Translations under genes and position numbers: made by a program
The notes under the pieces: model-generated
Database searches by the model: none
Seen by the model: the letters and a program-made list of their open reading frames with translations, nothing else
What the model was told of the DNA's origin: nothing
In this document: one piece after another, positions 1 to 64,000 of the stretch
Position numbering within the stretch: the stretch's first letter is position 1
Layout of the letters: each line of letters opens with the position of its first letter
NCBI RefSeq assembly: GCF_041821065.1
Contig: NZ_JBGUAX010000007.1
Coordinates: forward strand, 248,001 to 312,000
Origin: Egicoccus sp. AB-alg2
GTDB lineage: Bacteria; Actinomycetota; Nitriliruptoria; Nitriliruptorales; Nitriliruptoraceae
Direction of reading: 5' to 3'
Length of the DNA: 64,000 bases

Positions 1-333
1 CTGGGCGCCAGCGACTGGCGGATCATCGGCCGGCACGTGCTGCCCAACGTCGCCGCCCCGATCATCGTCCAGGCTTCGCTGAGCCTCGCGTTCGCGATCC
101 TCACCGAGGCGGCGCTCAGCTTCGTGGGGGTCGGCGTGCAGCCACCCGACCCGGCCTGGGGCCTGATGCTCTCCGACGCGCAGCGCTACCAGACCCAGGG
201 GTGGTGGCTGTCGGTGTTCCCCGGCGCCGCGATCTTCCTCACCGTGATGGCCTTCAACCTCCTCGGTGACGGCCTCCGCGACGCCCTGGACCCCAAGCAG
301 CGCTCCGTGATCGAGTCCCGGGGGGTGGAGTGA
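1..333 (+). CDS. Oligopeptide/dipeptide ABC transporter permease, C-terminal part (DppC/OppC type)
   Basis: The reading frame is open from base 1, so the gene begins upstream; only the last 110 residues are visible. They begin in the cytoplasmic EAA-type loop ([15 protein letters not shown]), which docks permeases of this family onto their ATPases. Two hydrophobic membrane segments follow, and the [14 protein letters not shown] stretch is typical of DppC/OppC. The product would form half of the membrane channel of a peptide importer. The stop shares one base with the ATG of the following ATPase gene (TGATG), so these genes are translated as one operon. The family call is firm; the substrate cannot be told. 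Confidence 0.9.
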
Positions 334-1394
334 TGACACGGACGGGCGACAGCCGGCAAGAGGTGGTGCTGTCCGTACGCGACCTCGAGGTGTCGTTCGC
401 GACCAAGCGCGGCCTGGCCCAGGTCGTGCGTGGTCTGGACTACGACCTGCACCGCGGCGAGACGCTGGCGCTGGTCGGCGAGTCCGGTTCCGGCAAGTCG
501 GTGTCGACCCTGGCGCTCACCAAGTTGATCCCGATGCCGCCCGGGCGCGTGTCGGGGACGGCGCACCTCGGCGACACGGACCTGCTGTCGCTGTCCGAAC
601 GCGAGTTGCTGGCCGTCCGCGGCCGCCGGGTCGGCTTCGTGTTCCAGGACCCGATGACCTCGCTGAACCCGGTGCACCCGATCGGACGCCAGCTCGTCGA
701 GGGCATGCGCCACCACCTCGGCGTGTCCGAGCAGGAAGGCCGCGAGCGTGCCGTGGACCTGCTGCGGTTGGTCGGCATCCCGGCCGCGGAGAAGCGCCTG
801 GACGACTACCCGCACCAGTTCAGCGGCGGCATGCGCCAGCGCGTGGTGATCGCCATCGGGCTCTCGTGCGATCCCGAGGTGCTGATCGCCGACGAGGCCA
901 CCACCGCCCTCGACGTCACCACCCAGGCCCAGATCACCGAACTCGTCGACCGGCTCCAGGAGGAGCTGGGGATGGCGGTGATCTGGATCACCCACGACCT
1001 CGGCGTGGTCGCGTCGATCGCGGACCGGGTGCTGGTCATGTACGCCGGCGAGATCGTCGAAGAGGCGCCGGTCGACGAGCTGTTCGCCGACCCGCGGCAC
1101 CCCTACACGGTCGGGCTGCTGAAGTCGCTGCCCGTGCTGGGCGCGTTCGAGCGCGAGGACCTGGCCGCCATCCCCGGCCTGCCGCCGGCACCGATCGACC
1201 TGCCGCCGGGCTGCGCCTTCCATCCGCGGTGCACGTACCGGCACGACGAGCGCTGTGCGGTCGAGCGCCCGCCGTTGCGCGAGGTCGCACCCGGGCACCG
1301 CATCCGCAGCTTCTACGAGGTGGCCGAGGCCGACCGGCGCGAGGCCGCGACCGTCGGCGCCGCCGAGCCGGCCGGGGTGGAGGAGCAGGGATGA
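333..1394 (+). CDS. Oligopeptide ABC transporter ATP-binding protein (DppD/OppD type)
   Basis: A 353-residue ATPase that would power peptide import together with the neighbouring DppF-like ATPase. It shows the Walker A motif GESGSGKS, the Q-loop [10 protein letters not shown], the signature SGGMRQR, a Walker B ending [11 protein letters not shown] and the switch His in WITHDLG. The C-terminal GCAFHPRC...C segment is the oligopeptide-transporter HPY extension found only in this subfamily. The ATG at 333 is chosen because it overlaps the upstream stop; a GTG at 330 is also in frame. The end overlaps the next gene by ATGA. Confidence 0.93.
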
Positions 1395-2467
1395 ACGACG
1401 CGCTGCTCGAGGTCGACGACCTCCACGTGCACTTCCCGGTGGGGCACCGCCGCCGGGGCGGCGAGCGGTCCGCGGTCCGCGCCGTCGACGGCATCAGCTT
1501 CGACATCCCGCGCGGCCGGACGTTGGGGCTGGTGGGTGAGTCCGGCTGCGGCAAGTCCACGACCGGCCTGGCGGTGCTGCGGCTGCTCGAACCCACCAGC
1601 GGCACGGTCCGCTTCGACGGCACGGACCTGTCCAGCCTGAACCGCAAGCAGCTGCGCCGCTTCCGCCGGCGGGCGGCGATGATCTTCCAGGACCCCTACG
1701 CCTCGCTCGACCCGCGCCGGTCGATCGGTGACGCGATCGGTGAGGCGCTTGACATCCACGGCCTGCACCAGGGCAAGCCGGCCCGCCGCGACCGGATCGG
1801 TGAACTGCTCGAGCGCGTGGGCCTGCACCCCGACACGGCTGGCCGTTATCCCCACGAGTTCTCCGGTGGTCAGCGACAGCGGGTCGGGATCGCACGGGCG
1901 CTGGCGGTCGAACCCGACTTCCTGGTGTGCGACGAGCCGATCGCCGCCCTGGACGTGTCCATCCAGGCGCAGGTGCTCAACCTGCTCGCCGAACTGCAGC
2001 AGGAGCTCCGGCTCACCTACCTGTTCATCGCCCACGACCTCGCGGCCGTCCAGCACGTCTCCGACCGGATCGCGGTGATGTACCTCGGGCGGGTGGTGGA
2101 GATCGGTGACCGCCGGCAGGTGATCACCGACCCCCAGCACCCCTACACCCGCGCGCTGTTGTCGGCGGTCCCGGTGCCCGACCCGGTGCTCGAGCGCGAA
2201 CGCCGCCGGGTGGCACTGGCCGGCGACGTGCCGAGCCCGATGGACCCGCCGTCGGGATGCCGGTTCCGCACCCGGTGCCCGGAGGTGTTCGAGGCCTGTG
2301 GCCGCGTCGATCCGGACCTGATCGACGTGACGCGCGGGGCGCACGACGCCCCCGGCCACCGGGCCGCCTGCCTGCTGCACGGCGAGGTCGGCCAACCGGT
2401 CGAGCGGTCGGAGCACCCCGACGCGAACGCGCGCGACGCCGGATTGGATGGCGCCCTGTCGAACTGA
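1391..2467 (+). CDS. Oligopeptide ABC transporter ATP-binding protein (DppF/OppF type)
   Basis: A 358-residue partner ATPase of the same importer. Walker A is GESGCGKST, the signature is SGGQRQR, and Walker B is [10 protein letters not shown] with the switch His in FIAHDL. The C-terminal GCRFRTRC segment is again the HPY oligopeptide extension. The ATG overlaps the dppD-like stop as ATGA and is preceded by AGGAG. This is the last gene of the transporter operon in the window. Confidence 0.93.
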
Positions 2468-2480
2468 CGAAGGGCGCACC

Positions 2481-2768
2481 ATGAGCGAGCAGGACGCGGA
2501 CCGCACCCCCGGCGGGGACTCCTTCGAGACCGACCGCCTCACCGACGATCAGCCGCCGCGCGAGGACCTCATCCCGGTCGAGGAACTCGACGAGATCGCC
2601 GAGGCGGAGGCGACGGAGGCGGACCCGTACCTCAGCGAGGACGACGCGGCGCTGCCACGACCGGCAAGCGAGGACCTGCCGGAGTCGCAGGGCATGGACG
2701 TCGACCTCGGCGACAAGATCAGCGAGGACTACGCGGACCGTCCGCGACTCTCCGACGAGGAGCGGTGA
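2481..2768 (+). CDS. Small acidic protein of unknown function
   Basis: A 95-residue product very rich in Asp and Glu (for example the ELDEIAEAEATEAD run), with no cysteine, membrane segment or signal peptide. It starts 14 bases after the transporter operon, with AGGG before the ATG, so it may be co-transcribed with it. No family is recognised. The low complexity suggests an intrinsically disordered cytoplasmic protein. That it is real rests on the clean start, a codon pattern like its neighbours and the otherwise empty position. Confidence 0.6.
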   Translation: MSEQDADRTPGGDSFETDRLTDDQPPREDLIPVEELDEIAEAEATEADPYLSEDDAALPRPASEDLPESQGMDVDLGDKISEDYADRPRLSDEER

Positions 2769-2893
2769 ACCACGCCGAGAAGTCGTGAAACCTTGTCCAG
2801 TCGGGTGGGCCGCGGTCGCCGTCCGCCCGACCTTCGGTTCAGGGAGACTTCAGCCGCCCCGCTCCTAGGGTCCCGGACGTTGGGAGGGGCCGC

Positions 2894-3895
2894 ATGCCTC
2901 CATCGGGACAGCAGGAGCGGGGAACCGGGCCGCGAAGCGAGCCCGCGGAGGCGCCGCGAGGCGACGCCTCGACGGCGCCGGTCGACGGTGCGGCAACGCC
3001 GACGGCGACGCCGGCGCGCCTGAGCCGCCGGTCGTTCCTCGCCGTGACCGGGACGCTCGCGACGGCGGCCGTCGTGCCGGGCTGCACGACCGACCGCGCG
3101 ACGGTGCCCGGACCCCAGGAAGGTCCCTCGGCGGTCCCGCAACCCGGTGTGCAGGTGCCCGAGGCGACCGGCGCCGCGACCCGCTTCCTCAACCCCGACC
3201 AGTACGAGCTGCTGGAGGCGATGGCGGCCCGGCTGATTCCCGGCGACGAGGACGACCCCGGTGCGGTACAGGCCGGGGTCGTCGACTACATCGACCGGCT
3301 GCTGGCCACGCACGAGGGCTACCCGCAACGCACCTACACCATGGGGCCCTTCGCCCGCGGCTACGAAGGCGACGAGGAGCCGCCGGCCGAGCCGGGCATC
3401 GTCTGGGTGCCGGCGGACGAACTCGACCGCTACGGCTGGCAGGCCGGGCAGACACCGCGTGAGCTGTACCGCATGGGGCTCGCCCGCTTCCAGGAGCTCG
3501 TTGCCGCCCGGCACGGCGGGGCGAGCTTCGTCGAGCTGAGCGAGGACGAGCAGGACGCCCTCATCGAGGCCATCGAGGACGACGAGGACGACGACGTCGG
3601 CGAGATCTTCGACCCGATCCCGGCCGGCACCTTCTTCGAGCTGGTGCACAAGCACGTCGTCGAAGGCTTCCTCGCCGATCCCATGTACGGCGGCAACCGC
3701 GACATGATCGGCTGGCGCCTGATCGGCTTCCCCGGGGCGCAGCGTGCCTACAGCCCCGAGGAGATGGTGGACCCGGACTTCAGCCGGCCACCGCAGTCGC
3801 TGGCCATGCTGCCGATGCTGCACGGCGCCCATCGCGGTGACACGACCGCGCTGGGGTCGGTGCGCCGGCGTCACCCGAACGGACCGATCGACTGA
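2894..3895 (+). CDS. Gluconate 2-dehydrogenase subunit 3 family protein, Tat-exported
   Basis: A 333-residue small (gamma-type) subunit that in known GMC-type dehydrogenases accompanies and helps export the flavoprotein. After a Pro/Ala-rich leader, a twin-arginine motif SRRSFLAVTG (residues 44-53) is followed by a hydrophobic core. A lipobox-like VVPGC (Cys64) suggests Tat export with possible lipid anchoring. The mature part carries the acidic YELLEAMAARLIPGDEDDPG region typical of the family. The flavoprotein gene starts 10 bases downstream. The 125-base gap upstream probably holds the promoter of the whole respiratory unit. Confidence 0.85.
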   Translation: MPPSGQQERGTGPRSEPAEAPRGDASTAPVDGAATPTATPARLSRRSFLAVTGTLATAAVVPGCTTDRATVPGPQEGPSAVPQPGVQVPEATGAATRFLNPDQYELLEAMAARLIPGDEDDPGAVQAGVVDYIDRLLATHEGYPQRTYTMGPFARGYEGDEEPPAEPGIVWVPADELDRYGWQAGQTPRELYRMGLARFQELVAARHGGASFVELSEDEQDALIEAIEDDEDDDVGEIFDPIPAGTFFELVHKHVVEGFLADPMYGGNRDMIGWRLIGFPGAQRAYSPEEMVDPDFSRPPQSLAMLPMLHGAHRGDTTALGSVRRRHPNGPID

Positions 3896-3905
3896 TGGGG
3901 GCGGC

Positions 3906-5699
3906 GTGATCGAGCATCCCGAGGTCGACGTGGTCACCGTCGGTGCCGGCTGGACGGCCGGCATCGCGGCCCAGCAACTGACCGCGCAGGGCCTGACGGT
4001 CGTGTCGATCGAGAAGGGTCGTGCCCAGTGGACGTGGCCCGACTTCGCCCACAACCACGACGAACTGCGGTTCACGGCCCGCCACGAGCTGATGCACGAG
4101 ATCGAGCGCGAGACGTGGACCTGGCGGCCCAACGACCGGATGCCGTCGCTGCCGATGCGTCAGTACGGCGCCTTCCACCCCGGCTCCAACGTCGGCGGCG
4201 CCGGCGTGCACTGGTCCGCCGTGATGTGGCGGTTCCTGCCGACCGACTTCGACTACCTGTCCCACCACACGGAGCGCTACGGCCGCGACCTGCTGCCGGA
4301 CGGGCACAGCAACCAGGACTGGCCGGTCGGCTACGACGAGCTCGAACCCCACTTCACCCAGTTCGAGGTGGACACGGGTATGTCGGGTCAGACCGGCAAC
4401 CTCAACGGCGAGATCCTCGAGGGCGGAAACCCCTACGAGGGGCCCCGCAGCCGGCCGTATCCGTTGCCGCCACTGGCGCCGACCCGGGCCGGGCTGCGGT
4501 TCGCCGAGGCCGCCGAGGCACTCGGCTACACCCCGTTCGTGCAGCCCTCGTCGATCCTGTCCGAGGGCTACACCGACATGTCGGGCGAACCGCGGGCGGG
4601 CTGCGTGTACTGCGGGTTCTGCACCCGCTACGGCTGCCACGTGGACGCGAAGTCCTCCGCGCTGACGGCCCACATCCCGATGGCGCTGGACACCGGCCGC
4701 TACGAGATCCGTACCCGCTGCTACGTGACCCGGATCCCCGTCGACGACACGGGGCTGGCGACGGGCATCGAGTACCTCGGCCCCGACGGGCGCGAGCACT
4801 TCCAGCCCGCCCGCACCGTGCTGGTCAGCGGCTACACGATGTCCAACGTGCGCCTGCTGATGCTCTCGACCAGCGACGCCCACCCCGACGGCATCGGCAA
4901 CGCGCGGGGGCAGCTCGGGCGCAACGCGACCCACCAGATCTGGCAGCAGCCCACCATCGGCCGCTTCGACGGCGAACGCTTCAACACCTACATGGGCAAC
5001 ACGTCCACTTCGCACGCGATCTACGACTTCGCCGGCGACGTGTTCGACCACAGCGGCCTGGGGTTCATCGGCGGCGGCCAGTTGTTCGCCGACGCGGGTG
5101 AACGGCTGCCGATCGGCACGGTCGAGGGCATCCCCACGGCACAGGGCGAGGGCGCGGAGACCGCGGACGGCGAGCCACGCGAATGGGGCCAGGCCTTCAA
5201 GGACCGCATCCGTCACTGGGACTCGTACATCCCGATCACGATGCAGGCCGAGAGCCCGGCCTACGAGTTCAACCGCTTCGACCTCGATCCGACCTACACG
5301 GACTTCTTGGGGCGTCCGTTGCTGCGGATCACGTTCGACTGGACCGACAACGAGCGGCGCATGTACGCGTTCATCGCCGAGCGCGCCATGGAGATCATGG
5401 ACCGGATGCAGCCGACCGCCCGCGTCGACAACCCGGAGATCGAGCCCTACAACGTCGTCGACTACCAGTCCACGCACATCCAGGGCGGCGCCATCATGGG
5501 CACCGATCCGTCCAACTCGGTCACCAACCGCTACGGGCAGGTGTGGGACGCACCCAACGTCGTGGTGACCGGGGCGGCGCTGTTCCCGCAGAACCCCGGC
5601 GCGAACCCCACGGCCACCGTGAACGCGCTGATGTACCACACGCTCGAAGCGATGCGTGAGCAGAACTACTTCCGCGCTCCGGGTGAGCTGCTGTCGTGA
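3906..5699 (+). CDS. GMC-family FAD dehydrogenase, gluconate/sugar dehydrogenase large subunit type
   Basis: A 597-residue flavoprotein predicted to oxidise a sugar, sugar acid or alcohol outside the cytoplasm and pass electrons on. The dinucleotide fold VGAGWTAG lies at the N-terminus and the C-terminal GMC signature ends in QNPGANPTATVNAL. A cysteine set C233-x2-C236-x2-C239-x4-C244 is seen; comparable cysteines in FAD-glucose and fructose dehydrogenases hold a [3Fe-4S] cluster, which I infer here. It has no signal peptide, consistent with co-export by the Tat-bearing partner. GTG 3906 is the first usable start, and the stop overlaps the cupredoxin gene (GTGA). Confidence 0.88.
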   Translation: MIEHPEVDVVTVGAGWTAGIAAQQLTAQGLTVVSIEKGRAQWTWPDFAHNHDELRFTARHELMHEIERETWTWRPNDRMPSLPMRQYGAFHPGSNVGGAGVHWSAVMWRFLPTDFDYLSHHTERYGRDLLPDGHSNQDWPVGYDELEPHFTQFEVDTGMSGQTGNLNGEILEGGNPYEGPRSRPYPLPPLAPTRAGLRFAEAAEALGYTPFVQPSSILSEGYTDMSGEPRAGCVYCGFCTRYGCHVDAKSSALTAHIPMALDTGRYEIRTRCYVTRIPVDDTGLATGIEYLGPDGREHFQPARTVLVSGYTMSNVRLLMLSTSDAHPDGIGNARGQLGRNATHQIWQQPTIGRFDGERFNTYMGNTSTSHAIYDFAGDVFDHSGLGFIGGGQLFADAGERLPIGTVEGIPTAQGEGAETADGEPREWGQAFKDRIRHWDSYIPITMQAESPAYEFNRFDLDPTYTDFLGRPLLRITFDWTDNERRMYAFIAERAMEIMDRMQPTARVDNPEIEPYNVVDYQSTHIQGGAIMGTDPSNSVTNRYGQVWDAPNVVVTGAALFPQNPGANPTATVNALMYHTLEAMREQNYFRAPGELLS

Positions 5700-6049
5700 G
5701 GGGGTGGTCGGTGGTGCTGGTGTGCGGCGGACTGCTCGCGGGCACCGTCGGCTGCAGCGGAACCGGGGCCACCGACGCGCAGGTGCTCATGACGGGCGAG
5801 TTGCGTTTCGAACCGACGACGGTGGAGATCCCCGCCGGGGGCAGCGTGACCTGGCGCAACGACGGTCAGCGACCGCACACGGTGACGGCCATCGACCGGG
5901 ACCGGCAGCCGACCGGCGACTTCGACTCGGGGGAGATCATCGGGACCGGCACGTTCACGCACACGTTCCAGGCGGCGGGGACCTACGTCTACCACTGCGA
6001 GTTCCACGGCCGCTCGGAGATGGTCGGCATCGTCGAGGTGACCCCGTGA
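5696..6049 (+). CDS. Plastocyanin-like cupredoxin lipoprotein
   Basis: A 117-residue blue-copper electron carrier. The N-terminus is a lipoprotein signal ending GTVGC (Cys20). Likely type 1 copper ligands are His61 (RPHTVT) and the C-terminal loop Cys101-x2-His104-x4-Met109. It overlaps both neighbours by four bases, so it is translated with the dehydrogenase and oxidase subunit II. A role in carrying electrons from the dehydrogenase to the oxidase is inferred from position. Confidence 0.88.
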   Translation: MRGWSVVLVCGGLLAGTVGCSGTGATDAQVLMTGELRFEPTTVEIPAGGSVTWRNDGQRPHTVTAIDRDRQPTGDFDSGEIIGTGTFTHTFQAAGTYVYHCEFHGRSEMVGIVEVTP

Positions 6050-7080
6050 CCCGGCGTGCCGCGGCGGCGGCCCTGCTGGTGACGTTGCTCGCCGGCTGCG
6101 CCGGTCCCGAGGCGATGCTGGACCCCTTCGGGCCGTCCGCCCGCAACACCGCCCTGCTGTGGTGGATCATGTTCGGGATGGGCACGGCGGTGTACGTCGT
6201 CGTGATGGTGCTCGTCGTGCTGGCCTTCCGCCGCGGTCGCCGGCGGCCGGCCGACGACCCCGCCCTGGCGGCGCGCGACGAGGACACCTCGCCGGTCAAC
6301 CGCCGGCTGATGATCTTCGGCGGCATCGTCGGCCCGGCCCTGGTCCTGCTGGTGCTCAACGTCATCTCCGTGCCGATGGGCATGGCCGTCGGCGACCGGG
6401 GCGCCTCGGCCGAGGGCGTCGAGGGCTTCGCCGAGGAGGACGTCGTCGTCAACGTGACCGCCGAGCTGTTCTGGTGGCGCGTGGAGTACCCCGGCCGTGA
6501 CGTGATCACCGCCAACGAGATCCACATCCCCGCCGGCGAACAGGTCCGCGTGCGCCTGACCAGCCAGGACGTCATCCACAGCTTCTGGGTGCCCAAGCTG
6601 GCCGGCAAGATCGACGCCACCCCCGGCCACACCACGGAGCTGGTCCTCGAGGCCGACGAACCGGGCCGCTATCGGGGCCGCTGTACGGAGTTCTGCGGGC
6701 TGGCGCACGCGCAGATGATCATCCATGTCGTGGCCCAGGAGCGGGCCGAGTTCGACGCCTGGGTCGAGCACCAGCAGCAGCCGCAGCCACAGCCGCCCAC
6801 CGAGCGCCTGGAGGAGGGCCGGCAGGTCTTCTTCGGCTCCTCGTGCGTCTACTGCCACACGGTCGACGGCCATGGACCTCCCAACCAGATCGGCCCCGAC
6901 CTGACGCATCTCGCCTCCCGAGAGACCATCGCCGGCGGCATCCTGCCCAACAACCGCGGCAACCTCGCCGGCTGGATCGTGGACCCGCAGGCCCAGAAGC
7001 CGGGCAACCTGATGCCCGGCACCCAGATCGCGGGTGAGGAACTCGACGCGCTGCTCGACTACCTCGAGTCGCTCGAATGA
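6046..7080 (+). CDS. ctaC: Cytochrome c oxidase subunit II with fused cytochrome c (caa3 type)
   Basis: A 344-residue electron-entry subunit of a caa3 oxidase. A lipoprotein signal (LLAGCAG) is followed by two membrane helices (about residues 35-62 and 90-112). The cupredoxin domain has the CuA ligands His178 and C213-x3-C217-x3-H221-x2-M224. A fused class I cytochrome c follows, with heme motif C267VYCH271 and probable axial Met323 (LMPG). The fused heme domain marks it as caa3 rather than aa3 type. GTG 6046 overlaps the upstream stop, and its own stop overlaps ctaD. Confidence 0.95.
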   Translation: MTRRAAAAALLVTLLAGCAGPEAMLDPFGPSARNTALLWWIMFGMGTAVYVVVMVLVVLAFRRGRRRPADDPALAARDEDTSPVNRRLMIFGGIVGPALVLLVLNVISVPMGMAVGDRGASAEGVEGFAEEDVVVNVTAELFWWRVEYPGRDVITANEIHIPAGEQVRVRLTSQDVIHSFWVPKLAGKIDATPGHTTELVLEADEPGRYRGRCTEFCGLAHAQMIIHVVAQERAEFDAWVEHQQQPQPQPPTERLEEGRQVFFGSSCVYCHTVDGHGPPNQIGPDLTHLASRETIAGGILPNNRGNLAGWIVDPQAQKPGNLMPGTQIAGEELDALLDYLESLE

Positions 7081-9050
7081 GCGCGGAGACCACCGTCCTG
7101 CACGAGGCCGACTACGCCGTCCTCGACCGCACGTGGGACCGCAAGCCGGGGCTGCGCGGCTGGCTCGGGCAGTGCAACCACAAGACCGTCGGCCTGCGGT
7201 TCATCGTCACGTCGCTGTTCATGTTCCTGCTGGCCGGCGCGCTGGCGCTGGTGATGCGGATGCAGCTGGCGGTGCCGGAGGCCAACGTCACGACGCCCGA
7301 GGTCTTCAACCAGCTGTTCACCATGCACGGCACGCTCATGATGTTCATGTTCGTCGTGCCGATGTTCGAGGGCCTGGCGATCTACTTCCTGCCGCTGCAG
7401 CTGGGTGCGCGCGACATGCCGCTGCCGCGGATCAACGCGTTCGGCTACTGGGCCTACGTCGGCGGTGCCGGGCTGCTGCTCACGAGCATCTTCTTCGGGG
7501 CGGTGCCCGACGGGGGCTGGTACGCCTACGTGCCGCTCACGACGGCCGAGTACTCGCCGGGGTTGAACCTCGACTTCTGGCTCCTCGGGGTCACGTTCGT
7601 GGAGATCTCCGCGATCGTGGCGTCGATCGAGATCATCGTGCTGATCTTCCGCTCACGCGCACCCGGCATGACGCTGGCGCGGATGCCGATCTTCGCGTGG
7701 GCGAACCTCGTCACCTCCGGGATGATCCTCGCGGCCTTCCCGCCGCTGGTCGCCGCCAGCCTGCTGCTGGAGGTCGAGCGCAAGCTGGGCACCGCCTTCT
7801 TCGACGCCGCCCGCGGTGGCGACCCGCTGCTGTGGCAGCACCTGTTCTGGTGGTTCGGCCACCCCGAGGTCTACATCCAGCTGCTGCCGGGCCTCGGCAT
7901 CCTCGCGGCCGTCATCCCCGCCATGACCCGCCGGCGCCTGCCGCTTCGCTGGCTGGTCGTCGGGTCGTTCATCGCGATCGGGATCGTCAGCTTCGCGCTG
8001 TGGGTGCACCACATGTACGCGACCGGCATCCCGACCCAGGCGCTGCAGTTCTTCGGTGCCGCCAGCTTCATGATCACGATCCCGACCGCCGTAATCATCT
8101 TCGCCTACGTCGGCGCGGTCTGGACCGGGCACGTGCGCTGGACCGTGCCGATGCTGTTCGCCGTCGCCTTCCTGGTGGTGTTCATCCTGGGCGGCATCAC
8201 GGGCGTCATGGTCGCGGTCGTGGCCTTCAACTGGCAGATCCACGACACCTACTTCGTGGTGGCCCACTTCCACTACGTGCTGTTCGGCGGCTCGGTGTTC
8301 CCGATCTTCGCCGGCCTGTACTACTGGTTCCCGAAGCTGACCGGCCGCCAACCCAACCGCGCCGCCGGCCTGTGGGCGTTCTGGCTGATGTTCATCGGCT
8401 TCAACGTCACCTTCATGCCCCAGCACATCCTCGGGTTCCTCGGCATGACCCGGCGCCTGTGGACCTACGAGGCGGGCCTGGGCTGGACGATCTGGAACGT
8501 CATCTCGTCGGCCGGCTCCGGCCTCCTCGGCCTGGGCGTGCTGATCAGCGTGGTGGCCTTCGCCGTCGCGTGGCGCCGGGGCGAACCCTGCGGGGACGAC
8601 CCGTGGCAGGCGTCGTCGCTGGAATGGTCGTTGCCGTCGCCGCCGCCGAACGAGAACTTCGCGCACCTGCCGGTCGTGACCGACCAGGAACCGCGCTGGG
8701 ACGCCGGTTCGCGGCCACATCCCCACGAGACGACGGCCTGGTACCAGGAGCTGGCGTCCCCACCGGAGGGCCAGCGCGAGGCCGTCCTCACCACCGTCGC
8801 CGACGCGCGACCGCAGGCGATCGTCGTGCTGCCCGGCCACTCGCTGTGGCCGCTGTGGCTGACGCTGGCCATCCTCGTCGGCCTCGTGGGCGTGCTGTTC
8901 GACCTCTACGTCGTCGCGATCGTCGGTCTGGTCGGCATCTTCGTCACGCTGGTCGGCTGGCTGTTGCCCGACAGCCTCGTGGACGCCCGTCCGGCCGCGG
9001 ACGACGACGCTCCCGGCGACCCCGCCGCGACCGGAGGTGGCCGCCGATGA
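7077..9050 (+). CDS. ctaD: Cytochrome c oxidase subunit I (caa3 type, long form)
   Basis: A 657-residue catalytic subunit that reduces O2 and pumps protons. Heme and CuB ligands are visible: His84 (TMHGTLM), His262 and the cross-linked Tyr266 in GHPEVY, His311-His312, and His397/His399 in HDTYFVVAHFHY. D-channel entry Asp113 (GARDMP) and gating Glu264 are present. The segment IPTAVIIF carries Ile340 where A-type oxidases have the K-channel lysine (PTGIKIF). The C-terminus adds two membrane helices, like the 14-helix Bacillus CtaD. ATGA overlaps join it to ctaC and the following gene. Confidence 0.95.
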   Translation: MSAETTVLHEADYAVLDRTWDRKPGLRGWLGQCNHKTVGLRFIVTSLFMFLLAGALALVMRMQLAVPEANVTTPEVFNQLFTMHGTLMMFMFVVPMFEGLAIYFLPLQLGARDMPLPRINAFGYWAYVGGAGLLLTSIFFGAVPDGGWYAYVPLTTAEYSPGLNLDFWLLGVTFVEISAIVASIEIIVLIFRSRAPGMTLARMPIFAWANLVTSGMILAAFPPLVAASLLLEVERKLGTAFFDAARGGDPLLWQHLFWWFGHPEVYIQLLPGLGILAAVIPAMTRRRLPLRWLVVGSFIAIGIVSFALWVHHMYATGIPTQALQFFGAASFMITIPTAVIIFAYVGAVWTGHVRWTVPMLFAVAFLVVFILGGITGVMVAVVAFNWQIHDTYFVVAHFHYVLFGGSVFPIFAGLYYWFPKLTGRQPNRAAGLWAFWLMFIGFNVTFMPQHILGFLGMTRRLWTYEAGLGWTIWNVISSAGSGLLGLGVLISVVAFAVAWRRGEPCGDDPWQASSLEWSLPSPPPNENFAHLPVVTDQEPRWDAGSRPHPHETTAWYQELASPPEGQREAVLTTVADARPQAIVVLPGHSLWPLWLTLAILVGLVGVLFDLYVVAIVGLVGIFVTLVGWLLPDSLVDARPAADDDAPGDPAATGGGRR

Positions 9051-9649
9051 GCCTGCGCACCGCCCGCAACGTCCGCGCGATCGGCGCCGAGGAGGGCCGC
9101 ACCATCGGCTGGTGGGGCACCGTCATCGGGCTGATCGCGCTGGCGCACCTGGTCGCGGCCGCCAACGTCGCGGCCGTCTATCTCCGCTCGGTCAGCGGTA
9201 CCTGGCCGCCCGGCGCGATCGACCCACCCGAGGTCTGGCTGAGCCTGCTCGCCGTCGGCCTGGCGGTGGCGGCCGCGGCCGCCACGGGCGTCGCGGCGCG
9301 TGGCTTCCGCGACGCCACGCCGCTGCGACTGCCGTTGCTGTTGGTCGCCGCCGTGCTGGTGCTCGCGGCCGCCGTCATCCGCGGCGGGGTGACGATCTTC
9401 TCCGACCACCCCGTGACCGAGCACGCCTACTGGTCGATCCGCTGGTTCCTCGGCGGCATCGACATGGTGCTCCTCGGTTCCACCGGCCTGGCGCTGCTGG
9501 TGGCTGCGGTCCACGCCGTGCGCGGCTGGACGGTGCCGGGCGCCCACGCCGAACTCGCGTCGATCACCCTGTGGACGGCGACCGTCGCGGTCTTCGTGAG
9601 CGTCAGTTGGCTCGTGCTGACGGGTGTGACGTTGTGGTGGGGAGGGTGA
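9047..9649 (+). CDS. Five-helix membrane protein, probable cytochrome c oxidase subunit III
   Basis: A 200-residue protein with five predicted membrane helices (about residues 20-46, 58-80, 92-113, 126-152 and 170-196). Its size, helix count and place directly after ctaD match the short subunit III (CtaE) of Bacillus-type caa3 oxidases. The sequence is diverged, and the conserved acidic and His residues of subunit III cannot be matched with confidence. The start overlaps the ctaD stop as ATGA. It is called subunit III mainly by context. Confidence 0.6.
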   Translation: MSLRTARNVRAIGAEEGRTIGWWGTVIGLIALAHLVAAANVAAVYLRSVSGTWPPGAIDPPEVWLSLLAVGLAVAAAAATGVAARGFRDATPLRLPLLLVAAVLVLAAAVIRGGVTIFSDHPVTEHAYWSIRWFLGGIDMVLLGSTGLALLVAAVHAVRGWTVPGAHAELASITLWTATVAVFVSVSWLVLTGVTLWWGG

Positions 9650-9651
9650 GC

Positions 9652-10017
9652 ATGGCCGTCACCGAGCAACCTCCCGCGGCCGAGGACGTGCGGCAGCCGC
9701 CGTGGTGGGCGATCACGCTGGTCGCTTTCGGCGCGACCATCGTGTGGGCCGTCCGCTTCGGCCTGAGCTACCTGATGGTGCCCGCCGCGTGCGAGGTGGG
9801 TGACTGGCTGCTGCACGCCATCAGTGCCGTCGCCCTGCTCGGCGGTGGCGCGGTCACGGCACTGAACGTCGCCTGGCTGCGCCGACCGCTGGGCACGCAG
9901 GCCCGCTTCGCGCTGCTGTTCGGGCTGACGCTCAACGGCTTCTTCGTCCTGGTGACCGCGCTCGAGGGGCTCACCGTGTTCTTCGTCGACTCGTGCATGA
10001 AGGGGGCGATCCCGTGA
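9652..10017 (+). CDS. Small membrane protein of the caa3 operon, possible oxidase subunit IV
   Basis: A 121-residue protein with three hydrophobic helices and two cysteines in the periplasm-facing stretches (PAACEVGDW and DSCMKG). It lies two bases after the subunit III-like gene and overlaps the cytochrome c gene by GTGA. Position and size match the CtaF-type subunit IV of caa3 oxidases, but there is no diagnostic motif. The pair of cysteines is unusual for subunit IV and might form a disulfide. Confidence 0.5.
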   Translation: MAVTEQPPAAEDVRQPPWWAITLVAFGATIVWAVRFGLSYLMVPAACEVGDWLLHAISAVALLGGGAVTALNVAWLRRPLGTQARFALLFGLTLNGFFVLVTALEGLTVFFVDSCMKGAIP

Positions 10018-10388
10018 GAACGCCCCGGCCGCTGTTTCCCGTCCTCGCCGTCGTGGGCGTGGTCGGGCTGCTGCAGGGTTGCGACGACGGCGGACAACCG
10101 GTGGCCTTCGCCGACGTCGAGCACGGCCGCGAACAGTTCGTCGGCTACGGCTGCGGTGCCTGCCATCAGGTCGACGGCATCCGGCAGGCGCGCGGGCGGG
10201 TCGGACCGGATCTCAGCGACCTCCCCGACCAGCGCATCGTCGCCGGTCAACTCCCGAACACGCCCGAGCAGGTGTCCGCCTTCATCCAGAACCCGCAGGA
10301 GTACGCCCCCGGCACCGGCATGCCCAACCTCGGGGTCACGCCCGAGGACGCCGAGGCCATCACCGCGTTCCTGTTCGACCAGGGGTGA
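10014..10388 (+). CDS. Cytochrome c lipoprotein
   Basis: A 124-residue single-heme carrier. A lipoprotein signal ends LLQGC (Cys23), the heme motif is C47GACH51, and the likely axial ligand is Met103 (GTGMPNLG), giving a class I fold of about 75 residues. It is coupled by GTGA overlaps to genes on both sides. It probably delivers electrons to the fused heme domain of CtaC, or takes them from the upstream dehydrogenase; this is inferred from the operon. Confidence 0.88.
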   Translation: MRTPRPLFPVLAVVGVVGLLQGCDDGGQPVAFADVEHGREQFVGYGCGACHQVDGIRQARGRVGPDLSDLPDQRIVAGQLPNTPEQVSAFIQNPQEYAPGTGMPNLGVTPEDAEAITAFLFDQG

Positions 10389-11176
10389 GTGCCGTGCCCG
10401 CCGTCCTGCTGCCCGCGGTCGGCGTCGCGCTGCTGTACCACCGCGGCGCCCGGCGCGCCGGGCTGGCGCCCGCCCGGCGCTGGGCCTTCCTCACGGGGCT
10501 GGCGATCGTGGTCCTCGCGCTGACCCCGGCGTTGGAGGGCCTCGCCGACACGAGCTTCGCCTGGCACATGGTCCAGCACCAGTTGCTGACGCTGGTCGCG
10601 GCGCCGCTGCTGGCGTCCGGCGGCGCGCTGCGGGCCGTGCTGGCCGCCCGGCGACGGCCCGGCGGCGCCGCGCACGACCCGGCATCCCCGCCGCCGAGCG
10701 GGCTGCGCGGCTGGCGTGTTCCCGGCGATCCGGGCGTGCGGGTCGTGCTCGCGGCGGTCATGGGCCTGGGCGTGATGCTGGCCTGGCACCTGCCGCCGCT
10801 GTTCGAAGCCGCGCTCGCCGATCCGCGCCTGCACGGCCTCGAGCACCTCAGCCTGCTGGGTTCGGCCGTCGTGCTCTGGACGGCCATCTGGCGGGCCGCC
10901 GAGGAGTCCCGCTACGTGCTGGCCGCGGTGCTCGCCGCCGCGGTCAGCGCCGTCGGCGGCGCCGTGCTCGGCGTGTTCCTGCTCGGTGCGAGCGAACTGC
11001 TCTACCCCTGGTACGCCGGGCAGCCCGGCGCCCTCACGAGCCAGCGCGTCGGCGGTGCGCTGATGAAGGTCGGCGCCCTGGTGGTCTACGTGGGCGTGGC
11101 CGTCACGCTCGTGGTGCGGTGGCTGGCTCGCTCGGCACGTGAGCCGGCGGGGACAGGGTCGTCGCCGGTTGGGTGA
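10385..11176 (+). CDS. ctaG: caa3-type cytochrome c oxidase assembly protein
   Basis: A 263-residue polytopic membrane protein of the caa3_CtaG family, required in Bacillus for active caa3 oxidase and probably involved in copper delivery. Seen here are about seven hydrophobic helices, the conserved HMVQHQLL segment, AWHLPPLFEAAL and a LYPWYAG loop. GTG 10385 overlaps the cytochrome c stop. The 3' end runs 74 bases into the convergent hemerythrin gene. It is the last gene of the respiratory unit. Confidence 0.88.
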   Translation: MSAVPAVLLPAVGVALLYHRGARRAGLAPARRWAFLTGLAIVVLALTPALEGLADTSFAWHMVQHQLLTLVAAPLLASGGALRAVLAARRRPGGAAHDPASPPPSGLRGWRVPGDPGVRVVLAAVMGLGVMLAWHLPPLFEAALADPRLHGLEHLSLLGSAVVLWTAIWRAAEESRYVLAAVLAAAVSAVGGAVLGVFLLGASELLYPWYAGQPGALTSQRVGGALMKVGALVVYVGVAVTLVVRWLARSAREPAGTGSSPVG

Positions 11177-11789
11177 CGTCGATGACGAGACACCGCACCG
11201 GGGAGGTCAGCTCGTCGCGTCCGGGTTCGATGCCGTCCGGCACCCGCTGGCCGAGCTCGCGCAGCACGTCGCACGCCGCGTCCCGGATCCGCAGCAGCGG
11301 CCGGCGGCCGCCCAGGTCGTCCGGTTCCAGCCGCAGGTGCAGGCGCGTCGGCACGCGCACCATCAGGGTCGTGTAGACGCGCCCGAGCTCGCGCAGGTCG
11401 CGACGGTCGACGACGTGACGCAGGTACGGGAAGACCTCCAGCTCCTCGCGATCGGTGTGCTCGACCAGGTTGCGGTGGACGTGCTGGAACGCGGTCCGGA
11501 AACCCTCCGAGGCCAGCGGCAGGCGCAGCGCCGACAGCAGGAGCCGTTCGAGCAGGTCCTCCTCCTCGAGGCGGTGGATGGCCAGTTCCTGACCGCTGGG
11601 GAGCCGCTCGGCCACGATCGGGTGCAGCAGCAGCTGCTCGATCGCCTCGTGGGCCAACAGGTCGATCGCCAGGCCACGAAGCAGCCGCTCGCCGCGGCGG
11701 GTGGGGGCGTCGAGGAAGGACCGGCAACGCTCGTCGAACCGTCGGTGGTCACGTGCGAGGACGTGCAGCAGATCCTGAGCGCTTTTCAT
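11103..11789 (-). CDS. Hemerythrin HHE-domain protein
   Basis: A 228-residue protein with an N-terminal hemerythrin-like four-helix domain (about residues 1-150). The spaced His/Glu set includes ARDHRRFDE, AHEAIEQLLLHP and EHTDREELEVFP, which would bind a di-iron centre and sense or store O2, NO or iron. The C-terminal 75 residues have no known domain, and their coding sequence overlaps ctaG on the opposite strand by 74 bases. A second HHE protein lies at 28559-29110. Confidence 0.85.
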   Translation of the reverse strand: MKSAQDLLHVLARDHRRFDERCRSFLDAPTRRGERLLRGLAIDLLAHEAIEQLLLHPIVAERLPSGQELAIHRLEEEDLLERLLLSALRLPLASEGFRTAFQHVHRNLVEHTDREELEVFPYLRHVVDRRDLRELGRVYTTLMVRVPTRLHLRLEPDDLGGRRPLLRIRDAACDVLRELGQRVPDGIEPGRDELTSPVRCLVIDVTQPATTLSPPAHVPSEPATAPRA

Positions 11790-12000
11790 CGTTTCCTCCC
11801 CGTTTCCCGCCGAGTCTCACGACCGGCGGAGGAGCATGCCCCTCGCCGGCGCGTCCCGCAGGAGGTGGCCGGCCCGTCGCGCCTGGTCGAGCGACCAGCA
11901 TGTGGGCGTGTCGCGCCGTCTGACAACCGGCCGCGCGTCCCTCGCCGAGCGCGGAGCGCGCCCGGCGCGGGCCGGGCGCGGGCCGGGCGCGGTACGCGGC

Positions 12001-12576
12001 TCAGTCGCGCTGATCGCCGCTGTGCGGGGCCTGGCCGGGGTTGGCGGGCCGGGAATCGGGTCCCCGTCCCACCTTGGGGTGGTGCGAGTCGAGGAGGGTC
12101 GCGCCCTGGTTCTGGAGCAACTCGACGACGCTCTCGCGGTCGCGGTCCACCGTCACCGTCAGCAACCGGAGCCGGTCCGCATCGGCCGGTCCGACGTGAT
12201 GAATGTCCTCACCGAGGTCGTCCTCACGCTTGTCGACCTGGATGCCGCGCGCCGTGGTGGCGATGGCGCCGCCCCAGGCACCGCCGAAGACGAGGATGAG
12301 GCTGAACGGCAGCCACTCGCGCAGCGGCGGGATGATCACGACCAGCAGCGCGGCCAGCACCGCACCACCGACGGCGCCCAGCACGGCGCGGCGGCTGCCC
12401 ACCTTGAACATCCGGGTCACTTCGAGGTCGGGCGCCTCGTCGCGGTAGTCGGCCACTTCGGGCTCGCCCAGGGTGATGTGGTCGGCGGGCAGGTCGAGCT
12501 CGTCCATCAGCTCACGGCGTACCCGGGGCGCGTCGTCGCGGGCGACGAGCGCCCGTACCAGATGTTGGTCGGCCAT
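12001..12576 (-). CDS. Membrane protein with a helical hairpin, function unknown
   Basis: A 191-residue product with a soluble N-terminal part (residues 1-60) containing LPADHITLGEPEV. Two adjacent hydrophobic helices follow (about 65-85 and 90-110), then a soluble C-terminal region and a polar tail. The layout resembles stress-related membrane proteins in which a glycine-rich hairpin links two soluble halves, but I do not recognise the family. The start is the ATG at 12576, 74 bases after the stop of the HTH gene at 12651-13178, which is transcribed in the same direction. Confidence 0.6.
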   Translation of the reverse strand: MADQHLVRALVARDDAPRVRRELMDELDLPADHITLGEPEVADYRDEAPDLEVTRMFKVGSRRAVLGAVGGAVLAALLVVIIPPLREWLPFSLILVFGGAWGGAIATTARGIQVDKREDDLGEDIHHVGPADADRLRLLTVTVDRDRESVVELLQNQGATLLDSHHPKVGRGPDSRPANPGQAPHSGDQRD

Positions 12577-12650
12577 GGTTCGCGTTGCTCCTCGGCACGT
12601 CGGCGGTGTCGGCTGCTGGGTGGGTCGTCGGCGGGTACCCGGTGAGGGCG

Positions 12651-13178
12651 TCAGTTGCCCATCCGGGCCGGTTCCAGCGTGGAGCCGTACAGGTCGGTTC
12701 GCCACCCGCAGCCCGGCCGGTTGTCCAGCCAGTGGCGGATGACCGGGCGCGCCCACAGCGGGGTGCGCCCGCGGGTCGCCTGCGGCGCCGGCAGGTAGCC
12801 GCGGTAGCGGTAGCTGTCGATCGTCGCCTTGGACACGCCGGCCAGCTGACCGATGTCGGCCACGGTCAGCATCGTCAGCACGTGCAGCTCGGGCGCCATC
12901 ATCCCGACGACGAGGTCGCCGACCCCGGGCGAGCGGCCGTTGCGTGCCGGACGCACCAGCACGTTGTCCAGGTCGGTGGCCTCGCCCTTCACCCAGGCGA
13001 CCTCGTCGGCGGTCAGCGTGCGCAGCGGCACGGAATCGGTCGGCCCGAGGTGGATGGCGAAGACGTCCGCGAGCGTCAGGTCGGTGGCCCCGGGCACCGG
13101 GTCCCCCCAGCCGTAGCGCCACACACCGTCGGCACCGCGGACGTAGGTGTCGTTACAGCAGGTCAGTTCTCGAGTCAT
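12651..13178 (-). CDS. Helix-turn-helix (excisionase/MerR-like) DNA-binding protein
   Basis: A 175-residue protein. Residues about 105-165 hold an AlpA/MerR-like winged helix: TVADIGQLAGVSKATIDSYRYRGYLP, then a basic wing (ATRGRTPLW). The first 100 residues include a cysteine pair (LTCCND) and a Trp-rich stretch but no domain I can name. It may regulate itself and the membrane-hairpin gene downstream. The region upstream of its start (13179-13412, divergent from the Rieske flavoprotein gene) shows no clear operator. Confidence 0.65.
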   Translation of the reverse strand: MTRELTCCNDTYVRGADGVWRYGWGDPVPGATDLTLADVFAIHLGPTDSVPLRTLTADEVAWVKGEATDLDNVLVRPARNGRSPGVGDLVVGMMAPELHVLTMLTVADIGQLAGVSKATIDSYRYRGYLPAPQATRGRTPLWARPVIRHWLDNRPGCGWRTDLYGSTLEPARMGN

Positions 13179-13412
13179 CAGTGATCTCCGCTGTCGACGA
13201 CCTCGCCGTCACCTTGACGCACGAACCCGGGTGGGGTGAGCCGGTCGTGTGTCCAATTGGTCACGTCTCGTGACACGCGCGGCGCCGACGCGGGACGAAC
13301 GGCCTCCCGTCGGGCGGCCGGGGCGCCCGCGGGCGACCGCCCCCGTCGCGGTGTGAGGTGAACGCCCAGACGCCGGCGAGCCGGGACCGGCGCGCGACGC
13401 GAAGGGCCGCCC

Positions 13413-14957
13413 ATGCGGGACGACCAGCGGGGACACGACCACAGCTACTGGCGGGCCACGACCGACGCCTCCTCGCTGGCACCGCTGCAGGGGCTGGCCG
13501 ACGCCGACGTGACCGTCGTCGGCGGCGGGATCGTCGGCCTGACCACGGCGGCGCTCGCGGCCGAGGCCGGACTCCGGGTCGTCGTCCTGGAGGCTCGCGG
13601 CCTCGCCAACGGGACGACCGGTGGCACGACCGGCAAGCTGACGGCGCAGAACGAGACCCGCCTCGCCCGGCTGCGATCCGAGGTCGGCGCCGACGCCGCC
13701 CGCCACTACGCACGCGCGAACCAGCGTGGCATCGAGATCTTCGACCGCCTGGTCGCGGACCACGCCATCGCCTGCGACCGCGAGGAGGTGCCGGCCCACC
13801 TCGTGGCGTTGACGGAGCAGCAGGAGCCGTCGCTGCACGAGGAGGCCGCGGCCGCCCGCGAGGCCGGCCTGACCGTCGAGGTCGGCCCGGCACCGGACGA
13901 GGTCCCGTTCGCCGGCCGACCGTGCCTGACCGTGCCGGACCAGCGCCAGATGCACGCCGTGCGCTACTGCCACGGCCTGGCGGCGAGCGTCCTCGCGCTG
14001 GGCGGTGCGGTCCACGAGCACGCTCGCGTCGTCGACGTGGTGCGCCAGCACCAGAGCGCGCGGCGCTGGCGGGTCCTGACCGAGCAGGCCGAGGTGCGCA
14101 GCGACCACGTCGTGCTGGCGACGCGACTGCCGGCGTTCCGCGACGGCCGCCTGTTGTTCGGGCGCACGAAGTCGATGTCGGCCGTCGGTGTCTCCGCGCG
14201 CCTGGACGGGCCGGCACCGCGCGGGATGTACCTGTTCCAGGAGTCCCGGACCTGGTCGGTCCGCTCCAGCCGCACCGACGGTGCCGGCGAGCACCTGATC
14301 GCCGTCGGGATGAGCGAGCCGACCGCGGCGAGCAGCGCACTCGACGGCCGGACCGGTCGACTGGAGGGCTGGGTACGCGAACACTTCCCGGTGACCAGCG
14401 TCGACCACGCGTGGATGGCCGAGGACCAGTCGCCATCCGACGGCCGTCCCTACGTCGGTGCCCTGCCTGGCGACGGCCTCTGGACGGCCACCGGGTTCGG
14501 GAAGTGGGGTCTGGCCTTCGGCAGCGCCGCCGCCGAGGCGCTCGTGACCCGCCTGCAGGGCGGACCCGACCCGTTCGCGGGCTGCTTCGACACCAACCGC
14601 GTGGAACCACCGGCCGGCTGGCGCCAGATGCTGCGCTACAACCTGCGCGTGGGTGGACTCTTCGTCGGCGACCGGCTCCGGGCCCTGCCGGCCGGCGACC
14701 TCACCCTGGAGCCCGGCGAGGGACGCCTGGTCCGCCGGGGCCGCACCCCCACCGCGGTGGCCCGGACCCGCGACGGCCCGGTCCACGCCGTCTCGGCGAC
14801 CTGCACCCACCTCGGCTGCCTGGTGCGCTGGAACGCCGAGGAGGAGACGTGGGACTGCGGCTGTCACGGCTCGCGATTCACGGCCGACGGCGAGGTGCTG
14901 GAAGCGCCCGCCACCCGCCCGCTGCGGCGCATCGACCTGGACGGCCAGGGCGGCTGA
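13413..14957 (+). CDS. FAD-dependent oxidoreductase with C-terminal Rieske [2Fe-2S] domain
   Basis: A 514-residue two-domain redox protein. The N-terminal DAO-type FAD fold shows VVGGGIVGLTTAA (about residues 34-46), and the FAD-domain end has GLWTATGFGKWGL. The last 90 residues form a Rieske domain with ligands C464-T-H466 and C482-x2-H485 in CGCHGSRF. Proteins of this architecture (Bacillus YhfW type) are known but their substrate is not established. The gene stands alone; the divergent neighbour is an HTH gene and the convergent one an acyltransferase. Confidence 0.88.
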   Translation: MRDDQRGHDHSYWRATTDASSLAPLQGLADADVTVVGGGIVGLTTAALAAEAGLRVVVLEARGLANGTTGGTTGKLTAQNETRLARLRSEVGADAARHYARANQRGIEIFDRLVADHAIACDREEVPAHLVALTEQQEPSLHEEAAAAREAGLTVEVGPAPDEVPFAGRPCLTVPDQRQMHAVRYCHGLAASVLALGGAVHEHARVVDVVRQHQSARRWRVLTEQAEVRSDHVVLATRLPAFRDGRLLFGRTKSMSAVGVSARLDGPAPRGMYLFQESRTWSVRSSRTDGAGEHLIAVGMSEPTAASSALDGRTGRLEGWVREHFPVTSVDHAWMAEDQSPSDGRPYVGALPGDGLWTATGFGKWGLAFGSAAAEALVTRLQGGPDPFAGCFDTNRVEPPAGWRQMLRYNLRVGGLFVGDRLRALPAGDLTLEPGEGRLVRRGRTPTAVARTRDGPVHAVSATCTHLGCLVRWNAEEETWDCGCHGSRFTADGEVLEAPATRPLRRIDLDGQGG

Positions 14958-14972
14958 CGGCTCGCCGACCGG

Positions 14973-15755
14973 TCAGTCGGCCCCCGTCCCGTCGCGCCGG
15001 GCGGCACGGCGGGCCGCCGCCTGCTCCCGCAACCGGCGTTCGGCCTCCTCGGGCGTCGGCGCCGTGCCGCCGAGGTGCGCCGGCAACCACCAGCGGTCTT
15101 CGGCGTCGCGGGGCTGCTGCGGGTAGGCGGCCTGCTCACGTGCCAGCAGGTCACCGATGCGTCGCATCAACTCGGCGGTCGACACGGCCGGTGGCACGTC
15201 CGCGGGCGGATGCCACGGCTCGCCGTAGCGGACCGAGACGCACGCGCCCGTCCGCAGCCGCTTGGGCTGCCACTTGGTGAGCAGCCGCTGGCTGCCCCAC
15301 ACCGCCACCGGCACGATCGGCGCGCCGGTGCGCAACGCCAGGCGCACCGTGCCGGTCCGTCCCCGGCGTGGCACGAACGACGGGCTGATGGTGCCCTCGG
15401 GGTGCACGCCGACGACCTCGCCTCGCGCCAGCGCGGCCTCGGCGGCGGCGAACGCCGTCGTGGGGTCGCCGTGGACGTCCACCGGGATCTGCTGCATGGC
15501 CCGCAGCGCGCCCCCGACGACCCGCCCCTCGAAGAAGTCGTCCCGCGCCAGGAACCGCACGCGACGGCGTGGCGGTGGCGGCGCGAGCGCGACGAAGCAG
15601 AAGTCGAGGTAGCCGACGTGGTTGCTGGCGAGGATCGCCGGCCCCCGGCGGGGGATGTTCGCGTGCGCGGTCGAACGCACGTCGAGGCGCAGCGCACGCC
15701 AGCCCGCCCGGAAGCCGGACGCCACCACGACATACGGGTCCACGAACGTCCTCAC
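14973..15755 (-). CDS. 1-acyl-sn-glycerol-3-phosphate acyltransferase family protein (PlsC type)
   Basis: A 260-residue membrane-associated acyltransferase. The catalytic motif N-H46-x4-D51 (NHVGYLD), an RFLAR substrate-pocket segment and the E120-G-T motif (HPEGT) are all intact, followed by a VPVAVWGSQ block. It would esterify a lysophospholipid in phosphatidic acid or glycolipid synthesis. A charged Arg/Ala-rich tail of about 35 residues follows the domain. It converges on the Rieske flavoprotein gene with 15 bases between the stops. Confidence 0.85.
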   Translation of the reverse strand: MRTFVDPYVVVASGFRAGWRALRLDVRSTAHANIPRRGPAILASNHVGYLDFCFVALAPPPPRRRVRFLARDDFFEGRVVGGALRAMQQIPVDVHGDPTTAFAAAEAALARGEVVGVHPEGTISPSFVPRRGRTGTVRLALRTGAPIVPVAVWGSQRLLTKWQPKRLRTGACVSVRYGEPWHPPADVPPAVSTAELMRRIGDLLAREQAAYPQQPRDAEDRWWLPAHLGGTAPTPEEAERRLREQAAARRAARRDGTGAD

Positions 15756-15887
15756 GCGTCGGCGTCGGCGTCGTCGTACGTCCGCGCACGGGTTCGGTAC
15801 GGCGACGCGCCGGGCGCATCCTGCCGCGCCGGCGCGTCGATCACCAAGACGCCGCGCAACCGTGATCGCGCGCCGTCGGCGGGTCGG

Positions 15888-16190
15888 TCAGCCGCCGCGG
15901 TTGCGCTCGGCGGTCTCGATGCCCTCGATGGCGGCGCGCAGGTCCCCGTCCTCGGGGATCCGCTGCAGCGGGCCGATGCGGTCCTCGGCCAGCATGACGT
16001 CGTCCATCTCGGGCAGCAGGGCCGGCTCGACCTCGCCGAACCAGGCCACCCGCGGCTCCTCGCCGTCGGCGATCTCGCCGACCTCGACCAGTTCGCCCGT
16101 CCGGCGGACGACGAAGTCGCCGGGTCCGGCCTGGTCGGAGACGGCGATCGTGTGCTCGTCGCCGTCGAGCAGCCACACCGTGCGCGCCAT
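15888..16190 (-). CDS. Small conserved-looking cytoplasmic protein, unknown function
   Basis: A 100-residue acidic protein with no cysteine or membrane segment (MARTVWLLDG at the start, GPGDFVVRRTGELVEVG in the middle). The ATG is preceded in the mRNA by GGAGGGCTC, a good ribosome site, which supports a real gene. No family is recognised. It lies on the same strand as the plsC-like and thioesterase genes, but gaps of over 130 bases argue against a tight operon. Confidence 0.6.
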   Translation of the reverse strand: MARTVWLLDGDEHTIAVSDQAGPGDFVVRRTGELVEVGEIADGEEPRVAWFGEVEPALLPEMDDVMLAEDRIGPLQRIPEDGDLRAAIEGIETAERNRGG

Positions 16191-16351
16191 GAGCCCTCCG
16201 TTGTTCTCGGTGGCGGGGGGCGCAACCGTGGCGTCACCCGGCCCGGTCCCGCGGTGCGCGGCCCGGCCGCCGTGTCACCATCCCGGGCCGACGACTGCCC
16301 CTCCGGCCGCAGTGCCCGGTCGACCGTCGCAGCGAGGGGCGCCGGCCAGCC

Positions 16352-16804
16352 TCATACGCTGGGGAGTGGGCCGAGGGCGTGCACCGCGCGGCGGACCGCC
16401 GCCGGCACGTCGGTCGGGCGGCCGGTGTCACGGTCGACGTAGACGTGGGTGAAGCGGCCGATCGCCGCCGCGACGTCGTCGGCGCCGAAGACCGCCAGCC
16501 GGTAGGTGATGCTGGTCCGCCCCAACCGCTCGACCCCGAGTCCGACCTCGACCGGCTGGGGGAACGACAGCGGCTGCAGGTAGCGACAGCCGGTCTCCAC
16601 GACCAGGCCGATGGCGTCGAGGTCGCGGGTGTCGGTCCCGCTGTGCTCGATCAGGTAGCCGTTCACCGTCGTGTCGAACCACGCGTAGTAGACGACGTTG
16701 TTGACGTGGCCGTAGTGGTCGTTGTCGTGCCAGCGGGTCGTGATCGACCGGTGGTGGGCGAAGTCGCTGCGGCGCGGAACGGGCAGGTCGCGCAGATCGG
16801 TCAA
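16352..16804 (-). CDS. Acyl-CoA thioesterase, 4-hydroxybenzoyl-CoA thioesterase (YbgC/FcbC) family
   Basis: A 150-residue single hot-dog domain. The signature RWHDNDHYGHVNN carries the catalytic Asp29 and the conserved GHVNN turn, followed by a long hydrophobic helix. It would hydrolyse an acyl-CoA; the chain specificity is not readable. The length matches the family, and the gene is monocistronic by spacing. Confidence 0.85.
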   Translation of the reverse strand: MTDLRDLPVPRRSDFAHHRSITTRWHDNDHYGHVNNVVYYAWFDTTVNGYLIEHSGTDTRDLDAIGLVVETGCRYLQPLSFPQPVEVGLGVERLGRTSITYRLAVFGADDVAAAIGRFTHVYVDRDTGRPTDVPAAVRRAVHALGPLPSV

Positions 16805-16990
16805 GGCCGGCTCCTTCTTCGCCGCGGGGTCGGCCGAAGGCTAGGGAGCCGGGCGGCACGCCGCCGCCGCGGCTGTCTCGACGGGCGGGTCGAGCGGTGG
16901 CGCCCGCCGTACGCGGGCGACTAGCACCACAGGTGCCGCCGCGGCCGGCAGCCTCGCCGCGCCCGCTCCCCCGCACGGAGGCAGCCGCAC

Positions 16991-17950
16991 GTGACCTACT
17001 CGATCGTCGCCCGCGATCCCCGCACCGGGCAGATGGGCGTCGCGACCCAGACGCAGGCCCTCGCCGTCGGCGCCAGCGTGCCCTGGGCGCTGCCCGGCTA
17101 CGGCGTCATCGCGACCCAGTCGATGGGTGAGCCGATGTACGGCGAGCTCGGCCTGGACATGCTGCGGGGCGGGTTGACCGCGCCGGAGGTGCTGGCCGCC
17201 CTGCGCAGCGTCGACCCGCACCCGGAGCGGCGGCAGGTCGCGATGGTCGACGCGGCGGGTGGCATCGACGTGTACACCGGGGACGACTGCGTGGCGGCCG
17301 CCGGCCACCGGCTGGGCGACAACTGCGTGGCGCTGGCGAACATGGTCACCGGGCCGGCCGTCTGGGAACGGATGGTCGAGGCGTACGAGTCGACCACCGG
17401 GCCCCTGTCGCGGCGGCTGCTGAAGGCGCTGCACGCGGCGGAGGACGCCGGTGGGGACTTCCGCGGCCGCCGGTCGGCGGCGGTGCTCGTCGTGCGGGCC
17501 GAGCGGACGGGCCGCCCGTGGCGCGACCAGGTCGTCAACCTACGTGTCGACGACCACCCTGAGTCGCTGCTGGAGCTCGAGCGGCTGCTGGATCAGAGCA
17601 GTCGCTACCACCGCGTGGTCGCGGCGTTCGAGCTGGCGCTCAACGGCCACGCCGAGGCGGCCGTCGTCGACCTCGACCGGATGCGCGAGGAGGACCCGAC
17701 CGAGGAACCCGACCTGCTCATGTGGCGGGCGATCGTGCTGGGGCTGGCCGGCCGCGAGGACGACGCGCGCGCGATCTTCCGCGAGCTCGAGGAGTGCGCC
17801 CCGCCCTTCGTCGAGGCGGCCCGCCGCTTCGGACCCGCCGGTCTGGTGCCCGACCGCGACCTGCTGGCGCGGCTGCTGCCGGACGGCACACCGGTCGCCG
17901 TGCCCCCCGGGGACGAGACGGCGGCCGAGGACTACAGCAGCCGGACGTAG
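16991..17950 (+). CDS. DUF1028 family protein with C-terminal tetratricopeptide-like region
   Basis: A 319-residue protein. The first about 200 residues are the DUF1028 (Ntn-hydrolase-like) domain, seen as TYSIVARDPRTGQMGVA at the start, VGASVPWALPGYGVIATQS and GDNCVALANMV. Residues about 205-290 look like two helical TPR-type repeats (ALNGHAEAAVVDLDRM). The catalytic role of DUF1028 proteins is not established. The start is the GTG at 16991, eight bases after GGAGGC. The stop overlaps the convergent QEGLA gene by 19 bases. Confidence 0.82.
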   Translation: MTYSIVARDPRTGQMGVATQTQALAVGASVPWALPGYGVIATQSMGEPMYGELGLDMLRGGLTAPEVLAALRSVDPHPERRQVAMVDAAGGIDVYTGDDCVAAAGHRLGDNCVALANMVTGPAVWERMVEAYESTTGPLSRRLLKALHAAEDAGGDFRGRRSAAVLVVRAERTGRPWRDQVVNLRVDDHPESLLELERLLDQSSRYHRVVAAFELALNGHAEAAVVDLDRMREEDPTEEPDLLMWRAIVLGLAGREDDARAIFRELEECAPPFVEAARRFGPAGLVPDRDLLARLLPDGTPVAVPPGDETAAEDYSSRT

Positions 17951-19341
17951 TCGTCCTCGATTCGGTCGAGGTCGAGTTGGTTCAGGAAGCCGGAGTAGGC
18001 CAGCCAGGACGCCAGCCCCGACAGATCGGCGAAGTGTGGCGGCAGGTAGCGTGGCGGGTCGAGCAGCCCCTCGTCGAACGCCTCGAAGAGCAGGTCGATG
18101 CGCTCGAGTGCGGTCTTGCCGGTGAACAGCAGTCCGATGCGGAACACCCGCCCACGCGCGACCGCGACCCGGAAGAAGTTGTAGGTCTGGACGAACCCGC
18201 GCGCGTAGGCGAGGTCCTTGGGAAACGGTCCGGCCTCCGGCAGCGACCCCCGGAACACTCGCGTCGTGTCGGCGTACGCCGCCGGCGGCTCGTGCCCCCG
18301 CTCGGTCAGGAACCAGCGGTAGACGTCCAGGAACGTCGCCCCGTCCTCGACCTTGTGGATCGCCTCGACCCGGTCGTTGATGCGCCGCAGCCGCGTCGGG
18401 TGCGAGGTGAACGCCGTCACCTCGACGAGCACGGCCAGTCCCTCCTGGCTGATCGTGGTCGACGGTGGTCCCTTGTCGAGGAACGTGAGGGTCGACTGGC
18501 GCCGGCCGTTGAGCGTGGTCGCGACGTGGACGTAGGCCTCGTGCACCTCGAGGATCCGCAGCGCCCGCTCGCTGAACCGTGCGTCGGCGCGCAGCCGGAT
18601 GCGGTCGGAGCCGGCGATGGCCTCGGCGACGATCGCGTCGGACACCTCGACACGGACGCGGTCCTCGTCGAAGACGCGGTCGAGCCGCTCTTGCAGCCAG
18701 GCGGCGCCTTCCGTGGCGTCCATGGTCTTCTCGTCGGCCGGCAGCAATCCCGAGCCCTCGATGCGCTCGAGCCGGGCCGCCAGGTCGACGCCCAGGTCCG
18801 CCGTCGTGGGACCGGCGACGTGGAACGCGTCGCTCGTGCGGCCGTACAGCAGCCCGGCGCTGCGGGAGAAGTCGGGCGTGCCGCGCGCGGTCAGCATCGC
18901 GACCGTCTCACGCCACTCGAGGCAGCGCTGCGCCATAAGCTGCCCGACCGGGTTGAAGCGTCCCAGCCGGTTGCGGATGTCGCCGTGCAGGTCCTCGAGC
19001 GCCCGGGTGAGCGCGGTCGGGTCGTACGGCAACGGGGCGTAGGTCTCCCGGGTGACCTCCGGCTGACGCGTCGCGCCGGCGGCGAAGAAGCCCTCCTCCA
19101 CCGCCTTCGGCCACCGCAGCGGCGAGAGCACGTTGATCGGCCGCTGCAGCTGGCGCAGCCGCTCGGCCAGGTCGCGGACGGTGGCGCGGTAGGCGGGGTC
19201 GACCTCCGGCGGCGGACGCAGGTCCAGGACGCGCGCGACCTCCGGCACGTCGGAGGTGGCGTCCTCGTGCTCGTCCCCGCTGGCCGGGATCGTGTTCACG
19301 TCGGCGGTGGGTACGGTGGTGGGCTCGTCGCTGGCGGACAC
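17932..19341 (-). CDS. QEGLA-motif (DUF1704) protein, flavohemoglobin expression-modulating family
   Basis: A 469-residue protein with the diagnostic TISQEGLAVLVE motif and the downstream EDGATFLDVYRWFLTERG and GFVQTYNFFRVAV segments. Members of this family resemble metallopeptidases of the tyrosine/arginine carboxypeptidase group; the reaction here is not established. I prefer the GTG at 19341, ten bases after GAGG, over the first in-frame start at 19434, because the extra 31 residues are low-complexity. It is convergent with the DUF1028 gene. Confidence 0.8.
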   Translation of the reverse strand: MSASDEPTTVPTADVNTIPASGDEHEDATSDVPEVARVLDLRPPPEVDPAYRATVRDLAERLRQLQRPINVLSPLRWPKAVEEGFFAAGATRQPEVTRETYAPLPYDPTALTRALEDLHGDIRNRLGRFNPVGQLMAQRCLEWRETVAMLTARGTPDFSRSAGLLYGRTSDAFHVAGPTTADLGVDLAARLERIEGSGLLPADEKTMDATEGAAWLQERLDRVFDEDRVRVEVSDAIVAEAIAGSDRIRLRADARFSERALRILEVHEAYVHVATTLNGRRQSTLTFLDKGPPSTTISQEGLAVLVEVTAFTSHPTRLRRINDRVEAIHKVEDGATFLDVYRWFLTERGHEPPAAYADTTRVFRGSLPEAGPFPKDLAYARGFVQTYNFFRVAVARGRVFRIGLLFTGKTALERIDLLFEAFDEGLLDPPRYLPPHFADLSGLASWLAYSGFLNQLDLDRIEDDYVRLL

Positions 19342-19473
19342 GGCAGCGCGACCTCGGCTCGGGCCGCGCAGCACGCGCGGCGGAGACGCCGAAGGTAGGC
19401 CGTCGTGGTTCGCGGCGAGGCCACTTCGGCGCACGACCGTGCCGGCGAATCCCTACCCTGACGGACAGCACCG

Positions 19474-20067
19474 GTGGTGGTGGCCGTGGACACACCGTTT
19501 GCCGCAGGACCCGTCGTCGCGCTGGTCGGTTCGGCCGGTGGCTTGCCGCAGGTGCGCCAGGTGCTGGCCGACCTGCCCGCCGGCCTGGAGGTCGCGGTGC
19601 TGGTGCTGCTGCACCAGCAGCCGGAGCGGGAGAACCAGTTGGCGCAGTTGCTGCAGCGCGGCTGCGCGCTGCCGGTGCAGCCGGCCGGCGACGGCGAGCC
19701 CCTGCACGGTGGGGCGGTGACGGTGGCCCCGCCGGGGCGTCACCTCGTCATCGCCCCGGACGGCTGTCTGGCGATGATCCGCTCCGGACCCTTCCCACCC
19801 AGCCGTCCCTCGGCGGACCTGCTGCTGACCTCGATGGGGCTCGGCCTGGGCGAGCGGGCGGTCGCCGTGATCCTGTCCGGTGACGGCAACGACGGGGCGA
19901 CCGGCGCCGCGGTCGTCCGCCGCTTCGGCGGTCGGGTCGTGACGATCGAGCCTCGCGCCGCCGATCACCCGAGCATGCCCCGGGCGGTCATCGAGCGCGG
20001 CATGGTCGACGAGGTGCTGCCGCTGGCCGTCATCGGCGACTGGATCGCCGGGCGCGCCGCGGCCTGA
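19474..20067 (+). CDS. Stand-alone CheB-type methylesterase domain protein
   Basis: A 197-residue protein made only of the CheB catalytic domain, without a receiver. The nucleophile Ser20 (GSAGG), His47 (LLHQQP) and the Asp of LSGDGNDG complete the usual triad. It would remove methyl esters or deamidate glutamines on a partner. No chemoreceptor gene is in the window. A second CheB with a zinc domain lies at 25535-26530, so this may be the paralogue serving the same signalling island. Three successive GTG codons leave the exact start open by two residues. Confidence 0.82.
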   Translation: MVVAVDTPFAAGPVVALVGSAGGLPQVRQVLADLPAGLEVAVLVLLHQQPERENQLAQLLQRGCALPVQPAGDGEPLHGGAVTVAPPGRHLVIAPDGCLAMIRSGPFPPSRPSADLLLTSMGLGLGERAVAVILSGDGNDGATGAAVVRRFGGRVVTIEPRAADHPSMPRAVIERGMVDEVLPLAVIGDWIAGRAAA

Positions 20068-20086
20068 GCCGCGAACTATGTGTGTG

Positions 20087-20159
20087 TGGACCCGATCGGA
20101 GTCGAACCGACGACTTCTGCCATGCAAGGGCAGCGCTCTGCCAACTGAGCTACGGGCCC
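20087..20159 (-). tRNA. tRNA-Ala (anticodon TGC)
   Basis: The reverse complement folds as a 73-nt cloverleaf. The acceptor GGGCCCG pairs with CGGGTCC and includes the G3:U70 pair that defines alanine tRNAs. The D arm carries AGCTCAGTTGGCAGAGC, the anticodon stem CTGCC/GGCAG encloses the loop CTTGCAT, and the T arm contains GGTTCGACTCC. The discriminator is A73, and the CCA end is not encoded. It lies between the CheB-domain gene and a small Cys-rich protein gene. Confidence 0.96.
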
Positions 20160-20295
20160 GGACCGTCGCGCAGGGTAGCGGCCGGCGCCTGCGCCGAGAC
20201 GTGCGCCGTGCGACCGCACCGCTGGTCGGGTGACTCAGTGAGCGGCTCGCGGGGTAACCGAACGGTTCTTGCGTCATGTGGAACGGAGGGGGCAC

Positions 20296-20646
20296 ATGCC
20301 GGTGACCGTGACCGCGTACTGCCTGATGTGTTCGGCGCCGGTGGAGTCCGCACCCGGTGTCTGTTCCCTGTCCTGCGCGCTCAGCGCGAACAACGAGATC
20401 CGCCGCAACGTCCGGCACTACCGGGAACTGCTCGGGCAGGCCGAGACGCGCAACCGGCGGTATGCCCTGGTGCTGCGCAACGGTGAGCTGAGCGCCGCCA
20501 TCCAGGCGCGGGCGATCCTCGACCGGCGTCCCGGCCGGTTGCCGCACCGCCCGGCCCCGGCGACGGCGTCAGCTTTCGACCGCCAGGTGCGGCGCGACGC
20601 CGGCCAGCTCGATCAGCCGCTGCAGCGGCGGGCTCGGCGCCCGTAG
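20296..20646 (+). CDS. Small protein with N-terminal zinc-ribbon-like cysteines
   Basis: A 116-residue product. The first 25 residues hold CLMC and CSLSC, spaced like a treble-clef zinc site, followed by a basic helical region (NNEIRRNVRHYRELLGQ). The ATG has an excellent ribosome site (GGAGGGGG). The last 78 bases overlap the convergent STAS-domain gene, so the C-terminal 25 residues may be less constrained. A related rRNA-hydrolase or zinc-finger role cannot be assigned. Confidence 0.6.
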   Translation: MPVTVTAYCLMCSAPVESAPGVCSLSCALSANNEIRRNVRHYRELLGQAETRNRRYALVLRNGELSAAIQARAILDRRPGRLPHRPAPATASAFDRQVRRDAGQLDQPLQRRARRP

Positions 20647-20889
20647 GACCAGCCGCCGGTCCAGCGATCCAAGGGTGCCGGCGGCCCGGAGCAGACAGCC
20701 CAAACCGGAGGAGTCGACGAACGTCAGCTCCGACACCTCGAGCCGGACGTCGCCGTCGGTCGCAGCGACCGCGTGCTCGAGGTGGTGCTCGAGCAGCGGA
20801 CTGGTGTGCGCGTCGAGTTCGCCCGACAGCCTGAGCGTCACGTCGCGGCCGTCGCCCGGCGCGGTGCGGACGGCCAGTGGCTCGGCCAT
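20569..20889 (-). CDS. STAS-domain anti-sigma factor antagonist (RsbV/SpoIIAA type)
   Basis: A 106-residue single STAS domain. The phosphorylation loop FVDSSGLGCLL carries the conserved Ser61 and the β-strand/helix pattern is complete. In partner switching the unphosphorylated form binds the anti-sigma kinase and frees the sigma factor; phosphorylation by the kinase inactivates it, and a PP2C phosphatase reactivates it. The genes for the other components are adjacent: an RsbW-like protein (20976), a sigma factor (21401) and a SpoIIE-type phosphatase (22099). Confidence 0.88.
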   Translation of the reverse strand: MAEPLAVRTAPGDGRDVTLRLSGELDAHTSPLLEHHLEHAVAATDGDVRLEVSELTFVDSSGLGCLLRAAGTLGSLDRRLVLRAPSPPLQRLIELAGVAPHLAVES

Positions 20890-20975
20890 GGCGGCTGCCT
20901 CCGACGTGCGTGACACCGGGCACGGTAGCCGGCTATGACGCCCATCACGAGCCCCCCGACCAGGACCACGCCGCC

Positions 20976-21350
20976 GTGCCGCCACTCGACATCCGACTCG
21001 ACGTGCCGGCCGACACGCGTTGCCTGCGCACGCTGCGCCTCGCCATCGCGGGAGCCGCCGAGCTGGCGGGATTCGACGAGGAGGCGGTCGGCGACGTGCG
21101 CATCGCGGTCGACGAGTTGGCCGCGGCCGTGATGTCCGTCGCCGACGGTGGCGCCCGGTTGATCGCGGACGTCGAGGTCGGGCGGGGTCGGCTCCGGGTC
21201 GTCGGCAGGCTGACCCGCCCGCCGGGGTCCACGCCGCAGCTGAGCCCCATCGCGCAGGACGTTCTGCCCCGGACCACCGACCACCATTGGCTGGGTGCAC
21301 GGGGGACCTTCGGGCTCGAACGCGTGACGGCGACGCCCACGACGCCCTAA
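20976..21350 (+). CDS. RsbW-like anti-sigma regulatory protein (GHKL ATPase fold, diverged)
   Basis: A 124-residue protein. The segment DVRIAVDELAAAVMS matches the N-box helix of anti-sigma serine kinases (V-x-E-L-x-x-N), but the usual Asn is replaced by Ala and the glycine-rich ATP-lid is weak (LGARGTFGLERV). It may therefore bind sigma or STAS without strong kinase activity. The start is taken as GTG 20976; the frame is open upstream to 20877. It lies 50 bases before the sigma gene and is divergent from the STAS gene. Confidence 0.7.
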   Translation: MPPLDIRLDVPADTRCLRTLRLAIAGAAELAGFDEEAVGDVRIAVDELAAAVMSVADGGARLIADVEVGRGRLRVVGRLTRPPGSTPQLSPIAQDVLPRTTDHHWLGARGTFGLERVTATPTTP

Positions 21351-21400
21351 CCTCGTCGAGGTCGGCCGACCAAGGCCTGGGGCCCGGCCGACGGGGGAGC

Positions 21401-22102
21401 ATGGACGAGCCGACGACCATCGACACCCGGTTCGAACGGTACGCGCGGACCGGGGACCGTGCGTTGCGCGACGAACTCGTCGTCGACCACCTGCCCTTCG
21501 CCACGGCGCTCGCCCGCCGGTACCGGCACCACCGCGAGCCGCTGGAGGACCTGCAGCAGGTCGCCGCGCTCGGCCTCGTCAAGGCGCTTGAGCGCTTCGA
21601 CCCGGCGCGCGGCGTGCCGTTCGAGGCCTTCGCGGCGCCCACCATCCTCGGCGAGTTGCGGCGGCACTTCCGCGACGGTTGCTGGAGCGTGAGCGTGCCC
21701 CGCCCGATCCGGGACCGCAGCCGGGCCGTCCTCGACGCGCGTGACGCGCTGCTGCAGGAACTCGGGCGCAGCCCACGGCTGTCCGAGGTCGCGACCCGCG
21801 CCGGCTGCACGGTCGACGACGTGGTGGCCGTGCTGGACGCCACCGCCGCCAGCCGCCCGCAGCCGCTGTGGACCGAGCCGTTGGCCGACGACCCGTTCGA
21901 CGACCCGACGCGGGTCGAGGCCCGGGACCTGCTCGGCCATCTCGTCCGGGACCTGCCGGAACGCACGCGCCGGTTGCTGTACCTCAGCTACGTCCGCGGG
22001 ATCCCGCAGCGCCAGATCGCGCACGAGGTCGGACTCAGCCAGAAACACGTGTCACGTCTGCTCGCGCGCGCGTTGGAGCAGCTGCGGCGCCGCGCGGCCT
22101 AG
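21401..22102 (+). CDS. SigB/SigF/SigG-family RNA polymerase sigma factor
   Basis: A 233-residue sigma-70 family protein. Region 2 is seen in LVVDHLPFATALARRYRHH...LEDLQQVAALGLVKALERFDP and VPFEAFAAPTILGELRRHFRD, the FAxPTIxGExxRxFRD block of the SigB/SigF group. Region 3 (RSPRLSEVATRAG) follows, and region 4 (RQIAHEVGLSQKHVSRLLARAL) is the helix-turn-helix that reads the -35 element. It is preceded by GGGGGAG at the ATG. Its stop overlaps the convergent phosphatase gene by four bases. It probably controls a general stress regulon under the adjacent partner-switch proteins. Confidence 0.93.
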   Translation: MDEPTTIDTRFERYARTGDRALRDELVVDHLPFATALARRYRHHREPLEDLQQVAALGLVKALERFDPARGVPFEAFAAPTILGELRRHFRDGCWSVSVPRPIRDRSRAVLDARDALLQELGRSPRLSEVATRAGCTVDDVVAVLDATAASRPQPLWTEPLADDPFDDPTRVEARDLLGHLVRDLPERTRRLLYLSYVRGIPQRQIAHEVGLSQKHVSRLLARALEQLRRRAA

Positions 22103-23547
22103 TCGCTGGGCAGCACCGCGGACAGTACGGCGCGGACCGCCGTGCCGGTGGCCCCGGACGCGACGACGAACGGGTCCGCGAGCTGCTGCACGACGTGCAG
22201 GCCGCGGCCGCGCGTCGCTTCCGAACCCACCGGCGGAACGTGTGCGTCCGGGGGCTGGATGCCGGGGCCGTCGTCGCGGACTTCGACGACGACGTCGCGG
22301 CCCAGCCGTCGCAGGGTGAGCCAGATCGTCTCGCCACCGTGCTCGACGGCGTTGGTGGCCAGCTCGGACACCACCAGCAGCACGTCGCCGGCGCGGTCGT
22401 CGGCGACGTGAAGGGCCCGCAGCCAGTCACGAACGACGTGCCGCGCCCGGCCGACCTCGCTGGCCTGACGCGCCAGCGTCAACTCCAGGCCAGCGGCCGG
22501 CGAACGGGTGGCGGCTGGATCCTCCAGGTAGCGCAGACAGAGAGCGAGCGCGTCGTCGGCGCGTTCGCCGTCGGGGACGAGACGGAGCGCGGCGGTGGCC
22601 AGGTCCGCGGCCGCCGGCACGTCCGCGAGCCGACGGATCAGTTCCTCGGTGTCCAGCACGGCGCCGGGGGTGGCGAGCACACCGTCCGTGACCAGCAACA
22701 GGCGGTGGCCCGACATCGGCAACGGCGTCACCCCCGTCTCGGCCGTGAGTCCGAACCCCAGCGGCGGTCCGGCGGTACCGACCGGCAACAGCGGCCCCGC
22801 CAGCGGACCGTGGAAGGCGGATGGATGTCCGGCCAGGACCAGTTCCGCCTTCCGGCGCTCGGCGTCGACACGCACCAAGGCGGCGGTCCCCGTCACCGCG
22901 CCGCCCTGCTGGCGCAGGCGTTCGTCGGCGCGAGGTGGCAGTGACGGCAGCGGACACCCGTCGAGCGCCAGGAGGCGAAGCGTGTAGAGCAGTTCCGCCG
23001 CTGCCTGCGCCGCGGGCGCGCCGTGACCGGTGGCGTCGATGACCGCGACGTGGACGCTGCCGTCGTCGAGCGGCTGCACGTCGTAGCGGTCACCGCCGGG
23101 CCCGTCCTGCAGCGGTGCGTCGGCGACGTCGACCGCGAGTCCCGGCACGTGGTCGTGGGGCGGGTGGTGCTGGGCGTGGAGCTCGCGCAGGCGCTCGCGG
23201 TGCTCGCGCAACTCGACCACGGCAGGGAGCAGTGGGAACGTTGCCGCCTCGTCGTGGAAGCGGGCGGCGACGTGCACCAGCGGCTCGTCGTCGTCGCCGA
23301 GGCGGGTCAGCAGCAACTGCGCCGGATGGCTCCACTGATTCGTGTCGCGCAGCACCACCTCGCAGGACGTGTGCGCGTGGAAGGCCTCGGAGAGCGCCCG
23401 CCGGAACGCCGGACGGTCGGGCACCGCGACGTGGACCGCCAGCGGCTTGCCGACCAGCCACCTCGGATGTCGCCCCAGCCGCGCGGCGAGTGCCGGGTTG
23501 GCCCAGCGCAGCGTGCCGTAACGGTCGGTGATCGCCTGCGCGATCAC
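22099..23547 (-). CDS. PAS - SpoIIE-type PP2C phosphatase - HATPase (anti-sigma-like) protein
   Basis: A signalling protein of about 482 residues. An N-terminal PAS-like domain (about residues 1-110) precedes a PP2C/SpoIIE phosphatase with [26 protein letters not shown] and DDALALCL metal-binding acids. The C-terminal GHKL ATPase domain has an intact N-box ([13 protein letters not shown]) and [15 protein letters not shown] lids, so it could be a kinase as well as a phosphatase. The start is uncertain: GTG 23547 has a good GAGG, but a CTG overlapping the cheR stop or an upstream GTG would restore the PAS N-terminus. It lies downstream of the CheR-PAS gene. Confidence 0.82.
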
Positions 23548-23585
23548 CGACGCCTCGAGGGCATCGCGCCAGGTGCCCTCGTCGA

Positions 23586-25466
23586 TCAGGTCGTGTCCGG
23601 CCGCCGTCGTTCCTCCATGAGCAGGATCGCACCCTTCACGGCACCGTCGTCGGTGTGCAGCGGCATGCACGAGACGTGACACTCGACCGGCATGCCACGG
23701 CGGTTGCGCGCCGGCAGCACCAAGAGCTTGGTGTCGTCCTCGCCGGCCAGGGACGCACGCAACGGGTCCCGCAGCTCGTGCACGGGCAGGCCGACGTCGA
23801 GGTCGAGGAGGTTGGTGCCGACGACCTCGTCGCTGCGCAGTCCCCACAGGTCCTCGGCGAGGTCGTTCCAGACCCGGACGAGCAACGCCTCGTCGACGAC
23901 GACGACGGCCCGGCGCAGGCTGCGCAGCACCGCTGCCAGGAACGCATTGGCGTCGTTGAGCTGGCGCTGACGCTGGAAGAGCTCCTCGTTGGCGACGTGG
24001 AGCTCGTCGTTGGTCGACTGCAGCTCCTCGTTCATCGTCTCCAGCTCTTCGTTGGTGGACTGCAGTTCCTCGTTGGTGGTCTCCAGTTCCTCGATGGTGG
24101 ACTGCAGTTCCTCGTTGGTGGTCTCCAGCTCCTCGTTGCTGGACTGCAGCTCCTCGTAGGCGGAGGCCAGACGGCTGCGGGACTCGGCGAGCTGGTCGCG
24201 TAGGCGATGACGGTCGCTGATGTCGGCGAAGGTGATGGCGGTGCCGCACACGCCACCGTCGTCGTCGGGCAGCGGCTGCACCAGCACGTCGAGCGTGGTG
24301 ACGACGTCGGGCTCGACCTGCCAGCGGACGTCCTGCAGCTGGACCGGCCCGCCGGACTCGTAGGCGCGTTCGATGGCCGCGCGGAGCTCGACGGGTCGGT
24401 ACGACAACTCCAGGTCGCGCAGCGGACGACCCAGGTCGCGCAGGCTGAGCCGGAACAGCTGACGCGCCGGGGCGTTGGCGAGCAGCAGGTGGCCGTCGCG
24501 GTCGACCGCGACCGTGGGCAACGGCACGACGTCGAAGGCGCGATCGCGCAGCGCGACGTTGGCGACGGCCGGCTCGGCGTCCACGATGACGCGCTGTAGT
24601 AGCCGCTGACGGGCCTCGCCGGTGGGCACCTTCCGGAAGAAGCGGCGCTTGGCGTCGATCGGCTCGAACAGGCGACTCGAGCGCAGCAGCTTCTCCGCCT
24701 TGCCGAGGAACAGCACGCCGCCGGGCTGCAGCGCGAAGTGGAAACGGTCCAGGGCGTGGGCCTGCACGTCGCTGTTGAAGTACATCAGCGTGTTGCGACA
24801 GACCAGCAGGTCGAGCCGGCTGATCGGCGCGTCCTGGATGAGGTCGTGACGGCCGAAGATGATGTTGCGGCGCAGGTCCCCGCGGAACTGCAGGCGTGTG
24901 ACGTCGTCGCGGGCGGGACCTCCGCCGTTCGGTGGTTCGAAGTAGCGCTCGCGCCACGGCTCCGGGACACGTGCGATGTCCTCCGCGTCGTAGCTGGCGG
25001 AGCGGGCGTCCGCCAGGGCCTCCTCGTCGACGTCGGTGCCGTAGATCTTCACGCGCTCGACGAACAGGTCGGCGCCGAGCAGTTCGCACAGCACGATGGC
25101 GATGCTGTAGGTCTCCTCGCCGCTGGCACAGCCGGCGGACCACACCCGGATCGGCTCACCGGGGTCCTTGGCCTGCAGCATCCCGGGCAGGACCTCCTGC
25201 TGCAGGTGCTCCCAGGCGTCGAGGTCGCGGAAGAACGACGTCACGTTGATGAGGATGGTGTTGAAGAACGCGGTGAACTCGTCGGGATGCACCTGCAGGT
25301 GGTCGAGGTAGGCACCGTAGGAGTCCAGCCGGAGCGTCTGCAGCCGCTTGTCGATGCGCCGGTGCAGCGTGCCGCGCTTGTAGCCGCTGAAGTCGAAGTT
25401 GCGGGTCCGCTTGACGTGGTCGAGCAGGGCCGAGAAGGCCGGCTCGTCGTCGGTTCGCTCCGCCAT
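23586..25466 (-). CDS. CheR-type methyltransferase with coiled coil and PAS domains
   Basis: A 626-residue protein. Residues 1-270 are a complete CheR: TSFFRD, the SAM-binding [12 protein letters not shown] (residues 110-121), [24 protein letters not shown]-like regions follow at about 290-415 and 490-620, separated by nine heptads of the [14 protein letters not shown] type (coding bases about 23978-24158), an ideal signalling coiled coil. Homologues usually continue into a histidine kinase; here the next gene is a PAS-SpoIIE phosphatase. It is downstream of the CheB gene (gap 68 bases) on the same strand. Confidence 0.9.
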
Positions 25467-25534
25467 GACCTGTCTCGTGCCGTCTGACGGTCACTGTAGC
25501 GGCGAGGACCCCCGCGTCCGGGGGCGCCGCCGGG

Positions 25535-26530
25535 TCAGCCCGCGGAGCTGGCCGCGCCGCCGGCGGCCAGCAGTGACCGCAGGTGCTCGAGCTGCTGCTC
25601 GATGTCGTCGATCTGTTCGTCGTAGCGGCGCACGGCGCGCCCGAGGTCGCGTTCGGCGGCGCGTTCGCGCAGTCGCTGGGCCAGCTCCGAACGCTCTTCG
25701 AGCAGGCGGACGACCGTCCACAGCGAGCCCTCGATCTGCACGCCCTGCGCGTCCAGCAGGCTCCTGCCACCCCAGGCGTGGCCGACGTGGCAGCGGAAGA
25801 CCGGCACCTCGTCGCGGCCGGCCACGACGCGCAGCGGCCCGCCACAGTCGGGACACACCGCCGGGAGCTGGCCGCCCTCCTGGTCGCGCTGCTGGGTGCC
25901 GTGACGGCTGACCGCGAGCTCCAGCGGGTCCGGGGTGGGCGGGTCGTCGAGCGCGGCCGCGGCGGGGATCCTCGTCAGCGTGGTGATGCGCCGAGCGAGC
26001 TCGGCGATGGTCAGCGACTCGGCGCTCGTGCACGCGTCCGCGACGTTGGCGGGAAGATCCGGGAAGGTGGCCTCCTCGACGTCCTGCACGAGGACGCGTC
26101 CGCCGGCGGCCTCGACCTCGCGGGCGCCGGCGCTGCCGTCGTCCAGGACGCCGGAGAGCGCGACGGCGACCGTGCGCGGGCCGTAGGCGCTGGCGGCGCT
26201 GCGGAACAGGGGATCGATGGCGGGGCGGAAACCGTGTTCGGGCGGGCCCTGCACCAGTCGCACGAACCCGGGCTTGACGAGCAGGTGCAGCCCCGGCGGC
26301 GCGACCCGGATCCGCCCGCACTCGACGGGCTCGGCGTCGGCGACGTGTGCGGCGGGCAGCGGGCCGGCACGGGCCAGCAGGCGTGGCAGCTCGCTGCGCG
26401 CGTTGGCGGGCGTGTGCACGACCACGAACACGGCGGCTTCGAGGTCGGCCGGCAGCTCGCCCACCAGTTGGGTCAGCGCCTCGATCCCCCCGGCGGAGGC
26501 ACCGATGACCACCAGGTCGTGCGTGGACAA
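25535..26530 (-). CDS. CheB-type methylesterase with C-terminal zinc-ribbon and coiled coil
   Basis: A 331-residue protein. The CheB catalytic domain (residues 5-195) has Ser12 (GASAGG), His39 (VVVHTP) and the Asp pair in SGVLDDGSAG. A C-terminal domain contains CPDCGG and FRCHVGHAWG, a four-cysteine/histidine metal site, then a helical tail rich in Glu/Arg. There is no receiver domain, so control is not by phosphorylation. TTG 26530 with GGGAG eight bases upstream is the most credible start; the frame stays open through the repeat arrays upstream. Confidence 0.8.
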   Translation of the reverse strand: MSTHDLVVIGASAGGIEALTQLVGELPADLEAAVFVVVHTPANARSELPRLLARAGPLPAAHVADAEPVECGRIRVAPPGLHLLVKPGFVRLVQGPPEHGFRPAIDPLFRSAASAYGPRTVAVALSGVLDDGSAGAREVEAAGGRVLVQDVEEATFPDLPANVADACTSAESLTIAELARRITTLTRIPAAAALDDPPTPDPLELAVSRHGTQQRDQEGGQLPAVCPDCGGPLRVVAGRDEVPVFRCHVGHAWGGRSLLDAQGVQIEGSLWTVVRLLEERSELAQRLRERAAERDLGRAVRRYDEQIDDIEQQLEHLRSLLAAGGAASSAG

Positions 26531-26620
26531 GGTGCGGCTCCCGGACGCGGATTCCTCCGCACTCTCACCGATCGCCGCGCCCCGGGGACCGTGCGACGAC
26601 GGTCGGACGGCCGTGCCCGC

Positions 26621-26917
26621 GGGGCTGTGGTGGTCGCCTGCGCACGGGTCGCTTCGCTCGCTCTCGGTGCGCGCCGGCTGCTCCGAGCCCGCTCCGGGGC
26701 TGTGGTGGTCGCCTGCGCAGGGGTCGCTTCGCTCGCTCTCGGTGCGCGCCGGGCTGCTCCGAGCCCGCTCCGGGGCTGCGGTGGTCGCCTGCGCAGGGGT
26801 CGCTTCGCTCGGTGCGCGCCGGGCTGCTCCGAGCCCGACCGCTCCGGGGCCGTGGTGGTCGCCTGCGCAGGGGTCGCTTCGCTCGCTCTCGGTGCGCGCC
26901 CTGGGGGCGCTTCCGAG
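26621..26917. repeat. Tandem repeat array A, about 75-bp unit, four copies
   Basis: Copies begin at 26621, 26696, 26772 and 26846, each opening with GGGGCYGYGGTGGTCGCCTG and containing GGGTCGCTTCGCTCG. Copies differ by small deletions and single-base changes; the third lacks an eight-base CTCGCTCT-type segment and gains six bases near its end. The last copy fades after GGTGCGCGCC. The array is outside any gene I accept. The unit contains short inverted segments (GGCGACCACC versus GGTGGTCGCC) but no spacer-like variable sequence. Confidence 0.9.
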
Positions 26918-26994
26918 ATAGCCCCTGCTACGGCGACCACCACACCCCTCCGCTCCGTGAAGGCCGCGGCAACGCGCCTCCCGTCGCGCGATCC

Positions 26995-27285
26995 GGCAAC
27001 CGTCGAGCGAACCGGCAACGGTCGCGCCTTGCTGCCGACCCGGGGCGACCAGCCGCGACCGATGCGCGCAGGCGCGACAGCACCACCTCGTCGCGCCACT
27101 CGACAACCGTCGAGCGAACCGGCAACGGTCGCGCCTTGCTGCCGACCCGGGGCGGGCAGCCGCGACCGATGCGCGCAGGCGCGACAGCAGCACCTCTTCG
27201 CGCCACTCGGCAACCGTCGCGCCCGCCGGCGACCGTCGCGCCTCGCTGCCGCGCCGGGGCGACCAGCCGCGACGGATGCGCGCGG
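26995..27285. repeat. Tandem repeat array B, 107-bp unit, about 2.8 copies
   Basis: Two nearly identical 107-bp copies start at 26995 and 27102, with a shortened, more diverged third at 27209. Each contains CAACCGTCGAGCG, CTTGCTGCCGACCCGG and a GACCGATGCGCGCAGGCGCG block. The unit is unrelated to array A, although the two arrays are only about 80 bases apart. The array ends just before the stop of the AAA ATPase gene. Confidence 0.9.
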
Positions 27286-27293
27286 GGGTCCCC

Positions 27294-28463
27294 TCAGCTC
27301 CGGTCGGGGCGGGTGCGGGTCACCCACTCGGCGAACCCGGGCACGGTGAACGCCAGCCGGCCGCGTGCGGGGGCCCAGCACAGGCCCCGCTCGACCAGGT
27401 CGCGTCGCGCCGGGGAGAGCGCCTGATGGGTGAGGTCGAGCACCTCGGTGAGGTCGCCCATCTCCGCGTCGCCGCCCTGCTCGGCCAGCGCGACGGTCAG
27501 CAGGGCGCCGCGCCCCGAGGGCACCCGCCGCCAGCGGTCGGCGAAGAACGCCTGCACGCGCTCGTGGACCTCGACACCGGCGGCGCGGGCGTCGACGAGA
27601 TCTACCCGCTCGGGGCTCCTGGCGGCGTCCCACAGGGCCGCGCCCCACAGTTGCACGAACCAGGGGTAGCCGCCCGACTCGTCGTGGACGTGGTCCAGGA
27701 CGTGTTCGTCGACCAGGACATCGGCTTCGCGCTCGAAGGGGCGGCGGACGGCCTCCACGGTGCCGTCGCGGTCGAGCAGGCCAAGTTCCAGCCGTTCCAG
27801 CCGTTCCGTGTAGGTCTGGCCCTCGTCGAACAGCGTCTCCGCCGCCGACGGCAGGCCCGACAGCAGCACGCCGACCGGGCGGTCCTCCTGTGAGGCCAGG
27901 TGGGCGGCGCGCAGCAGCGGCTTCAGCAGCGTCTGTTCGGCCTCCTGCACCTCGTCGACCGTCAGCAGCACGCCCTGCTTCAGCGTCGCCGCGAGGATCC
28001 CGAGGTCGGCCACGAGCCGTTCGACGGTCGCGGCCGGGGTCCCGCTGGCGCGAACCTCGACGCTGCCGTCCCGGCCGCGCCGCAGGCTGCCGCAGCGCGC
28101 CAGCGTGGCGTCGTCGGCGCGCTCCACCAGGCCGGCGGCGCCTCGGCGCAGGGTCTCGCGGGCGGCGACGAGGTCCCCGTCACCCCGGTCGGCTTCCAGC
28201 GCGATCGTGTGGACGCCACGCTGTCCGGCCTGCAGTCGCACGTAGGCCAACAGGGCGGTCTTGCCGACGCCGCGCACCCCGCGGTAGAGCAGCAACTGCG
28301 GGGCGGCCGGGCGGGCGAGGCGGTCGACGACCACCTTCGCGCGGCGCAGGGCCGGCTCGCGGCCACCGAAATCGGGCGGCACACGCCCCATGCCGGGACG
28401 GAAGGGGTTCGCGGCGGGATCCAGGGCCCCGTCGGTGAACGGGTCCTCGAACGGGTTGGGCAC
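27294..28463 (-). CDS. AAA ATPase of the ORC/STAND-like type
   Basis: A 389-residue P-loop protein. Walker A is GVRGVGKT, Walker B is LLTVDEVQ (about residues 150-157), and a sensor-like stretch GVLLSGLPS follows. The C-terminal 120 residues look like a winged helix (MGDLTEVLDLTHQALSPARRDLVERGL). Similar ATPases accompany transposons, toxin systems or serve as signalling switches; the exact role here is unknown. The start is GTG 28463, five bases after GGAG; the open frame extends far upstream through non-coding sequence. Confidence 0.78.
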   Translation of the reverse strand: MPNPFEDPFTDGALDPAANPFRPGMGRVPPDFGGREPALRRAKVVVDRLARPAAPQLLLYRGVRGVGKTALLAYVRLQAGQRGVHTIALEADRGDGDLVAARETLRRGAAGLVERADDATLARCGSLRRGRDGSVEVRASGTPAATVERLVADLGILAATLKQGVLLTVDEVQEAEQTLLKPLLRAAHLASQEDRPVGVLLSGLPSAAETLFDEGQTYTERLERLELGLLDRDGTVEAVRRPFEREADVLVDEHVLDHVHDESGGYPWFVQLWGAALWDAARSPERVDLVDARAAGVEVHERVQAFFADRWRRVPSGRGALLTVALAEQGGDAEMGDLTEVLDLTHQALSPARRDLVERGLCWAPARGRLAFTVPGFAEWVTRTRPDRS

Positions 28464-28510
28464 GACGTCTCCGACCCGGCCGTTCGGTGTTCGCGACCGG
28501 ATGCGAGCGG

Positions 28511-28516
28511 AGTATA
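28511..28516 (-). promoter_or_regulatory. Possible -10 element for the AAA ATPase gene
   Basis: On the minus strand this reads TATACT in an AT-richer patch (CTTTCCTATACTCC), 48 bases before the GTG at 28463. The hexamer is close to the TATAAT/TANNNT consensus of the main sigma factor and stands out in the GC-rich background. A well-spaced -35 is not clear: TTGCCG lies 21 bases upstream, longer than the usual 17. Confidence 0.35.
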
Positions 28517-28558
28517 GGAAAGCTAGGGGTCTGTAGCCGGCAACCTCGACGCGGGCGG

Positions 28559-29110
28559 TCAGCCGCCGAATGCCTCGCGGGCCTTGTCGCGCGCCCGGTC
28601 GAACACGCCGGCGACCGGACCGACGGCGGCACGCACCAGCGGCTGGTTGGGCGTGTTGGGGTGGGGTCGCGTCGGGCCACTGTCGCGCAGCGTCGTGAAC
28701 GTCCTGCCGATCTTCCGGCGGTGTTCGATGTCGAGGCGCTCCCGCAACCGCGGAAACTCCTCGCGCTCCTCGTGCTCGGCGTGGGCGAGCACGTCCCCCT
28801 GCAGCGTGACCAGGGCGTCCTCCCATTCCGGGCTGGCCACCTCCAGCTTCGTCATGCGGTGCAGGAGCTGCTCGGCGTCGGCCTCTTCCTGCATGACCTG
28901 CTCGGCGACGGCCTCACCGTCGGGGACCTCGTCACGGAGGGCGGGGTGCACGACCGACTCCTCCGCCGCCTCGTGGCTGGCCAGGCGCGCGACGAGGTAG
29001 TGGAACAACTCCTCCTTGAACTCGTCCTCGCTGCGTTCGAGCTCGGCGAACAGCTCCCGGAACTCGTGGTGGTCCTGCAGCAACAGGTCGATGATGTCCT
29101 GGTCGGCCAT
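28559..29110 (-). CDS. Hemerythrin HHE-domain protein
   Basis: A 183-residue protein. Residues 1-140 are a four-helix hemerythrin-like bundle with His/Glu clusters at LLQDHHEFRELF, ASHEAAEESVVHP and AHAEHEEREEFPRL. A basic, Pro-containing tail follows. The first residues MADQDIIDLL resemble other actinobacterial HHE proteins thought to sense oxidants or iron. The ATG at 29110 is clear. It is on the same strand as the AAA ATPase gene but separated from it by 95 bases that include the possible promoter. Confidence 0.85.
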   Translation of the reverse strand: MADQDIIDLLLQDHHEFRELFAELERSEDEFKEELFHYLVARLASHEAAEESVVHPALRDEVPDGEAVAEQVMQEEADAEQLLHRMTKLEVASPEWEDALVTLQGDVLAHAEHEEREEFPRLRERLDIEHRRKIGRTFTTLRDSGPTRPHPNTPNQPLVRAAVGPVAGVFDRARDKAREAFGG

Positions 29111-29241
29111 GGCGGGTGACTCCGGTGGTGGTGAGCCGCGTGGGTGTCGTCGAGACGTCACGGTGGCGTCCTGCAGCGGCTGGCGGGCGCCGGCACCGAC
29201 CGCCGCACGGCCGGGGACCGGCTCCGATCCAGTGCGTCGGC

Positions 29242-30810
29242 GTGGAGCGGACGCGGCGTGGCAGGCTTCGCCGTGTCCACGCCGCCCGAGGAGGCCGAGC
29301 GATACCCCCCGCCCCTGTCCCCCGCGGCGTCGTCGCCGCCGGACACCCGGAGACCGCCGCCGCGGCCGCACGCGTGCTCGCGGCCGGCGGCAACGCCTTC
29401 GACGCCGCCGTCGCCGCGGGCTTCGCCGCCGCGGTCGTCGAACCCTGCCTCAGCAGCCTCGGCGGCGGCGGCTTCCTGCTCGCCCACACCGACGCGGGAC
29501 ACCAGGTCCTGTTCGACTTCTTCGTCGACACGCCCGGCCGGGGCGTGCCCGACGAGGTCGAGCCGCGCCTGGACGCCGTGACCCTGCGTTTCGGCGCCGC
29601 GGACCAGGTCTTCCACGTCGGGCACGGCTCCGTCGCCGTGCCTGGTGCCCTCGCCGGCTACCTCCACGTCCATCGACGGCTCGGCTGCCTCCCGCTGGTG
29701 GACGTGCTGGAACCGGCGCGGCGGATGGCCGCCGACGGTGTGGTCCTGGGCCCGGACCAGGCCGCCGTGGTGCACCTGCTCGAGCCGATCCTCGGTCGCT
29801 CGGCCGAGGGGCGCGAGCGCTTCCTGCCGCGTGGTGCCCGTCTCGGCCCCGACGCCGCCGTCCGCAACGCACCCCTGGCCGCGTTCCTGGAGCGGGTGGC
29901 CGGCGGGGAGACCACCGGCTTCGCCGCCCCCGACCTGTCGGCCGGGATCGCGGCCGACATGGCCGCGCACGGGGGACTGGTGAGTGCGGCGGACCTCGCC
30001 GCCTACACGGTCGTCGAACGCGAACCGTTGCGGGTCGACTACCGCGACGCGACCCTGGTCACGAACCCGCCACCGTCCCACGGTGGGACGCTGATCGCCC
30101 GCGGTCTGCGCCACCTGCGGCAGGCCGACGCCGAACCGTTCGGCAGCGCGCGCCGGCTGGGTCACCTGGTGGACGCCTTCGACGACGTGTGGCGTCACCA
30201 CACCGGCGCGGCCACCGAGCAGGCCCTGCCCGAGCGCCGCCCACGCAGCGCGCGCGGCACGACGCACGTCAGCGTCTGCGACGACGAGGGCAACCTCGCG
30301 TCCATGACCACGTCCAACGGAAGTTGCAGCGGCGTCATCCTCGCGGACACCGGGGTCATGGCCAACAACATCATGGGCGAGACGGACCTCAACCCGAACC
30401 TTCGCGGCATGGGCGAGGGCGGCCGGCTGCGGCTGCCCGCCGGGCGGCGGGTGGGCTCCATGATGGCCCCGTCGCTGCTCCTGCGTGACCGGCGCGCGCC
30501 GGTGGTGCTGGGCAGCGGCGGCTCCGAGCGCATCCGCACCGCCATGACCCAGGTCGTCGTGAACCTCGTCGACCACGGCTTCGACGTGGCGGGCGCCGTC
30601 CGCGCCCCCCGCGTCCACTGGGACGGCGAGGTGGTGCAGGTCGAGCCGGGCTTCGCCTCGGAGGCGGTCGCCGAACTCGCGACCCGGCGGGCCGTGAACG
30701 TCTGGCCGGTCACCGACCTCTACTTCGGCGGCACGCACGTGGCCAGCCCCGACGGCAGTTGCGCCGGCGACCACCGCCGTGGCGGGGCCTGCCGGGTCGT
30801 CGAGGCGTGA
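29242..30810 (+). CDS. Gamma-glutamyltransferase (glutathione hydrolase) family protein
   Basis: A 522-residue Ntn-hydrolase precursor. The large-subunit start shows AAGHPETAAAAARVLAAGGNAFDAAVA, and the self-cleavage/nucleophile Thr340 lies in RGTTHVSV. The small subunit follows with NNIMGE and MMAPSLL, then GSGGSERIRTA. No signal peptide is visible, so a cytoplasmic enzyme is possible, although GTG 29242 lacks a good ribosome site and the true start may differ. It would transfer or hydrolyse gamma-glutamyl groups; some homologues are cephalosporin acylases. Confidence 0.85.
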   Translation: MERTRRGRLRRVHAARGGRAIPPAPVPRGVVAAGHPETAAAAARVLAAGGNAFDAAVAAGFAAAVVEPCLSSLGGGGFLLAHTDAGHQVLFDFFVDTPGRGVPDEVEPRLDAVTLRFGAADQVFHVGHGSVAVPGALAGYLHVHRRLGCLPLVDVLEPARRMAADGVVLGPDQAAVVHLLEPILGRSAEGRERFLPRGARLGPDAAVRNAPLAAFLERVAGGETTGFAAPDLSAGIAADMAAHGGLVSAADLAAYTVVEREPLRVDYRDATLVTNPPPSHGGTLIARGLRHLRQADAEPFGSARRLGHLVDAFDDVWRHHTGAATEQALPERRPRSARGTTHVSVCDDEGNLASMTTSNGSCSGVILADTGVMANNIMGETDLNPNLRGMGEGGRLRLPAGRRVGSMMAPSLLLRDRRAPVVLGSGGSERIRTAMTQVVVNLVDHGFDVAGAVRAPRVHWDGEVVQVEPGFASEAVAELATRRAVNVWPVTDLYFGGTHVASPDGSCAGDHRRGGACRVVEA

Positions 30811-30893
30811 CCGGAACGACTTCCCCTGCCGCGTTCCGGTCGGCGGGTGCGCGCGGGTAGCCTCGCGGCACGGAGAGAGAGGGAGGCGCGCCC

Positions 30894-32093
30894 ATGCGTG
30901 ACGCGGTCATCGTCGAAGCCGTCCGGACGCCCGTCGGCAAGGGCAAGCCCGGCGGTGCCCTGTCGGGCTGGCACCCGGTGGACCTGCTCGCTCACACCCT
31001 GCAGGCGTTGGTCGGGCGGGCCGGCATCGATCCCGGCGAGGTCGACGACGTCATCACCGGCTGCGTGTCACAGGCTGGCGCGCAGGCCTTCAACGTGGGC
31101 CGCAACGCGGTGCTGGCGGCCGGCTTCCCGGAGTCCGTGCCCGCCACGACCATCGACCGGCAGTGCGGCTCCTCCCAGCAGGCGCTGCACTTCGCCGCCC
31201 AGGGGGTCATCGCGGGTAGCTACGACGTCGCCATCGCCTGCGGCGTCGAGGTGATGTCCCGGGTCCCGATGTTCTCCTCGACCATGGGCCAGGACCCCTT
31301 CGGCACCCGGATTCCCGAGCGGTATCCGGGCGGTCTGGTCCCGCAGGGCATCTCCGCGGAACTGATCGCGGCCAAGTGGAACCTCTCACGCCAGGACCTC
31401 GACGCCTACGCCGCACGCTCCCACCAGCGCGCCGCCGCGGCCACCCGCGACGGCCGCTTCGCGGCCGAACTGCTGCCGGTCGCCGTCGACCGCGGCGAGG
31501 GGCCGACCGGTGAGACGATGACGGCCGACGAGGGCATTCGCCCGGACTCGACGCCCGACTCCCTGGCCGGTCTGCAGCCCGCTTTCCGCAACGACGCGGT
31601 CTCGCAGCGCTTCCCGCAGATCCAGTGGGTCGTCACGGCCGGCGGGGCCTCGCAGATCTCCGACGGCGCCGCCGCGGTGCTGGTCATGGAGCGCAGCAGG
31701 GCCGAGGCGCTCGGTCTCACGCCGCGGGCCCGGGTCCATGCCATGGCGGTGGCCGGGGACGACCCCGTCTTCATGCTCACCGGCGTGATCCCGGCGACGC
31801 AGCAGGTGCTGGCCCGCGCCGGGATGTCCATCGACCAGATCGACGCCTTCGAGGTCAACGAGGCCTTCGCGCCGGTCGTGCTCGCCTGGCAGCAGGAGAC
31901 CGGCGCCGACCTGGACCGGGTCAACGTCAACGGTGGCGCGATCGCCAACGGCCATCCGTTGGGGGCGTCGGGCGCCAAGCTCACGACCACCCTGCTGCAC
32001 GTCCTGGAGCAGACCGGCGGGCGCTACGGCCTGCAGACCATGTGCGAGGGCGGCGGCATGGCCAACGCCACCGTCCTCGAACGCCTGGGCTGA
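30894..32093 (+). CDS. Acetyl-CoA acetyltransferase / 3-ketoacyl-CoA thiolase
   Basis: A 399-residue thiolase with all active-site elements: nucleophile Cys91 (DRQCGSSQQA), His354 (NGHPLGASGA) and Cys384 (CEGGGMANA). The family length is matched. The ATG follows GGAGGCGCGCCC. The next gene, a hot-dog thioesterase, starts two bases after its stop, which suggests the two act together in fatty-acid or aromatic-acid degradation. The substrate is not predictable from sequence alone. Confidence 0.93.
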   Translation: MRDAVIVEAVRTPVGKGKPGGALSGWHPVDLLAHTLQALVGRAGIDPGEVDDVITGCVSQAGAQAFNVGRNAVLAAGFPESVPATTIDRQCGSSQQALHFAAQGVIAGSYDVAIACGVEVMSRVPMFSSTMGQDPFGTRIPERYPGGLVPQGISAELIAAKWNLSRQDLDAYAARSHQRAAAATRDGRFAAELLPVAVDRGEGPTGETMTADEGIRPDSTPDSLAGLQPAFRNDAVSQRFPQIQWVVTAGGASQISDGAAAVLVMERSRAEALGLTPRARVHAMAVAGDDPVFMLTGVIPATQQVLARAGMSIDQIDAFEVNEAFAPVVLAWQQETGADLDRVNVNGGAIANGHPLGASGAKLTTTLLHVLEQTGGRYGLQTMCEGGGMANATVLERLG

Positions 32094-32094
32094 C

Positions 32095-32565
32095 GTGGAC
32101 GCGCCGCACGCCGAGGTGGACGTCCCCAACCGGGCGGCACTGGACGCGCTGTGGCGCGGCGACGAGTACGCCGGGCGACTGGGCGCGGAACTGGAGGACT
32201 GGGGCGGCGGCTGGGCCCGCGTGGGCCTGACCGTCACGGACCAGCACCGCAACTTCGCCGGCTGGCTCCACGGCGGGGTCGGGTTCGGGCTCGGCGACGT
32301 CGCGTTCGCGGTCGCGTCCAACTCCTGGGGGCGGTTGGCGGTCGCACTCAGCGTCGACGTGCAGTTCCTCGCCTCCGCCGCCCCCGGCGAGCGGCTGGTG
32401 GCCGAGGGCCGCGAGCGTCACCGCACCGCCCGGACCGGCGCCTATCTCATCGAGGTCAGCTCCGACGGTGCGCTGGTCGCCAGCCTGCACGCCCTGGTGC
32501 ACCGCACGTCGCGCTGGCACCTCGGTGAGGACGCCTGGTCCGCGGAGTGGCGCGCCACCCACTAG
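32095..32565 (+). CDS. PaaI-type acyl-CoA thioesterase (hot-dog fold)
   Basis: A 156-residue hot-dog protein. The core motif NFAGWLHGGVGFGLGDVAFAVASN is the PaaI-like HGG segment with the conserved Asp on the long helix, followed by VDVQFLASA. In PaaI proteins it hydrolyses phenylacetyl-type CoA esters. GTG 32095 begins immediately after the thiolase stop, indicating co-translation. No other phenylacetate genes are in the window. Confidence 0.83.
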   Translation: MDAPHAEVDVPNRAALDALWRGDEYAGRLGAELEDWGGGWARVGLTVTDQHRNFAGWLHGGVGFGLGDVAFAVASNSWGRLAVALSVDVQFLASAAPGERLVAEGRERHRTARTGAYLIEVSSDGALVASLHALVHRTSRWHLGEDAWSAEWRATH

Positions 32566-32624
32566 GCCGCAGCTGGGGCACACTGGGCGGCGTCGTCCCC
32601 GTCCACGTCCGCGAGGTTGCCACC

Positions 32625-32945
32625 GTGGTGCTGCTCCTGATCCCCGCCGTGGGTGTCGCGGTCGCCGTCGGCGTGCTGTTCGGCTGGCGGTGGGTGCTGG
32701 CGCCGCTGCTCGGCTGGGCGATGCTGACCTGGCTGCTGAGCTCGCTGCGGGTGCTCGGCAAGGACGCCCGCGCTCCCGGCATGCCCGACGAGGAGGTCGT
32801 CGCGACTCCGATGGTCACCAGCGAGCGCACGCTGTTCTGGTGCGAGGAGTGCGGGACCGAGGTGCTGCTGCTGGTGCGGGGCACCTCGCGCGCCCCCAGC
32901 CACTGTGGCCAACGGATGCACGAACGCACCGAGATCCTGAACTAG
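32625..32945 (+). CDS. Small membrane protein with C-terminal zinc ribbon
   Basis: A 106-residue product with two hydrophobic helices in the first 45 residues and a four-ligand zinc ribbon at the end (CEECGTEV ... HCGQRMH). GTG 32625, eight bases after GAGG, is preferred over the first in-frame GTG at 32547, which would overlap the thioesterase gene. The function is unknown; the ribbon resembles those of FmdB-like proteins such as the next gene. Confidence 0.6.
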   Translation: MVLLLIPAVGVAVAVGVLFGWRWVLAPLLGWAMLTWLLSSLRVLGKDARAPGMPDEEVVATPMVTSERTLFWCEECGTEVLLLVRGTSRAPSHCGQRMHERTEILN

Positions 32946-32964
32946 GCGACGGCGCGCCGCGGCC

Positions 32965-33219
32965 TCAGGTGTCGCCGTCCGCGATCCGCTCGGCGCGCTC
33001 ACGGACGGTGCGGAAGTCACCGCGGCCGGGCCGGTCGGGAACGAAGCCGTCCGTGCGGCTGAAGCCCCAGGCGTTGAGCCGCACGGCCACCCGGCTGAAG
33101 CGCCGCTCGAGCGTGCCCTCGCACGCCGGGCAGGGGCCGGGCTCGCCGGCCTGTGCATGGGGCAGCAGACGCTCGGTGCGCTGTCCACAGACGGTGCAGA
33201 CGTACTCGTAAACCGGCAC
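32965..33219 (-). CDS. FmdB-family zinc ribbon protein
   Basis: An 84-residue protein opening with the family signature PVYEYVCTVCGQRTE and completed by CPACEG to form a zinc ribbon. The remaining residues are basic and Arg-rich. GTG 33219 is preceded by AAGGAG. The regulatory role proposed for FmdB rests on a methylotroph homologue and is not established here. A DnaA-box-like nonamer (33181-33189) lies inside the coding region. Confidence 0.85.
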   Translation of the reverse strand: MPVYEYVCTVCGQRTERLLPHAQAGEPGPCPACEGTLERRFSRVAVRLNAWGFSRTDGFVPDRPGRGDFRTVRERAERIADGDT

Positions 33220-33300
33220 GCGTGCTCCTTGGACGCCTGTCCAGCCAGTTCGGACGATCTCGATCACCGCCACCGACGGTACCCGGACGCTCCATCGAGG

Positions 33301-33401
33301 TTGTCCACGAGCCTGTGGACAGTGACTGTGGAGGAGCGCCATGACGACGCTGCGTTTGTCCACAGGATGTGGACCTGCGGCCGGGGCGAAGCTGGGGATA
33401 A
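33301..33401. promoter_or_regulatory. Cluster of DnaA-box-like nonamers between fmdB-like gene and crgA
   Basis: Within 101 bases there is one exact actinobacterial box TTGTCCACA (33356-33364). There are 8-of-9 matches at 33301-33309 (TTGTCCACG) and 33314-33322 (reverse of CTGTCCACA), a weaker 7-of-9 match at 33368-33376, and TGGGGATAA at 33393-33401 (reverse of TTATCCCCA). A further 8-of-9 copy sits at 33181-33189 inside the neighbouring gene. The spacing is irregular and both orientations occur. No gene is called in 33220-33455. Confidence 0.6.
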
Positions 33402-33455
33402 GTCCGGCTTCCGGCCGCTGACCTGGGGAAACGCCGACGACCCGTCGCGCGGGTG

Positions 33456-33728
33456 TCAGCGCCAGCGGGTGAGGAAGACGAACCCCGCGAGCAGCATGAC
33501 GAAGCCGACGACCAGGCCCCAGTTGCCGTAGAAGGGCGGCGCGGACGCCAGCAGGTCCTGCAGGAACGGCAGGTAGGCCAGCAGGATCACCAGGACGCCG
33601 GCCACCAGCAGACCGACCCCGACGGCCGGGACCCACGGTGCCGACGGTGTCGGGTTCTTCGCCGGCGGCGCGGTCTGGTAGGCCCGCGGGCGGTTGTGTC
33701 CCTTGCGGCGGTGCTTGCTCTGCGGCAT
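33456..33728 (-). CDS. crgA: Cell division protein CrgA
   Basis: A 90-residue membrane protein with a basic N-terminal tail (MPQSKHRRKG) and two helices, PAVGVGLLVAGVLVILLAYL and a C-terminal one ending FVFLTRWR. The intervening APPFYGNWGL loop, and the total length, are typical of actinobacterial CrgA, which binds FtsZ/FtsQ/FtsI and helps place the septum. In mycobacteria it is near the origin beside the pknB operon; here that operon lies about 16 kb downstream. Confidence 0.9.
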   Translation of the reverse strand: MPQSKHRRKGHNRPRAYQTAPPAKNPTPSAPWVPAVGVGLLVAGVLVILLAYLPFLQDLLASAPPFYGNWGLVVGFVMLLAGFVFLTRWR

Positions 33729-33838
33729 CGGGGCCTCGGCTGACGAACGGCGTACGCGCGCGTCAGCCTACCGCTTCGGGTGGCTACCCTCCCGGCTCCG
33801 GTCGGGCGGCGCTCGACCGGCCGACGCGAGGGGCGAGG

Positions 33839-34495
33839 TTGGCACGGGTCGTGCGCGGGGTCGGTTGGACCCTGGTGGTCGCCGGCAGCGTCGTCCTGCT
33901 CTACGTGGTCTACCTGCTGTGGTTCACGGACCTGTCGACCAACGCCTCCCAACGCGACCTCGCCCAGCAGTGGGAGCTGCGCCTACCCGACGGCGACGAC
34001 GACGTGGGCCGGGACTCCACGCCGGTCGCCGACGACGGGGACGAGCCCGTGGCGACGGGCGATGCCTACGCCGCGCTGTGGTTCGAGCGCGACGGCCAGC
34101 GCATCGTCAACGACGAGGTCCTCTACGTCGTCGAGGGCGTCTCCCTCGACGACCTGCGCCTGGGTCCGGGGCACTATCCCGACTCCGCTCGCCCCGGCGG
34201 CGAGGGCAACCTCGCGATCGCCGGCCACCGCACCACCTATGGCCGCCCGTTCTGGGCGCTGGAGGAGTTGCGCGACGGCGACACGATCCACGTCGTCGAT
34301 CGTGACGGCCGGGAGTGGGTGTACGCCTACCGTGAGCAGCGCGTCGTGGCGCCGACCGACGTGTGGGTGGTCGACGAGGACCCGCTGGGCACCGGCGCCC
34401 CGACCATCACGTTGACCACCTGCCACCCGAAGTTCTCCGCCGCGCAGCGGCTGATCGCCTGGGGCGAGCTCGTGGAGGAGCCGACGACCTCATGA
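33839..34495 (+). CDS. Class E sortase
   Basis: A 218-residue membrane-anchored transpeptidase. One N-terminal helix (about residues 8-28) precedes a linker and the sortase fold. His130 (IAGHRTTYGRP), Cys195 (LTTCHP) and Arg204 (AAQRLIAWG) form the catalytic set; TLTTCHP is typical of class E enzymes, which attach proteins to the peptidoglycan. Likely start TTG 33839 follows GAGGGGCGAGG. No LPxTG/LAxTG substrate gene is adjacent. The next gene overlaps by ATGA. Confidence 0.9.
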   Translation: MARVVRGVGWTLVVAGSVVLLYVVYLLWFTDLSTNASQRDLAQQWELRLPDGDDDVGRDSTPVADDGDEPVATGDAYAALWFERDGQRIVNDEVLYVVEGVSLDDLRLGPGHYPDSARPGGEGNLAIAGHRTTYGRPFWALEELRDGDTIHVVDRDGREWVYAYREQRVVAPTDVWVVDEDPLGTGAPTITLTTCHPKFSAAQRLIAWGELVEEPTTS

Positions 34496-34665
34496 CCGGC
34501 GAAGGGACCGCGACCGTGCCGAAGTGGCTGAAGGTGGTGCTGCTGGCCGTCCTGATCGCCGTGGCGGTCGTCGTGCTGTTCACGACCGTGTTCCCGTGGG
34601 TCGAACGCCAGCTCGAGGACCCGACGCTGGGGGCGGCCGTTCAGCTGCTGCGGTCGCCCAGGTAG
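34492..34665 (+). CDS. Single-span membrane peptide linked to the sortase gene
   Basis: A 57-residue protein with one hydrophobic helix (about residues 13-35: LKVVLLAVLIAVAVVVLFTT) and a short charged tail. Its ATG overlaps the sortase stop as ATGA, so it is translated with it. Its end overlaps the convergent polyprenyl synthase gene by 25 bases. No function is recognised; it could assist the sortase at the membrane. Confidence 0.6.
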   Translation: MTGEGTATVPKWLKVVLLAVLIAVAVVVLFTTVFPWVERQLEDPTLGAAVQLLRSPR

Positions 34666-35708
34666 GTCGCCAGCTCCCGCAGGGCCGTCGCCACCCCGTC
34701 GGGCAGCGCCAGCCGGTCGAGTTGCGCGTGCGCCTCGGCGATGGCGGCCGCCACGTAGGCCTCGGCGGCGGCTTCGGCCCCGGAATCGCGCAGCAGGCGC
34801 CGGGCGTGGTCGCCGGTCTGCTCGTCGAGGGACGGGTCGCCCAGGGCGGCATCCAGGCGGGACCACGCGTCGGGGGCCAGGCGCGCGGCCGCCTCGGCCA
34901 CCAGCAGCGTGCGCTTGCCCTCCACCAGGTCGCCCAGCGTCGACTTGCCCGTCTCCGCCGCCACCCCGAACACGCCGAGCAGGTCGTCGCGGACCTGGAA
35001 GGCACGGCCCAGCGGATCACCGAAGCGGACCAACCCGTCGATCAGCGCCGGGTCCGCACCGGCGAGCGTGGCCCCCACCTGCAGCGGCCGGGCCACCGAG
35101 TACCAGCCCGACTTCATCGCGGCGATGCGTTCGGTGAGGTCGCGGTCGGTGGTCCGGCTGGTCGCCGCCCACAGGTCGAGGTACTGGCCGGCCATGACCT
35201 CCTCGCGCAGCCGGGTGAAGCCGGCGAGGCCGGCCAGCAGCCGCTCCGCCGGGACGTCGGCGGTGAGGAACACCTCGTCGGCCAGCACGAAGGCGAGGTC
35301 GCCCAGCAGGATCGCCACCGCCTCCCCGTACGCCTCGGCGTCACCCTGCCAGCCCGCCCCCGCGTGGAGGCGGGCGAAGCTGCGATGCACCGTCGGCTCG
35401 CCGCGGCGGGTGTCGGCACGGTCGATGACGTCGTCGTGGGCGAGGGCGCAGGTGTGCAGGAACTCCAGCGCCAGGGCGGGACCCATGACGGACCCGGGCG
35501 GCATGCCGCCGCCGGCCGCGTAACCCAACAGCAGCAGCACCGGACGGATGCGCTTGCCGCCGGTCATGAACCGCTGCAGGTGCTCGGCCACCGGGTCGAG
35601 CGCCGGGTGGTAGTCGCGCAGCCGCGGCAGGCGCTCGGCGAGGGCGCGTGCGAGTGCCGTGTCCACCTCGGCGCGCAGGGCGGTCACGGCGGGTGGTGCG
35701 GCGGTCAC
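34641..35708 (-). CDS. Polyprenyl diphosphate synthase (GGPP synthase-like, IspA/IdsA family)
   Basis: A 355-residue trans-prenyltransferase. The first aspartate-rich motif is DDVID in FLHTCALAHDDVIDRADTRRG and the second is RDDLLGVFG, the form common in actinobacterial IdsA proteins. GGKRIRP binds the isopentenyl substrate. It would condense IPP onto an allylic diphosphate to give a C15-C20 or longer chain for menaquinone, carotenoid or lipid carriers. The product length cannot be set by eye. Confidence 0.9.
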   Translation of the reverse strand: MTAAPPAVTALRAEVDTALARALAERLPRLRDYHPALDPVAEHLQRFMTGGKRIRPVLLLLGYAAGGGMPPGSVMGPALALEFLHTCALAHDDVIDRADTRRGEPTVHRSFARLHAGAGWQGDAEAYGEAVAILLGDLAFVLADEVFLTADVPAERLLAGLAGFTRLREEVMAGQYLDLWAATSRTTDRDLTERIAAMKSGWYSVARPLQVGATLAGADPALIDGLVRFGDPLGRAFQVRDDLLGVFGVAAETGKSTLGDLVEGKRTLLVAEAAARLAPDAWSRLDAALGDPSLDEQTGDHARRLLRDSGAEAAAEAYVAAAIAEAHAQLDRLALPDGVATALRELATYLGDRSS

Positions 35709-35886
35709 GTCGTTCCTCGGTCGGCGGTGACGTCGTCACGCCGGCGCCCGTCGCGCGCGGCAGGTCGCCGCAACCTACCGCGCGTCCAGGGTCGGCTCCG
35801 GCGGCTCGTCGGCCGGCCGGGCCGTCGGTCGAATTGCGGCGGGTGGGCGGGCGCCCCCCGCGGACGCAGCGCCCACCCGCCGCACC

Positions 35887-36582
35887 TCAGCCGGCGTGGG
35901 CAAGCGCCGGGATCCGGCGGGGCCCGCGGCTGAGTCCGGCGCGGTTCGCTCCGCCGACGACGGCCGCCGTCAGCTCTGTGCGGTTGCGCGCTCCGGTCTT
36001 GGCGAGGATGTTGGACATGTAGTTGCGCACCGTCTTCTCGGCCAGCGACAAGCGGTTCGCGATCTCCCGGTTGGTCGCTCCCTCGACGACCATGGTGAGG
36101 ATGCGCTGTTCCTGGCCGGTCAGGTCCCGCTTGAGCCGGTCGGGTACCACCGAGGCGCGCGACCGGGCGCGCAGCTCGTCGATGGTCGAGGGGCTGATGA
36201 GCGACCGGCCGCGGCCGACCGCGTGCAGCGCCCGGGCCAGGGCGTCGGCGTCGATGTCCTCGGCGAGGTAGCCGAAAGCACCGGCCACGACGGCCTGGAA
36301 GAACGTCTCCTCGTCCGCGAAGGGGCTCAGGACCACGGTCCGGGCGCCCGGGACGCGGGTGCGCAGGTGACGGATGAGGTCGGCGCCGCGCCCGTCGGGC
36401 AGGTCGGCCCCGACCAGGACCACGTCGGGCCGCAACGTGACGGCCTTGGCCACCCCGGCGGCGACGGATGCCGCCTCTCCGACGACGTGCAACTCGTGGC
36501 GGCCGTCGACCATGGCGCGTACGCCCTCGCGTACCACGCAGAACATGTCTACCAGCAGAACCTTGATGGTGGTGTGCTGCAT
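35887..36582 (-). CDS. NarL/DevR-type response regulator with degenerate receiver
   Basis: A 231-residue protein closely patterned on mycobacterial DevR/DosR. The C-terminal LuxR-type HTH (LTGQEQRILTMVVEGATNREIANRLSLAEKTVRNYMSNIL) is complete. In the receiver, the usual VDD pocket is VDMF (Met13), the phospho-acceptor Asp position in the RPDVVLVGADLPDG segment is Gly58, and the conserved Lys (YLxKD) is Glu. It is therefore unlikely to be activated by Asp phosphorylation. No sensor kinase gene is adjacent. The ATG is at 36582. Confidence 0.85.
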   Translation of the reverse strand: MQHTTIKVLLVDMFCVVREGVRAMVDGRHELHVVGEAASVAAGVAKAVTLRPDVVLVGADLPDGRGADLIRHLRTRVPGARTVVLSPFADEETFFQAVVAGAFGYLAEDIDADALARALHAVGRGRSLISPSTIDELRARSRASVVPDRLKRDLTGQEQRILTMVVEGATNREIANRLSLAEKTVRNYMSNILAKTGARNRTELTAAVVGGANRAGLSRGPRRIPALAHAG

Positions 36583-36915
36583 CTTCAGTTGTCCCCGTTG
36601 TCGCGCCTCGGCTTCCCGTGCCGCAGCGTCGACTCGGAGGATGGGGGTTTGAGACGTGCTTATCGGTCGAATTGGAGATCGCTTGATCAGGTTGATGCAT
36701 CGTTGACGCAGCCGTGCAGTGGGCGCGCGAACGAATTTGCTTCGTGCGTTCCGGCGAGCTACTGGAGGGCCGGTGTCCCGTTCCATCGGGCCATCTCCGC
36801 GGCCGTTCGGCGGGCCTCCTTGCGGTGCTGACCGGCGTCGGGAGGCCGCCTGACGGCCCCCGATACACTGATCGGCTCGCCCGATCCCCGGAAACGACGA
36901 GCCAGGAGTGCCGCG
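36583..36915. other. Divergent spacer between the DevR-like and acyl-CoA synthetase-like genes
   Basis: About 330 bases, less GC-rich than the genes around it, most clearly at 36650-36750. It must hold the promoters of both divergent genes. A short inverted repeat ACGAA-TTTGC-TTCGT lies near 36729-36743, and TTGACG near 36701 could be a -35 for the rightward gene. I see no DosR-type palindrome and no gene. Confidence 0.4.
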
Positions 36916-38558
36916 GTGGCCGGACCGCCGGACCCGGCGTCCCTCGAGCGGCCGTGGCTCGCCGCCTACCCGCCCGGGGTACCGCCCACCTACCGTCTGC
37001 CGGCGGTCGCGCTGCCGCGCCTGCTCGAGGACGCCGCCCGCGACTTCCCGGGCACGGCCGCACTGGTGAGCGACGGCCGCGGGGTCGACTACGCGTCCCT
37101 GCGTGACCGCGTGGACGACCTCGCCCGCCGGTTCGCCGGCACCGGTCTGGTACCCGGCGACCGGGTGCTGGTCGGCCTGCACAACGGCGTGGTCGCGCCC
37201 GTCGTACTGCTCGCGCTGTGGCGCCTGGGGGCGGCGGTCGTGCCCGTGCCACCCGACCTGCCGGCCGAACGGCTGCGGGCGATCGCGCAGGACGCGGGCG
37301 TGGCCGCCGTCGTCGGTACCGCCCGGGTGCTGCACGAGCTGCGTCAGCACGTCGCGCTCCCCCCGATCGCGGTGTGCGTGAGCGGCGAGGAGTGGCCGGG
37401 GCCCCGTCGCCGTCTTCGATTGCCGCGGCGTCCACATCGCGGCGGGCACGACCACGTCCGGCTCGCCGACCTGCTGGCCGGTGACGGTGCGCGGACGGTC
37501 CCGGCGGCGCCCGAGCCCGACACCGTCGCGGCCCTGGTCTACCGCGCCCGCGGTGACGACCTGCGTGGGGTGGGGCTCACCCACGCCAACCTCGTCGCCA
37601 ACGCCTTCCAGGCCCGTCTCTGGGTCCCCGACGTGCAGGCTGGGCGTGAGCGGGTGCTGGTGGCCGACCCGCTGCACGAGGTGTTGCCCCTGACGCTGGG
37701 GCTGCTGGCCGGCGTGCTGTCCGCCGCGACGATCGTGCTCCTCGACCGTCCCGAGCCCGCCGCCCTGGCCCGCGCGATCGAGCGGGAGAAGCCGACGCTG
37801 TTCCCGACCGTTCCCGCCCGGCTCGGTGCTCTGCTGGCGGACCGTGACGGGGCACGTCGCGACCTGACCTCCCTGCGCGTCTGCGTCGCGGGCGGCGCGC
37901 CCCTCGATCCGCGCCTGGCCGCCGAGGTGGAGCGGCGTACCGGCGGCGCCCGCGTCCGTGAGGGCTACGGGCTCGCCGAGGCGGCACCGCTCACCCACGC
38001 CCAGCCGGTCTACGGGCGGGCGACGTTCGGCACGATGGGCCTGCCCGTGACGGACACGGTCGCGATCGTCGTCGACCCCGACGACTTCGGCCGGGTGTTG
38101 CCCCCGGACACGCCGGGCATGCTCCTGGTCCACGGTCCCCAGGTGGCGCCCGGCTACCGGGACCGACCCGAGCTCACGGCGCGGACGTTCGTGGACGGCT
38201 GGCTGGTCACCGGCGACCTCGCGACGGTCGACGCCGACGGCGTCTTCACCCACGTCGGGCGCATCGACGAGGTCGTCAAGCGCGAGGGCCGGTTCGTGTC
38301 CCCCCGGCACGTCGAGGCGGCGCTGCTGCACCATCCCGCCGTCGCCCGCGCCGGTGTCGTCGCGTCCGGTGACCTGCTGCTGGGGGCCGTCGTGACGCGC
38401 CGGCGGACCCGCCTCGGCAGCGACGTCCTCGTGGAACACTGTCGCCAGCTGCTGGACGCCGCCGCCGTCCCCGACCGGGTGACCGTCGTGGACCGGCTGC
38501 CCGAGACCGCGGCGGGCGACCTCGACCGCGACGACCTGCGCCAGCTGCTGGCGGGAGG

Positions 38559-38562
<4 letters not shown>
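36916..38562 (+). CDS. Acyl-CoA synthetase / adenylate-forming superfamily protein with degenerate catalytic motifs
   Basis: A 548-residue protein with the overall fold markers of AMP-binding enzymes: GVGLTHANLVAN, YGLAEAAPLTHAQP, WLVTGDLATVDADGVFTHVGR and an A8-like GRIDEVVKREGRFVSPRHVEAALL. However, the phosphate-binding loop (normally YTSGTTGxPKG) reads YRARGDDLRG, and the A10 lysine (LPxTxxGK) is Asp in LPETAAGDLDRDD. Adenylation and thioesterification are thus doubtful. It overlaps the pabA-type gene by GTGA. GTG 36916 follows AGGAG. Confidence 0.8.
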
Positions 38563-39208
<646 letters not shown>

Positions 39209-39212
<4 letters not shown>

Positions 39213-40279
39213 CGGCCCTTGCCGCGCAGCGCGTCGATCGCCTCCTCGACGGTCGCGACCCCGATCACGTCGAGGTCCGGTGGTGCCGTCGTCAGCGCCT
39301 GGTCGAGCTGCGACGCGGGGACCAGGACCACGTCCGCGCCGTACTCGGCCGCGGCCAGCATCTTCTCCGGCACCCCGCCGACCGGGCCGACCCGGCCGTC
39401 GGCGTCCACGCTGCCGGTGCCCAGCACGGTGCGTCCCCGCAGCAGGTCCTCCTCGGCCAGCAGGTCGTACACCGTCACGGCGACCATCATGCCGGCGCTG
39501 GGACCGCCGATGCGGGTCGTCGACGCGAGGCGGACGTCGAACGGCAACTCGATGTCGTAGACGGCCGTCTCCACCGAGATGCCCATCGCGGGGAAGTCGA
39601 CGCCGGGCAGTTCGCCGAGGACGACCGAGGTCTGGATCGTCTCCTCCCCGCGGCGGACCTCCAGCGCGATCTGCTCGCCGACGGCGCCGGCGCGCGTGCG
39701 GGCCTGGATCTCCTCGGCGGCGACGACCGCCTGCCCGTCGACGGCGACGATGACGTCGCGCGGCTGCAGGACCCCGTCGGCCGGGCTGCCGGGCAGCACG
39801 CTGACGACCACGGGTTCGGACAGGATCGTCGTCTCCACCCCTGCGGCCTGCGCCCCGATGACCGCGGCGATCTCGAACTGCCGGCCGAAGACCTCGCGCT
39901 GCCCGGCGAAGAAGGTGTCCCGGTCGACGTCCGGCGGGAACACCTGCGCGAGCGGGATGAGCCGGCGCTGGTCGGAGACGGCCGCCCGCAACGACTGCAA
40001 GGTCGGCTGTTGGCGCAGGAACACGGTCAGCAGCGACGCGCTGCCGTCGAGTTCGGTCGTCTCCGTCCCCTCGATCTCCAGGAGCGGTTCGATCTCCGTC
40101 GGACCGCCGGGGACGTACTCCACGTAGGGCAGCGGCACCAGCACCGCCGCCCACAGCACGATCGCCAGCGTCAGCGTGTAGAAGCCCACCCGCCACCACG
40201 ACCGGGGCCGCGGTCGTGTGGGCGGCGTGGGCTCGGGAACCGGCGGTGGGCCCGACGTCGTCACGTCCGGCTGGCTCAC
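39209..40279 (-). CDS. Membrane-anchored PDZ - Lon-type serine protease
   Basis: A 356-residue protein. A Pro-rich N-terminus leads to a membrane helix (about residues 32-50), a PDZ domain (about 150-215, [23 protein letters not shown]) and a Lon protease domain. Catalytic Ser261 lies in GGPSAGMM and Lys306 in [10 protein letters not shown]. It is the YlbL type common in Gram-positive bacteria, acting outside the cytoplasm on envelope proteins. It overlaps the site-2 protease gene by four bases, and the two are likely co-expressed. Confidence 0.92.
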
Positions 40280-41478
40280 GACGCCGGCTCCGTGGCCTTG
40301 TCCGGTGCGGGCGTGCCACCGTTGCGGCGCAGTGCCGTGAGGGCGCGTGCCACCTCGCGTTCGGTGACCACGCCGACGTCACGCCCGTCGGCGTGCAGCC
40401 GCACGGCGTGCACCTTGCCGGAGAAGGCGGCGATCAGGTCGCGGACGTCGTCGTCCAGGCCGACCCGCGGCAGGTGGTCGACGTGCTGGAGCAGGTCGCG
40501 GGCCACCCGGGCCGCGCGGTCGGTCGGGTGCAGCTCGACGAGCTCACGCACCGAGAGGACCCCGGCGAGGTGGCCGTTGGGGCCGCTCCCGAGGGGCGCG
40601 TCGCCCGTCGGGTGGTCCGCGGCGACGGGCAGCAGCGTCCGACCGGGCGCGACCGTGTCCGGGTCCAGCAGGTGCAGCGGCTGGTCGGGGTGGACCGCGT
40701 CGGGCAGCCGACCGACGAGGTCGCGGGCCGCCCGACCCTCGAGGAGCGCGTCCACGTCGCTCTGGCGGATCTCGGCCCGCGCCGCCGACCACAGGAAGAA
40801 GCCGACGGCGAGCCACATCAACGCGCCGAAGAGCCCGTCCGTGCCGGCGACCTGCACGGCCCGTACGCCCAGCAGCATCAGCCCGATCGCCAGCGCCTGA
40901 CCGGCGCGGGCGGCGATGCGCAGCGCGCGCCGACGGTCCTTCAGCAGCCACCACAGGCCGGCGCGCAGTACCCGGCCGCCGTCCAGCGGGGCGCCGGGGA
41001 CGAGGTTGAACACGGCCAGCACGACGTTGACCCAGGCCAGCAGGCCCGCCACCTCGGCGATCGGCGCGGCCGCGGCGGCGGGCAGCGACCACGTCGCCCA
41101 CGTCCCGAACAGGCCGAAGGCCGCGCCGCACACGAGGCTGATCCAGGGGCCGACCGCGGCCACGACGAACTCGTCACGAGGCGTCTCGGACGCGGCGTGC
41201 ATCTCCGTCACGCCGCCGAACAGGAACAGCGTGATGCGCGGCACCTCGAGGCCGCGGTGGCGCGCCTCGAGGGCGTGCGCCACCTCGTGGGCCAGGATCG
41301 AGGCGATGAACAACAGGCAGCCGATCCCGGCCATGACGATGGCGGTCGACAGCGCGTGCGACTCCCGGAACCGCGCCGCGAAGAACCAGGCCACCAGCGC
41401 GGCGAACGGCACCAACGACACGTCGAGACGCACCTCGACGCCACGGATGCGGGTGAGCCGAACGGCGCGGGAGAACAT
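40276..41478 (-). CDS. Site-2 protease family zinc metalloprotease with CBS domains (M50B)
   Basis: A 400-residue intramembrane protease. H64-E65-x2-H68 (HEVAH) and the third ligand Asp166 in [11 protein letters not shown] are intact, across about six membrane helices. The C-terminal 170 residues form two CBS motifs that may bind adenosine nucleotides. The layout matches mycobacterial Rip3-like proteins. It precedes the Lon-PDZ protease gene with a four-base overlap, so a joint role in regulated envelope proteolysis is plausible. Confidence 0.9.
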
Positions 41479-41603
41479 GCGGGGACGGTACCCGCAACGC
41501 CGCTGGTCCCGATGGCCGACCCGCTGGCCGCCGCGCGCCCCCCGTCGTCCGTCCGTGCCGCACGCCTCCGCACGCGCCCCGCGCGAGGGCTACGGTCGGC
41601 GTC

Positions 41604-42788
41604 ATGAACCTCGCTGACTCGCTCATCAACGACCTCATCGACTTCACGGACGAGCAGGGTGTGCTCTCGTTCTACGTGGGGCACACACCGGCTCAGGCAG
41701 CCGACCCGCAGCCGACCCAGCCGATCGAGATCCGCAACCAGGTCCGGGACCTGAAGGCACGACTCGCGGAGAGCGACAAGGACCTCGCCGCTGCCGTGGA
41801 GAGACGCATCGACGCGCTCGACGGCGAACTCGAGCGACTCCTCGATCCCAAGGCCCACGGGCAGGGGCGGGCGTTGTTCGTGGGCGTGGCCTCGGGTCGC
41901 ACCGCCTCCGTGGCGCTGCAGATCCCCTTCCGGGAGCGCGTGATCCACCACGAACGGGCCTTCCTGCGTCCGCTCGTGGCCGCCGTCGACGAGGGGCGCC
42001 CCGCGGGCATCCTCGTGCTCTCGCGCAGCGGCTCGCGCCTGCTGCACTGGAAGGTCGGTGAAGCCGAGGAACTGACCAGCGACACGTTCGAGCTCACCGA
42101 CGCGCAGCTCGCCGACCGCAAGAGCGGTCCGTCGCCGGCCGCCCCGCAGATCCAGGGCCACGGCGTCGACCACAAGGAGATGTTCGAGAACCGCGTCGAC
42201 GAGAACCGCAACCGCTGGCTGCGCTCGCTCGTCGACGAGGTCGTCGGCACCGCCAAGGAGCACGGCTGGGACCGGCTGGTGGTGGCCGGCAGCGCCCAGG
42301 TGCGCGAGTACGCGACGAACCTGATCGGCGAGTCCGACGGGCTGCGCGTCATCCAGGCCGACTCGGACTGGGAGCACCAGAGCCCCGCCGCCATCTCCGC
42401 CAGCGTCTGGCCGATCCTGCGTTCGGTCCACGAGGAGCGCGAACACGAACTGGTCGACCTGGTGATGGACCGGGCGCTGTCCAACAACGCCGGTGCCCTG
42501 GGCCTGCTGGACGTCTGCGACGCCCTCAACCAGGGCCGGGTCGCGCACCTGCTGTTCGACGACCGGCTCCAGTTGACCGGCTACCGCTCGTCCGAGGACA
42601 CGCTGCACCCGGAGCTCACCGGTCAGCTCACCCAGTCCGAGGGCGTGGAGTTCCACGAGGAGCCGCTGTTCGTGGAGCGGATGATCGAGAAGGCCGTCGC
42701 CACGGGCGCGGCCATCACCCCGGTCGCGCAGGCCCCGGCGGCGCCGCTGGGCGCGTACGACGGCGTCGCCGCACTGCTGCGGTGGTGA
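41604..42788 (+). CDS. Bacterial aeRF1/Vms1-like ribosome-associated factor
   Basis: A 394-residue protein with three domains resembling archaeo-eukaryotic release factor 1 relatives: an N-terminal segment with the VLSFYVGHTP strand, a central domain with VLVLSRSGSRLLHWKVGE, and a C-terminal domain with NNAGALGLLDVCDALNQGRVAHLLFDDRLQLTGYRS. The C-terminal segment is the most diagnostic. Relatives include Balon-type ribosome hibernation factors and uncharacterised actinobacterial proteins. A GGQ peptide-release motif is not visible. The TPR gene begins eight bases after its stop. Confidence 0.8.
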   Translation: MNLADSLINDLIDFTDEQGVLSFYVGHTPAQAADPQPTQPIEIRNQVRDLKARLAESDKDLAAAVERRIDALDGELERLLDPKAHGQGRALFVGVASGRTASVALQIPFRERVIHHERAFLRPLVAAVDEGRPAGILVLSRSGSRLLHWKVGEAEELTSDTFELTDAQLADRKSGPSPAAPQIQGHGVDHKEMFENRVDENRNRWLRSLVDEVVGTAKEHGWDRLVVAGSAQVREYATNLIGESDGLRVIQADSDWEHQSPAAISASVWPILRSVHEEREHELVDLVMDRALSNNAGALGLLDVCDALNQGRVAHLLFDDRLQLTGYRSSEDTLHPELTGQLTQSEGVEFHEEPLFVERMIEKAVATGAAITPVAQAPAAPLGAYDGVAALLRW

Positions 42789-42795
42789 CGGCGGC

Positions 42796-43707
42796 GTGCC
42801 GGGCATGCGCGACACGTCGGGCATGGACGCGGTCGCCCGGCGACTGAGGGCGGAAGCGGACCAGGTCCTCGAACTGCACGAGGCCGGGGACCTGGACGCC
42901 GCCTTCGCGGCCTGCGAGACGCTGCTGGCGGCGGCGCAGGCCGCGGATCCCGCCGATCCGGTCGTCCGCGAGAGCCTGTTCCTCGCCCGCTTCGAACGCG
43001 CGCTGCTGCTCACGGAGCTCGGTGAGCTGGAGGCGGCCGCGGCGGCCTACGACGACGCGGCGGAGGCCCCGGCGGACCTCGACGACCCGGACCAGCGTCA
43101 CGAGGTCGCGATGGCGCTGCTCAACCGCGGGGTGTGCCTCGACGCCATGGGTGACCACCGCGGCGCGCTGGAGGCCTACGACCGGCTCGTGGTCCGGTTC
43201 GGTGACGCCGACGACCCCGTGACCCGTGACCAGGTCGTGCGTGGTCGGGTCAACCGCGCGGCCGCGTTGCTGGCCCTGGACGAGCTGCACGAGGCGTTGA
43301 CCGTCGCCGACGCCGTCATCGGCGAGCTGGACGCCTCCGAGGCGCTTGGCGCCGAACAGCTCGCCATGGCGATGCGGATCCGCGCCGCAGCGCTGCGTGC
43401 ACTGGACCGCGCCGGCGAGGCGGCCGAGGTCCTGGCGGCCGTCGAGCTCTGCGCCGCCGACGACCCGGCCGCGCGCACGCAACTCGCCTCGGCGCAGCGG
43501 GAGCGGGCCGAGGTGCTCACCGAGCTCGGCCGGCGCGACGAGGCCGTCGCCGTGCTCGACGCCACAGTCCGCCGGCTCGAGGGCGACCCCGACCCGGAGG
43601 TGGCCGAGGCCCGCCTGGAGCTGCTGGACGTGGAGGCCGACCTCCTGGACGAGCTGGGCGACCACGCCCGCGCCCGTGCCGTGCGCGCCGAGCAGGACGA
43701 GGCCTGA
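42796..43707 (+). CDS. Tetratricopeptide-repeat protein
   Basis: A 303-residue, very acidic and Ala-rich all-helical protein with about six TPR-like units (for example LLLTELGELEAAAAAYDDAAE and CLDAMGDHRGALEAYDRLV). TPRs mediate protein contacts. The gene follows the aeRF1-like gene by eight bases, so its product might act with that factor. The start could be GTG 42796 or the ATGs at 42805 or 42823. It converges with the sigma gene. Confidence 0.8.
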   Translation: MPGMRDTSGMDAVARRLRAEADQVLELHEAGDLDAAFAACETLLAAAQAADPADPVVRESLFLARFERALLLTELGELEAAAAAYDDAAEAPADLDDPDQRHEVAMALLNRGVCLDAMGDHRGALEAYDRLVVRFGDADDPVTRDQVVRGRVNRAAALLALDELHEALTVADAVIGELDASEALGAEQLAMAMRIRAAALRALDRAGEAAEVLAAVELCAADDPAARTQLASAQRERAEVLTELGRRDEAVAVLDATVRRLEGDPDPEVAEARLELLDVEADLLDELGDHARARAVRAEQDEA

Positions 43708-43723
43708 CCCGAACGCCGAACGG

Positions 43724-44236
43724 TCAGGCCCGCTCGTCGACCGGTTCCAGCATCGCGAGCAGGTCCTGGCGGGCCCGGGCCACCCGTGAGCGGATGGTGC
43801 CGACGGGTACGCCGCACACCGCCGCCGCCTCGGCGTAGCCGAGCTCCAGCAGCTGGGTCAGCACGAAGGCGCTGCGGCGGTCGTCGTCGAGGGCGCCGAC
43901 CAGGTCCAGGAGCTCGACGTCGCCGGCAGGGTCGGGTTCGACGCGCTCGGTGACCTCGGGCAACCGCCGACGGCGCTGCCGCCGGCGGATCTCGTCCGCG
44001 GCGACGTTGCGTGCGATCGCGAGCAGCCAGGTACGCGCCGACGCGTCACCGCGGAAGCGCGGGGCCGAGCGCATCGCCCGCAGGTAGACCTCCTGCGCCA
44101 GGTCGTCGGCCACCGCGGGCTCGACGAGATGCGCGCAGAACCGCCACACGTCGTCCTGGGTCGCGCGGACGAACGCGGACAGCGCGGCACGGTCGCCGTC
44201 ACCGGCGGCGCGTAGCAGTCGCGTGAGCTCGTCCAT
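43724..44236 (-). CDS. ECF-family RNA polymerase sigma factor
   Basis: A 170-residue sigma factor with regions 2 and 4 only. Region 2 is seen in FCAHLVEPAVADDLAQEVYLRAMRSAPRFRGDASARTWLLAIARNVAADEIRRR; region 4 HTH is AEAAAVCGVPVGTIRSRVARARQDLL. It is divergent from a YcnI-like gene, and a zinc-finger anti-sigma gene lies 1 kb downstream of that at 45264, the natural partner. Together they suggest control of the copper cluster. Confidence 0.92.
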   Translation of the reverse strand: MDELTRLLRAAGDGDRAALSAFVRATQDDVWRFCAHLVEPAVADDLAQEVYLRAMRSAPRFRGDASARTWLLAIARNVAADEIRRRQRRRRLPEVTERVEPDPAGDVELLDLVGALDDDRRSAFVLTQLLELGYAEAAAVCGVPVGTIRSRVARARQDLLAMLEPVDERA

Positions 44237-44374
44237 CGGTTCCCGACCCGGGGACAGGTGTCCGTCCAGCGTACGAGGTGCCGCCGGGCGCGGCGATCGT
44301 GGAACCGGAGCGTGCGCGGCGACGACCACTGCGGCGATGCCGATCCCCGGCAGCCGAATCTGGGAGGAACCCTC

Positions 44375-45067
44375 GTGCGTCGCCGTCTCGTCAGCGTCCT
44401 GTTGCCCGCCGCCGCACTCGTCGGCCTGCTCGCGGCCCCCGCCGCCGCCCACGTCACCGCCAATCCGAACGCCGTGCCGGCCGACGGCTACGCCGCCGTC
44501 TCGCTGCGCGTGCCGCACGGGTGCGGTGACGCCGCGACCACCGAGCTGGCCGTGCAGATGCCCGCCGGCGTGCAGTCGGCGACGCCCGAGCAGGTGCCGG
44601 GCTGGACCGTGCGCACCGTTGTCGGCGAACTCGACGAGCCCTACGACGCGCACGGCGAGACCGTCACCGAGGGCGTCCGCGAGGTGGTGTGGACCGCCGA
44701 GGCAGGCGCCGAGCTCCCCAGCGACCAGTACCGCGAGTTCGGCCTGTCGCTGCGCGTCGGCGGCGAGGACGGCGAGACCCTCTACTTCCCGACCGTGCAG
44801 ACCTGCACGGAGGGTGAGACGGCGTGGGTGGAGATCCCCGACACGGTCGAGCAGTGGGGTGAGCTGGACCGCCCGGCGCCGTACGTGACGCTGACCGGCG
44901 GCGCTGGGCACGGTGACGACGCCGCCGAGGCGTCGGACCTCAGCGACGCCGACCTCGCGGCTGCGGAGACCGGGACCACCGCATCGCTGACCTGGGTGGC
45001 CTTCGCCCTCGGCCTGGTCGGCGCCGTGGCCGGCCTCGGCGCGCTGGCGGTGGCCCGCCGCCGCTGA
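44375..45067 (+). CDS. YcnI-family (DUF1775) copper-binding membrane-anchored protein
   Basis: A 230-residue exported protein. The signal peptide ends APAAAHV, so the mature chain starts with His, the copper-binding residue of YcnI proteins (AHVTANPNAV). The DUF1775 domain continues with RVPHGCG and WTAEAG. A C-terminal helix (TASLTWVAFALGLVGAVAGLGAL) anchors it. GTG 44375 has GGAGGA seven bases upstream, although the frame is open further upstream. It heads the copper cluster. Confidence 0.88.
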   Translation: MRRRLVSVLLPAAALVGLLAAPAAAHVTANPNAVPADGYAAVSLRVPHGCGDAATTELAVQMPAGVQSATPEQVPGWTVRTVVGELDEPYDAHGETVTEGVREVVWTAEAGAELPSDQYREFGLSLRVGGEDGETLYFPTVQTCTEGETAWVEIPDTVEQWGELDRPAPYVTLTGGAGHGDDAAEASDLSDADLAAAETGTTASLTWVAFALGLVGAVAGLGALAVARRR

Positions 45068-45120
45068 CACGTCTGCCCGCCGCCCGGCCGGTCGCTCCCT
45101 CCGGCCGGGTCGGCGTCGTC

Positions 45121-45153
45121 GGCCCCCGGCCGGGCTCCCAGCGGCCGGGGGCC
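45121..45153 (+). terminator. Strong GC hairpin after the YcnI-like gene
   Basis: A perfect 12-bp stem (GGCCCCCGGCCG paired with CGGCCGGGGGCC) around a nine-base loop, 54 bases after the ycnI-type stop. There is no T-run, as is common in high-GC actinobacteria. It sits in the 196-base gap before the anti-sigma gene and could end or attenuate transcription. Confidence 0.6.
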
Positions 45154-45263
45154 GTCGTGCGCTCGCAGCACCGCCCCGGGAACCGAACGGCGGGCTGGAG
45201 CGACCACCTCGACGGTTCCCGCGCCGCCTACCCTCGACGGCGGCCGAACGGAAAGGACGCAGC

Positions 45264-45896
45264 ATGCGCAGCGCGCGCCGCACCGGCTCCCCGTGCGAGC
45301 AGGTCCGGGAGGCACTCTCGGCCGCCCACGACGGCGAGGCCGTCCCGGCCGGTCGGCCCGTCGACGCCCACCTCGCGGGCTGTGAGGGGTGCGCGTCCTT
45401 CGCCGCGTCGCTGGATCGCCTCGACGACCGGGTGCTCGCGGCCCGGGCGCTCCCGGCGGCCGACCTGACGGCCGGTGTGCTGGCCGCGGTGACGGCCGAG
45501 GCACGGGCCGAGCGTGACCGTCGCGTGCTGGAGCTGCGCTGGATCGTGGCTCTGGCCGGCGCCGTGCAGCTGCTGATCGCCCTGCCGCTCGTCCTCGGCG
45601 TCGCCGGTCCGGCCGCGCACGTCGGCCGCGACCTCGGGGCGCTCGAGCTGGCGCTCGGCATCGGGCTGCTGTTCGCGGCCTGGCAGCCCGAGCGCGCCGC
45701 CGGTGTGCTGCCGGTGGCGGCCGTGGTCGCGACCGCGGCCGTGGTCACCGGGGTGCTGGACCTGGCGGCCGGCCGCGCGACACTGCTGCAGGAACTGCCG
45801 CACCTGACGGAGATCGTCGGTGTGCTGGCGCTGTGGGCGCTGACGCGCCGGTTGCCGCGCCCACGGCTCACCGCGCCGATCGGGAGCACTGCGTGA
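45264..45896 (+). CDS. Membrane-anchored zinc-finger (zf-HC2) anti-sigma factor-like protein
   Basis: A 210-residue protein. The N-terminal zf-HC2 motif is H-x3-C-x2-C in DAHLAGCEGCASF (about residues 35-47), with an upstream Cys11 (SPCEQV) completing the zinc site. About four membrane helices follow. It would hold the ECF sigma factor (43724-44236) at the membrane, in the usual sigma/anti-sigma pairing. Its stop overlaps the CopC-CopD gene by GTGA. Confidence 0.82.
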   Translation: MRSARRTGSPCEQVREALSAAHDGEAVPAGRPVDAHLAGCEGCASFAASLDRLDDRVLAARALPAADLTAGVLAAVTAEARAERDRRVLELRWIVALAGAVQLLIALPLVLGVAGPAAHVGRDLGALELALGIGLLFAAWQPERAAGVLPVAAVVATAAVVTGVLDLAAGRATLLQELPHLTEIVGVLALWALTRRLPRPRLTAPIGSTA

Positions 45897-47659
45897 GCCA
45901 GGGCCACCTCGAGCGCCGGGCAGGCGGGCCGACGACGGCCCGCCTGCTGGTGGTGCCGCTGCTGGCCCTGGTGTGGCTCACCGCCCTTGCCGTGCCGGCC
46001 GCCGCCCACGCGGTGCTCGTGGAGACGCTTCCAGCCGACGGCACGGCGGCGCAGACCCCGCCCGAGACGGTGGTGCTGCGCTTCAACGAGCCGGTCCAGG
46101 TGCCGGCCGACGGCATTCGCGTCTTCGACTCGTCGCCGACGCGGGTGGACCGCGGGCCCGCCGACACCGCCGACGCCACCGAGGTGGCCGTCGCGCTGCC
46201 GCCGGACCTGCCCGACGGCGGCTACGTGGTCACCTACCGGGTCATCTCGGCCGACAGCCACCCGGTCGCCGGCACGTTCACCTTCACCGTCGGTGCGGGC
46301 GAGCCGGTCGACGAGGCCGTCGTGGCCGACCTGTTCGGCGGCGCGGGGCAGGCCTGGACGGGCACCGTCGGGCCCGTCCTGCGCGGGCTGAGCTACCTCG
46401 GCGTGCTCCTCGCGGCCGGGGCAGCGGCGTTCTCGGCCTGGGTGGCCGGGTCGGTGCTCGACCGTCGCGCGGTGGGGACCTGGGCCGTGCGTGGCGCCGT
46501 GGTCGGTGCGGTCGCCAGCCTGCTGGCCGTCCCGGTCCAGACCGTGGCGGTCACGGGACGGGACCTGGCCGGGGTCTTCACGCCCGGCGGCGGCCTGGGC
46601 GAGACGCTCGTCTTCAGCTCCTTCGGGCAGAGCACGCTGCTGCGGCTGGTGGCACTGGCCGCCTTCGTCCTGGCGTGGCAGCGCCTCGGCGACGCGCACC
46701 AGGGCGGCACGCGCGCCCACCTCGAGGTGCTCCTGACCGGTGCCCTGGCCGCCGGCTCGTACCTGCTCGACGGGCACCAGCGCGCGGTCGAGCCCACGTG
46801 GCTGCTGATGGGCGCCGACCTGGTGCACCTGCTCGGGGCCGCCGTGTGGCTGGGTGGTCTGGTGCTGCTGTTCGGTGCCGTGCGGACCCGCCGGCTCGAC
46901 GACGACCCCGTCGGCGCCGCCGGCCTGGTGGCGCGCTTCAGCCGGGTGGCCTTCTGGTCCGTCGTCGCCCTGAGCGCGGCGGGGATCGCCATGTCGGTCG
47001 TGCTCGTCCGGGTTCCGCGGGCACTGACCGCCACCGGCTACGGCTGGACGCTGGTGGCCAAGGTCGCCATCGTCGCCGTCGTGCTGCTGGCCGCCGCCTA
47101 CAACCGCTGGCGCCTGGAACCGGCCATCGCGGCGCGCCTGGCGCCGGCCGGCGGCGCCGTCGACGTCGACTCGCCCGACACGGACGTGCGCGAGCGTCGT
47201 TCCCGCCGGGCCTGGGCGCAGTTGCGCACCACCCTGGCCGTCGAGGTCGTGGGGGTGCTGGTCGTGGCGTTGCTGACCGGCTTCCTGGTCTCGCAGCGGC
47301 CGGCCGCGGAAGCGGCCGGCGTCACCGGCGCCTACCAGACGACCGTCGCTCTCACCGAGGAGTACGACGTCGACCTGGTCGTCGACCCGAACCAGGTCGG
47401 TCTGAACGCCATCCACGTCTACGTGCTCGAGCAGACCGGGCAGCCGACCGGCGACGTCCAGGACCTGCGCCTCGAGCTGACCTACGTGCCCCAGCAGATC
47501 GGCCCGATCGAGATCGAGCCGTTCCTCGTCGGTCCCGGGCACTGGACGGCCAACATCGAGGACCTGCGCTTCGCCGGCGAGTGGGAGGTCCGGGTCGTGG
47601 CCGGGATCGACCGGTTCACCGAGGCCGACGTCCGCATCCCGGTCGTCGTCAACCGCTGA
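45893..47659 (+). CDS. CopC-CopD fusion protein (copper resistance/import)
   Basis: A 588-residue protein. A signal peptide ends AAHAVL, making the mature N-terminal His of CopC available for copper. The CopC domain (about residues 35-130) includes VVLRFNEPVQV and SADSHPVAGTFTF. Eight or so helices of CopD follow (HLLGAAVWLGGLVLL, YNRWRLEP). The C-terminus (about 490-588) is an extra β-rich YtkA-like domain. It overlaps the anti-sigma gene by GTGA and precedes the second YcnI-like gene by 50 bases. Confidence 0.9.
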   Translation: MSQGHLERRAGGPTTARLLVVPLLALVWLTALAVPAAAHAVLVETLPADGTAAQTPPETVVLRFNEPVQVPADGIRVFDSSPTRVDRGPADTADATEVAVALPPDLPDGGYVVTYRVISADSHPVAGTFTFTVGAGEPVDEAVVADLFGGAGQAWTGTVGPVLRGLSYLGVLLAAGAAAFSAWVAGSVLDRRAVGTWAVRGAVVGAVASLLAVPVQTVAVTGRDLAGVFTPGGGLGETLVFSSFGQSTLLRLVALAAFVLAWQRLGDAHQGGTRAHLEVLLTGALAAGSYLLDGHQRAVEPTWLLMGADLVHLLGAAVWLGGLVLLFGAVRTRRLDDDPVGAAGLVARFSRVAFWSVVALSAAGIAMSVVLVRVPRALTATGYGWTLVAKVAIVAVVLLAAAYNRWRLEPAIAARLAPAGGAVDVDSPDTDVRERRSRRAWAQLRTTLAVEVVGVLVVALLTGFLVSQRPAAEAAGVTGAYQTTVALTEEYDVDLVVDPNQVGLNAIHVYVLEQTGQPTGDVQDLRLELTYVPQQIGPIEIEPFLVGPGHWTANIEDLRFAGEWEVRVVAGIDRFTEADVRIPVVVNR

Positions 47660-47709
47660 CGAAGCTCCCCGAGACCGCGACCGCACCGGCCGCGGAGGAA
47701 GAGGAACAC

Positions 47710-48540
47710 GTGCTTCCCGTCCGACGTACCTGGCGTCGCGGCCTGGTCGCCGCGCTCGGCGCCACCCTGCTGCTGGCTGCTCCCGCGTCCGCGCACCCGT
47801 TCGTGCGCGGTGGCGAGGTGCCCGTCGACAGCCTCGCGACCATCACGCTCGCGATGGCGCACGGGTGCGGCGGCGACGGTGGCGGCGAGGAGGAGCCGAC
47901 GCTCGAGGTCGCCCTGGAGGTGCCCGAGTGGCTCCGCGTGGTCGAGGTGGCCGACACGGAGGGCTACACCGCCGAGGTGGAGACCGCCGCCGACGGCACG
48001 GTGGACGCGGTCGTGTGGACCGCCGACGGCGAGGGCGAACTGGCACCGGATCTCGACCTCGACGTCGTCGCCAGCGGCGAGGAGGGCGACGAGCGCTACC
48101 TCGCCGTCTTCCAGGGCTGCGAGAACGCGAGCTACCGCTGGGTCGGCACCCCCGACGAGCCCGCCGAGGACCCCGCGATCGGCGTGACGTTGACGGCCGC
48201 CGATCCCGACAGCCCGCCCCCGCCCGAGGAGGAGGTTCCGGCGGCGGACGAGGACGGGCCCGAGGACCCGGTCGACACGGTCGTCGAGGACCCCGCCGAC
48301 GAGCCGGGTGACAGCGCCGACGACGAGCCGGCCCCCGACCAGACCACCGCGGAGTCGGAGTCCGACGACACCACGACGGACGAAGCTGCCGCGCCGGGCG
48401 AGCAGGCCGCCGACGAGGGCGGTGTCTCCGTCGCGCTGATCGTGCTGCTGGTGCTCGTGGCCGTGGTGGCCGCTCTGGTCGCCGCGCGACGACGCGGGGG
48501 CGCGTCGACGCCCGGCGCCGGGCCGGAAGGGGACGCCTGA
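47710..48540 (+). CDS. Second YcnI-like (DUF1775) protein with acidic linker and C-terminal anchor
   Basis: A 276-residue exported protein. The signal ends APASAHPF, again exposing a His at the mature start, and AMAHGCGGDGG matches the H-G-C of DUF1775. A long Asp/Glu/Pro/Thr linker (about 155-240) precedes a C-terminal helix (SVALIVLLVLVAVVAALVA). The His-rich start argues for copper binding like its paralogue at 44375. GTG 47710 is preceded by GAGGAAGAGGAA. The next gene starts TGATG. Confidence 0.78.
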   Translation: MLPVRRTWRRGLVAALGATLLLAAPASAHPFVRGGEVPVDSLATITLAMAHGCGGDGGGEEEPTLEVALEVPEWLRVVEVADTEGYTAEVETAADGTVDAVVWTADGEGELAPDLDLDVVASGEEGDERYLAVFQGCENASYRWVGTPDEPAEDPAIGVTLTAADPDSPPPPEEEVPAADEDGPEDPVDTVVEDPADEPGDSADDEPAPDQTTAESESDDTTTDEAAAPGEQAADEGGVSVALIVLLVLVAVVAALVAARRRGGASTPGAGPEGDA

Positions 48541-49616
48541 TGCCGTCCATGGAGGCGACGGTGCGACGCAGCGGTGCGGCGCGCCGGCGGTGGCTGCGTG
48601 TCCTGACGGCGACGGCGGTGCTGCTGGTCGGGCTGGCCTCGCCCGCGGCCGCCGACCCCGCCGGCCCGACCCACTACGACTCCGTCCTCGGCGCGGTGGA
48701 GCCGGCCGACGCCCCGCTGGACGTGCAGATTCTGGGCGGTGACGCCTTCCTGGTCGTGTCCGTGCCCGCGGGCGTGCAGGCGGAGGTGCCGGGCTACGAG
48801 GGCGAGCCCTACGTCAGGTTCGAGCCGGACGGGACCGTGCTCGTCAACGAGCGCTCTCCCGCGCGGTGGCTCAACGACGCCCGCTACGGCGAGCTCGAGG
48901 TGGAGCTGCCCACGATCGCGGATGCCGAGGCCGCGCCGGTCTTCGTGGAGGTGGCGAGCGACGGCACCTACGCCTGGCACGACCACCGCATCCACTTCAT
49001 GAGCCCGAGCCTGCCGCCCCAGGTCGACCCGTCGGCGGGCAGCCCGCAGCCGGTGATGGACTGGACGGTACCGGTCGAGGTCGACGGCCAGACGGTGGAG
49101 ATCACCGGGACGCTGTCGTGGGTGCCGGGGCCCTCGCCGCTGGTCTCCGCGCTGCTGGTGGTGCTGGCCGTCGCGCTCGCCGCCGCCGTCGTGCTGCGGC
49201 GCCCCTCGGCGGCGGCGGGGCTGACACTCGTCGGCGCGGTGGTCGCGGTCGGTGTCGGCGTGACCAAGGTCGTCGGGTTGCCTGCCGGCGCGGACGGCGA
49301 GCCGATGCTGCTGGTCCTGCCGGGGATCACGCTCGCCCTGCTGGGCATGGGGCTCGCGCTGTCGCGGCGTGCCGATGGTGCCGACACCCGTGGAGCCCTC
49401 GTCACGGCCGCCGCCGGGATCCCGCTGCTGGTGTGGGCCGTGTTGCAGTTCGGCGCGCTGACCCGCCCGATCGTGCCCGGCCCGCTGCCCGTCGGGGCGG
49501 TGCGGGTGGCGGTGGCGCTCACCGGCGCGGCCGGCCTGGCCGCCCTGGGAGCCGTGGTGCGTCGGGTCATGGCGGCCACGTCGCTGGACGCGCCGACGCC
49601 CCGCCCGGCCCCCTAA
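48540..49616 (+). CDS. Membrane protein of the copper cluster, function unknown
   Basis: A 358-residue exported protein. A signal peptide (SPAAADPA) leads to a periplasmic region with HDHRIHFMSP, a His/Met-rich patch of the copper-binding kind (about residues 140-160). Five helices in the second half complete it. It is the last gene in the copper operon, sharing one base with the stop before it (TGATG). A role in copper handling is inferred from this. Its end overlaps pknB by four bases. Confidence 0.7.
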   Translation: MPSMEATVRRSGAARRRWLRVLTATAVLLVGLASPAAADPAGPTHYDSVLGAVEPADAPLDVQILGGDAFLVVSVPAGVQAEVPGYEGEPYVRFEPDGTVLVNERSPARWLNDARYGELEVELPTIADAEAAPVFVEVASDGTYAWHDHRIHFMSPSLPPQVDPSAGSPQPVMDWTVPVEVDGQTVEITGTLSWVPGPSPLVSALLVVLAVALAAAVVLRRPSAAAGLTLVGAVVAVGVGVTKVVGLPAGADGEPMLLVLPGITLALLGMGLALSRRADGADTRGALVTAAAGIPLLVWAVLQFGALTRPIVPGPLPVGAVRVAVALTGAAGLAALGAVVRRVMAATSLDAPTPRPAP

Positions 49617-51433
49617 CCCTCGGTGGTGTCACCGTCGGTCGGCGGGTCGTCCTCGTCCGGCGGCGAGGGCGTGGGGGTCGGCGTCGGCGTCGGTTCCGGT
49701 TCGGGTTCGGGCTCGGGTTCCGGCTCCGGTTCGGGTTCGGGCTCCGGTTCCGGTTCGGGTTCGGGGTCGGGCTCCGGTTCGGCCCCGCGGCTGACCACGA
49801 TCGTGACGATCGAACCGCGCCGCACCTCGGTGCCGGCGGGCGGGTCCTGGCGGATGACGAAGCCCTCGGAGACGACGTCGGAGAACTCGCGCAGGATGTT
49901 GACCTCGAGGCCCTGGTCCTCCAGGCGGAACTGTGCCTCGGACTCGCTGTAGTTGGTCACCGGCCGCACGATGACGCGCTCCTCGCCGGCGCTGACCACG
50001 TAGTCGACGGTGCTGCCGAGCGGGACCTCGGTGCCGGCCTCCGGATCGGTGGCGAGGATCCGTCCCGCCTCGACGCTGTCGCTGGCCTGGCTGGTGGCAC
50101 GTCCCGGGCTCAGGCCCGCCTCGCGCAGGGCACCGAAGGCCTCCTCCTCGGTCATGCCCACGAGGTCGGGGACGGCGACCTGTTCCTGACCGACCGACAC
50201 GACGAGGTCGATCTCCGCGCCCTCGGGCGCCATCGTGTCGGCGTCGGGCGACTGGCTGATGACGCGGCCGGCCTCGACCGTGTCGGAGAACTCCTCGGTG
50301 ACCTCGCCGCGGACGAACCCCTGGCGGGTGAGGATCTCCTCGGCCGCTTCCAGCGTCTGGTCGACGAGGTCGGGGACCGCGATGCGGTTGGTGTCGTCGG
50401 TGAAGAGGCTGGCCAGCGCCCAGGCGCCCCCGATGAGCGCGAGCAGCGCCAGCACGGCCAGCACGCCGTACAGCGCGCCCTTGCGACGCCGTTCCTGCTC
50501 GTGGGACGGCAGCGGCCGCGCCGCGGTGGTGGGGTTCAGCAGCGCCGTGTCGTCCTCGGTCAGCACGGCCGGTGCGGCCACCGGGTCGCCGACCCGGGCG
50601 CTGAGCAGGTCGTCGCGCATCTCCGCCGCGCTCTGGTAGCGGTTGGCGGGGTTCTTGGCCAGCGCCCGCATGGTGATGGCCTCTGCCGCCGGCGACACCG
50701 ACGGCTCCAGCTCACGTGGTGGGCGGGGCGGCTCCTGCACGTGCTGGTAGGCGACGGTGACGGCCGAGTCGCCGGTGAACGGCTGCTGGCCGGTGAGGGC
50801 CTCGTAGAGCACGACCCCCAGGGAGTACAGGTCGGAACGTTCGTCGACGTCGAGGCCCTGGGCCTGCTCCGGCGACAGATAGGCGGCGGTGCCGAGGACC
50901 GCGGCGGTGCGGGTGACGGTCTCGTTGCCGACCGCCCGCGCGATGCCGAAGTCGGTGACCTTCACCGTCCCGTCGTGGGCGAGCAGGATGTTGCCCGGCT
51001 TGACGTCCCGGTGGATCAGCCCCCGCCCGTGGGCGTACTGCAGTGCCGCGCAGACGTCGGCGACGACCTCCAGCGCCCGGTCCTCGGTCAGCCCGCCGGC
51101 GTCGATGGCCTGCTGCAGCGAGCGGCCCTCGACCAGCTCCATGACGATGAACGGCTGACGGATGCCCGACGCCGGATCGACGCCCGGGGGCACCTCGGAG
51201 CCGGTGTCGTAGACCGCCACGAGGTTGGGGTGGTTGAGCCTGGCGACGTGGCGGGCCTCGTCGTGGAAGCGGCGGGTGAAGGCCTCGTCGTCGCGGAAGC
51301 GGTCCAGCAGCAGCTTGATCGCCACCTCGCGGTCGAGGGTGCGGTCGTGCGCCGCCCACACCTCGGCCATACCCCCGCGACCCAGCGGTCGCCGCAGTTC
51401 GTAGCGGCCGACGAGCACGCGACCTTCGGTCAC
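49613..51433 (-). CDS. pknB: PASTA-domain serine/threonine protein kinase
   Basis: A 606-residue transmembrane kinase. The kinase domain (residues 10-280) has LGRGGMAEVW, Lys40, the HRD-type catalytic Asp143 in HRDVKPGN and D161FG, plus an activation loop of TVTRTAAVLGTAAYLSPEQ. A helix at about 320-345 leads to four PASTA repeats that bind muropeptides, then a long (Glu-Pro)n/(Thr-Pro)n tail of about 50 residues. It is the last gene of the fhaA-pknB operon. Confidence 0.95.
   Translation of the reverse strand: MTEGRVLVGRYELRRPLGRGGMAEVWAAHDRTLDREVAIKLLLDRFRDDEAFTRRFHDEARHVARLNHPNLVAVYDTGSEVPPGVDPASGIRQPFIVMELVEGRSLQQAIDAGGLTEDRALEVVADVCAALQYAHGRGLIHRDVKPGNILLAHDGTVKVTDFGIARAVGNETVTRTAAVLGTAAYLSPEQAQGLDVDERSDLYSLGVVLYEALTGQQPFTGDSAVTVAYQHVQEPPRPPRELEPSVSPAAEAITMRALAKNPANRYQSAAEMRDDLLSARVGDPVAAPAVLTEDDTALLNPTTAARPLPSHEQERRRKGALYGVLAVLALLALIGGAWALASLFTDDTNRIAVPDLVDQTLEAAEEILTRQGFVRGEVTEEFSDTVEAGRVISQSPDADTMAPEGAEIDLVVSVGQEQVAVPDLVGMTEEEAFGALREAGLSPGRATSQASDSVEAGRILATDPEAGTEVPLGSTVDYVVSAGEERVIVRPVTNYSESEAQFRLEDQGLEVNILREFSDVVSEGFVIRQDPPAGTEVRRGSIVTIVVSRGAEPEPDPEPEPEPEPEPEPEPEPEPEPEPEPTPTPTPTPSPPDEDDPPTDGDTTEG
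49691..49780. repeat. Hexanucleotide repeat coding the Glu-Pro tail of PknB
   Basis: About fifteen copies of GGTTCG/GGCTCC-like hexamers. On the minus strand they encode alternating Glu-Pro, following PASTA repeat four, and lead into a short Thr-Pro run (about 49670-49690). Slippage-prone repeats of this kind vary in number between strains. They lie outside the kinase and PASTA domains. Confidence 0.85.
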
Positions 51434-51539
51434 CGTGGCCTCCGTGCGGGGTTTCGGGCAGGGCGAACGGGCGGGGGTGCGGGGGCGGCCGCCGAGCGTA
51501 GCAACGGCCGGGAAGGCAACTTCTCAGGCACGCACGCCC

Positions 51540-52985
51540 CTAGGACCCGTCGAGTGCCGCCTGCATGACGGCACGGGCGATCGGGGCGGCGACCTGGCCG
51601 CCGGTGGCGTCGTCACCGGCCTGCGGGAGCACGACCGCGACGGCGACCTCGTCCTCGGCGAAGCCGACGAACCACACCGTCGGTGCGCCCCCGGTCTGGG
51701 CGGTGCCGGTCTTGCCGCCGACCGTCACGCCGTCGATCTGCGCGCGGGTGCCGGTGCCGTCCTCGACGACGTCGATCATCATGTCGCGCAACTGGTCGGC
51801 GACGGTCTCGTCCACCACCTGGCTGTCGAAGCGGCCCTCGTTCCAGGTCCGCGTGCCGGTCTCGCGCAGCAGGCGGCCGGACGGGTCGCGCACGGCGGCG
51901 ACGACGTGCGGCTGGAGCAACTGGCCACCGTTGGCCAGGGCGGCCGCGACCAGCGCCATCTGCATCGGCGTGGCCCGCACGTCACGCTGGCCGATGGCGC
52001 TCTGGGCCGTGGACGGCGGGTCCATCGACTTCGGGATCGCGCTGCGGGCGACGGTCAGCTCGTACGGCGGCTGGCGGTTGAAGCCGAACCGTTCGGCCAT
52101 CCCGATCAGTTCCTCGTCGCCGAGTTCGACGCCGAGCCGGGCGAACACCGTGTTGCACGACACCCGCATCGCGTCGGCGAGCGAGACCGTGTCGCCGTCG
52201 GCGCAGTCGCCGCCGCCGAAGTTGCCGATGTCGGAGGCGGTCTGCGGGACGTCGTAGGTGCCCTCGTCCGGGAACGCCGTCTCCGGTGACAGGCCGTTCT
52301 CCAGCCCGGCGGCCGCGGTGACGAGCTTGAAGGTCGACCCGGGCGGGTAGGTCTCCGCGATGGCGCGGTTCACCAGCGGCCGTTCCGGGTCGTCGCGAAG
52401 CGGCTCCCAGGCCTCGCGGATGGCGGCCGCGTCGTGGGTCGACAGCGGGCCGGGATCGAAGCTGGGGTTGGCGTAGCTGGCCAGGACGGCACCACTGCGC
52501 GGGTCCAGGGCGACCACGGCGCCGATGCGGCCCTCCAGCGCGTCGGCGGCGGCCTGCTGCGCTTCGGGGACGATCGAGAGCTCGATGGTGTTGCCGGCCC
52601 GGTCGCGGGTGAACAGCAGGTCGCCGAGGTTCTGGGCCAGCACCTCGAGCGGCTGCCCGATGAGGTCCTCGTTCATGGCCGCCTCGAGCCCCGACCGGCC
52701 GAGGATGAACGAGTAGTAGCCCGTCAGGTGCCCGTAGAGCTCACCGCCCGGGTACTCGCGCAGGTAGCGCAGGTCACCCTCGGTCTCCAGCGAGCGGGCG
52801 ATCGCCTCCTCGCCGACCACGATGGCGCCGCGCTCGATCTGGTACTCGCGGATCAGCAGGCGCCGGTTGGCGGGGTGGTTCGCGAGGTCGTCGGCCTGCA
52901 CCAGCGCGATGAGGTTCAGGTTGACGAACAGCACCCCGAACAGCAGGAGGGTGAAGGTCGCGACCCGGCCGATCTGCTTGGTCAT
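51540..52985 (-). CDS. pbpA: Penicillin-binding protein, class B transpeptidase (PbpA type)
   Basis: A 481-residue membrane-anchored transpeptidase. One N-terminal helix precedes the dimerisation region; the catalytic triad motifs are STFK (YPPGSTFKL), SCN (RVSCNTVF) and KTGT (VGGKTGTAQT). It cross-links peptidoglycan with the RodA polymerase encoded just upstream in the operon (four-base overlap). The length matches PbpA of mycobacteria. The ATG at 52985 overlaps the rodA stop. Confidence 0.95.
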   Translation of the reverse strand: MTKQIGRVATFTLLLFGVLFVNLNLIALVQADDLANHPANRRLLIREYQIERGAIVVGEEAIARSLETEGDLRYLREYPGGELYGHLTGYYSFILGRSGLEAAMNEDLIGQPLEVLAQNLGDLLFTRDRAGNTIELSIVPEAQQAAADALEGRIGAVVALDPRSGAVLASYANPSFDPGPLSTHDAAAIREAWEPLRDDPERPLVNRAIAETYPPGSTFKLVTAAAGLENGLSPETAFPDEGTYDVPQTASDIGNFGGGDCADGDTVSLADAMRVSCNTVFARLGVELGDEELIGMAERFGFNRQPPYELTVARSAIPKSMDPPSTAQSAIGQRDVRATPMQMALVAAALANGGQLLQPHVVAAVRDPSGRLLRETGTRTWNEGRFDSQVVDETVADQLRDMMIDVVEDGTGTRAQIDGVTVGGKTGTAQTGGAPTVWFVGFAEDEVAVAVVLPQAGDDATGGQVAAPIARAVMQAALDGS

Positions 52986-54385
52986 CGGCCGACCTCGGCG
53001 GGGGCGGCGCGCCGGCTGCCGACCCGGCGGCCCGCACGGTCGAGCACCCGACCACGCGCCGAGCCGCGCGACTCGTCGCTGATCCGCAGCAGCAGCGCGA
53101 TCAGCACGTAGTTGCCCAGCAGCGACGAGCCGCCGTAGGAGACGAACGGCAGGGTGATGCCCGTCAGCGGCACGACCCGGGTGAGCCCGCCGATGATCAC
53201 GAACGTCTGCAGCGCGATCGTGACCGTCAGGCCCAGCGCCAGCAGGGTGCCGAACTCGTCGCGGGCCGTCAGCGAGATCTTGTAGCCACGCACGACGAGC
53301 AGCAGGAACGCGACCAGCAGCGCGGTGGCGCCCAGCAGCCCGAGCTCCTCGCCGACCACCACGAAGATGGCGTCGGTCGACGAGAACGGCACGTCCTGGG
53401 GGCGCCCGCCGCCCAGCCCGGTGCCGGTGAGCCCGCCGGTGCCCAACGCGAACAGACTCTGGGCGAGCTGATAGCCGGCGTCGGTCACCTGGGACCACGG
53501 GTCCAGCCAGATCGACACCCGGACCCGCACGTGACCGAACAGCTGGTAGGCGATCGTGGACCCGATCGCGAACGCCACCAGCCCGAGCAGCGGGTAGGCG
53601 AGGCGGCCCGTGGCGACGTAGAGGACGGCGAGGAAGGCGCCGAACAGCAGCAGCGCGGAGCCGAGGTCGCGCAGACCCGCCATCACCACCAGCGCCGCGA
53701 ACGTCGCCAGCAGCACGGGCGCGAGGTGCCGCGGCGCCGGGATCAGCAGCGGGCCGAGACGCTGGTTGGCGACCGACAGCAGGGCGCGTTTGCGCTCCAG
53801 GTAGCCGGCCAGGAACACCACCATCGTGATCTTGGCCAGCTCGCCGGGCTGGAAGCGCATCCCGAAGACGTCGATCCACAGCTGCGCGCCGTTGATGACG
53901 CCGGCGGTCAGCCCGGGCACCAGCGGCAGCACCAGCAGCACCAGTGTCACCAGGCCGAAGGTGTACTGGTAGCGCGAGAGCTGCCGCACGGCCGGTACCA
54001 CGACCAGGACCCCGCACATGGCGGCCACGGACACGGCGGTCCAGATCGTCTGCGTCGTGGCGAGGTCGCTGCCCGCGGCGAGGTCGACCCGCCTGACGAA
54101 CACCAGCCCCAGACCGTTGAGCAGGAACGCGAGGGGCAGCAGTGTCGGATCGGCGTCGGGGGCGACCGCCCGCACGACGAGGTGGGCCACGATCGCGATC
54201 ACGGTCAGCGCGACGCCGGTGACGATCGCGCTGGGGGGCAGTTCGGGGCCCTGCGACCAGCCGAGCAGCATGCTGGCGAACACGGTGATGACGACCGCGA
54301 AGGCGAGCAGGCGTGCCTCGGTCGAACGCAGCTTGTTGCCGGAGCGGCGCTCGGCGCCGCGACCGGTCCCGGTCGCCGCGCTCAC
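52982..54385 (-). CDS. rodA: RodA/FtsW-type peptidoglycan glycosyltransferase
   Basis: A 467-residue protein with about ten membrane helices of the SEDS family. Conserved segments are NGAQLWIDVFGMRFQPGELAKI, GSDLATTQTIWT and GLTRVVPLTGITLPFVSYGGSS. It polymerises lipid II and pairs with PbpA. The short C-terminal basic tail (RARGRVLDRAGR type) is cytoplasmic. It is coupled to pstP and pbpA by four-base overlaps. Confidence 0.95.
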   Translation of the reverse strand: MSAATGTGRGAERRSGNKLRSTEARLLAFAVVITVFASMLLGWSQGPELPPSAIVTGVALTVIAIVAHLVVRAVAPDADPTLLPLAFLLNGLGLVFVRRVDLAAGSDLATTQTIWTAVSVAAMCGVLVVVPAVRQLSRYQYTFGLVTLVLLVLPLVPGLTAGVINGAQLWIDVFGMRFQPGELAKITMVVFLAGYLERKRALLSVANQRLGPLLIPAPRHLAPVLLATFAALVVMAGLRDLGSALLLFGAFLAVLYVATGRLAYPLLGLVAFAIGSTIAYQLFGHVRVRVSIWLDPWSQVTDAGYQLAQSLFALGTGGLTGTGLGGGRPQDVPFSSTDAIFVVVGEELGLLGATALLVAFLLLVVRGYKISLTARDEFGTLLALGLTVTIALQTFVIIGGLTRVVPLTGITLPFVSYGGSSLLGNYVLIALLLRISDESRGSARGRVLDRAGRRVGSRRAAPAEVGR

Positions 54386-55770
54386 GGCTGGTCGGCCGTG
54401 TCGTCGGTGTCGGTCGCCGTGTCGGTGGTGGGGTCGCCGGCGGTGTCCTGCGCACCGGCGGGTTCCTCCTCGATGCCGGTGCCGCCGATGCCGTCCTCCG
54501 CGCCGGCGGGCTCGTCGCGGCGTGGCGCACCGGCCACGATGCGGCGGGCGACGCCCCGGTCGGGGGCGTGGATGCCGTCCTCGAGCGCCGGGCGGTACCA
54601 GGCCGGGACGTCGTCGACCGTCAGGTCGGTGCGTTCCACGACCCGCGCGAGGTTCCAGGTGCCGATCGAGAAGTCGACGCCCTGATAGATGACGACCTGC
54701 TCGTCGTCCAGACCCACGAAGTACTGCTGGCTGAGCAGGAACCGTCCGCCGACGAAGACGACGGCAGCCAGCACCGCCAGCCCCAGCAGACCGGCCGCGA
54801 GCCGGCCGACCCAGCCACGCGAGCGGCCCTCGTCGGCCGGCGTGTGACCGCCCGGGCCACCGCGTCCGAGCGAGCCGTAGTTGCCCAGGCGGCCGGCCCA
54901 GTCACCCGATGGTGACTCGTCCCGGGTGCTGATCGCGACGGGAGCGCCGCGGCTGCGACGCTCCCCCGGTGTGGTCTCGCCGCGAGCGGCCGTGCCGGCC
55001 GCGGCCGCGGCGCCGCCGTGTTTGGCAGACGGAGGTTCGTCCGGGCCGTCGGGGTCACAGCGCAGGAGCACGAGCGTGATGTTGTCGGGACCCCCGCGGG
55101 CGTTGGCGGCCTGGATGAGGCGCTGGATGACGTGCTCGGGGTCCTCGCCGCTGCGCAGCTCCTCGGCGATCTCCTCGTCCTCGAGCACCCCGGTCAGCCC
55201 GTCGGAGCACAACAGGACCTGGTCGCCCGGTTCGACGTCGATCGTCATCGAGTCGACCTCGACGTCGCGCGCCACGCCGATGGCCCGGGTGATGATCGAA
55301 CGCTGCGGGTGGGAGGCGGCCTCCCGGCGCGTGATCTGGCCCGCGTCGATGAGGTGCTGGACGAGCGTGTGGTCGTCGGTGAGCTGGCTGAACTTGTCGT
55401 CGCGCAGCAGGTAGGCCCGCGAGTCGCCGACGTGGGCGACGTGCAGACGCCGACCCTCCAACATCGCGGCCGTCAGCGTGGTTCCCATGCCGCGATAGGC
55501 GGGCTCCTCCTCGGCCATGCGCGAGACGATCTCGTTGGCCTCCACGATCGCGCGACGCAGGGCCTCGTCGGCGTCGTCGGCGTCGGCGAACACCTTGCCG
55601 TCGAGGGCCTCGACGGGACCGAGCGCCGTGGCGGACGCGATCTCGCCGGCGAGGTGGCCGCCCATCCCGTCGGCGACGGCGAAGACGCTCTCCGCGACGA
55701 GGAAGGAGTCCTCGTTGCCCTCGCGGACGCGGCCGACGTCGGTGCCGCCGGTGGCGACCATGCGCCTCAT
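54382..55770 (-). CDS. pstP: PP2C-family serine/threonine phosphatase
   Basis: A 462-residue membrane phosphatase. The N-terminal PP2C domain (residues 1-235) shows DVGRVREGNEDSF, VADGMGGHLAGEIAS, HVGDSRAYLLRDDKF, LLCSDGLTG and GGPDNITLVLL, with all metal-binding acids. A membrane helix (about 335-355) and an extracellular tail follow. It dephosphorylates PknB and FHA partners. The start is ATG 55770 (55761 is also possible). Confidence 0.94.
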   Translation of the reverse strand: MRRMVATGGTDVGRVREGNEDSFLVAESVFAVADGMGGHLAGEIASATALGPVEALDGKVFADADDADEALRRAIVEANEIVSRMAEEEPAYRGMGTTLTAAMLEGRRLHVAHVGDSRAYLLRDDKFSQLTDDHTLVQHLIDAGQITRREAASHPQRSIITRAIGVARDVEVDSMTIDVEPGDQVLLCSDGLTGVLEDEEIAEELRSGEDPEHVIQRLIQAANARGGPDNITLVLLRCDPDGPDEPPSAKHGGAAAAAGTAARGETTPGERRSRGAPVAISTRDESPSGDWAGRLGNYGSLGRGGPGGHTPADEGRSRGWVGRLAAGLLGLAVLAAVVFVGGRFLLSQQYFVGLDDEQVVIYQGVDFSIGTWNLARVVERTDLTVDDVPAWYRPALEDGIHAPDRGVARRIVAGAPRRDEPAGAEDGIGGTGIEEEPAGAQDTAGDPTTDTATDTDDTADQP

Positions 55771-56234
55771 CGACGTACCTCGATGCGCGTCTTGCCGAGG
55801 CGGAGCTGGTCACCGGCGGCCAACGGGGTCGGGCGGGTCACCTTGGCGCCGTTGAGGTAGGTGCCGTTGGTGGAACCGAGGTCGCGGACCGACCAGCCGC
55901 CGTCGTCGGGCAGGATCTGGGCATGCTCGTCCGAGACGTAGACGTCGTCGACGACGACATCGACGCCCGACGAGCGACCCAACGTCACGCCATGCCCTCC
56001 GAGCCCGTGGGTCCGCGTGCCGCCGTCCGGCCGATGGACGACGATCTCACGCGGGATCTTCCGGGACTTGCGCGGTGAGGGTGCCGGGGCCGGTGCCTTG
56101 GGGCGGGCCGGTGCCGACGCCGAGCGACGGGGGCCGTAGAGGTCGACCACCACCGCCCGGAGGGTGCGCGCGAGGAAGAGGTAGAGCAGCAGCAGCAGCC
56201 CGAACTTCAGGACCGTGAGCAGCGCTCCTGTCAC
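55767..56234 (-). CDS. fhaB: FHA-domain protein FhaB
   Basis: A 155-residue protein. An N-terminal membrane helix (about residues 5-28) precedes a basic linker and a C-terminal FHA domain with GVTLGRSSGVDVVVDDVYVSDEHAQI, the phosphothreonine-binding site, and STNGTYLNG. It recruits phosphorylated PknB/PbpA/RodA partners. Overlaps with both neighbours confirm co-translation. Confidence 0.93.
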   Translation of the reverse strand: MTGALLTVLKFGLLLLLYLFLARTLRAVVVDLYGPRRSASAPARPKAPAPAPSPRKSRKIPREIVVHRPDGGTRTHGLGGHGVTLGRSSGVDVVVDDVYVSDEHAQILPDDGGWSVRDLGSTNGTYLNGAKVTRPTPLAAGDQLRLGKTRIEVRR

Positions 56235-57037
56235 TCCCGGCCCTCCACCAGTTCGACGACGGCGTCGCCGAGCTCGATGCGGTCACCGGGCGCCACGGGC
56301 TGCTCGGCCGCGTGCACCCCGTTCACGCTGGTGCCGTTGGTCGAGTTCAGGTCGACGACCCACCACGTCTCGCCGCGCCGGACCAGGGCGGCGTGCTCAC
56401 GCGACACGGTCGAGTCGTCGAGGGTCACGGTGCACGAGTTGAGCCGGCCCAGGGTCACCCGCTGGCCGGTGAGCGGGGTGGTGGTGCCCTTGCCCGGGCC
56501 GTTGGCGATGCGCAGCTGCAGGGTCGCCCGGGCGTGGGTGACCACCTGGGTCTGGTCCAGCCCCGGCGGTGGGCCCGTGCTGCGGGTGGGCGGCGGCGCG
56601 CTGGCCGGGGCGCCGGACGGCGCGCGCGAGCCGCCACGCAGGCGGGCGCCGGAGGGTGCCGAGGGGTCGACCACCTCGACGCGGCCGGCCAGGTCGTACA
56701 TCCCGAAACGGACCTCGTCGAGCGCCTCGATGCGGACCTTCACCGGCCCGCGCAGCGACCAGCCCCGGTCGGTGCTGGTGCGCACCACCACCTCGGCGAG
56801 CTCGCGCGGCAACGACGCACCGAACGACGACAGCCGGTCGTGGTCACGCGGGCTGACGTGGATCCGGTAGACGTTGGGGACCACCACCCCGTCGGCCGTG
56901 ACGTGCTGGTTGTCCTCGGCGTAGCGTTGCAGCGCCTTGGCGAGTTCGACGGGCTGCAATCCGGACCGGAAGGCGCGCGCGAAGAAGCCCTCGACGGCGC
57001 CCTCGAGGCGTCGCTCGAAGTCCTGTAGCACGCCCAT
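56231..57037 (-). CDS. fhaA: FHA-domain protein FhaA (DUF3662 - FHA)
   Basis: A 268-residue protein. The N-terminal DUF3662 (MGVLQDFERRLEGAVEGFFARAF, residues 1-115) binds peptidoglycan-synthesis partners; the C-terminal FHA (about 175-265) has TLGRLNSCTVTLDDSTVSREHAAL and NSTNGTSVNG. ATG 57037 is the first start consistent with the family N-terminus, although the frame opens at 57097. It is the first gene of the operon; the 250 bases upstream hold its promoter. Confidence 0.93.
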   Translation of the reverse strand: MGVLQDFERRLEGAVEGFFARAFRSGLQPVELAKALQRYAEDNQHVTADGVVVPNVYRIHVSPRDHDRLSSFGASLPRELAEVVVRTSTDRGWSLRGPVKVRIEALDEVRFGMYDLAGRVEVVDPSAPSGARLRGGSRAPSGAPASAPPPTRSTGPPPGLDQTQVVTHARATLQLRIANGPGKGTTTPLTGQRVTLGRLNSCTVTLDDSTVSREHAALVRRGETWWVVDLNSTNGTSVNGVHAAEQPVAPGDRIELGDAVVELVEGRE

Positions 57038-57289
57038 CGCTATCCGGTGTCCGACTCGGCTCGTACGTGGGTTTCCGGGGCGGCGCGCAAGAGCCACCCG
57101 GTGGTGCGGTACCCAGCCGACTCGGCACCTACGCCCGCTCGAACGAAGTTCGCGCGGAGCCTAGCTCAGCCCTGTCCCGGGGCACCCGTCCGATCGTCGC
57201 GCAGGGTGCACGTCGGCGCGCTCGCCTGTCCAGTCGAGGGTCACGTTGCCGACCTTCCGCGACGGGTGGTACCGTCCGCGCCTCCACCT

Positions 57290-57376
57290 GGGCGGGTGGC
57301 GGAATTGGCAGACGCGCACGGTTCAGGTCCGTGTGTCCGTAAGGACATGGGGGTTCAAGTCCCCCCTCGCCCACCA
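57290..57376 (+). tRNA. tRNA-Leu (anticodon CAG), CCA encoded
   Basis: An 87-nt class II tRNA. The acceptor GGGCGGG pairs with CTCGCCC (one G-T pair), and D-arm TGGCGGAATTGGCAG follows. The anticodon stem CACGG/CCGTG encloses loop TTCAGGT with anticodon CAG. The long variable arm GTGTCCGTAAGGACAT is diagnostic of Leu/Ser, and the T arm is GGGGGTTCAAGTCCCCC. It ends in the encoded ACCA. Confidence 0.97.
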
Positions 57377-57381
57377 GGCGC

Positions 57382-57403
57382 AACCGGGCCGCGATGCCCG
57401 GTT
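57382..57403 (+). terminator. Hairpin 1 after tRNA-Leu
   Basis: AACCGGGC and GCCCGGTT form an eight-bp stem with a CGCGAT loop, six bases after the tRNA end. It may terminate the tRNA transcript together with the next hairpin. Confidence 0.55.
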
Positions 57404-57421
57404 CGCGCCGAGAATCGCCGG

Positions 57422-57448
57422 AACGCCCTCGCCCACCGCGAGGGCGTT
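57422..57448 (+). terminator. Hairpin 2 after tRNA-Leu
   Basis: A perfect 11-bp stem (AACGCCCTCGC/GCGAGGGCGTT) with a five-base loop, followed by CTCCGTTTCC, a short pyrimidine run. This is a plausible intrinsic terminator for the tRNA-Leu transcript. Confidence 0.7.
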
Positions 57449-57524
57449 CTCCGTTTCCTGCGACGCCGGGGGGACGTCGAGGTTGGAGGCGAGACAGCGA
57501 CTCGAGGTCGGCCCGGCGCCTGCA

Positions 57525-57657
57525 CGGTCGGCCCAGCGCTGCACGGTCGGCCCAGCGCGTCACGGTCGGCCCAGCGCGTCACGGTCGGCCCGGCGCTGCA
57601 CGGTCGGCCCAGCGCTGCACGGTCGGCCCAGTGCTGCACGGTCGGCCCAGTGCTGCA
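57525..57657. repeat. 19-bp tandem repeat, seven copies
   Basis: Seven exact-period copies of CGGTCGGCCCAGCGCTGCA-like units start at 57525, 57544, 57563, 57582, 57601, 57620 and 57639, with a diverged copy upstream at about 57506. Variation is limited: CTG/CGT before CA, A/G in CCCRG and C/T in GCG/GTG. There are no spacers between copies. Confidence 0.93.
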
Positions 57658-57870
57658 CCGGTGCGACGCTGGCTCGACCGTGCGGCAGGACACCGACGTC
57701 GAGGAACCGGTACGCCGACGGAGCCTCGACCACCACCATGGGTGCCAGGTTCTCGCGGGAGTCGTCGAACCCGCGCACGGCCTCCGCGCCCCTCGGCGAT
57801 CACGCTGCACCCGTCCTGAACGCCGGCCATCTCGGCCGGCGCGGGGTGGGTGGCCCGCGGTCGCGGTCGA

Positions 57871-58089
57871 TCAGGACGCCCGGTAGCCGAGGCCCTTCGC
57901 CGCCAGCGCGTCGCCGAGGATGGCGATCGCCTTGGGACCGACGCCGTGGATGGCCAGGAGTTCTCTCTCCGAATGGTCCGCCACCTGCTGCAGGCTCATG
58001 ATGCCGTTGCGGGACAGTTCGCGCGCGGCGGTCTTCCCGATCGCGTCCGGCAGATCACCGACCGGCCGGATGTCGGGTGTGGCGGCCAT
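57871..58089 (-). CDS. Small helix-hairpin-helix protein
   Basis: A 72-residue protein. The C-terminal half carries a helix-hairpin-helix (ERELLAIHGVGPKAIAILGDAL), typically contacting the DNA backbone without sequence choice. The N-terminal part (IGKTAARELSRNGIMSLQQVADH) forms a second related repeat. GGAGAGG precedes the ATG. It might assist DNA repair or be a topological helper; no partner is adjacent. Confidence 0.72.
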   Translation of the reverse strand: MAATPDIRPVGDLPDAIGKTAARELSRNGIMSLQQVADHSERELLAIHGVGPKAIAILGDALAAKGLGYRAS

Positions 58090-58113
58090 GGCCTCTCCTT
58101 CTCGTCCCGCCGC

Positions 58114-58494
58114 TCAGTCGGTCCTGCGCGGGTCGCGGCGAAGGACGCAGAACTCGTTGCCTTCGGGATCAGCGAGCACCACGAACGGATCGTCGGCGCG
58201 CTGGCCCACGTCCACCCGGGTGGCGCCGAGCGTGAGCAACCGCTCCACCTCGGCATCGACGTCACCGTCCACGGGTCGCAGATCGGGATGGTTGCGGTTC
58301 TTGTGCTGCTTCGGCGTGGCCGTGTTCTGGAGCCACAGTGTCGGCATGCTCGGCGACGCCTCGTCCGGCGGGTAGAGCTTGGCCGACCCGTCGTCGCCCG
58401 CGTCGACCGTGTAGCCGAGGGCCTCGGACCAGAAGCGCGCCATCCGCGTGACGTCGCGGACGTCGAGGGTCCACTGGACGAAGTGGACGGTCAC
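58114..58494 (-). CDS. VOC-superfamily (glyoxalase/bleomycin resistance-like) protein
   Basis: A 126-residue double βαβββ protein. It begins TVHFVQWTLDVRDVTRMARFWSEALGYTVDAG, typical of VOC proteins, and ends PFVVLADPEGNEFCVL, the signature near the last metal-binding residue. Candidate ligands are His4 and the Glu in the last strand. The substrate is unknown. It is adjacent to, but separate from, the acetyltransferase gene. Confidence 0.83.
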   Translation of the reverse strand: MTVHFVQWTLDVRDVTRMARFWSEALGYTVDAGDDGSAKLYPPDEASPSMPTLWLQNTATPKQHKNRNHPDLRPVDGDVDAEVERLLTLGATRVDVGQRADDPFVVLADPEGNEFCVLRRDPRRTD

Positions 58495-58518
58495 GGCTGC
58501 ACCTCCACGGTCGCGGCG

Positions 58519-59124
58519 TCAGTCGACCGTAGTCGTGCGCCCGGCCGGATCGAGGTGCAGGCGCATCAGGACGCGGGGGAAGCCGCCGGAGACGGATGTC
58601 GTGTCGGCCGCCTTGGTGAAGCCGGCGCGCTCGAACAGCGCGCGCGTGCCGACGTACGCCATGGTGAGGTCGACCTTGGCGCCCTGGTTGTCGACGGGGT
58701 AGCCCTCGACGGCCGGCGCGCCGCGGGCGGCGGCGTAGGCCACGGCCCCGTCGAGCAGCGGACGGGAGATGCCCCTGCCGCGGTGGCCGGGCCGCACGCG
58801 GATGCACCAGACCGACCAGACCGGCAGGTCGTCGACGTGGGGGATCTTCGTCGAGCGGGCGAAGGGTAGTTCGGAGCGGGGAGCGACCGCGGCCCAGCCG
58901 ACGACCTCGTCACCGTCGTAGGCCAGCACGCCGGGAGCGACGGCGCGTTCGCACAGCGACCTGACGTACTCGCCTCGCGCCGGCCCGACGAGCTCCTGGT
59001 TGGTGCGAGAGTCGACACGATGGCTGAGGCACCAGCACACCGAGGAGGCCGGGTTCTTCGGCCCGAGCATGGTCGCGACGTCCTCGAACCGCTCGATCGT
59101 CGCCGGTTCCACGTGGAAGGCCAT
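58519..59124 (-). CDS. GNAT-family N-acetyltransferase
   Basis: A 201-residue GNAT enzyme. The acetyl-CoA-binding segment is CIRVRPGHRGRGISRPLLDGAVAYAAARGA, with the V-x-P-x-x-R-G-x-G motif, and GYPVDN plus YVGTRALFERAGF mark the C-terminus. An unusual SSVCWCLSH Cys/His cluster lies near residue 30. ATG 59124 follows GGAGGTGTC; an in-frame ATG at 59151 is less likely. The acceptor is unknown. Confidence 0.87.
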   Translation of the reverse strand: MAFHVEPATIERFEDVATMLGPKNPASSVCWCLSHRVDSRTNQELVGPARGEYVRSLCERAVAPGVLAYDGDEVVGWAAVAPRSELPFARSTKIPHVDDLPVWSVWCIRVRPGHRGRGISRPLLDGAVAYAAARGAPAVEGYPVDNQGAKVDLTMAYVGTRALFERAGFTKAADTTSVSGGFPRVLMRLHLDPAGRTTTVD

Positions 59125-59173
59125 GACACCTCCAGAGCCGTCGGCATACACACATCGTGCCCGCAGCCGCGGC

Positions 59174-60091
59174 TCACAGCCACGGGGTGACGCGGTCGTG
59201 GAAGACGTGGAGCTGCTGCACCGGATCGTGGATCGGCCACAGGAGCAGGAGTCGGGCGCCGGCCTGCGCGTAGGCGCTCAGCAGCTCGATGCAATGGTCG
59301 GCGGATCCGATCGGCAACTGGGCGGCCAGCTGCCGGGCATCACGCTGCAGGATCGGCGCCAGGACGTCCCGCAGCAGGCGCTCGGCCGGCGCCTGGTCGT
59401 CGCTGACGTACAGCCAGACGGTGGCGATCAGGTCGGGGAACGTGGTGGGGTCACGACCGGCCGCGCGCAGATGAGCGTCGAGGCGCCGACGTGTTTCGGC
59501 GAACCGCTGCGGTGTGGTGTTGTAGCCGGACGCCATCCAGCCGTCGGCGAGCCGTGACATGGCGCGCAGCCGAAGCTCGGACCCCCAGCTGCCGAACCAG
59601 ACCTCGGGAGCCACCTCCGGCACGGGAGCCAGGTGGACGTCCCGGAGGTCGTAGAAGTCGCCCCCCTCGGGACCTTCGCCGCGGACCAGGGCCCGGACCG
59701 CCGCGAACGCCTCGTCGAACCGAGCCCAGCGTTGGTCGAACGGCAGCCCCACGACGGCATAGTCGGCAGCCGACGAGCCCGGGCCCAGCCCCGCCACGAT
59801 CCGCTGGTCCGTCAGGCACCCGAGGGTGGTCAGCCACTTGGCGACCACCGCGGGATGCCGGACCACGGGCAGGCTGATGCTCGTCACCAGGGCCATGCTC
59901 CCGGCCTGTGCGTGCACCGCCGTCAGCGTGGCCGGGCCGTCCAACCATGGTCGCTGCCAGAGCAGGTGATCGTTGACCGCCAGCGCGGCGTAGTCCAGAG
60001 CCGCTGCGGTGACCACGTACTCGCGCAGCTGTGCGGAGCTCGGCAGACCCTGCCCGAAGTCCGTCAACGGCAGGTGCACCCCGAACTGCAT
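59174..60091 (-). CDS. LLM-class (luciferase-like) flavin- or F420-dependent oxidoreductase
   Basis: A 305-residue TIM-barrel enzyme. It starts MQFGVHLPLTDFGQ and shows DYAALAVNDHLLW, VTSISLPVVRHPAVVAKWLTTL and IVAGLGPGSSAADY, a typical luciferase-like order. Actinobacterial members often use F420. ATG 60091 has GAGGAG six bases upstream; the longer frame from 60115 lacks this. No F420-specific partner gene is in the window. Confidence 0.88.
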   Translation of the reverse strand: MQFGVHLPLTDFGQGLPSSAQLREYVVTAAALDYAALAVNDHLLWQRPWLDGPATLTAVHAQAGSMALVTSISLPVVRHPAVVAKWLTTLGCLTDQRIVAGLGPGSSAADYAVVGLPFDQRWARFDEAFAAVRALVRGEGPEGGDFYDLRDVHLAPVPEVAPEVWFGSWGSELRLRAMSRLADGWMASGYNTTPQRFAETRRRLDAHLRAAGRDPTTFPDLIATVWLYVSDDQAPAERLLRDVLAPILQRDARQLAAQLPIGSADHCIELLSAYAQAGARLLLLWPIHDPVQQLHVFHDRVTPWL

Positions 60092-60427
60092 CGGCGGCTC
60101 CTCGTGCGAGGCCATGTTCCGCGGCCCCGACGGGCAGGGTCAACTCCGGCCGGGAGCGGCCGTCGTGAGGTTGTGCAGGAAACGGGTGCGAATGCAATGA
60201 AATGACGTGCGCCCACCGCCCTGACGGTCGGGACAGCGCGCGCGAGCAGCGCGGTGCCACGCAGACCGCCCGCCAGCGCCTACTCGGCCGTATTCGCGTG
60301 AGAACTCCGGACTAGAGCGGCTTCGCCAGCCCGCGTTGACCGCGTCGCAACGAAATGGTGTGAGGAGGACGTTGAACCACTGGGTTAACGTCCTCGCGCT
60401 TGGCGTCACCACACGACCGAGCCGTCG
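60092..60427. promoter_or_regulatory. Intergenic region upstream of the pilus operon, with an inverted repeat
   Basis: About 336 bases between the divergent LLM and pilus genes. An inverted repeat at 60365-60395 (GAGGACGTT ... AACGTCCTC, with AACC/GGTT extending it across one bulged base) could be an operator or a leader hairpin. TTGACC near 60339 could be a -35. The 60100-60300 part holds no other recognisable feature. Confidence 0.5.
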
Positions 60428-61366
60428 TTGGACTTCCTGCTCGACGGGGTGCTCGGGCGCACGACCGGACATCGTGCGGGAAGAACTGGGGACACGGGGT
60501 TGCTGCGTCTGCTGACCACGCGACTGCCGATGGCGTTCGACGGGACGCCACCGGCCTCGTTGCGTTCCTACGACCCGCCCGGCGAGGGCGGTGACGATGC
60601 CTACGCGCATCTGGCCGACACGCTCCGGCCCCACCTGGACGCGGGCCACCTGGTCCTGGCGGTCCTCGACGAGCGCGCGGCCGAGCCGCTGCACGCGCGT
60701 CTGCTGGCGGTGCGCTCGGCCATGGAGACCACCCGGCTGGTCGTGCACACGACCGCACTGCCGCCCCTCGGCGCCGCGCTCCTGGTCCGGGCCCTGGCGG
60801 AACTGGACGCGGCCGGCGACCTGCCCGCCAGCGTCCTCGCCTCCGGGGTGTCCCGGCTGGAACGCACGGTTCTCGGCGCCGCGTGGCTGCGCTCGGTCGC
60901 GAGGCTGCAGCACCCGGCGCCGCCGCTGAAGCTCCATGCGCGCTCGTACCTGCCGCGCGCGGGCTTCGCGGCCGTGGTCGATGACCAGCCGCGGGTCGTG
61001 CGCCATCGCGGTGCCGACCACCCCCTGCCCCTGCCGCCCCTGGAGCCGGCCACCGACTGGCGCGTGGTCGTCGGCACCGGACTCGGCGACGTGAGCATGG
61101 TCGAGCACACGCTCGCGACCGTCGCGGCCGGCGCGGAGATCGTCCGCGTCCCCAACCGGCGCGCCAGCGCGACCTGGTGGGGCACCGACGACGTCGTCGA
61201 GTTGGCCTGCATGCCGCGCTCGCCCAGCCGCCTGCGTGCCGCCGTGCTGGGGGACGGCGGCACCACCACCTGCACCTGGTGCGGCGAGGTCGTCGCCGCC
61301 GCCACCTGTCCCCTCTGCGGCGCCCTCTGCGCGACGGCGTCGCCCGCTCCCGGAGCCGCCTCGTGA
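60428..61366 (+). CDS. Unknown protein with C-terminal zinc ribbon, first gene of Tad/Flp cluster
   Basis: A protein of up to 312 residues of unrecognised family, Ala/Leu/Arg-rich, ending in a zinc ribbon with CTWCGE and CPLCGALC (about residues 282-300). The GTGA overlap with the cpaB-like gene shows it is co-translated with the pilus genes. Start TTG 60428 is uncertain, since no good ribosome site is present; inner GTG and TTG codons are alternatives. A role in pilus assembly or regulation is inferred only from position. Confidence 0.6.
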   Translation: MDFLLDGVLGRTTGHRAGRTGDTGLLRLLTTRLPMAFDGTPPASLRSYDPPGEGGDDAYAHLADTLRPHLDAGHLVLAVLDERAAEPLHARLLAVRSAMETTRLVVHTTALPPLGAALLVRALAELDAAGDLPASVLASGVSRLERTVLGAAWLRSVARLQHPAPPLKLHARSYLPRAGFAAVVDDQPRVVRHRGADHPLPLPPLEPATDWRVVVGTGLGDVSMVEHTLATVAAGAEIVRVPNRRASATWWGTDDVVELACMPRSPSRLRAAVLGDGGTTTCTWCGEVVAAATCPLCGALCATASPAPGAAS

Positions 61367-62250
61367 ACCCCCGCCAGCGCCGCGGTGTGCTGCTGATCTC
61401 GCTCGCCGGCGTGTGCGCCGTCGCCGTCCTGGTCGCCGTCAGCGGCTACCTGCGGGACGTGCGCGCCCAGCTGGGTCCGATGCTGACGATCGTGGCCACG
61501 GCCGGCGACCTGCAGGCCTACACCCCGATTCAGCCCGAGCACCTGGTCACCGCCCAGGTGCCGCAGCGGTGGGCGCCGCCCAACACCTTCCACGACCCAC
61601 AGGAACTGATCGGGCTGGTGACCGCCGCCGACGTGCCCGAAGGCACGCTCATGACCAGCGGCCTGGTCCGCGAGCGCCCCGCCGTCGAACCGGGCCAGCG
61701 CGAGATCGCCATCCTCGTCGACGCGGAGACCGGCGTCGCCGGCAAGCTGCGCACCGGTGACGTCGTCGACATCTTCGCGACCTTCCCGGGCGACGAGACG
61801 GCCGGCACCCGCCCCTCGTCGCGCATCGTCGTCCAGCGGGCGCAGGTACTCGAGGTCGGCTCGCTGGTCACCGAGGAGGACGAGACCTTCAACGTCAGCA
61901 CGAAGGTCCCGATCACGTTCCTGCTGTCCATCGCCGACACGCGCACGCTCACGTACGTGGAGTCGTTCGCGACCAGCATCCGCCTGGCGCTGCGATCCCC
62001 GCTGGACGACTCGCTGCTCGACGACGGGCAGACGATCTACCAGCCGGGCCTCGACGACCTCGGACGCGTGGGCGACCCACTCCCGCTGCCCGCTCCCGAC
62101 GCCACCGCTGCCGATGCCGCCTCCGAGCCGGAGGCGTCCGACGACGACGCCACCGACGACGGCGCGGAGGCCGACGCCGCGGACCCCGATGACGACGCCG
62201 ACGACACGGACGACGGCGACGCCGACGAGGACGAGGAGGCGGACGCATGA
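61363..62250 (+). CDS. cpaB: Flp pilus assembly protein CpaB/RcpC family (SAF domain)
   Basis: A 295-residue membrane-anchored protein. An N-terminal helix (GVLLISLAGVCAVAVLVAVSG) precedes a SAF domain (TIVATAGDLQAYTPIQPEHL, DVPEGTLMT) and the RcpC/CpaB domain (AILVDAETGVAGKLRTGDVVDIFATF). The last 60 residues are an Asp/Ala-rich acidic tail. It assists secretin-type assembly in known Tad systems. GTG 61363 and its stop overlap both neighbours. Confidence 0.87.
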   Translation: MNPRQRRGVLLISLAGVCAVAVLVAVSGYLRDVRAQLGPMLTIVATAGDLQAYTPIQPEHLVTAQVPQRWAPPNTFHDPQELIGLVTAADVPEGTLMTSGLVRERPAVEPGQREIAILVDAETGVAGKLRTGDVVDIFATFPGDETAGTRPSSRIVVQRAQVLEVGSLVTEEDETFNVSTKVPITFLLSIADTRTLTYVESFATSIRLALRSPLDDSLLDDGQTIYQPGLDDLGRVGDPLPLPAPDATAADAASEPEASDDDATDDGAEADAADPDDDADDTDDGDADEDEEADA

Positions 62251-63848
62251 TCCGGGCCCTGCTCGCCACCCCCGACGCGGCCCTGACCGCCAACGCCCGC
62301 GCGATCCTCGAGGAGGTCGGTGACATCGAGGTCGCCGCGGTCGCCTCGCACGCCTCGGCCGTCACCTCGGTGCTGGGCGACGACGACCGCGACCTCGACG
62401 TGGTGGTGCTGCACGAGGACCTCGGGCCGCTGCCGGTGCTCGACCTGGCCCGCGACCTCAACCACCGCTTCCCGGAGGTGGGCGTCGTCCTGCTGGCGCG
62501 CGACCCGGCGCTCGACCTGCTGCGCTCGGCGATGTCGGCGGGCGTCCGCTCGGTGGTGCGACTGCCACTGACGCTGGCCGAACTGCAGCTCGCCATCGTC
62601 GAGGCCAACGAGTGGGCCCAGACCGTCCAGGGCCGGCTCGCAGCCGTCACCACGCAGGACAAGGGCGCCCGCCTGCGTGGGCGCGTGATCGCGGTGGCGG
62701 GCTCCAAGGGCGGCGTCGGCACGACCATGGTCGCCACCCAGCTGGCCCTGCACTTCCAGCGTCAGGACGACCAGCAGCGGGTCGCGCTGCTCGACCTCGA
62801 CCTGCAGACCGGCGACGTCCGGGCGCATCTCGACCTCACGCACCGTCGCAGCGTCACGGACCTAGTGGAGGTGGCGTCCGAGCTGACGACCGGCCACCTC
62901 GACGACGCGATGTTCGCCCACGACAGCGGGCTGCGGGTGCTGCTGCCGCCGGTCGACGGCGAGGACGCCGAGGACCTGGACGCCGCCACCTCGGCCCGCA
63001 TCCTGGGCGGCATCCGCTCCCGCTACGACGTCGTCGTCATCGACGTCGGCGCCGTGCTGACCGACGCGTCGGCGACCGCCCTGGAGCTGGCCGACGAGGT
63101 CGTCGTCGTCTGCACCCCCGACGTCGTCTCGCTGCGCGGCGTCAACCGGCTGACCGCACTGTGGGAGCGGCTGCAGGTCCGCGACGGCGGCGTCCGCGCG
63201 CTGCTCAACCGCGCCGACCGGGCCCGCGAGATCCAGCCCAGCCTGGCTGCCCGTGTCGTCGGTGTGCCGATGCTGGAGACGGTGCTGCCCGACGACGTCC
63301 CAGGCATCGAGCACGCCACCAACACCGGCGTCCCCGACCGGGTCGCCGGTCGTCTGCGCGACGCCGTGGCGGCCCTGGCCGAGGAGCTCGCCGCCGCGCG
63401 CACGGGGCCGGCCGAGGAGGCAGAGCCCAGCAGCGAGCAGGAGCTGACCCGCCGCGTCGCCGCCGCCGAGGCCGGGTCGATCTCCGCGGAGTTCGCCGGG
63501 CTGATCCTGCCGGTCGGCATCGTGCTGCTGGTCGTCTGGCAGGCGATCCTGGCCGGCTTCACGACCGTGCTCGCCAACGGCGCCGCCGCGGAAGCGGCCC
63601 GGGCGCGCACGGTCGACGCCTCGGCCAACGTGCAGCAGGTTGCCGAGGACTACCTCTTCGGCTACTGGGGCCGCCACGTCACCGCGGCCTCCACGGCCGA
63701 CGAGATACGGGTCCGCATCCCGGTGCCGATGCTCGTGCCGGGCCCGTCCTCGCCCTGGCGCGTGCAGAGCTCGGCGGGCGTCGTCCGCGAGCCGACCGTG
63801 TCCCGCCTCGGCGCCCCGGTGGACGGGCCGGGAGGGGCCCCGGCATGA
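62247..63848 (+). CDS. CpaE-like ParA-family ATPase fused to a TadE-like segment
   Basis: A 533-residue protein. An N-terminal receiver-like domain (residues 1-120) precedes a ParA/MinD-type ATPase with the deviant Walker A GSKGGVGTT (Lys154), LLDLDLQTGDV and VVIDVGAVLTD. The C-terminal 130 residues start like TadE pseudopilins (EAGSISAEFAGLILPVGIVLLVVW, from about residue 408) and are followed by a β-type region. CpaE is known to localise pilus components. The fused TadE part is unusual. The next gene, also TadE-like, overlaps by ATGA. Confidence 0.88.
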   Translation: MIRALLATPDAALTANARAILEEVGDIEVAAVASHASAVTSVLGDDDRDLDVVVLHEDLGPLPVLDLARDLNHRFPEVGVVLLARDPALDLLRSAMSAGVRSVVRLPLTLAELQLAIVEANEWAQTVQGRLAAVTTQDKGARLRGRVIAVAGSKGGVGTTMVATQLALHFQRQDDQQRVALLDLDLQTGDVRAHLDLTHRRSVTDLVEVASELTTGHLDDAMFAHDSGLRVLLPPVDGEDAEDLDAATSARILGGIRSRYDVVVIDVGAVLTDASATALELADEVVVVCTPDVVSLRGVNRLTALWERLQVRDGGVRALLNRADRAREIQPSLAARVVGVPMLETVLPDDVPGIEHATNTGVPDRVAGRLRDAVAALAEELAAARTGPAEEAEPSSEQELTRRVAAAEAGSISAEFAGLILPVGIVLLVVWQAILAGFTTVLANGAAAEAARARTVDASANVQQVAEDYLFGYWGRHVTAASTADEIRVRIPVPMLVPGPSSPWRVQSSAGVVREPTVSRLGAPVDGPGGAPA

Positions 63849-64000
63849 GGTCGCGCCTGCGTCGCGAGGACGGCGCGCTGTCGGCCGAGTTCGCGGCCGC
63901 GGTGGTGCCGCTGACGGTCGTGCTCGCCTTCGGCTGGCAACTGCTGCTGTTCGTCGCGGCCGGCAACTCCGCGGCGCACGCGGCCCGCAACGGCAGCCGC
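63845..64000 (+). CDS. TadE-like pseudopilin protein, N-terminal part
   Basis: Only 52 residues lie in the window. The start (RREDGALSAEFAAAVVPLTVVLAF) has the hydrophobic TadE segment with the invariant Glu (SAEFA). It resembles the C-terminal segment of the preceding gene, indicating tandem duplication. ATG 63845 overlaps the upstream stop. Confidence 0.8.
   Translation, partial: MRSRLRREDGALSAEFAAAVVPLTVVLAFGWQLLLFVAAGNSAAHAARNGSR

Follow-up and report, generated by a model that had tools for sequence, protein, structure and literature searches.

The window analysed here is a stretch of 64,000 nucleotides from Egicoccus sp. AB-alg2 (contig NZ_JBGUAX010000007.1, positions 248,001 to 312,000 of the forward strand), and its positions 19474-26530 encode two CheB proteins, a CheR-PAS protein, a STAS protein, an RsbW-like protein, a sigma factor and a PAS-SpoIIE-HATPase protein (Table 1). 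The same gene set had been named in an earlier sequence-only reading; all of its parts are present with significant matches to Pfam or NCBIfam profiles, and small corrections only were required. The starts are now specified as GTG at 19474 for CheB1 and TTG at 26530 for CheB-Zn. Where the PAS-SpoIIE-HATPase gene starts is uncertain: it either overlaps the CheR stop or lies directly against it, no ATG is available, and the closest standard start codon is GTG at 23547.

Table 1. Features of the locus, with positions counted from the first nucleotide of the window
Feature	Position	Strand	Details
CheB1, receiver-less CheB methylesterase domain, 197 aa	19474..20067	+	GTG start; Pfam PF01339 1e-42
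tRNA-Ala (TGC) inside the block	20086..20159	-	ARAGORN
STAS anti-anti-sigma protein, 106 aa	20569..20889	-	Pfam STAS_2 5e-19
RsbW-like protein, 146 aa	20910..21350	+	HATPase_c_2 3e-5; NCBIfam RsbW 1e-4
SigB/SigF/SigG-like sigma factor, 233 aa	21401..22102	+	TIGR02980 (SigBFG) 3e-57
PAS-SpoIIE(PP2C)-HATPase protein	22099..23577	-	Pfam SpoIIE 1e-22, HATPase_c_2 8e-21, PAS_4 1e-7
CheR_N-CheR-PAS-coiled coil-PAS (CheR-PAS), 626 aa	23586..25466	-	Pfam CheR 1e-49, CheR_N, two PAS domains
CheR-PAS coil, residues 432-491, EELxSTN heptads, candidate methyl-acceptor helix	23994..24173	-	Conservation in 77 homologues
CheB-Zn, receiver-less CheB with C-terminal CPDC...CHVGH zinc motif, 331 aa	25535..26530	-	TTG start; PF01339 2e-47

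The genes do not form one operon. CheB-Zn, CheR-PAS and the SpoIIE gene follow one another on the minus strand, the RsbW-like and sigma genes form a pair on the plus strand that converges with the SpoIIE/CheR pair, and the STAS gene lies on the minus strand. A tRNA-Ala gene and a small Cys-rich ORF also lie inside the block, which is therefore split into several transcription units.

CheB, CheR and chemotaxis receptors

CheB1 matches 6ymz and 1chd and carries the triad motifs GSAGG, LLHQ and LSGDGNDG, and CheR-PAS matches the CheR entries 1af7 and 1bc5. A zinc-type (CxxC/CHxxH) tail, as in CheB-Zn, is found in 47 of the 54 long CheBs of the family, and nearly all CheR-PAS loci also carry CheB genes. 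An explanation that does without regulatory methylation was considered, in which CheR and CheB are non-catalytic or act on unrelated targets and CheR-PAS is a scaffold bringing PAS sensors to the SpoIIE-HATPase protein. PAS-coil linkers have indeed been suggested to act as interchangeable input modules for both PPM phosphatases and histidine kinases (PMC12143880). However, the SAM-binding motifs of CheR and the triad motifs of CheB are intact and the accompanying CheB genes would be needless for a pure scaffold, and we regard this explanation as quite unlikely.

The absence of an MCP gene noted earlier for the window holds and extends to the whole genome (98% complete), in which neither an MCP (PF00015) nor a CheW domain, which is also part of CheA (PF01584), was matched. 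Complete chemotaxis receptors that could be the partners of these Che proteins were thus not found in the genome. MCP and CheW are likewise both missing from 13 of 16 genomes with an unfused CheR-PAS. A second CheR/CheB pair adjoins a 1657-aa protein elsewhere in the genome (L003), so that methylation cross-talk between the two sets is possible.

The partner-switching proteins

The sigma factor is the genome's top match to TIGR02980; its 190 bits exceed the 140 of the runner-up but stay under the NCBI cut-off of 234 bits. The STAS protein matches the NCBIfam ant_ant_sig model with 57.6 bits, over the cut-off, and two more STAS matches were found elsewhere in the genome. It carries a DSSG motif (FVDSSG), in which the predicted phospho-site is Ser60, presumably the counterpart of SpoIIAA Ser58 by homology; the number given previously, Ser61, was corrected accordingly, counting from the protein start at 20889.

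The HATPase_c_2 match of the RsbW-like protein (3e-5) is under the Pfam cut-off. As had been noted, the protein lacks the N-box Asn, with VDELAAAV in its place, and the DxGxG box was found to be missing as well. In its AlphaFold model the 19 best-matching PDB chains are UsfX, RsbW and SpoIIAB (E 3e-7 to 5e-4), the predicted fold thus being anti-sigma-like. A spurious ORF was considered and rejected, since a homologue in the family member G019, also without the N-box Asn, adjoins the same genes and the model fits anti-sigma folds. Judged from motifs and model, the RsbW-like protein is probably a non-kinase anti-sigma factor.

The PAS-SpoIIE-HATPase protein is the genome's best SpoIIE match, and its metal-site motifs GGDRYD, DATGHG and TDG are intact. 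Its HATPase domain keeps the N-box Asn, as previously observed, with the 15-residue N-box segment and GRGL intact. HATPase_c_2 has 37 matches across the genome, the top one (8e-22) being in this protein, and no other RsbW-class ATPase of the genome has its motifs intact. Leaving aside the degenerate RsbW-like protein, the remaining matches all sit in open frames 348 aa long or longer, and hence no further stand-alone RsbW was seen in the genome. The role of RsbW thus appears divided between an anti-sigma-like fold without ATP-site motifs and intact ATP-site motifs found solely in the SpoIIE protein. No histidine kinase is fused to CheR-PAS or lies beside it, its neighbour being this SpoIIE-HATPase protein, which contains no HisKA domain. 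The AlphaFold model of the whole PAS-SpoIIE-HATPase protein was set aside (mean pLDDT 42).

The suggestion that kinase and phosphatase are merged in one protein fits this domain content, although the architecture is not new. The best PDB match is Rv1364c of M. tuberculosis (3ke6, residues 150-480, E 1.5e-10), a SigF regulator (PAS-PP2C-RsbW-STAS) that likewise has a PAS domain, a SpoIIE-type phosphatase and an RsbW-type ATPase in one chain. In the window, by contrast, STAS is encoded as a protein of its own and the gene comes after those for CheB-Zn and CheR-PAS; no CheR/CheB partner is named in the Rv1364c descriptions consulted.

The RsbW-like gene precedes the sigma gene by 50 bp and shares its strand, a position typical of an anti-sigma gene, and the best structural match of its model is UsfX, the anti-SigF factor. 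Both observations argue against the alternative that the HATPase/SpoIIE protein is itself the anti-sigma factor and the RsbW-like protein an antagonist, like RsbW3 of M. smegmatis. Rv1364c does bind SigF and RsbW3 is an RsbW homologue acting as an antagonist (PMC10950880, PMC7693655), and G019, in which no sigma gene is adjacent, retains the RsbW-like gene; we nevertheless judge this alternative improbable.

Linkage in other genomes

Conservation of the gene order in relatives was found only in part. The exact gene set occurs in the window alone and the exact order in none of three same-genus genomes, from all of which the CheR-PAS protein is absent. In the relative G003 the same tRNA-Ala marks the corresponding site. 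A partial version is present in G019 (L028), where the genes for CheB-Zn, CheR-PAS and the SpoIIE protein likewise lie in a row on a single strand. There the SpoIIE domain is degenerate, with the GGD and DxxGHG metal-binding motifs lost, CheR-PAS is interrupted by an in-frame TAA and no sigma gene is adjacent. A search of 61 relatives with the window's SpoIIE protein returned only itself and a lone HATPase in G003, a weak test as the family diverges fast. With a single SpoIIE sequence, phmmer gave no match in 78 loci; the partner genes at the loci were scored with profiles grown from Pfam-confirmed members.

Linkage between the Che and partner-switching genes does recur. Among Actinomycetota, a STAS, RsbW, SpoIIE or sigma gene lies at most three genes away at 18 of 29 CheR-PAS loci, and partner-switching genes account for 27 of 138 near genes versus 5 of 292 far genes (p = 3e-10); with one locus per genus and the window left out, the linkage is seen in 11 of 21 (p = 7e-5). 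About 40% of actinobacterial CheR-PAS loci have no partner-switching gene within three genes, some having ANTAR proteins instead, and outside Actinomycetota none was found near CheR-PAS (0/54; Chloroflexota 0/13, Cyanobacteriota 0/34, others 0/7). The usual partner is a STAS-HATPase fusion, and CheB-Zn, STAS-HATPase and CheR-PAS are adjacent in six genomes of one genus (L136-L140, L142). A SigB/F/G-type sigma gene is present at the locus in four lineages (Dactylosporangium L087, Amorphoplanes L092, L147 and the window), and a SpoIIE phosphatase is limited to the window, the degenerate relative L028 and Dactylosporangium. The proposal that a CheB/CheR input ends on a SpoIIE phosphatase and a sigma factor thus gains from the recurrent linkage and the missing MCP and CheW, whereas SpoIIE is rarely the partner and the exact order is rare. 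A search of a plasmid collection gave matches in Nonomuraea and Azospirillum, the Nonomuraea locus being without annotated features.

Clusters of CheB-Zn, CheB, CheR-PAS-coil-PAS and histidine kinase in cyanobacteria contain the same CheB and CheR-PAS proteins (CheR-PAS ~50-55% identical over the full length), but there a histidine kinase provides the output at 28 of the 34 loci, and a partner-switching protein does so at none. This association, together with the patchy occurrence in the family, the divergent and convergent transcription units and the tRNA gene within the block, would suit two independent neighbours, namely a self-contained partner switch and a CheB/CheR-PAS module acting elsewhere, for example with the second CheR/CheB cluster or with ordinary histidine kinases. 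However, both the window and G019 have CheB-Zn, CheR-PAS and SpoIIE genes one after another on a single strand, and a linkage repeated in many genera is hard to obtain by chance; independence of the two sets therefore seems unlikely.

Proposed methylation input and its candidate acceptor

Methylation-based adaptation is textbook knowledge for chemoreceptors, as is partner switching for sigma factors. With moderate confidence, we favour a reading in which CheR and CheB make up a methylation module that needs no receptor and supplies the input to a SigB/SigF-type partner switch, acting via the SpoIIE-HATPase protein, STAS and the RsbW-like anti-sigma factor. The parts, the intact motifs of CheB, CheR, SpoIIE, HATPase and STAS, the lack of MCP and CheW and the recurrent linkage are observed; the interactions, enzyme activities and methyl acceptor that we infer from them would be as follows. 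CheR-PAS-coil-PAS and CheB-Zn, whose genes stand in tandem with the PAS-SpoIIE-HATPase gene, would together act as a sensor in the cytosol, with reversible methylation of glutamates adjusting its set point. The state of the sensor would be passed to the SpoIIE-HATPase protein, probably by PAS and coil contacts, and the HATPase domain would phosphorylate, and the SpoIIE domain dephosphorylate, STAS at Ser60. Unphosphorylated STAS would then capture the kinase-dead RsbW-like anti-sigma factor, freeing sigma.

Parts of this scheme have precedents. In M. smegmatis sigma is bound by a kinase-dead homologue of RsbW, and another ATPase acts as the STAS kinase (PMC7693655); the window likewise, as in the Mycobacterium SigF switch (RsbW1/UsfX, RsbW2, RsfB), would pair a non-kinase RsbW-like protein with a separate ATPase. 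How far STAS is phosphorylated in M. smegmatis is set by a receiver-type PP2C that is controlled by a histidine kinase (RsfSR; PMC10950880), a place that CheR/CheB-linked PAS proteins would take in the window. In the RsbP/RsbU-type modules of B. subtilis, a PAS domain and a helical linker control a PPM phosphatase that dephosphorylates STAS (PMC12143880); at the window locus no RsbQ or RsbT partner was seen, the linked genes being CheR and CheB. F-class chemosensory operons combine CheB, CheR and a stand-alone STAS gene in one gene order (PMC9239204) but belong to systems with MCP, CheA and CheW, whereas the genome studied here has neither MCP nor CheW. A literature search, with most subscription papers outside its reach, found no description of CheR/CheB linked to STAS, SpoIIE, an anti-sigma factor or the coil motif, which weakly suggests that the linkage to partner switching is new. 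Given the recurrent pairing in related bacteria and the lack of chemotaxis receptors, it looks like an undescribed mode of gene control, and if the link is widespread in bacteria without chemoreceptors, CheR and CheB would tune transcription directly.

What CheR and CheB modify where MCPs are absent is the question that this raises, and the conserved Glu-rich coil of CheR-PAS offers a specific answer to test. With a mean entropy of 0.37 over 77 homologues, the coil is better conserved than any other segment and holds EExx[ST][ST] repeats, typically of 6-7 heptads with a spacing of 7. It fits the heptad-spaced EExx[AS][ST] pattern of MCP-type methylation sites, with S/T where the consensus has A, and on this pattern the EELxSTN coil is the prime candidate methyl acceptor. 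A broader proposal is that CheR-PAS carries its own methyl-acceptor helix, this coil, to which the attached CheR adds methyl groups and from which the linked CheBs remove them, and that such receptor-free, adaptation-type methylation feeds histidine kinases in Cyanobacteriota and, in Actinomycetota, STAS/HATPase/sigma partner switches or ANTAR antiterminators; it is put forward tentatively and is rather doubtful. Homogenisation of repeats at the DNA level was rejected as the source of the coil's conservation: identical residues differ in codon at 17-47% of positions between genomes, so that selection appears to act on the protein.

CheB/CheR-PAS loci across phyla

The strongest new result is that CheB/CheR-PAS is recurrently linked in the genome to partner-switching genes (STAS, RsbW, SpoIIE or sigma genes) in mostly receptor-free Actinomycetota, a pattern for which no published description was found in a literature search of incomplete coverage. 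A GTDB genome scan with CheR-PAS, the 626-aa CheR_N-CheR-PAS-coiled coil-PAS protein, yielded 78 loci; of 396 members drawn from the phylum, 24 genomes had a match, and flanks were taken where CheR-PAS was unfused. Within Actinomycetota, a partner-switch gene lies at most three genes from CheR-PAS at 18 of 29 loci, such genes accounting for 27/138 near genes versus 5/292 far genes (p = 3e-10). When each genus is represented by a single locus and the window is dropped, 11 of 21 loci are positive (near 17/101 versus far 5/174, p = 7e-5). In Cyanobacteriota, the gene after CheB-Zn (a receiver-less CheB with a C-terminal zinc motif), CheB and CheR-PAS is a histidine kinase gene at 28 of 34 loci and a partner-switch gene at none, and neither kind of gene is nearby at the 13 Chloroflexota loci.

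CheB-Zn, STAS-HATPase and CheR-PAS are adjacent in six genomes of one genus, and CheR is adjoined by STAS-HATPase in Rhodococcoides. At the Amorphoplanes locus STAS-HATPase occurs twice, together with a sigma-STAS fusion, and in Dactylosporangium a 10-kb stretch contains two STAS-HATPase genes, STAS, SpoIIE and a STAS-sigma fusion. STAS, CheB, CheR-PAS, CheB-Zn and a SigB/F/G-type sigma gene are consecutive at L147, and L141 carries STAS and an RsbW with an intact N-box. In a tree of 77 CheR-PAS proteins, the partner-switch label, which also took in four loci with such a gene 4-5 genes away, changes at least three times on well-supported branches; the association was therefore gained or lost more than once. 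At some actinobacterial loci (Streptomyces, Cellulomonas, Acidimicrobiia) GAF/PAS-ANTAR antiterminators replace the partner-switch genes, a possible third output type.

Both MCP and CheW are absent from 13 of the 16 genomes with unfused CheR-PAS and present in the other three, so CheR/CheB cannot serve chemoreceptors in most carriers. Nor were chemoreceptors available as alternative partners in the genome of Egicoccus sp. AB-alg2 (4.84 Mb, 98% complete), where a whole-genome search found neither MCP nor CheW. The sequence-only reading, that a CheB/CheR methylation-type input acts through a SpoIIE phosphatase on STAS phosphorylation and hence on sigma activity, is thus partly supported: the linkage recurs in Actinomycetota and the block can be described as partner switching with CheR/CheB-type input, the coupling itself being putative.

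The genome has two CheR genes. The one outside the block belongs to a second Che-type cluster (L003), where it is accompanied by CheB, a receiver gene and a gene for a protein of 1657 aa, likewise without MCP or CheW in the genome. This cluster has its gene set in two same-genus genomes (L031, L032), with a large protein of ~1650 aa, CheR of ~290 aa and CheB of ~195 aa in the three clusters.

The gene block and its relatives

All parts of the proposed set of Che and partner-switch genes are there. Motif inspection located the CheB triad motifs, the CheR SAM motifs, the SpoIIE metal-site motifs (GGDRYD, DATGHG, AGHP, TDG), the HATPase boxes of the same protein and the STAS serine. The small ORF has an N-terminal CxxC...CxxxC pattern and no Pfam or NCBIfam match, and it runs tail to tail into the STAS gene, the 3' ends of the two overlapping. 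A MATCAP/QEGLA-motif family gene adjoins CheB1 (Pfam PF08014, 1e-119; TIGR02421, 'flavohemoglobin expression-modulating'), and two tandem arrays separate CheB-Zn from an AAA ATPase gene.

Gene order is conserved in part. A close CheR-PAS (59%) was found in one of 61 relatives only, the Nitriliruptoraceae metagenome assembly G019, where CheB-Zn, CheR-PAS and PAS-SpoIIE-HATPase are followed by a convergent RsbW-like gene and STAS (L028), with no sigma gene adjoining the cluster. The SpoIIE domain of G019 no longer has the GGD and DxxGHG motifs, and its CheR-PAS contains a single in-frame TAA, possibly an assembly error. The block is absent from the same-genus genome G003, in which the corresponding site is bounded by the same genes (the AAA ATPase and an orthologue of the window 16991-17950 gene) and holds just tRNA-Ala and a solitary ATPase gene (148 aa). 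This ATPase shares 47% identity with the C-terminal domain of the window SpoIIE protein and may be a remnant or a precursor of the cluster.

Coordinates of features in the window and at related loci
Feature	Position	Strand	Remark
MATCAP/QEGLA-motif gene	window 17932-19434	-
Gene block	window 19474-26530		nine features, in the order below
CheB1		+
tRNA-Ala		-
Small Cys-rich ORF	window 20296-20646	+	116 aa
STAS		-
RsbW-like protein		+
SigB/F/G-like sigma factor		+
PAS-SpoIIE-HATPase		-
CheR-PAS-coil-PAS		-
CheB-Zn		-
Tandem array 1	window 26614-26900		~75-nt unit x3.7
Tandem array 2	window 26982-27302		107-nt unit x2.8
PP2C-like gene	window 54382-55761		SpoIIE match
Second Che-type cluster	L003 7262-14065		contig C1
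Lone ATPase, G003	L006 8092-8538
ANTAR gene, Streptomyces	L078 10821-12407		beside CheB/CheR-PAS
ANTAR genes, Cellulomonas	L100 6227-7225, 10844-11461		beside CheB/CheR-PAS
ANTAR gene, Acidimicrobiia	L101 5710-6417		beside CheB/CheR-PAS
ANTAR-STAS fusion	L145 3707-4699		beside CheB/CheR-PAS

Components of a probable partner switch

The top HATPase_c_2 match in the genome, by far, is the ATPase of the SpoIIE protein (8e-22); the remaining matches, the degenerate RsbW-like one excepted, lie in open frames of at least 348 aa, as expected of histidine kinases. The window sigma factor is the top SigBFG match (190 bits versus at most 140 for others), and the window SpoIIE protein scores best of three SpoIIE domains, one of the other two being the PP2C-like gene. 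These best matches all fall at the block, which makes it plausible that a partner switch operates from this locus alone, despite two further STAS matches elsewhere.

As had been noted from sequence, the RsbW-like protein lacks the N-box Asn; the N-box Glu is retained (VDELA) and the DxGxG box is missing. Its AlphaFold model (mean pLDDT 68, built on two sequences) has the secondary-structure order expected of a GHKL anti-sigma factor, and its 19 PDB matches at E <0.001 are UsfX, SigF-bound UsfX, RsbW and SpoIIAB. In M. smegmatis, RsbW1, a close UsfX homologue, binds SigF and has no kinase activity, and RsbW2 is the STAS kinase and does not bind SigF (PMC7693655). By analogy with this pair, the RsbW-like protein would serve as the anti-sigma factor of the block, and the SpoIIE protein's ATPase would be its STAS kinase. 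Rv1364c, the nearest solved relative, already joins kinase and phosphatase in a single chain, as the window SpoIIE protein would, so there is nothing new in that feature.

The coil of CheR-PAS

The coil of CheR-PAS (residues 432-491) consists of repeated EELxSTN heptads and is the best-conserved stretch of the protein among 77 homologues from several phyla (mean entropy 0.37, versus 0.52 for the SAM motif and 1.22 for the catalytic domain). Conservation in a coil of purely structural role is expected chiefly at core positions; here every heptad position reaches at least 0.90. Where coil residues are identical, their codons differ at 17-47% of positions, and selection therefore appears to act on the protein. 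The methylation consensus of E. coli and Salmonella MCPs is Glx-Glx-x-x-Ala-Ser/Thr, with sites spaced seven residues apart, and the CheR-PAS heptad matches both consensus and spacing, with Ser/Thr where the consensus has Ala. This resemblance makes the coil a candidate methylation substrate.

Follow-up and report, generated by a model that had tools for sequence, protein, structure and literature searches.

A Probable Balon-type Ribosome Hibernation Factor and the Acidic TPR Protein Encoded Beside It in Egicoccus sp. AB-alg2

A stretch of 64,000 nucleotides from Egicoccus sp. AB-alg2 (the window) was analyzed. One of its genes very probably encodes a Balon-type ribosome hibernation factor, the product of the TPR gene downstream being at most an accessory to it (Table 1). 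Judged by its sequence, the Balon gene appears to be an ordinary one, adding a member to a family described in 2024. It extends the MSMEG_1130-type Balon to another actinobacterial order, in which the locus is conserved and the TPR neighbor is an optional, lineage-specific addition.

Table 1. Features of the Balon locus (positions are those of the window)
Feature	Position	Strand	Basis
PDZ and Lon-C (S16) protease, SepM-like (below cut-off), conserved neighbor	39209..40279	-	Pfam, neighborhood comparison
M50-family membrane protease with weak CBS match, divergent to Balon	40276..41478	-	Pfam, neighborhood comparison
Divergent intergenic stretch between M50-CBS gene and Balon	41479..41603	.	Alignment, promoter scan
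Balon/baeRF (aeRF1-superfamily) gene, MSMEG_1130-type ribosome hibernation factor, 394 aa	41604..42788	+	Pfam, NCBIfam, PDB homology
Acidic TPR protein, 303 aa from GTG	42796..43707	+	Pfam TPR models, predicted all-alpha superhelix

Family Assignment and Release Loop of the Balon Protein

The preliminary description had proposed an aeRF1-type factor paired with an acidic TPR protein. Both open reading frames were found at the positions of Table 1, and the first product matched three baeRF models of Pfam: PF18854 (baeRF_family10, the best Pfam match, 58.9 bits against a gathering score of 27.1), PF18846 (44.3 against 27), and PF18845 (34.1 against 31.5). A weak match to eRF1_3 was seen at the C terminus (15.0 bits against a gathering score of 25.8). 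The NCBIfam model NF052288, which stands for the MSMEG_1130-family ribosome hibernation factor, was matched with 455.9 bits (E = 1.1e-136) over positions 2-387 of 387. Because this score lies 24 bits under the curated naming cut-off of 480, the protein was placed in the wider Balon/baeRF family and not in the equivalog MSMEG_1130_fam_RHF. The orthologue of G003, a genome of the same genus, is 84.5% identical and reached 498.7 bits, above the cut-off. When the PDB was searched with phmmer, MSMEG_1130 Balon on the ribosome (8v9j, 8v9l; E = 8.5e-45) was the sole match up to E = 10, with residues 11-375 of the MSMEG_1130 chain aligned to residues 7-394 of the window protein. The two alignments cover the full three-domain aeRF1-like chain. 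The protein is thus a bacterial aeRF1 relative of the Balon kind, as had been suggested, but "uncharacterised" no longer describes the family, as members of it have been solved on the ribosome (MSMEG_1130; 8v9j, 8v9l).

NF052288 detected one copy in the window genome (4.84 Mb in 29 contigs), and the sole match of this genome to the Rv2629 family was the same gene. In a maximum likelihood tree of 38 homologues, the Balons of the order grouped together (23 rows, support 100/99), adjoining a group with MSMEG_1130-like rows (support of that group 87/51) and away from the class's other baeRF proteins. Balon is conserved through the order and is under purifying selection, with an NG86 dN/dS of about 0.15 (0.095/0.618) between the window genome and G002. 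Neither Balon nor the TPR protein found a match in PADLOC or PHROGs at E 0.01, so that there was no sign of a defense or phage role for either of them. An AlphaFold model of Balon, built on an alignment of two rows only (the window protein and L057), was poor (mean pLDDT 48.5, pTM 0.39). The model was therefore not used as evidence for the presumed three-domain arrangement. Foldseek on this model ranked 8v9l and 8v9j first at a TM score of about 0.3 and an rmsd of about 21, and the top matches included Balon of Psychrobacter urativorans and eRF1.

Like the characterized Balons, the window protein contains neither GGQ nor NIKS; the absence of a GGQ loop, already pointed out in the preliminary description, was confirmed. 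Across 28 aligned relatives, a set that omits L033 and nine divergent rows of the 38, 13 columns were invariant, including the C-terminal L392-R393-W394, and no glutamine was invariant or 90% conserved. The well-conserved catalytic-loop glutamine described for PF18854 in PMC6514570 was thus not retained in these rows. GGQ strings in the Balon chains of G002, G019, G012, and G013 were discarded because their positions (residues 291-339) are not in the release loop. A GGQ within the middle-domain release loop was seen in 1 of the 28 sequences, the Balon of the order-mate G035 (L046, residues 186-188), where it stands five residues ahead of a conserved phenylalanine. We take this position to be the register of the GGQ of eRF1. 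It may be a chance occurrence or may mark a release-competent Balon.

It is highly improbable that the window protein works as a rescue factor or an active peptidyl-tRNA hydrolase instead of a hibernation factor. Its best Pfam match is indeed to baeRF family 10, which Burroughs and Aravind singled out as possibly active on account of a well-conserved glutamine (PMC6514570), and the loop GGQ of G035 would fit such an activity. Against this stand the missing GGQ of the window protein itself, the lack of a conserved glutamine, and the occurrence of a loop GGQ in only 1 of 28 relatives, which make hibernation a better reading than release. The ribosome-resting role favored in the preliminary description fits accordingly better than peptide release and agrees with the published Balon structures (PMC10901736): MSMEG_1130, the closest solved relative, lacks GGQ and inhibits translation, and ribosomes with Balon bound have an inert center. 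An HP motif, a bL27 trap, and an EF-Tu beta-loop are further features named there for Balon.

By homology, the window Balon would bind ribosomes, contact EF-Tu, and be used under stress. It would enter the A site when a ribosome is idle or stalled, and would do so without reading the mRNA. The N-terminal domain would contact the decoding center, the middle domain, with its release loop devoid of GGQ, would lie beside the inert peptidyl-transferase center, and the C-terminal domain would meet EF-Tu(GDP). Occupancy of the A site would block translation and protect the ribosomes in stress. The TPR gene is predicted to provide an acidic superhelix, probably often co-transcribed with Balon, that may serve as a scaffold or modulator or may merely share the transcript. 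An accessory function would be the most to be expected of it, since the gene is confined to the order among the genomes searched and dispensable there.

The TPR Gene and Its Association with Balon

The second gene was borne out as encoding an acidic TPR protein. TPR_1, TPR_8, and TPR_14 scored above their cut-offs, indicating tandem TPR hairpins, and the product, with a pI of 4.31 and a net charge of about -36, ranked first in acidity among the 47 genes that a crude call gave for the window. All 21 homologues compared (the window protein included, some partial) were acidic, with pI values of 4.11-4.55. The spacing from the Balon stop to the GTG at 42796 is seven bases and not eight, as had been stated. 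In G002 the homologous start is an ATG seven bases past the Balon stop; its counterpart in the window, by alignment, is the ATG at 42823, which follows the Balon stop by 34 bases. The start in the window is therefore uncertain, and the alignment suggests that the homologous start is probably this ATG. The protein was confidently predicted to fold into 14 helices that form an all-alpha superhelix (mean pLDDT 93.1). Foldseek returned general superhelix matches, among them consensus or designed TPR repeats, O-GlcNAc transferase, and LGN, a predicted resemblance that points to no single function, and phmmer against the PDB gave nothing at E 0.001. The gene is under purifying selection in the genus (NG86 dN/dS between the window genome and G002 0.17, 0.162/0.936). 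G003 is a genome of the same genus in one contig; there an early stop leaves about 90 codons of the TPR gene (L067:6400-6954), with the sigma gene close behind it and an intact Balon beside it.

Presence of the two genes was counted in 36 genomes of the order, many of them incomplete. Balon fragments at contig ends (G001, G024) were counted, and weak partial NF052288 matches (G015, G022, G027, and a second one in G016; E 3.7e-5 to 9e-4) were not. Both genes were present in 21 of the 36 genomes, and 19 of these 21 had them adjacent on the same strand, so that the proposed pairing holds beyond chance. Of the other two, G007 has each gene at the end of a contig, as would fit adjacency, and G011 has them at separate places. 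A binning error was considered for the separate Balon of G011. Its position inside the family in the tree makes a move the likelier explanation, and the contig could still be mis-binned. Balon occurred without the TPR gene in five genomes (G004, G005, G017, G035, and, as a fragment only, G001) and the TPR gene without this Balon in three, all of genus g9 (G022, G027, G031). Seven genomes had neither, four of them belonging to the small-genome genus g12. With so many incomplete genomes, the lack of a gene in any one of them carries limited weight; completeness is 96-98% for G004, G005, and G035, whose flanking genes are present in the sequence, and 91% for G022. Joint presence and absence over the 36 genomes gave a Fisher p of 0.007, a value that ignores relatedness.

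In four genomes of genus g11 (G013, G024, G028, G032), a start codon and the Balon stop share 4 bases; in L057, also of g11, the TPR ATG at 5031 is located inside the Balon frame ending at 5037. This arrangement probably couples translation of the two genes in g11. The block around both genes is also syntenic as a whole, and common descent of such a block explains adjacency without function. The Balon-TPR pair is thus real, old within the order, and loose.

Outside the order, no TPR homologue was found with a 21-row profile beside any of the 20 best-scoring Balons. Neighbor genes were called there with a crude script based on GC position in 10 of the 20 neighborhoods; 10 neighbor proteins from 6 of them were scanned, with no match to a TPR model at E 1e-5. 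The search for the TPR protein covered 61 genomes, 36 of them in the order, and the 25 from other families in class and order yielded one weak partial match (G050). The TPR protein is lineage-specific and confined to this order among the genomes searched. No paper on a Balon-TPR pair was among the matches listed in a search of the open literature.

Flanking Genes and Possible Roles of the TPR Protein

The divergent M50-CBS protease gene directly upstream of Balon, followed by the PDZ-Lon protease gene, was found at all 14 loci compared at which Balon is in place (the window and 13 others), except that the short L075 has only the M50-CBS gene within its contig. The M50-CBS gene is the most constant neighbor of Balon in the order, more so than the TPR gene. 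The relocated Balon of G011 is without both protease neighbors, and outside the order an M50/PDZ frame occurred in 1 of 20 neighborhoods (G066), nearly 4 kb away. In all four genomes of genus g9, the TPR gene lies directly against the M50-CBS gene at the place of Balon. The link between Balon and the protease may be functional or mere synteny. In Mycobacterium tuberculosis, an M50-CBS gene, Rv2625c, presumably lies near the Balon homologue Rv2629 in the DosR cluster. The divergent intergenic stretch was only patchily identical to its counterparts in G002 and G003, and a scan of it for promoters and terminators found none, including no consensus sigma-70 promoter. The one gene with an HPF/RaiA domain in the window genome is on another contig, not beside Balon; elsewhere, according to PMC10901736, RaiA/HPF is the most frequent Balon neighbor.

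Apparent M50-PDZ-Lon fusions in one open frame, replacing the two genes that are separate in the window, were observed in G005 (L065:7633-9498), G017 (L066:5702-7708), and G066 (L111:445-2601). In the first two, a match was limited to the first 212 and 238 residues, respectively, of the window M50-CBS protein. On the other side of the locus (43727-47659), a gene for an ECF sigma factor, SigC-like (below cut-off), is convergent to the TPR gene and is followed by genes tentatively read as YcnI-, zinc-finger/membrane-, and CopC-CopD-like, no family match supporting this reading. This copper-type block is kept in several relatives.

The preliminary description had regarded the TPR protein as a possible partner of Balon. 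The pair is common in the order, yet the genes are separable, with five Balon-only and three TPR-only genomes, the G003 truncation beside an intact Balon, the separation in G011, and 0 of 20 neighborhoods outside the order. A dedicated partner, acting as an adaptor, a loader or remover, or a scaffold for hibernating ribosomes, would be consistent with the 19 same-strand pairs, the overlap in g11, the joint distribution, and purifying selection on both genes. For RFH-RtcB loci, PMC6514570 proposes that a TPR protein encoded next to a release-factor-like gene of bacteria serves as a scaffold. Gene order conservation is partly block synteny. We consider such a dedicated Balon partner doubtful, and the narrower proposal of a lineage-specific cofactor that is made from the same transcript and brings Balon onto hibernating ribosomes, takes it off, or clusters it there appears decidedly improbable. 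It is likewise unlikely that the TPR gene belongs functionally to the membrane-protease, ECF-sigma, and copper-type block with Balon as a passenger in between. In g9 the TPR gene does stand between the M50-CBS gene and the sigma or copper-type genes in the absence of Balon (L059, L060; in L061 and L062 only the protease side is visible), but the protease is divergent to Balon even where the TPR gene is missing (G004, G035, G005, G017), and no direct link was seen. At present, loading and release of Balon are linked to EF-Tu(GDP) alone. A cofactor role would make the TPR protein a dedicated partner of Balon in addition to EF-Tu and the ribosome, and control of Balon by it, if real, would open the regulation of these steps to study.

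Comparison with Known Systems

RFH-RtcB loci (PMC6514570) resemble the window locus in having a TPR gene beside a release-factor-like gene; RFH is an unrelated protein of the bacterial RF type, and no RtcB was among the genes examined at the window locus. The middle domain of the window Balon matches baeRF family 10 above the gathering score of PF18854, whereas the glutamine reported for this family as well conserved (PMC6514570) is not conserved in the clade of the window protein. Balon of P. urativorans (AOC03_06830 family, NF052287; 58.1 bits against a cut-off of 330) and the Rv2629 family (NF052289; 44.2 against 320) belong to the same superfamily and represent different subfamilies. G397, with the best-scoring family member found, has no TPR or M50-CBS homologue beside Balon. 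From MSMEG_1130 of Mycolicibacterium smegmatis, the window Balon differs by an identity of 26% (Foldseek alignment), by its 24 bits below the equivalog cut-off, and by the TPR gene that follows it; with MSMEG_1130 it shares near full-length homology, the absence of GGQ and NIKS, and the C-terminal LRW end.
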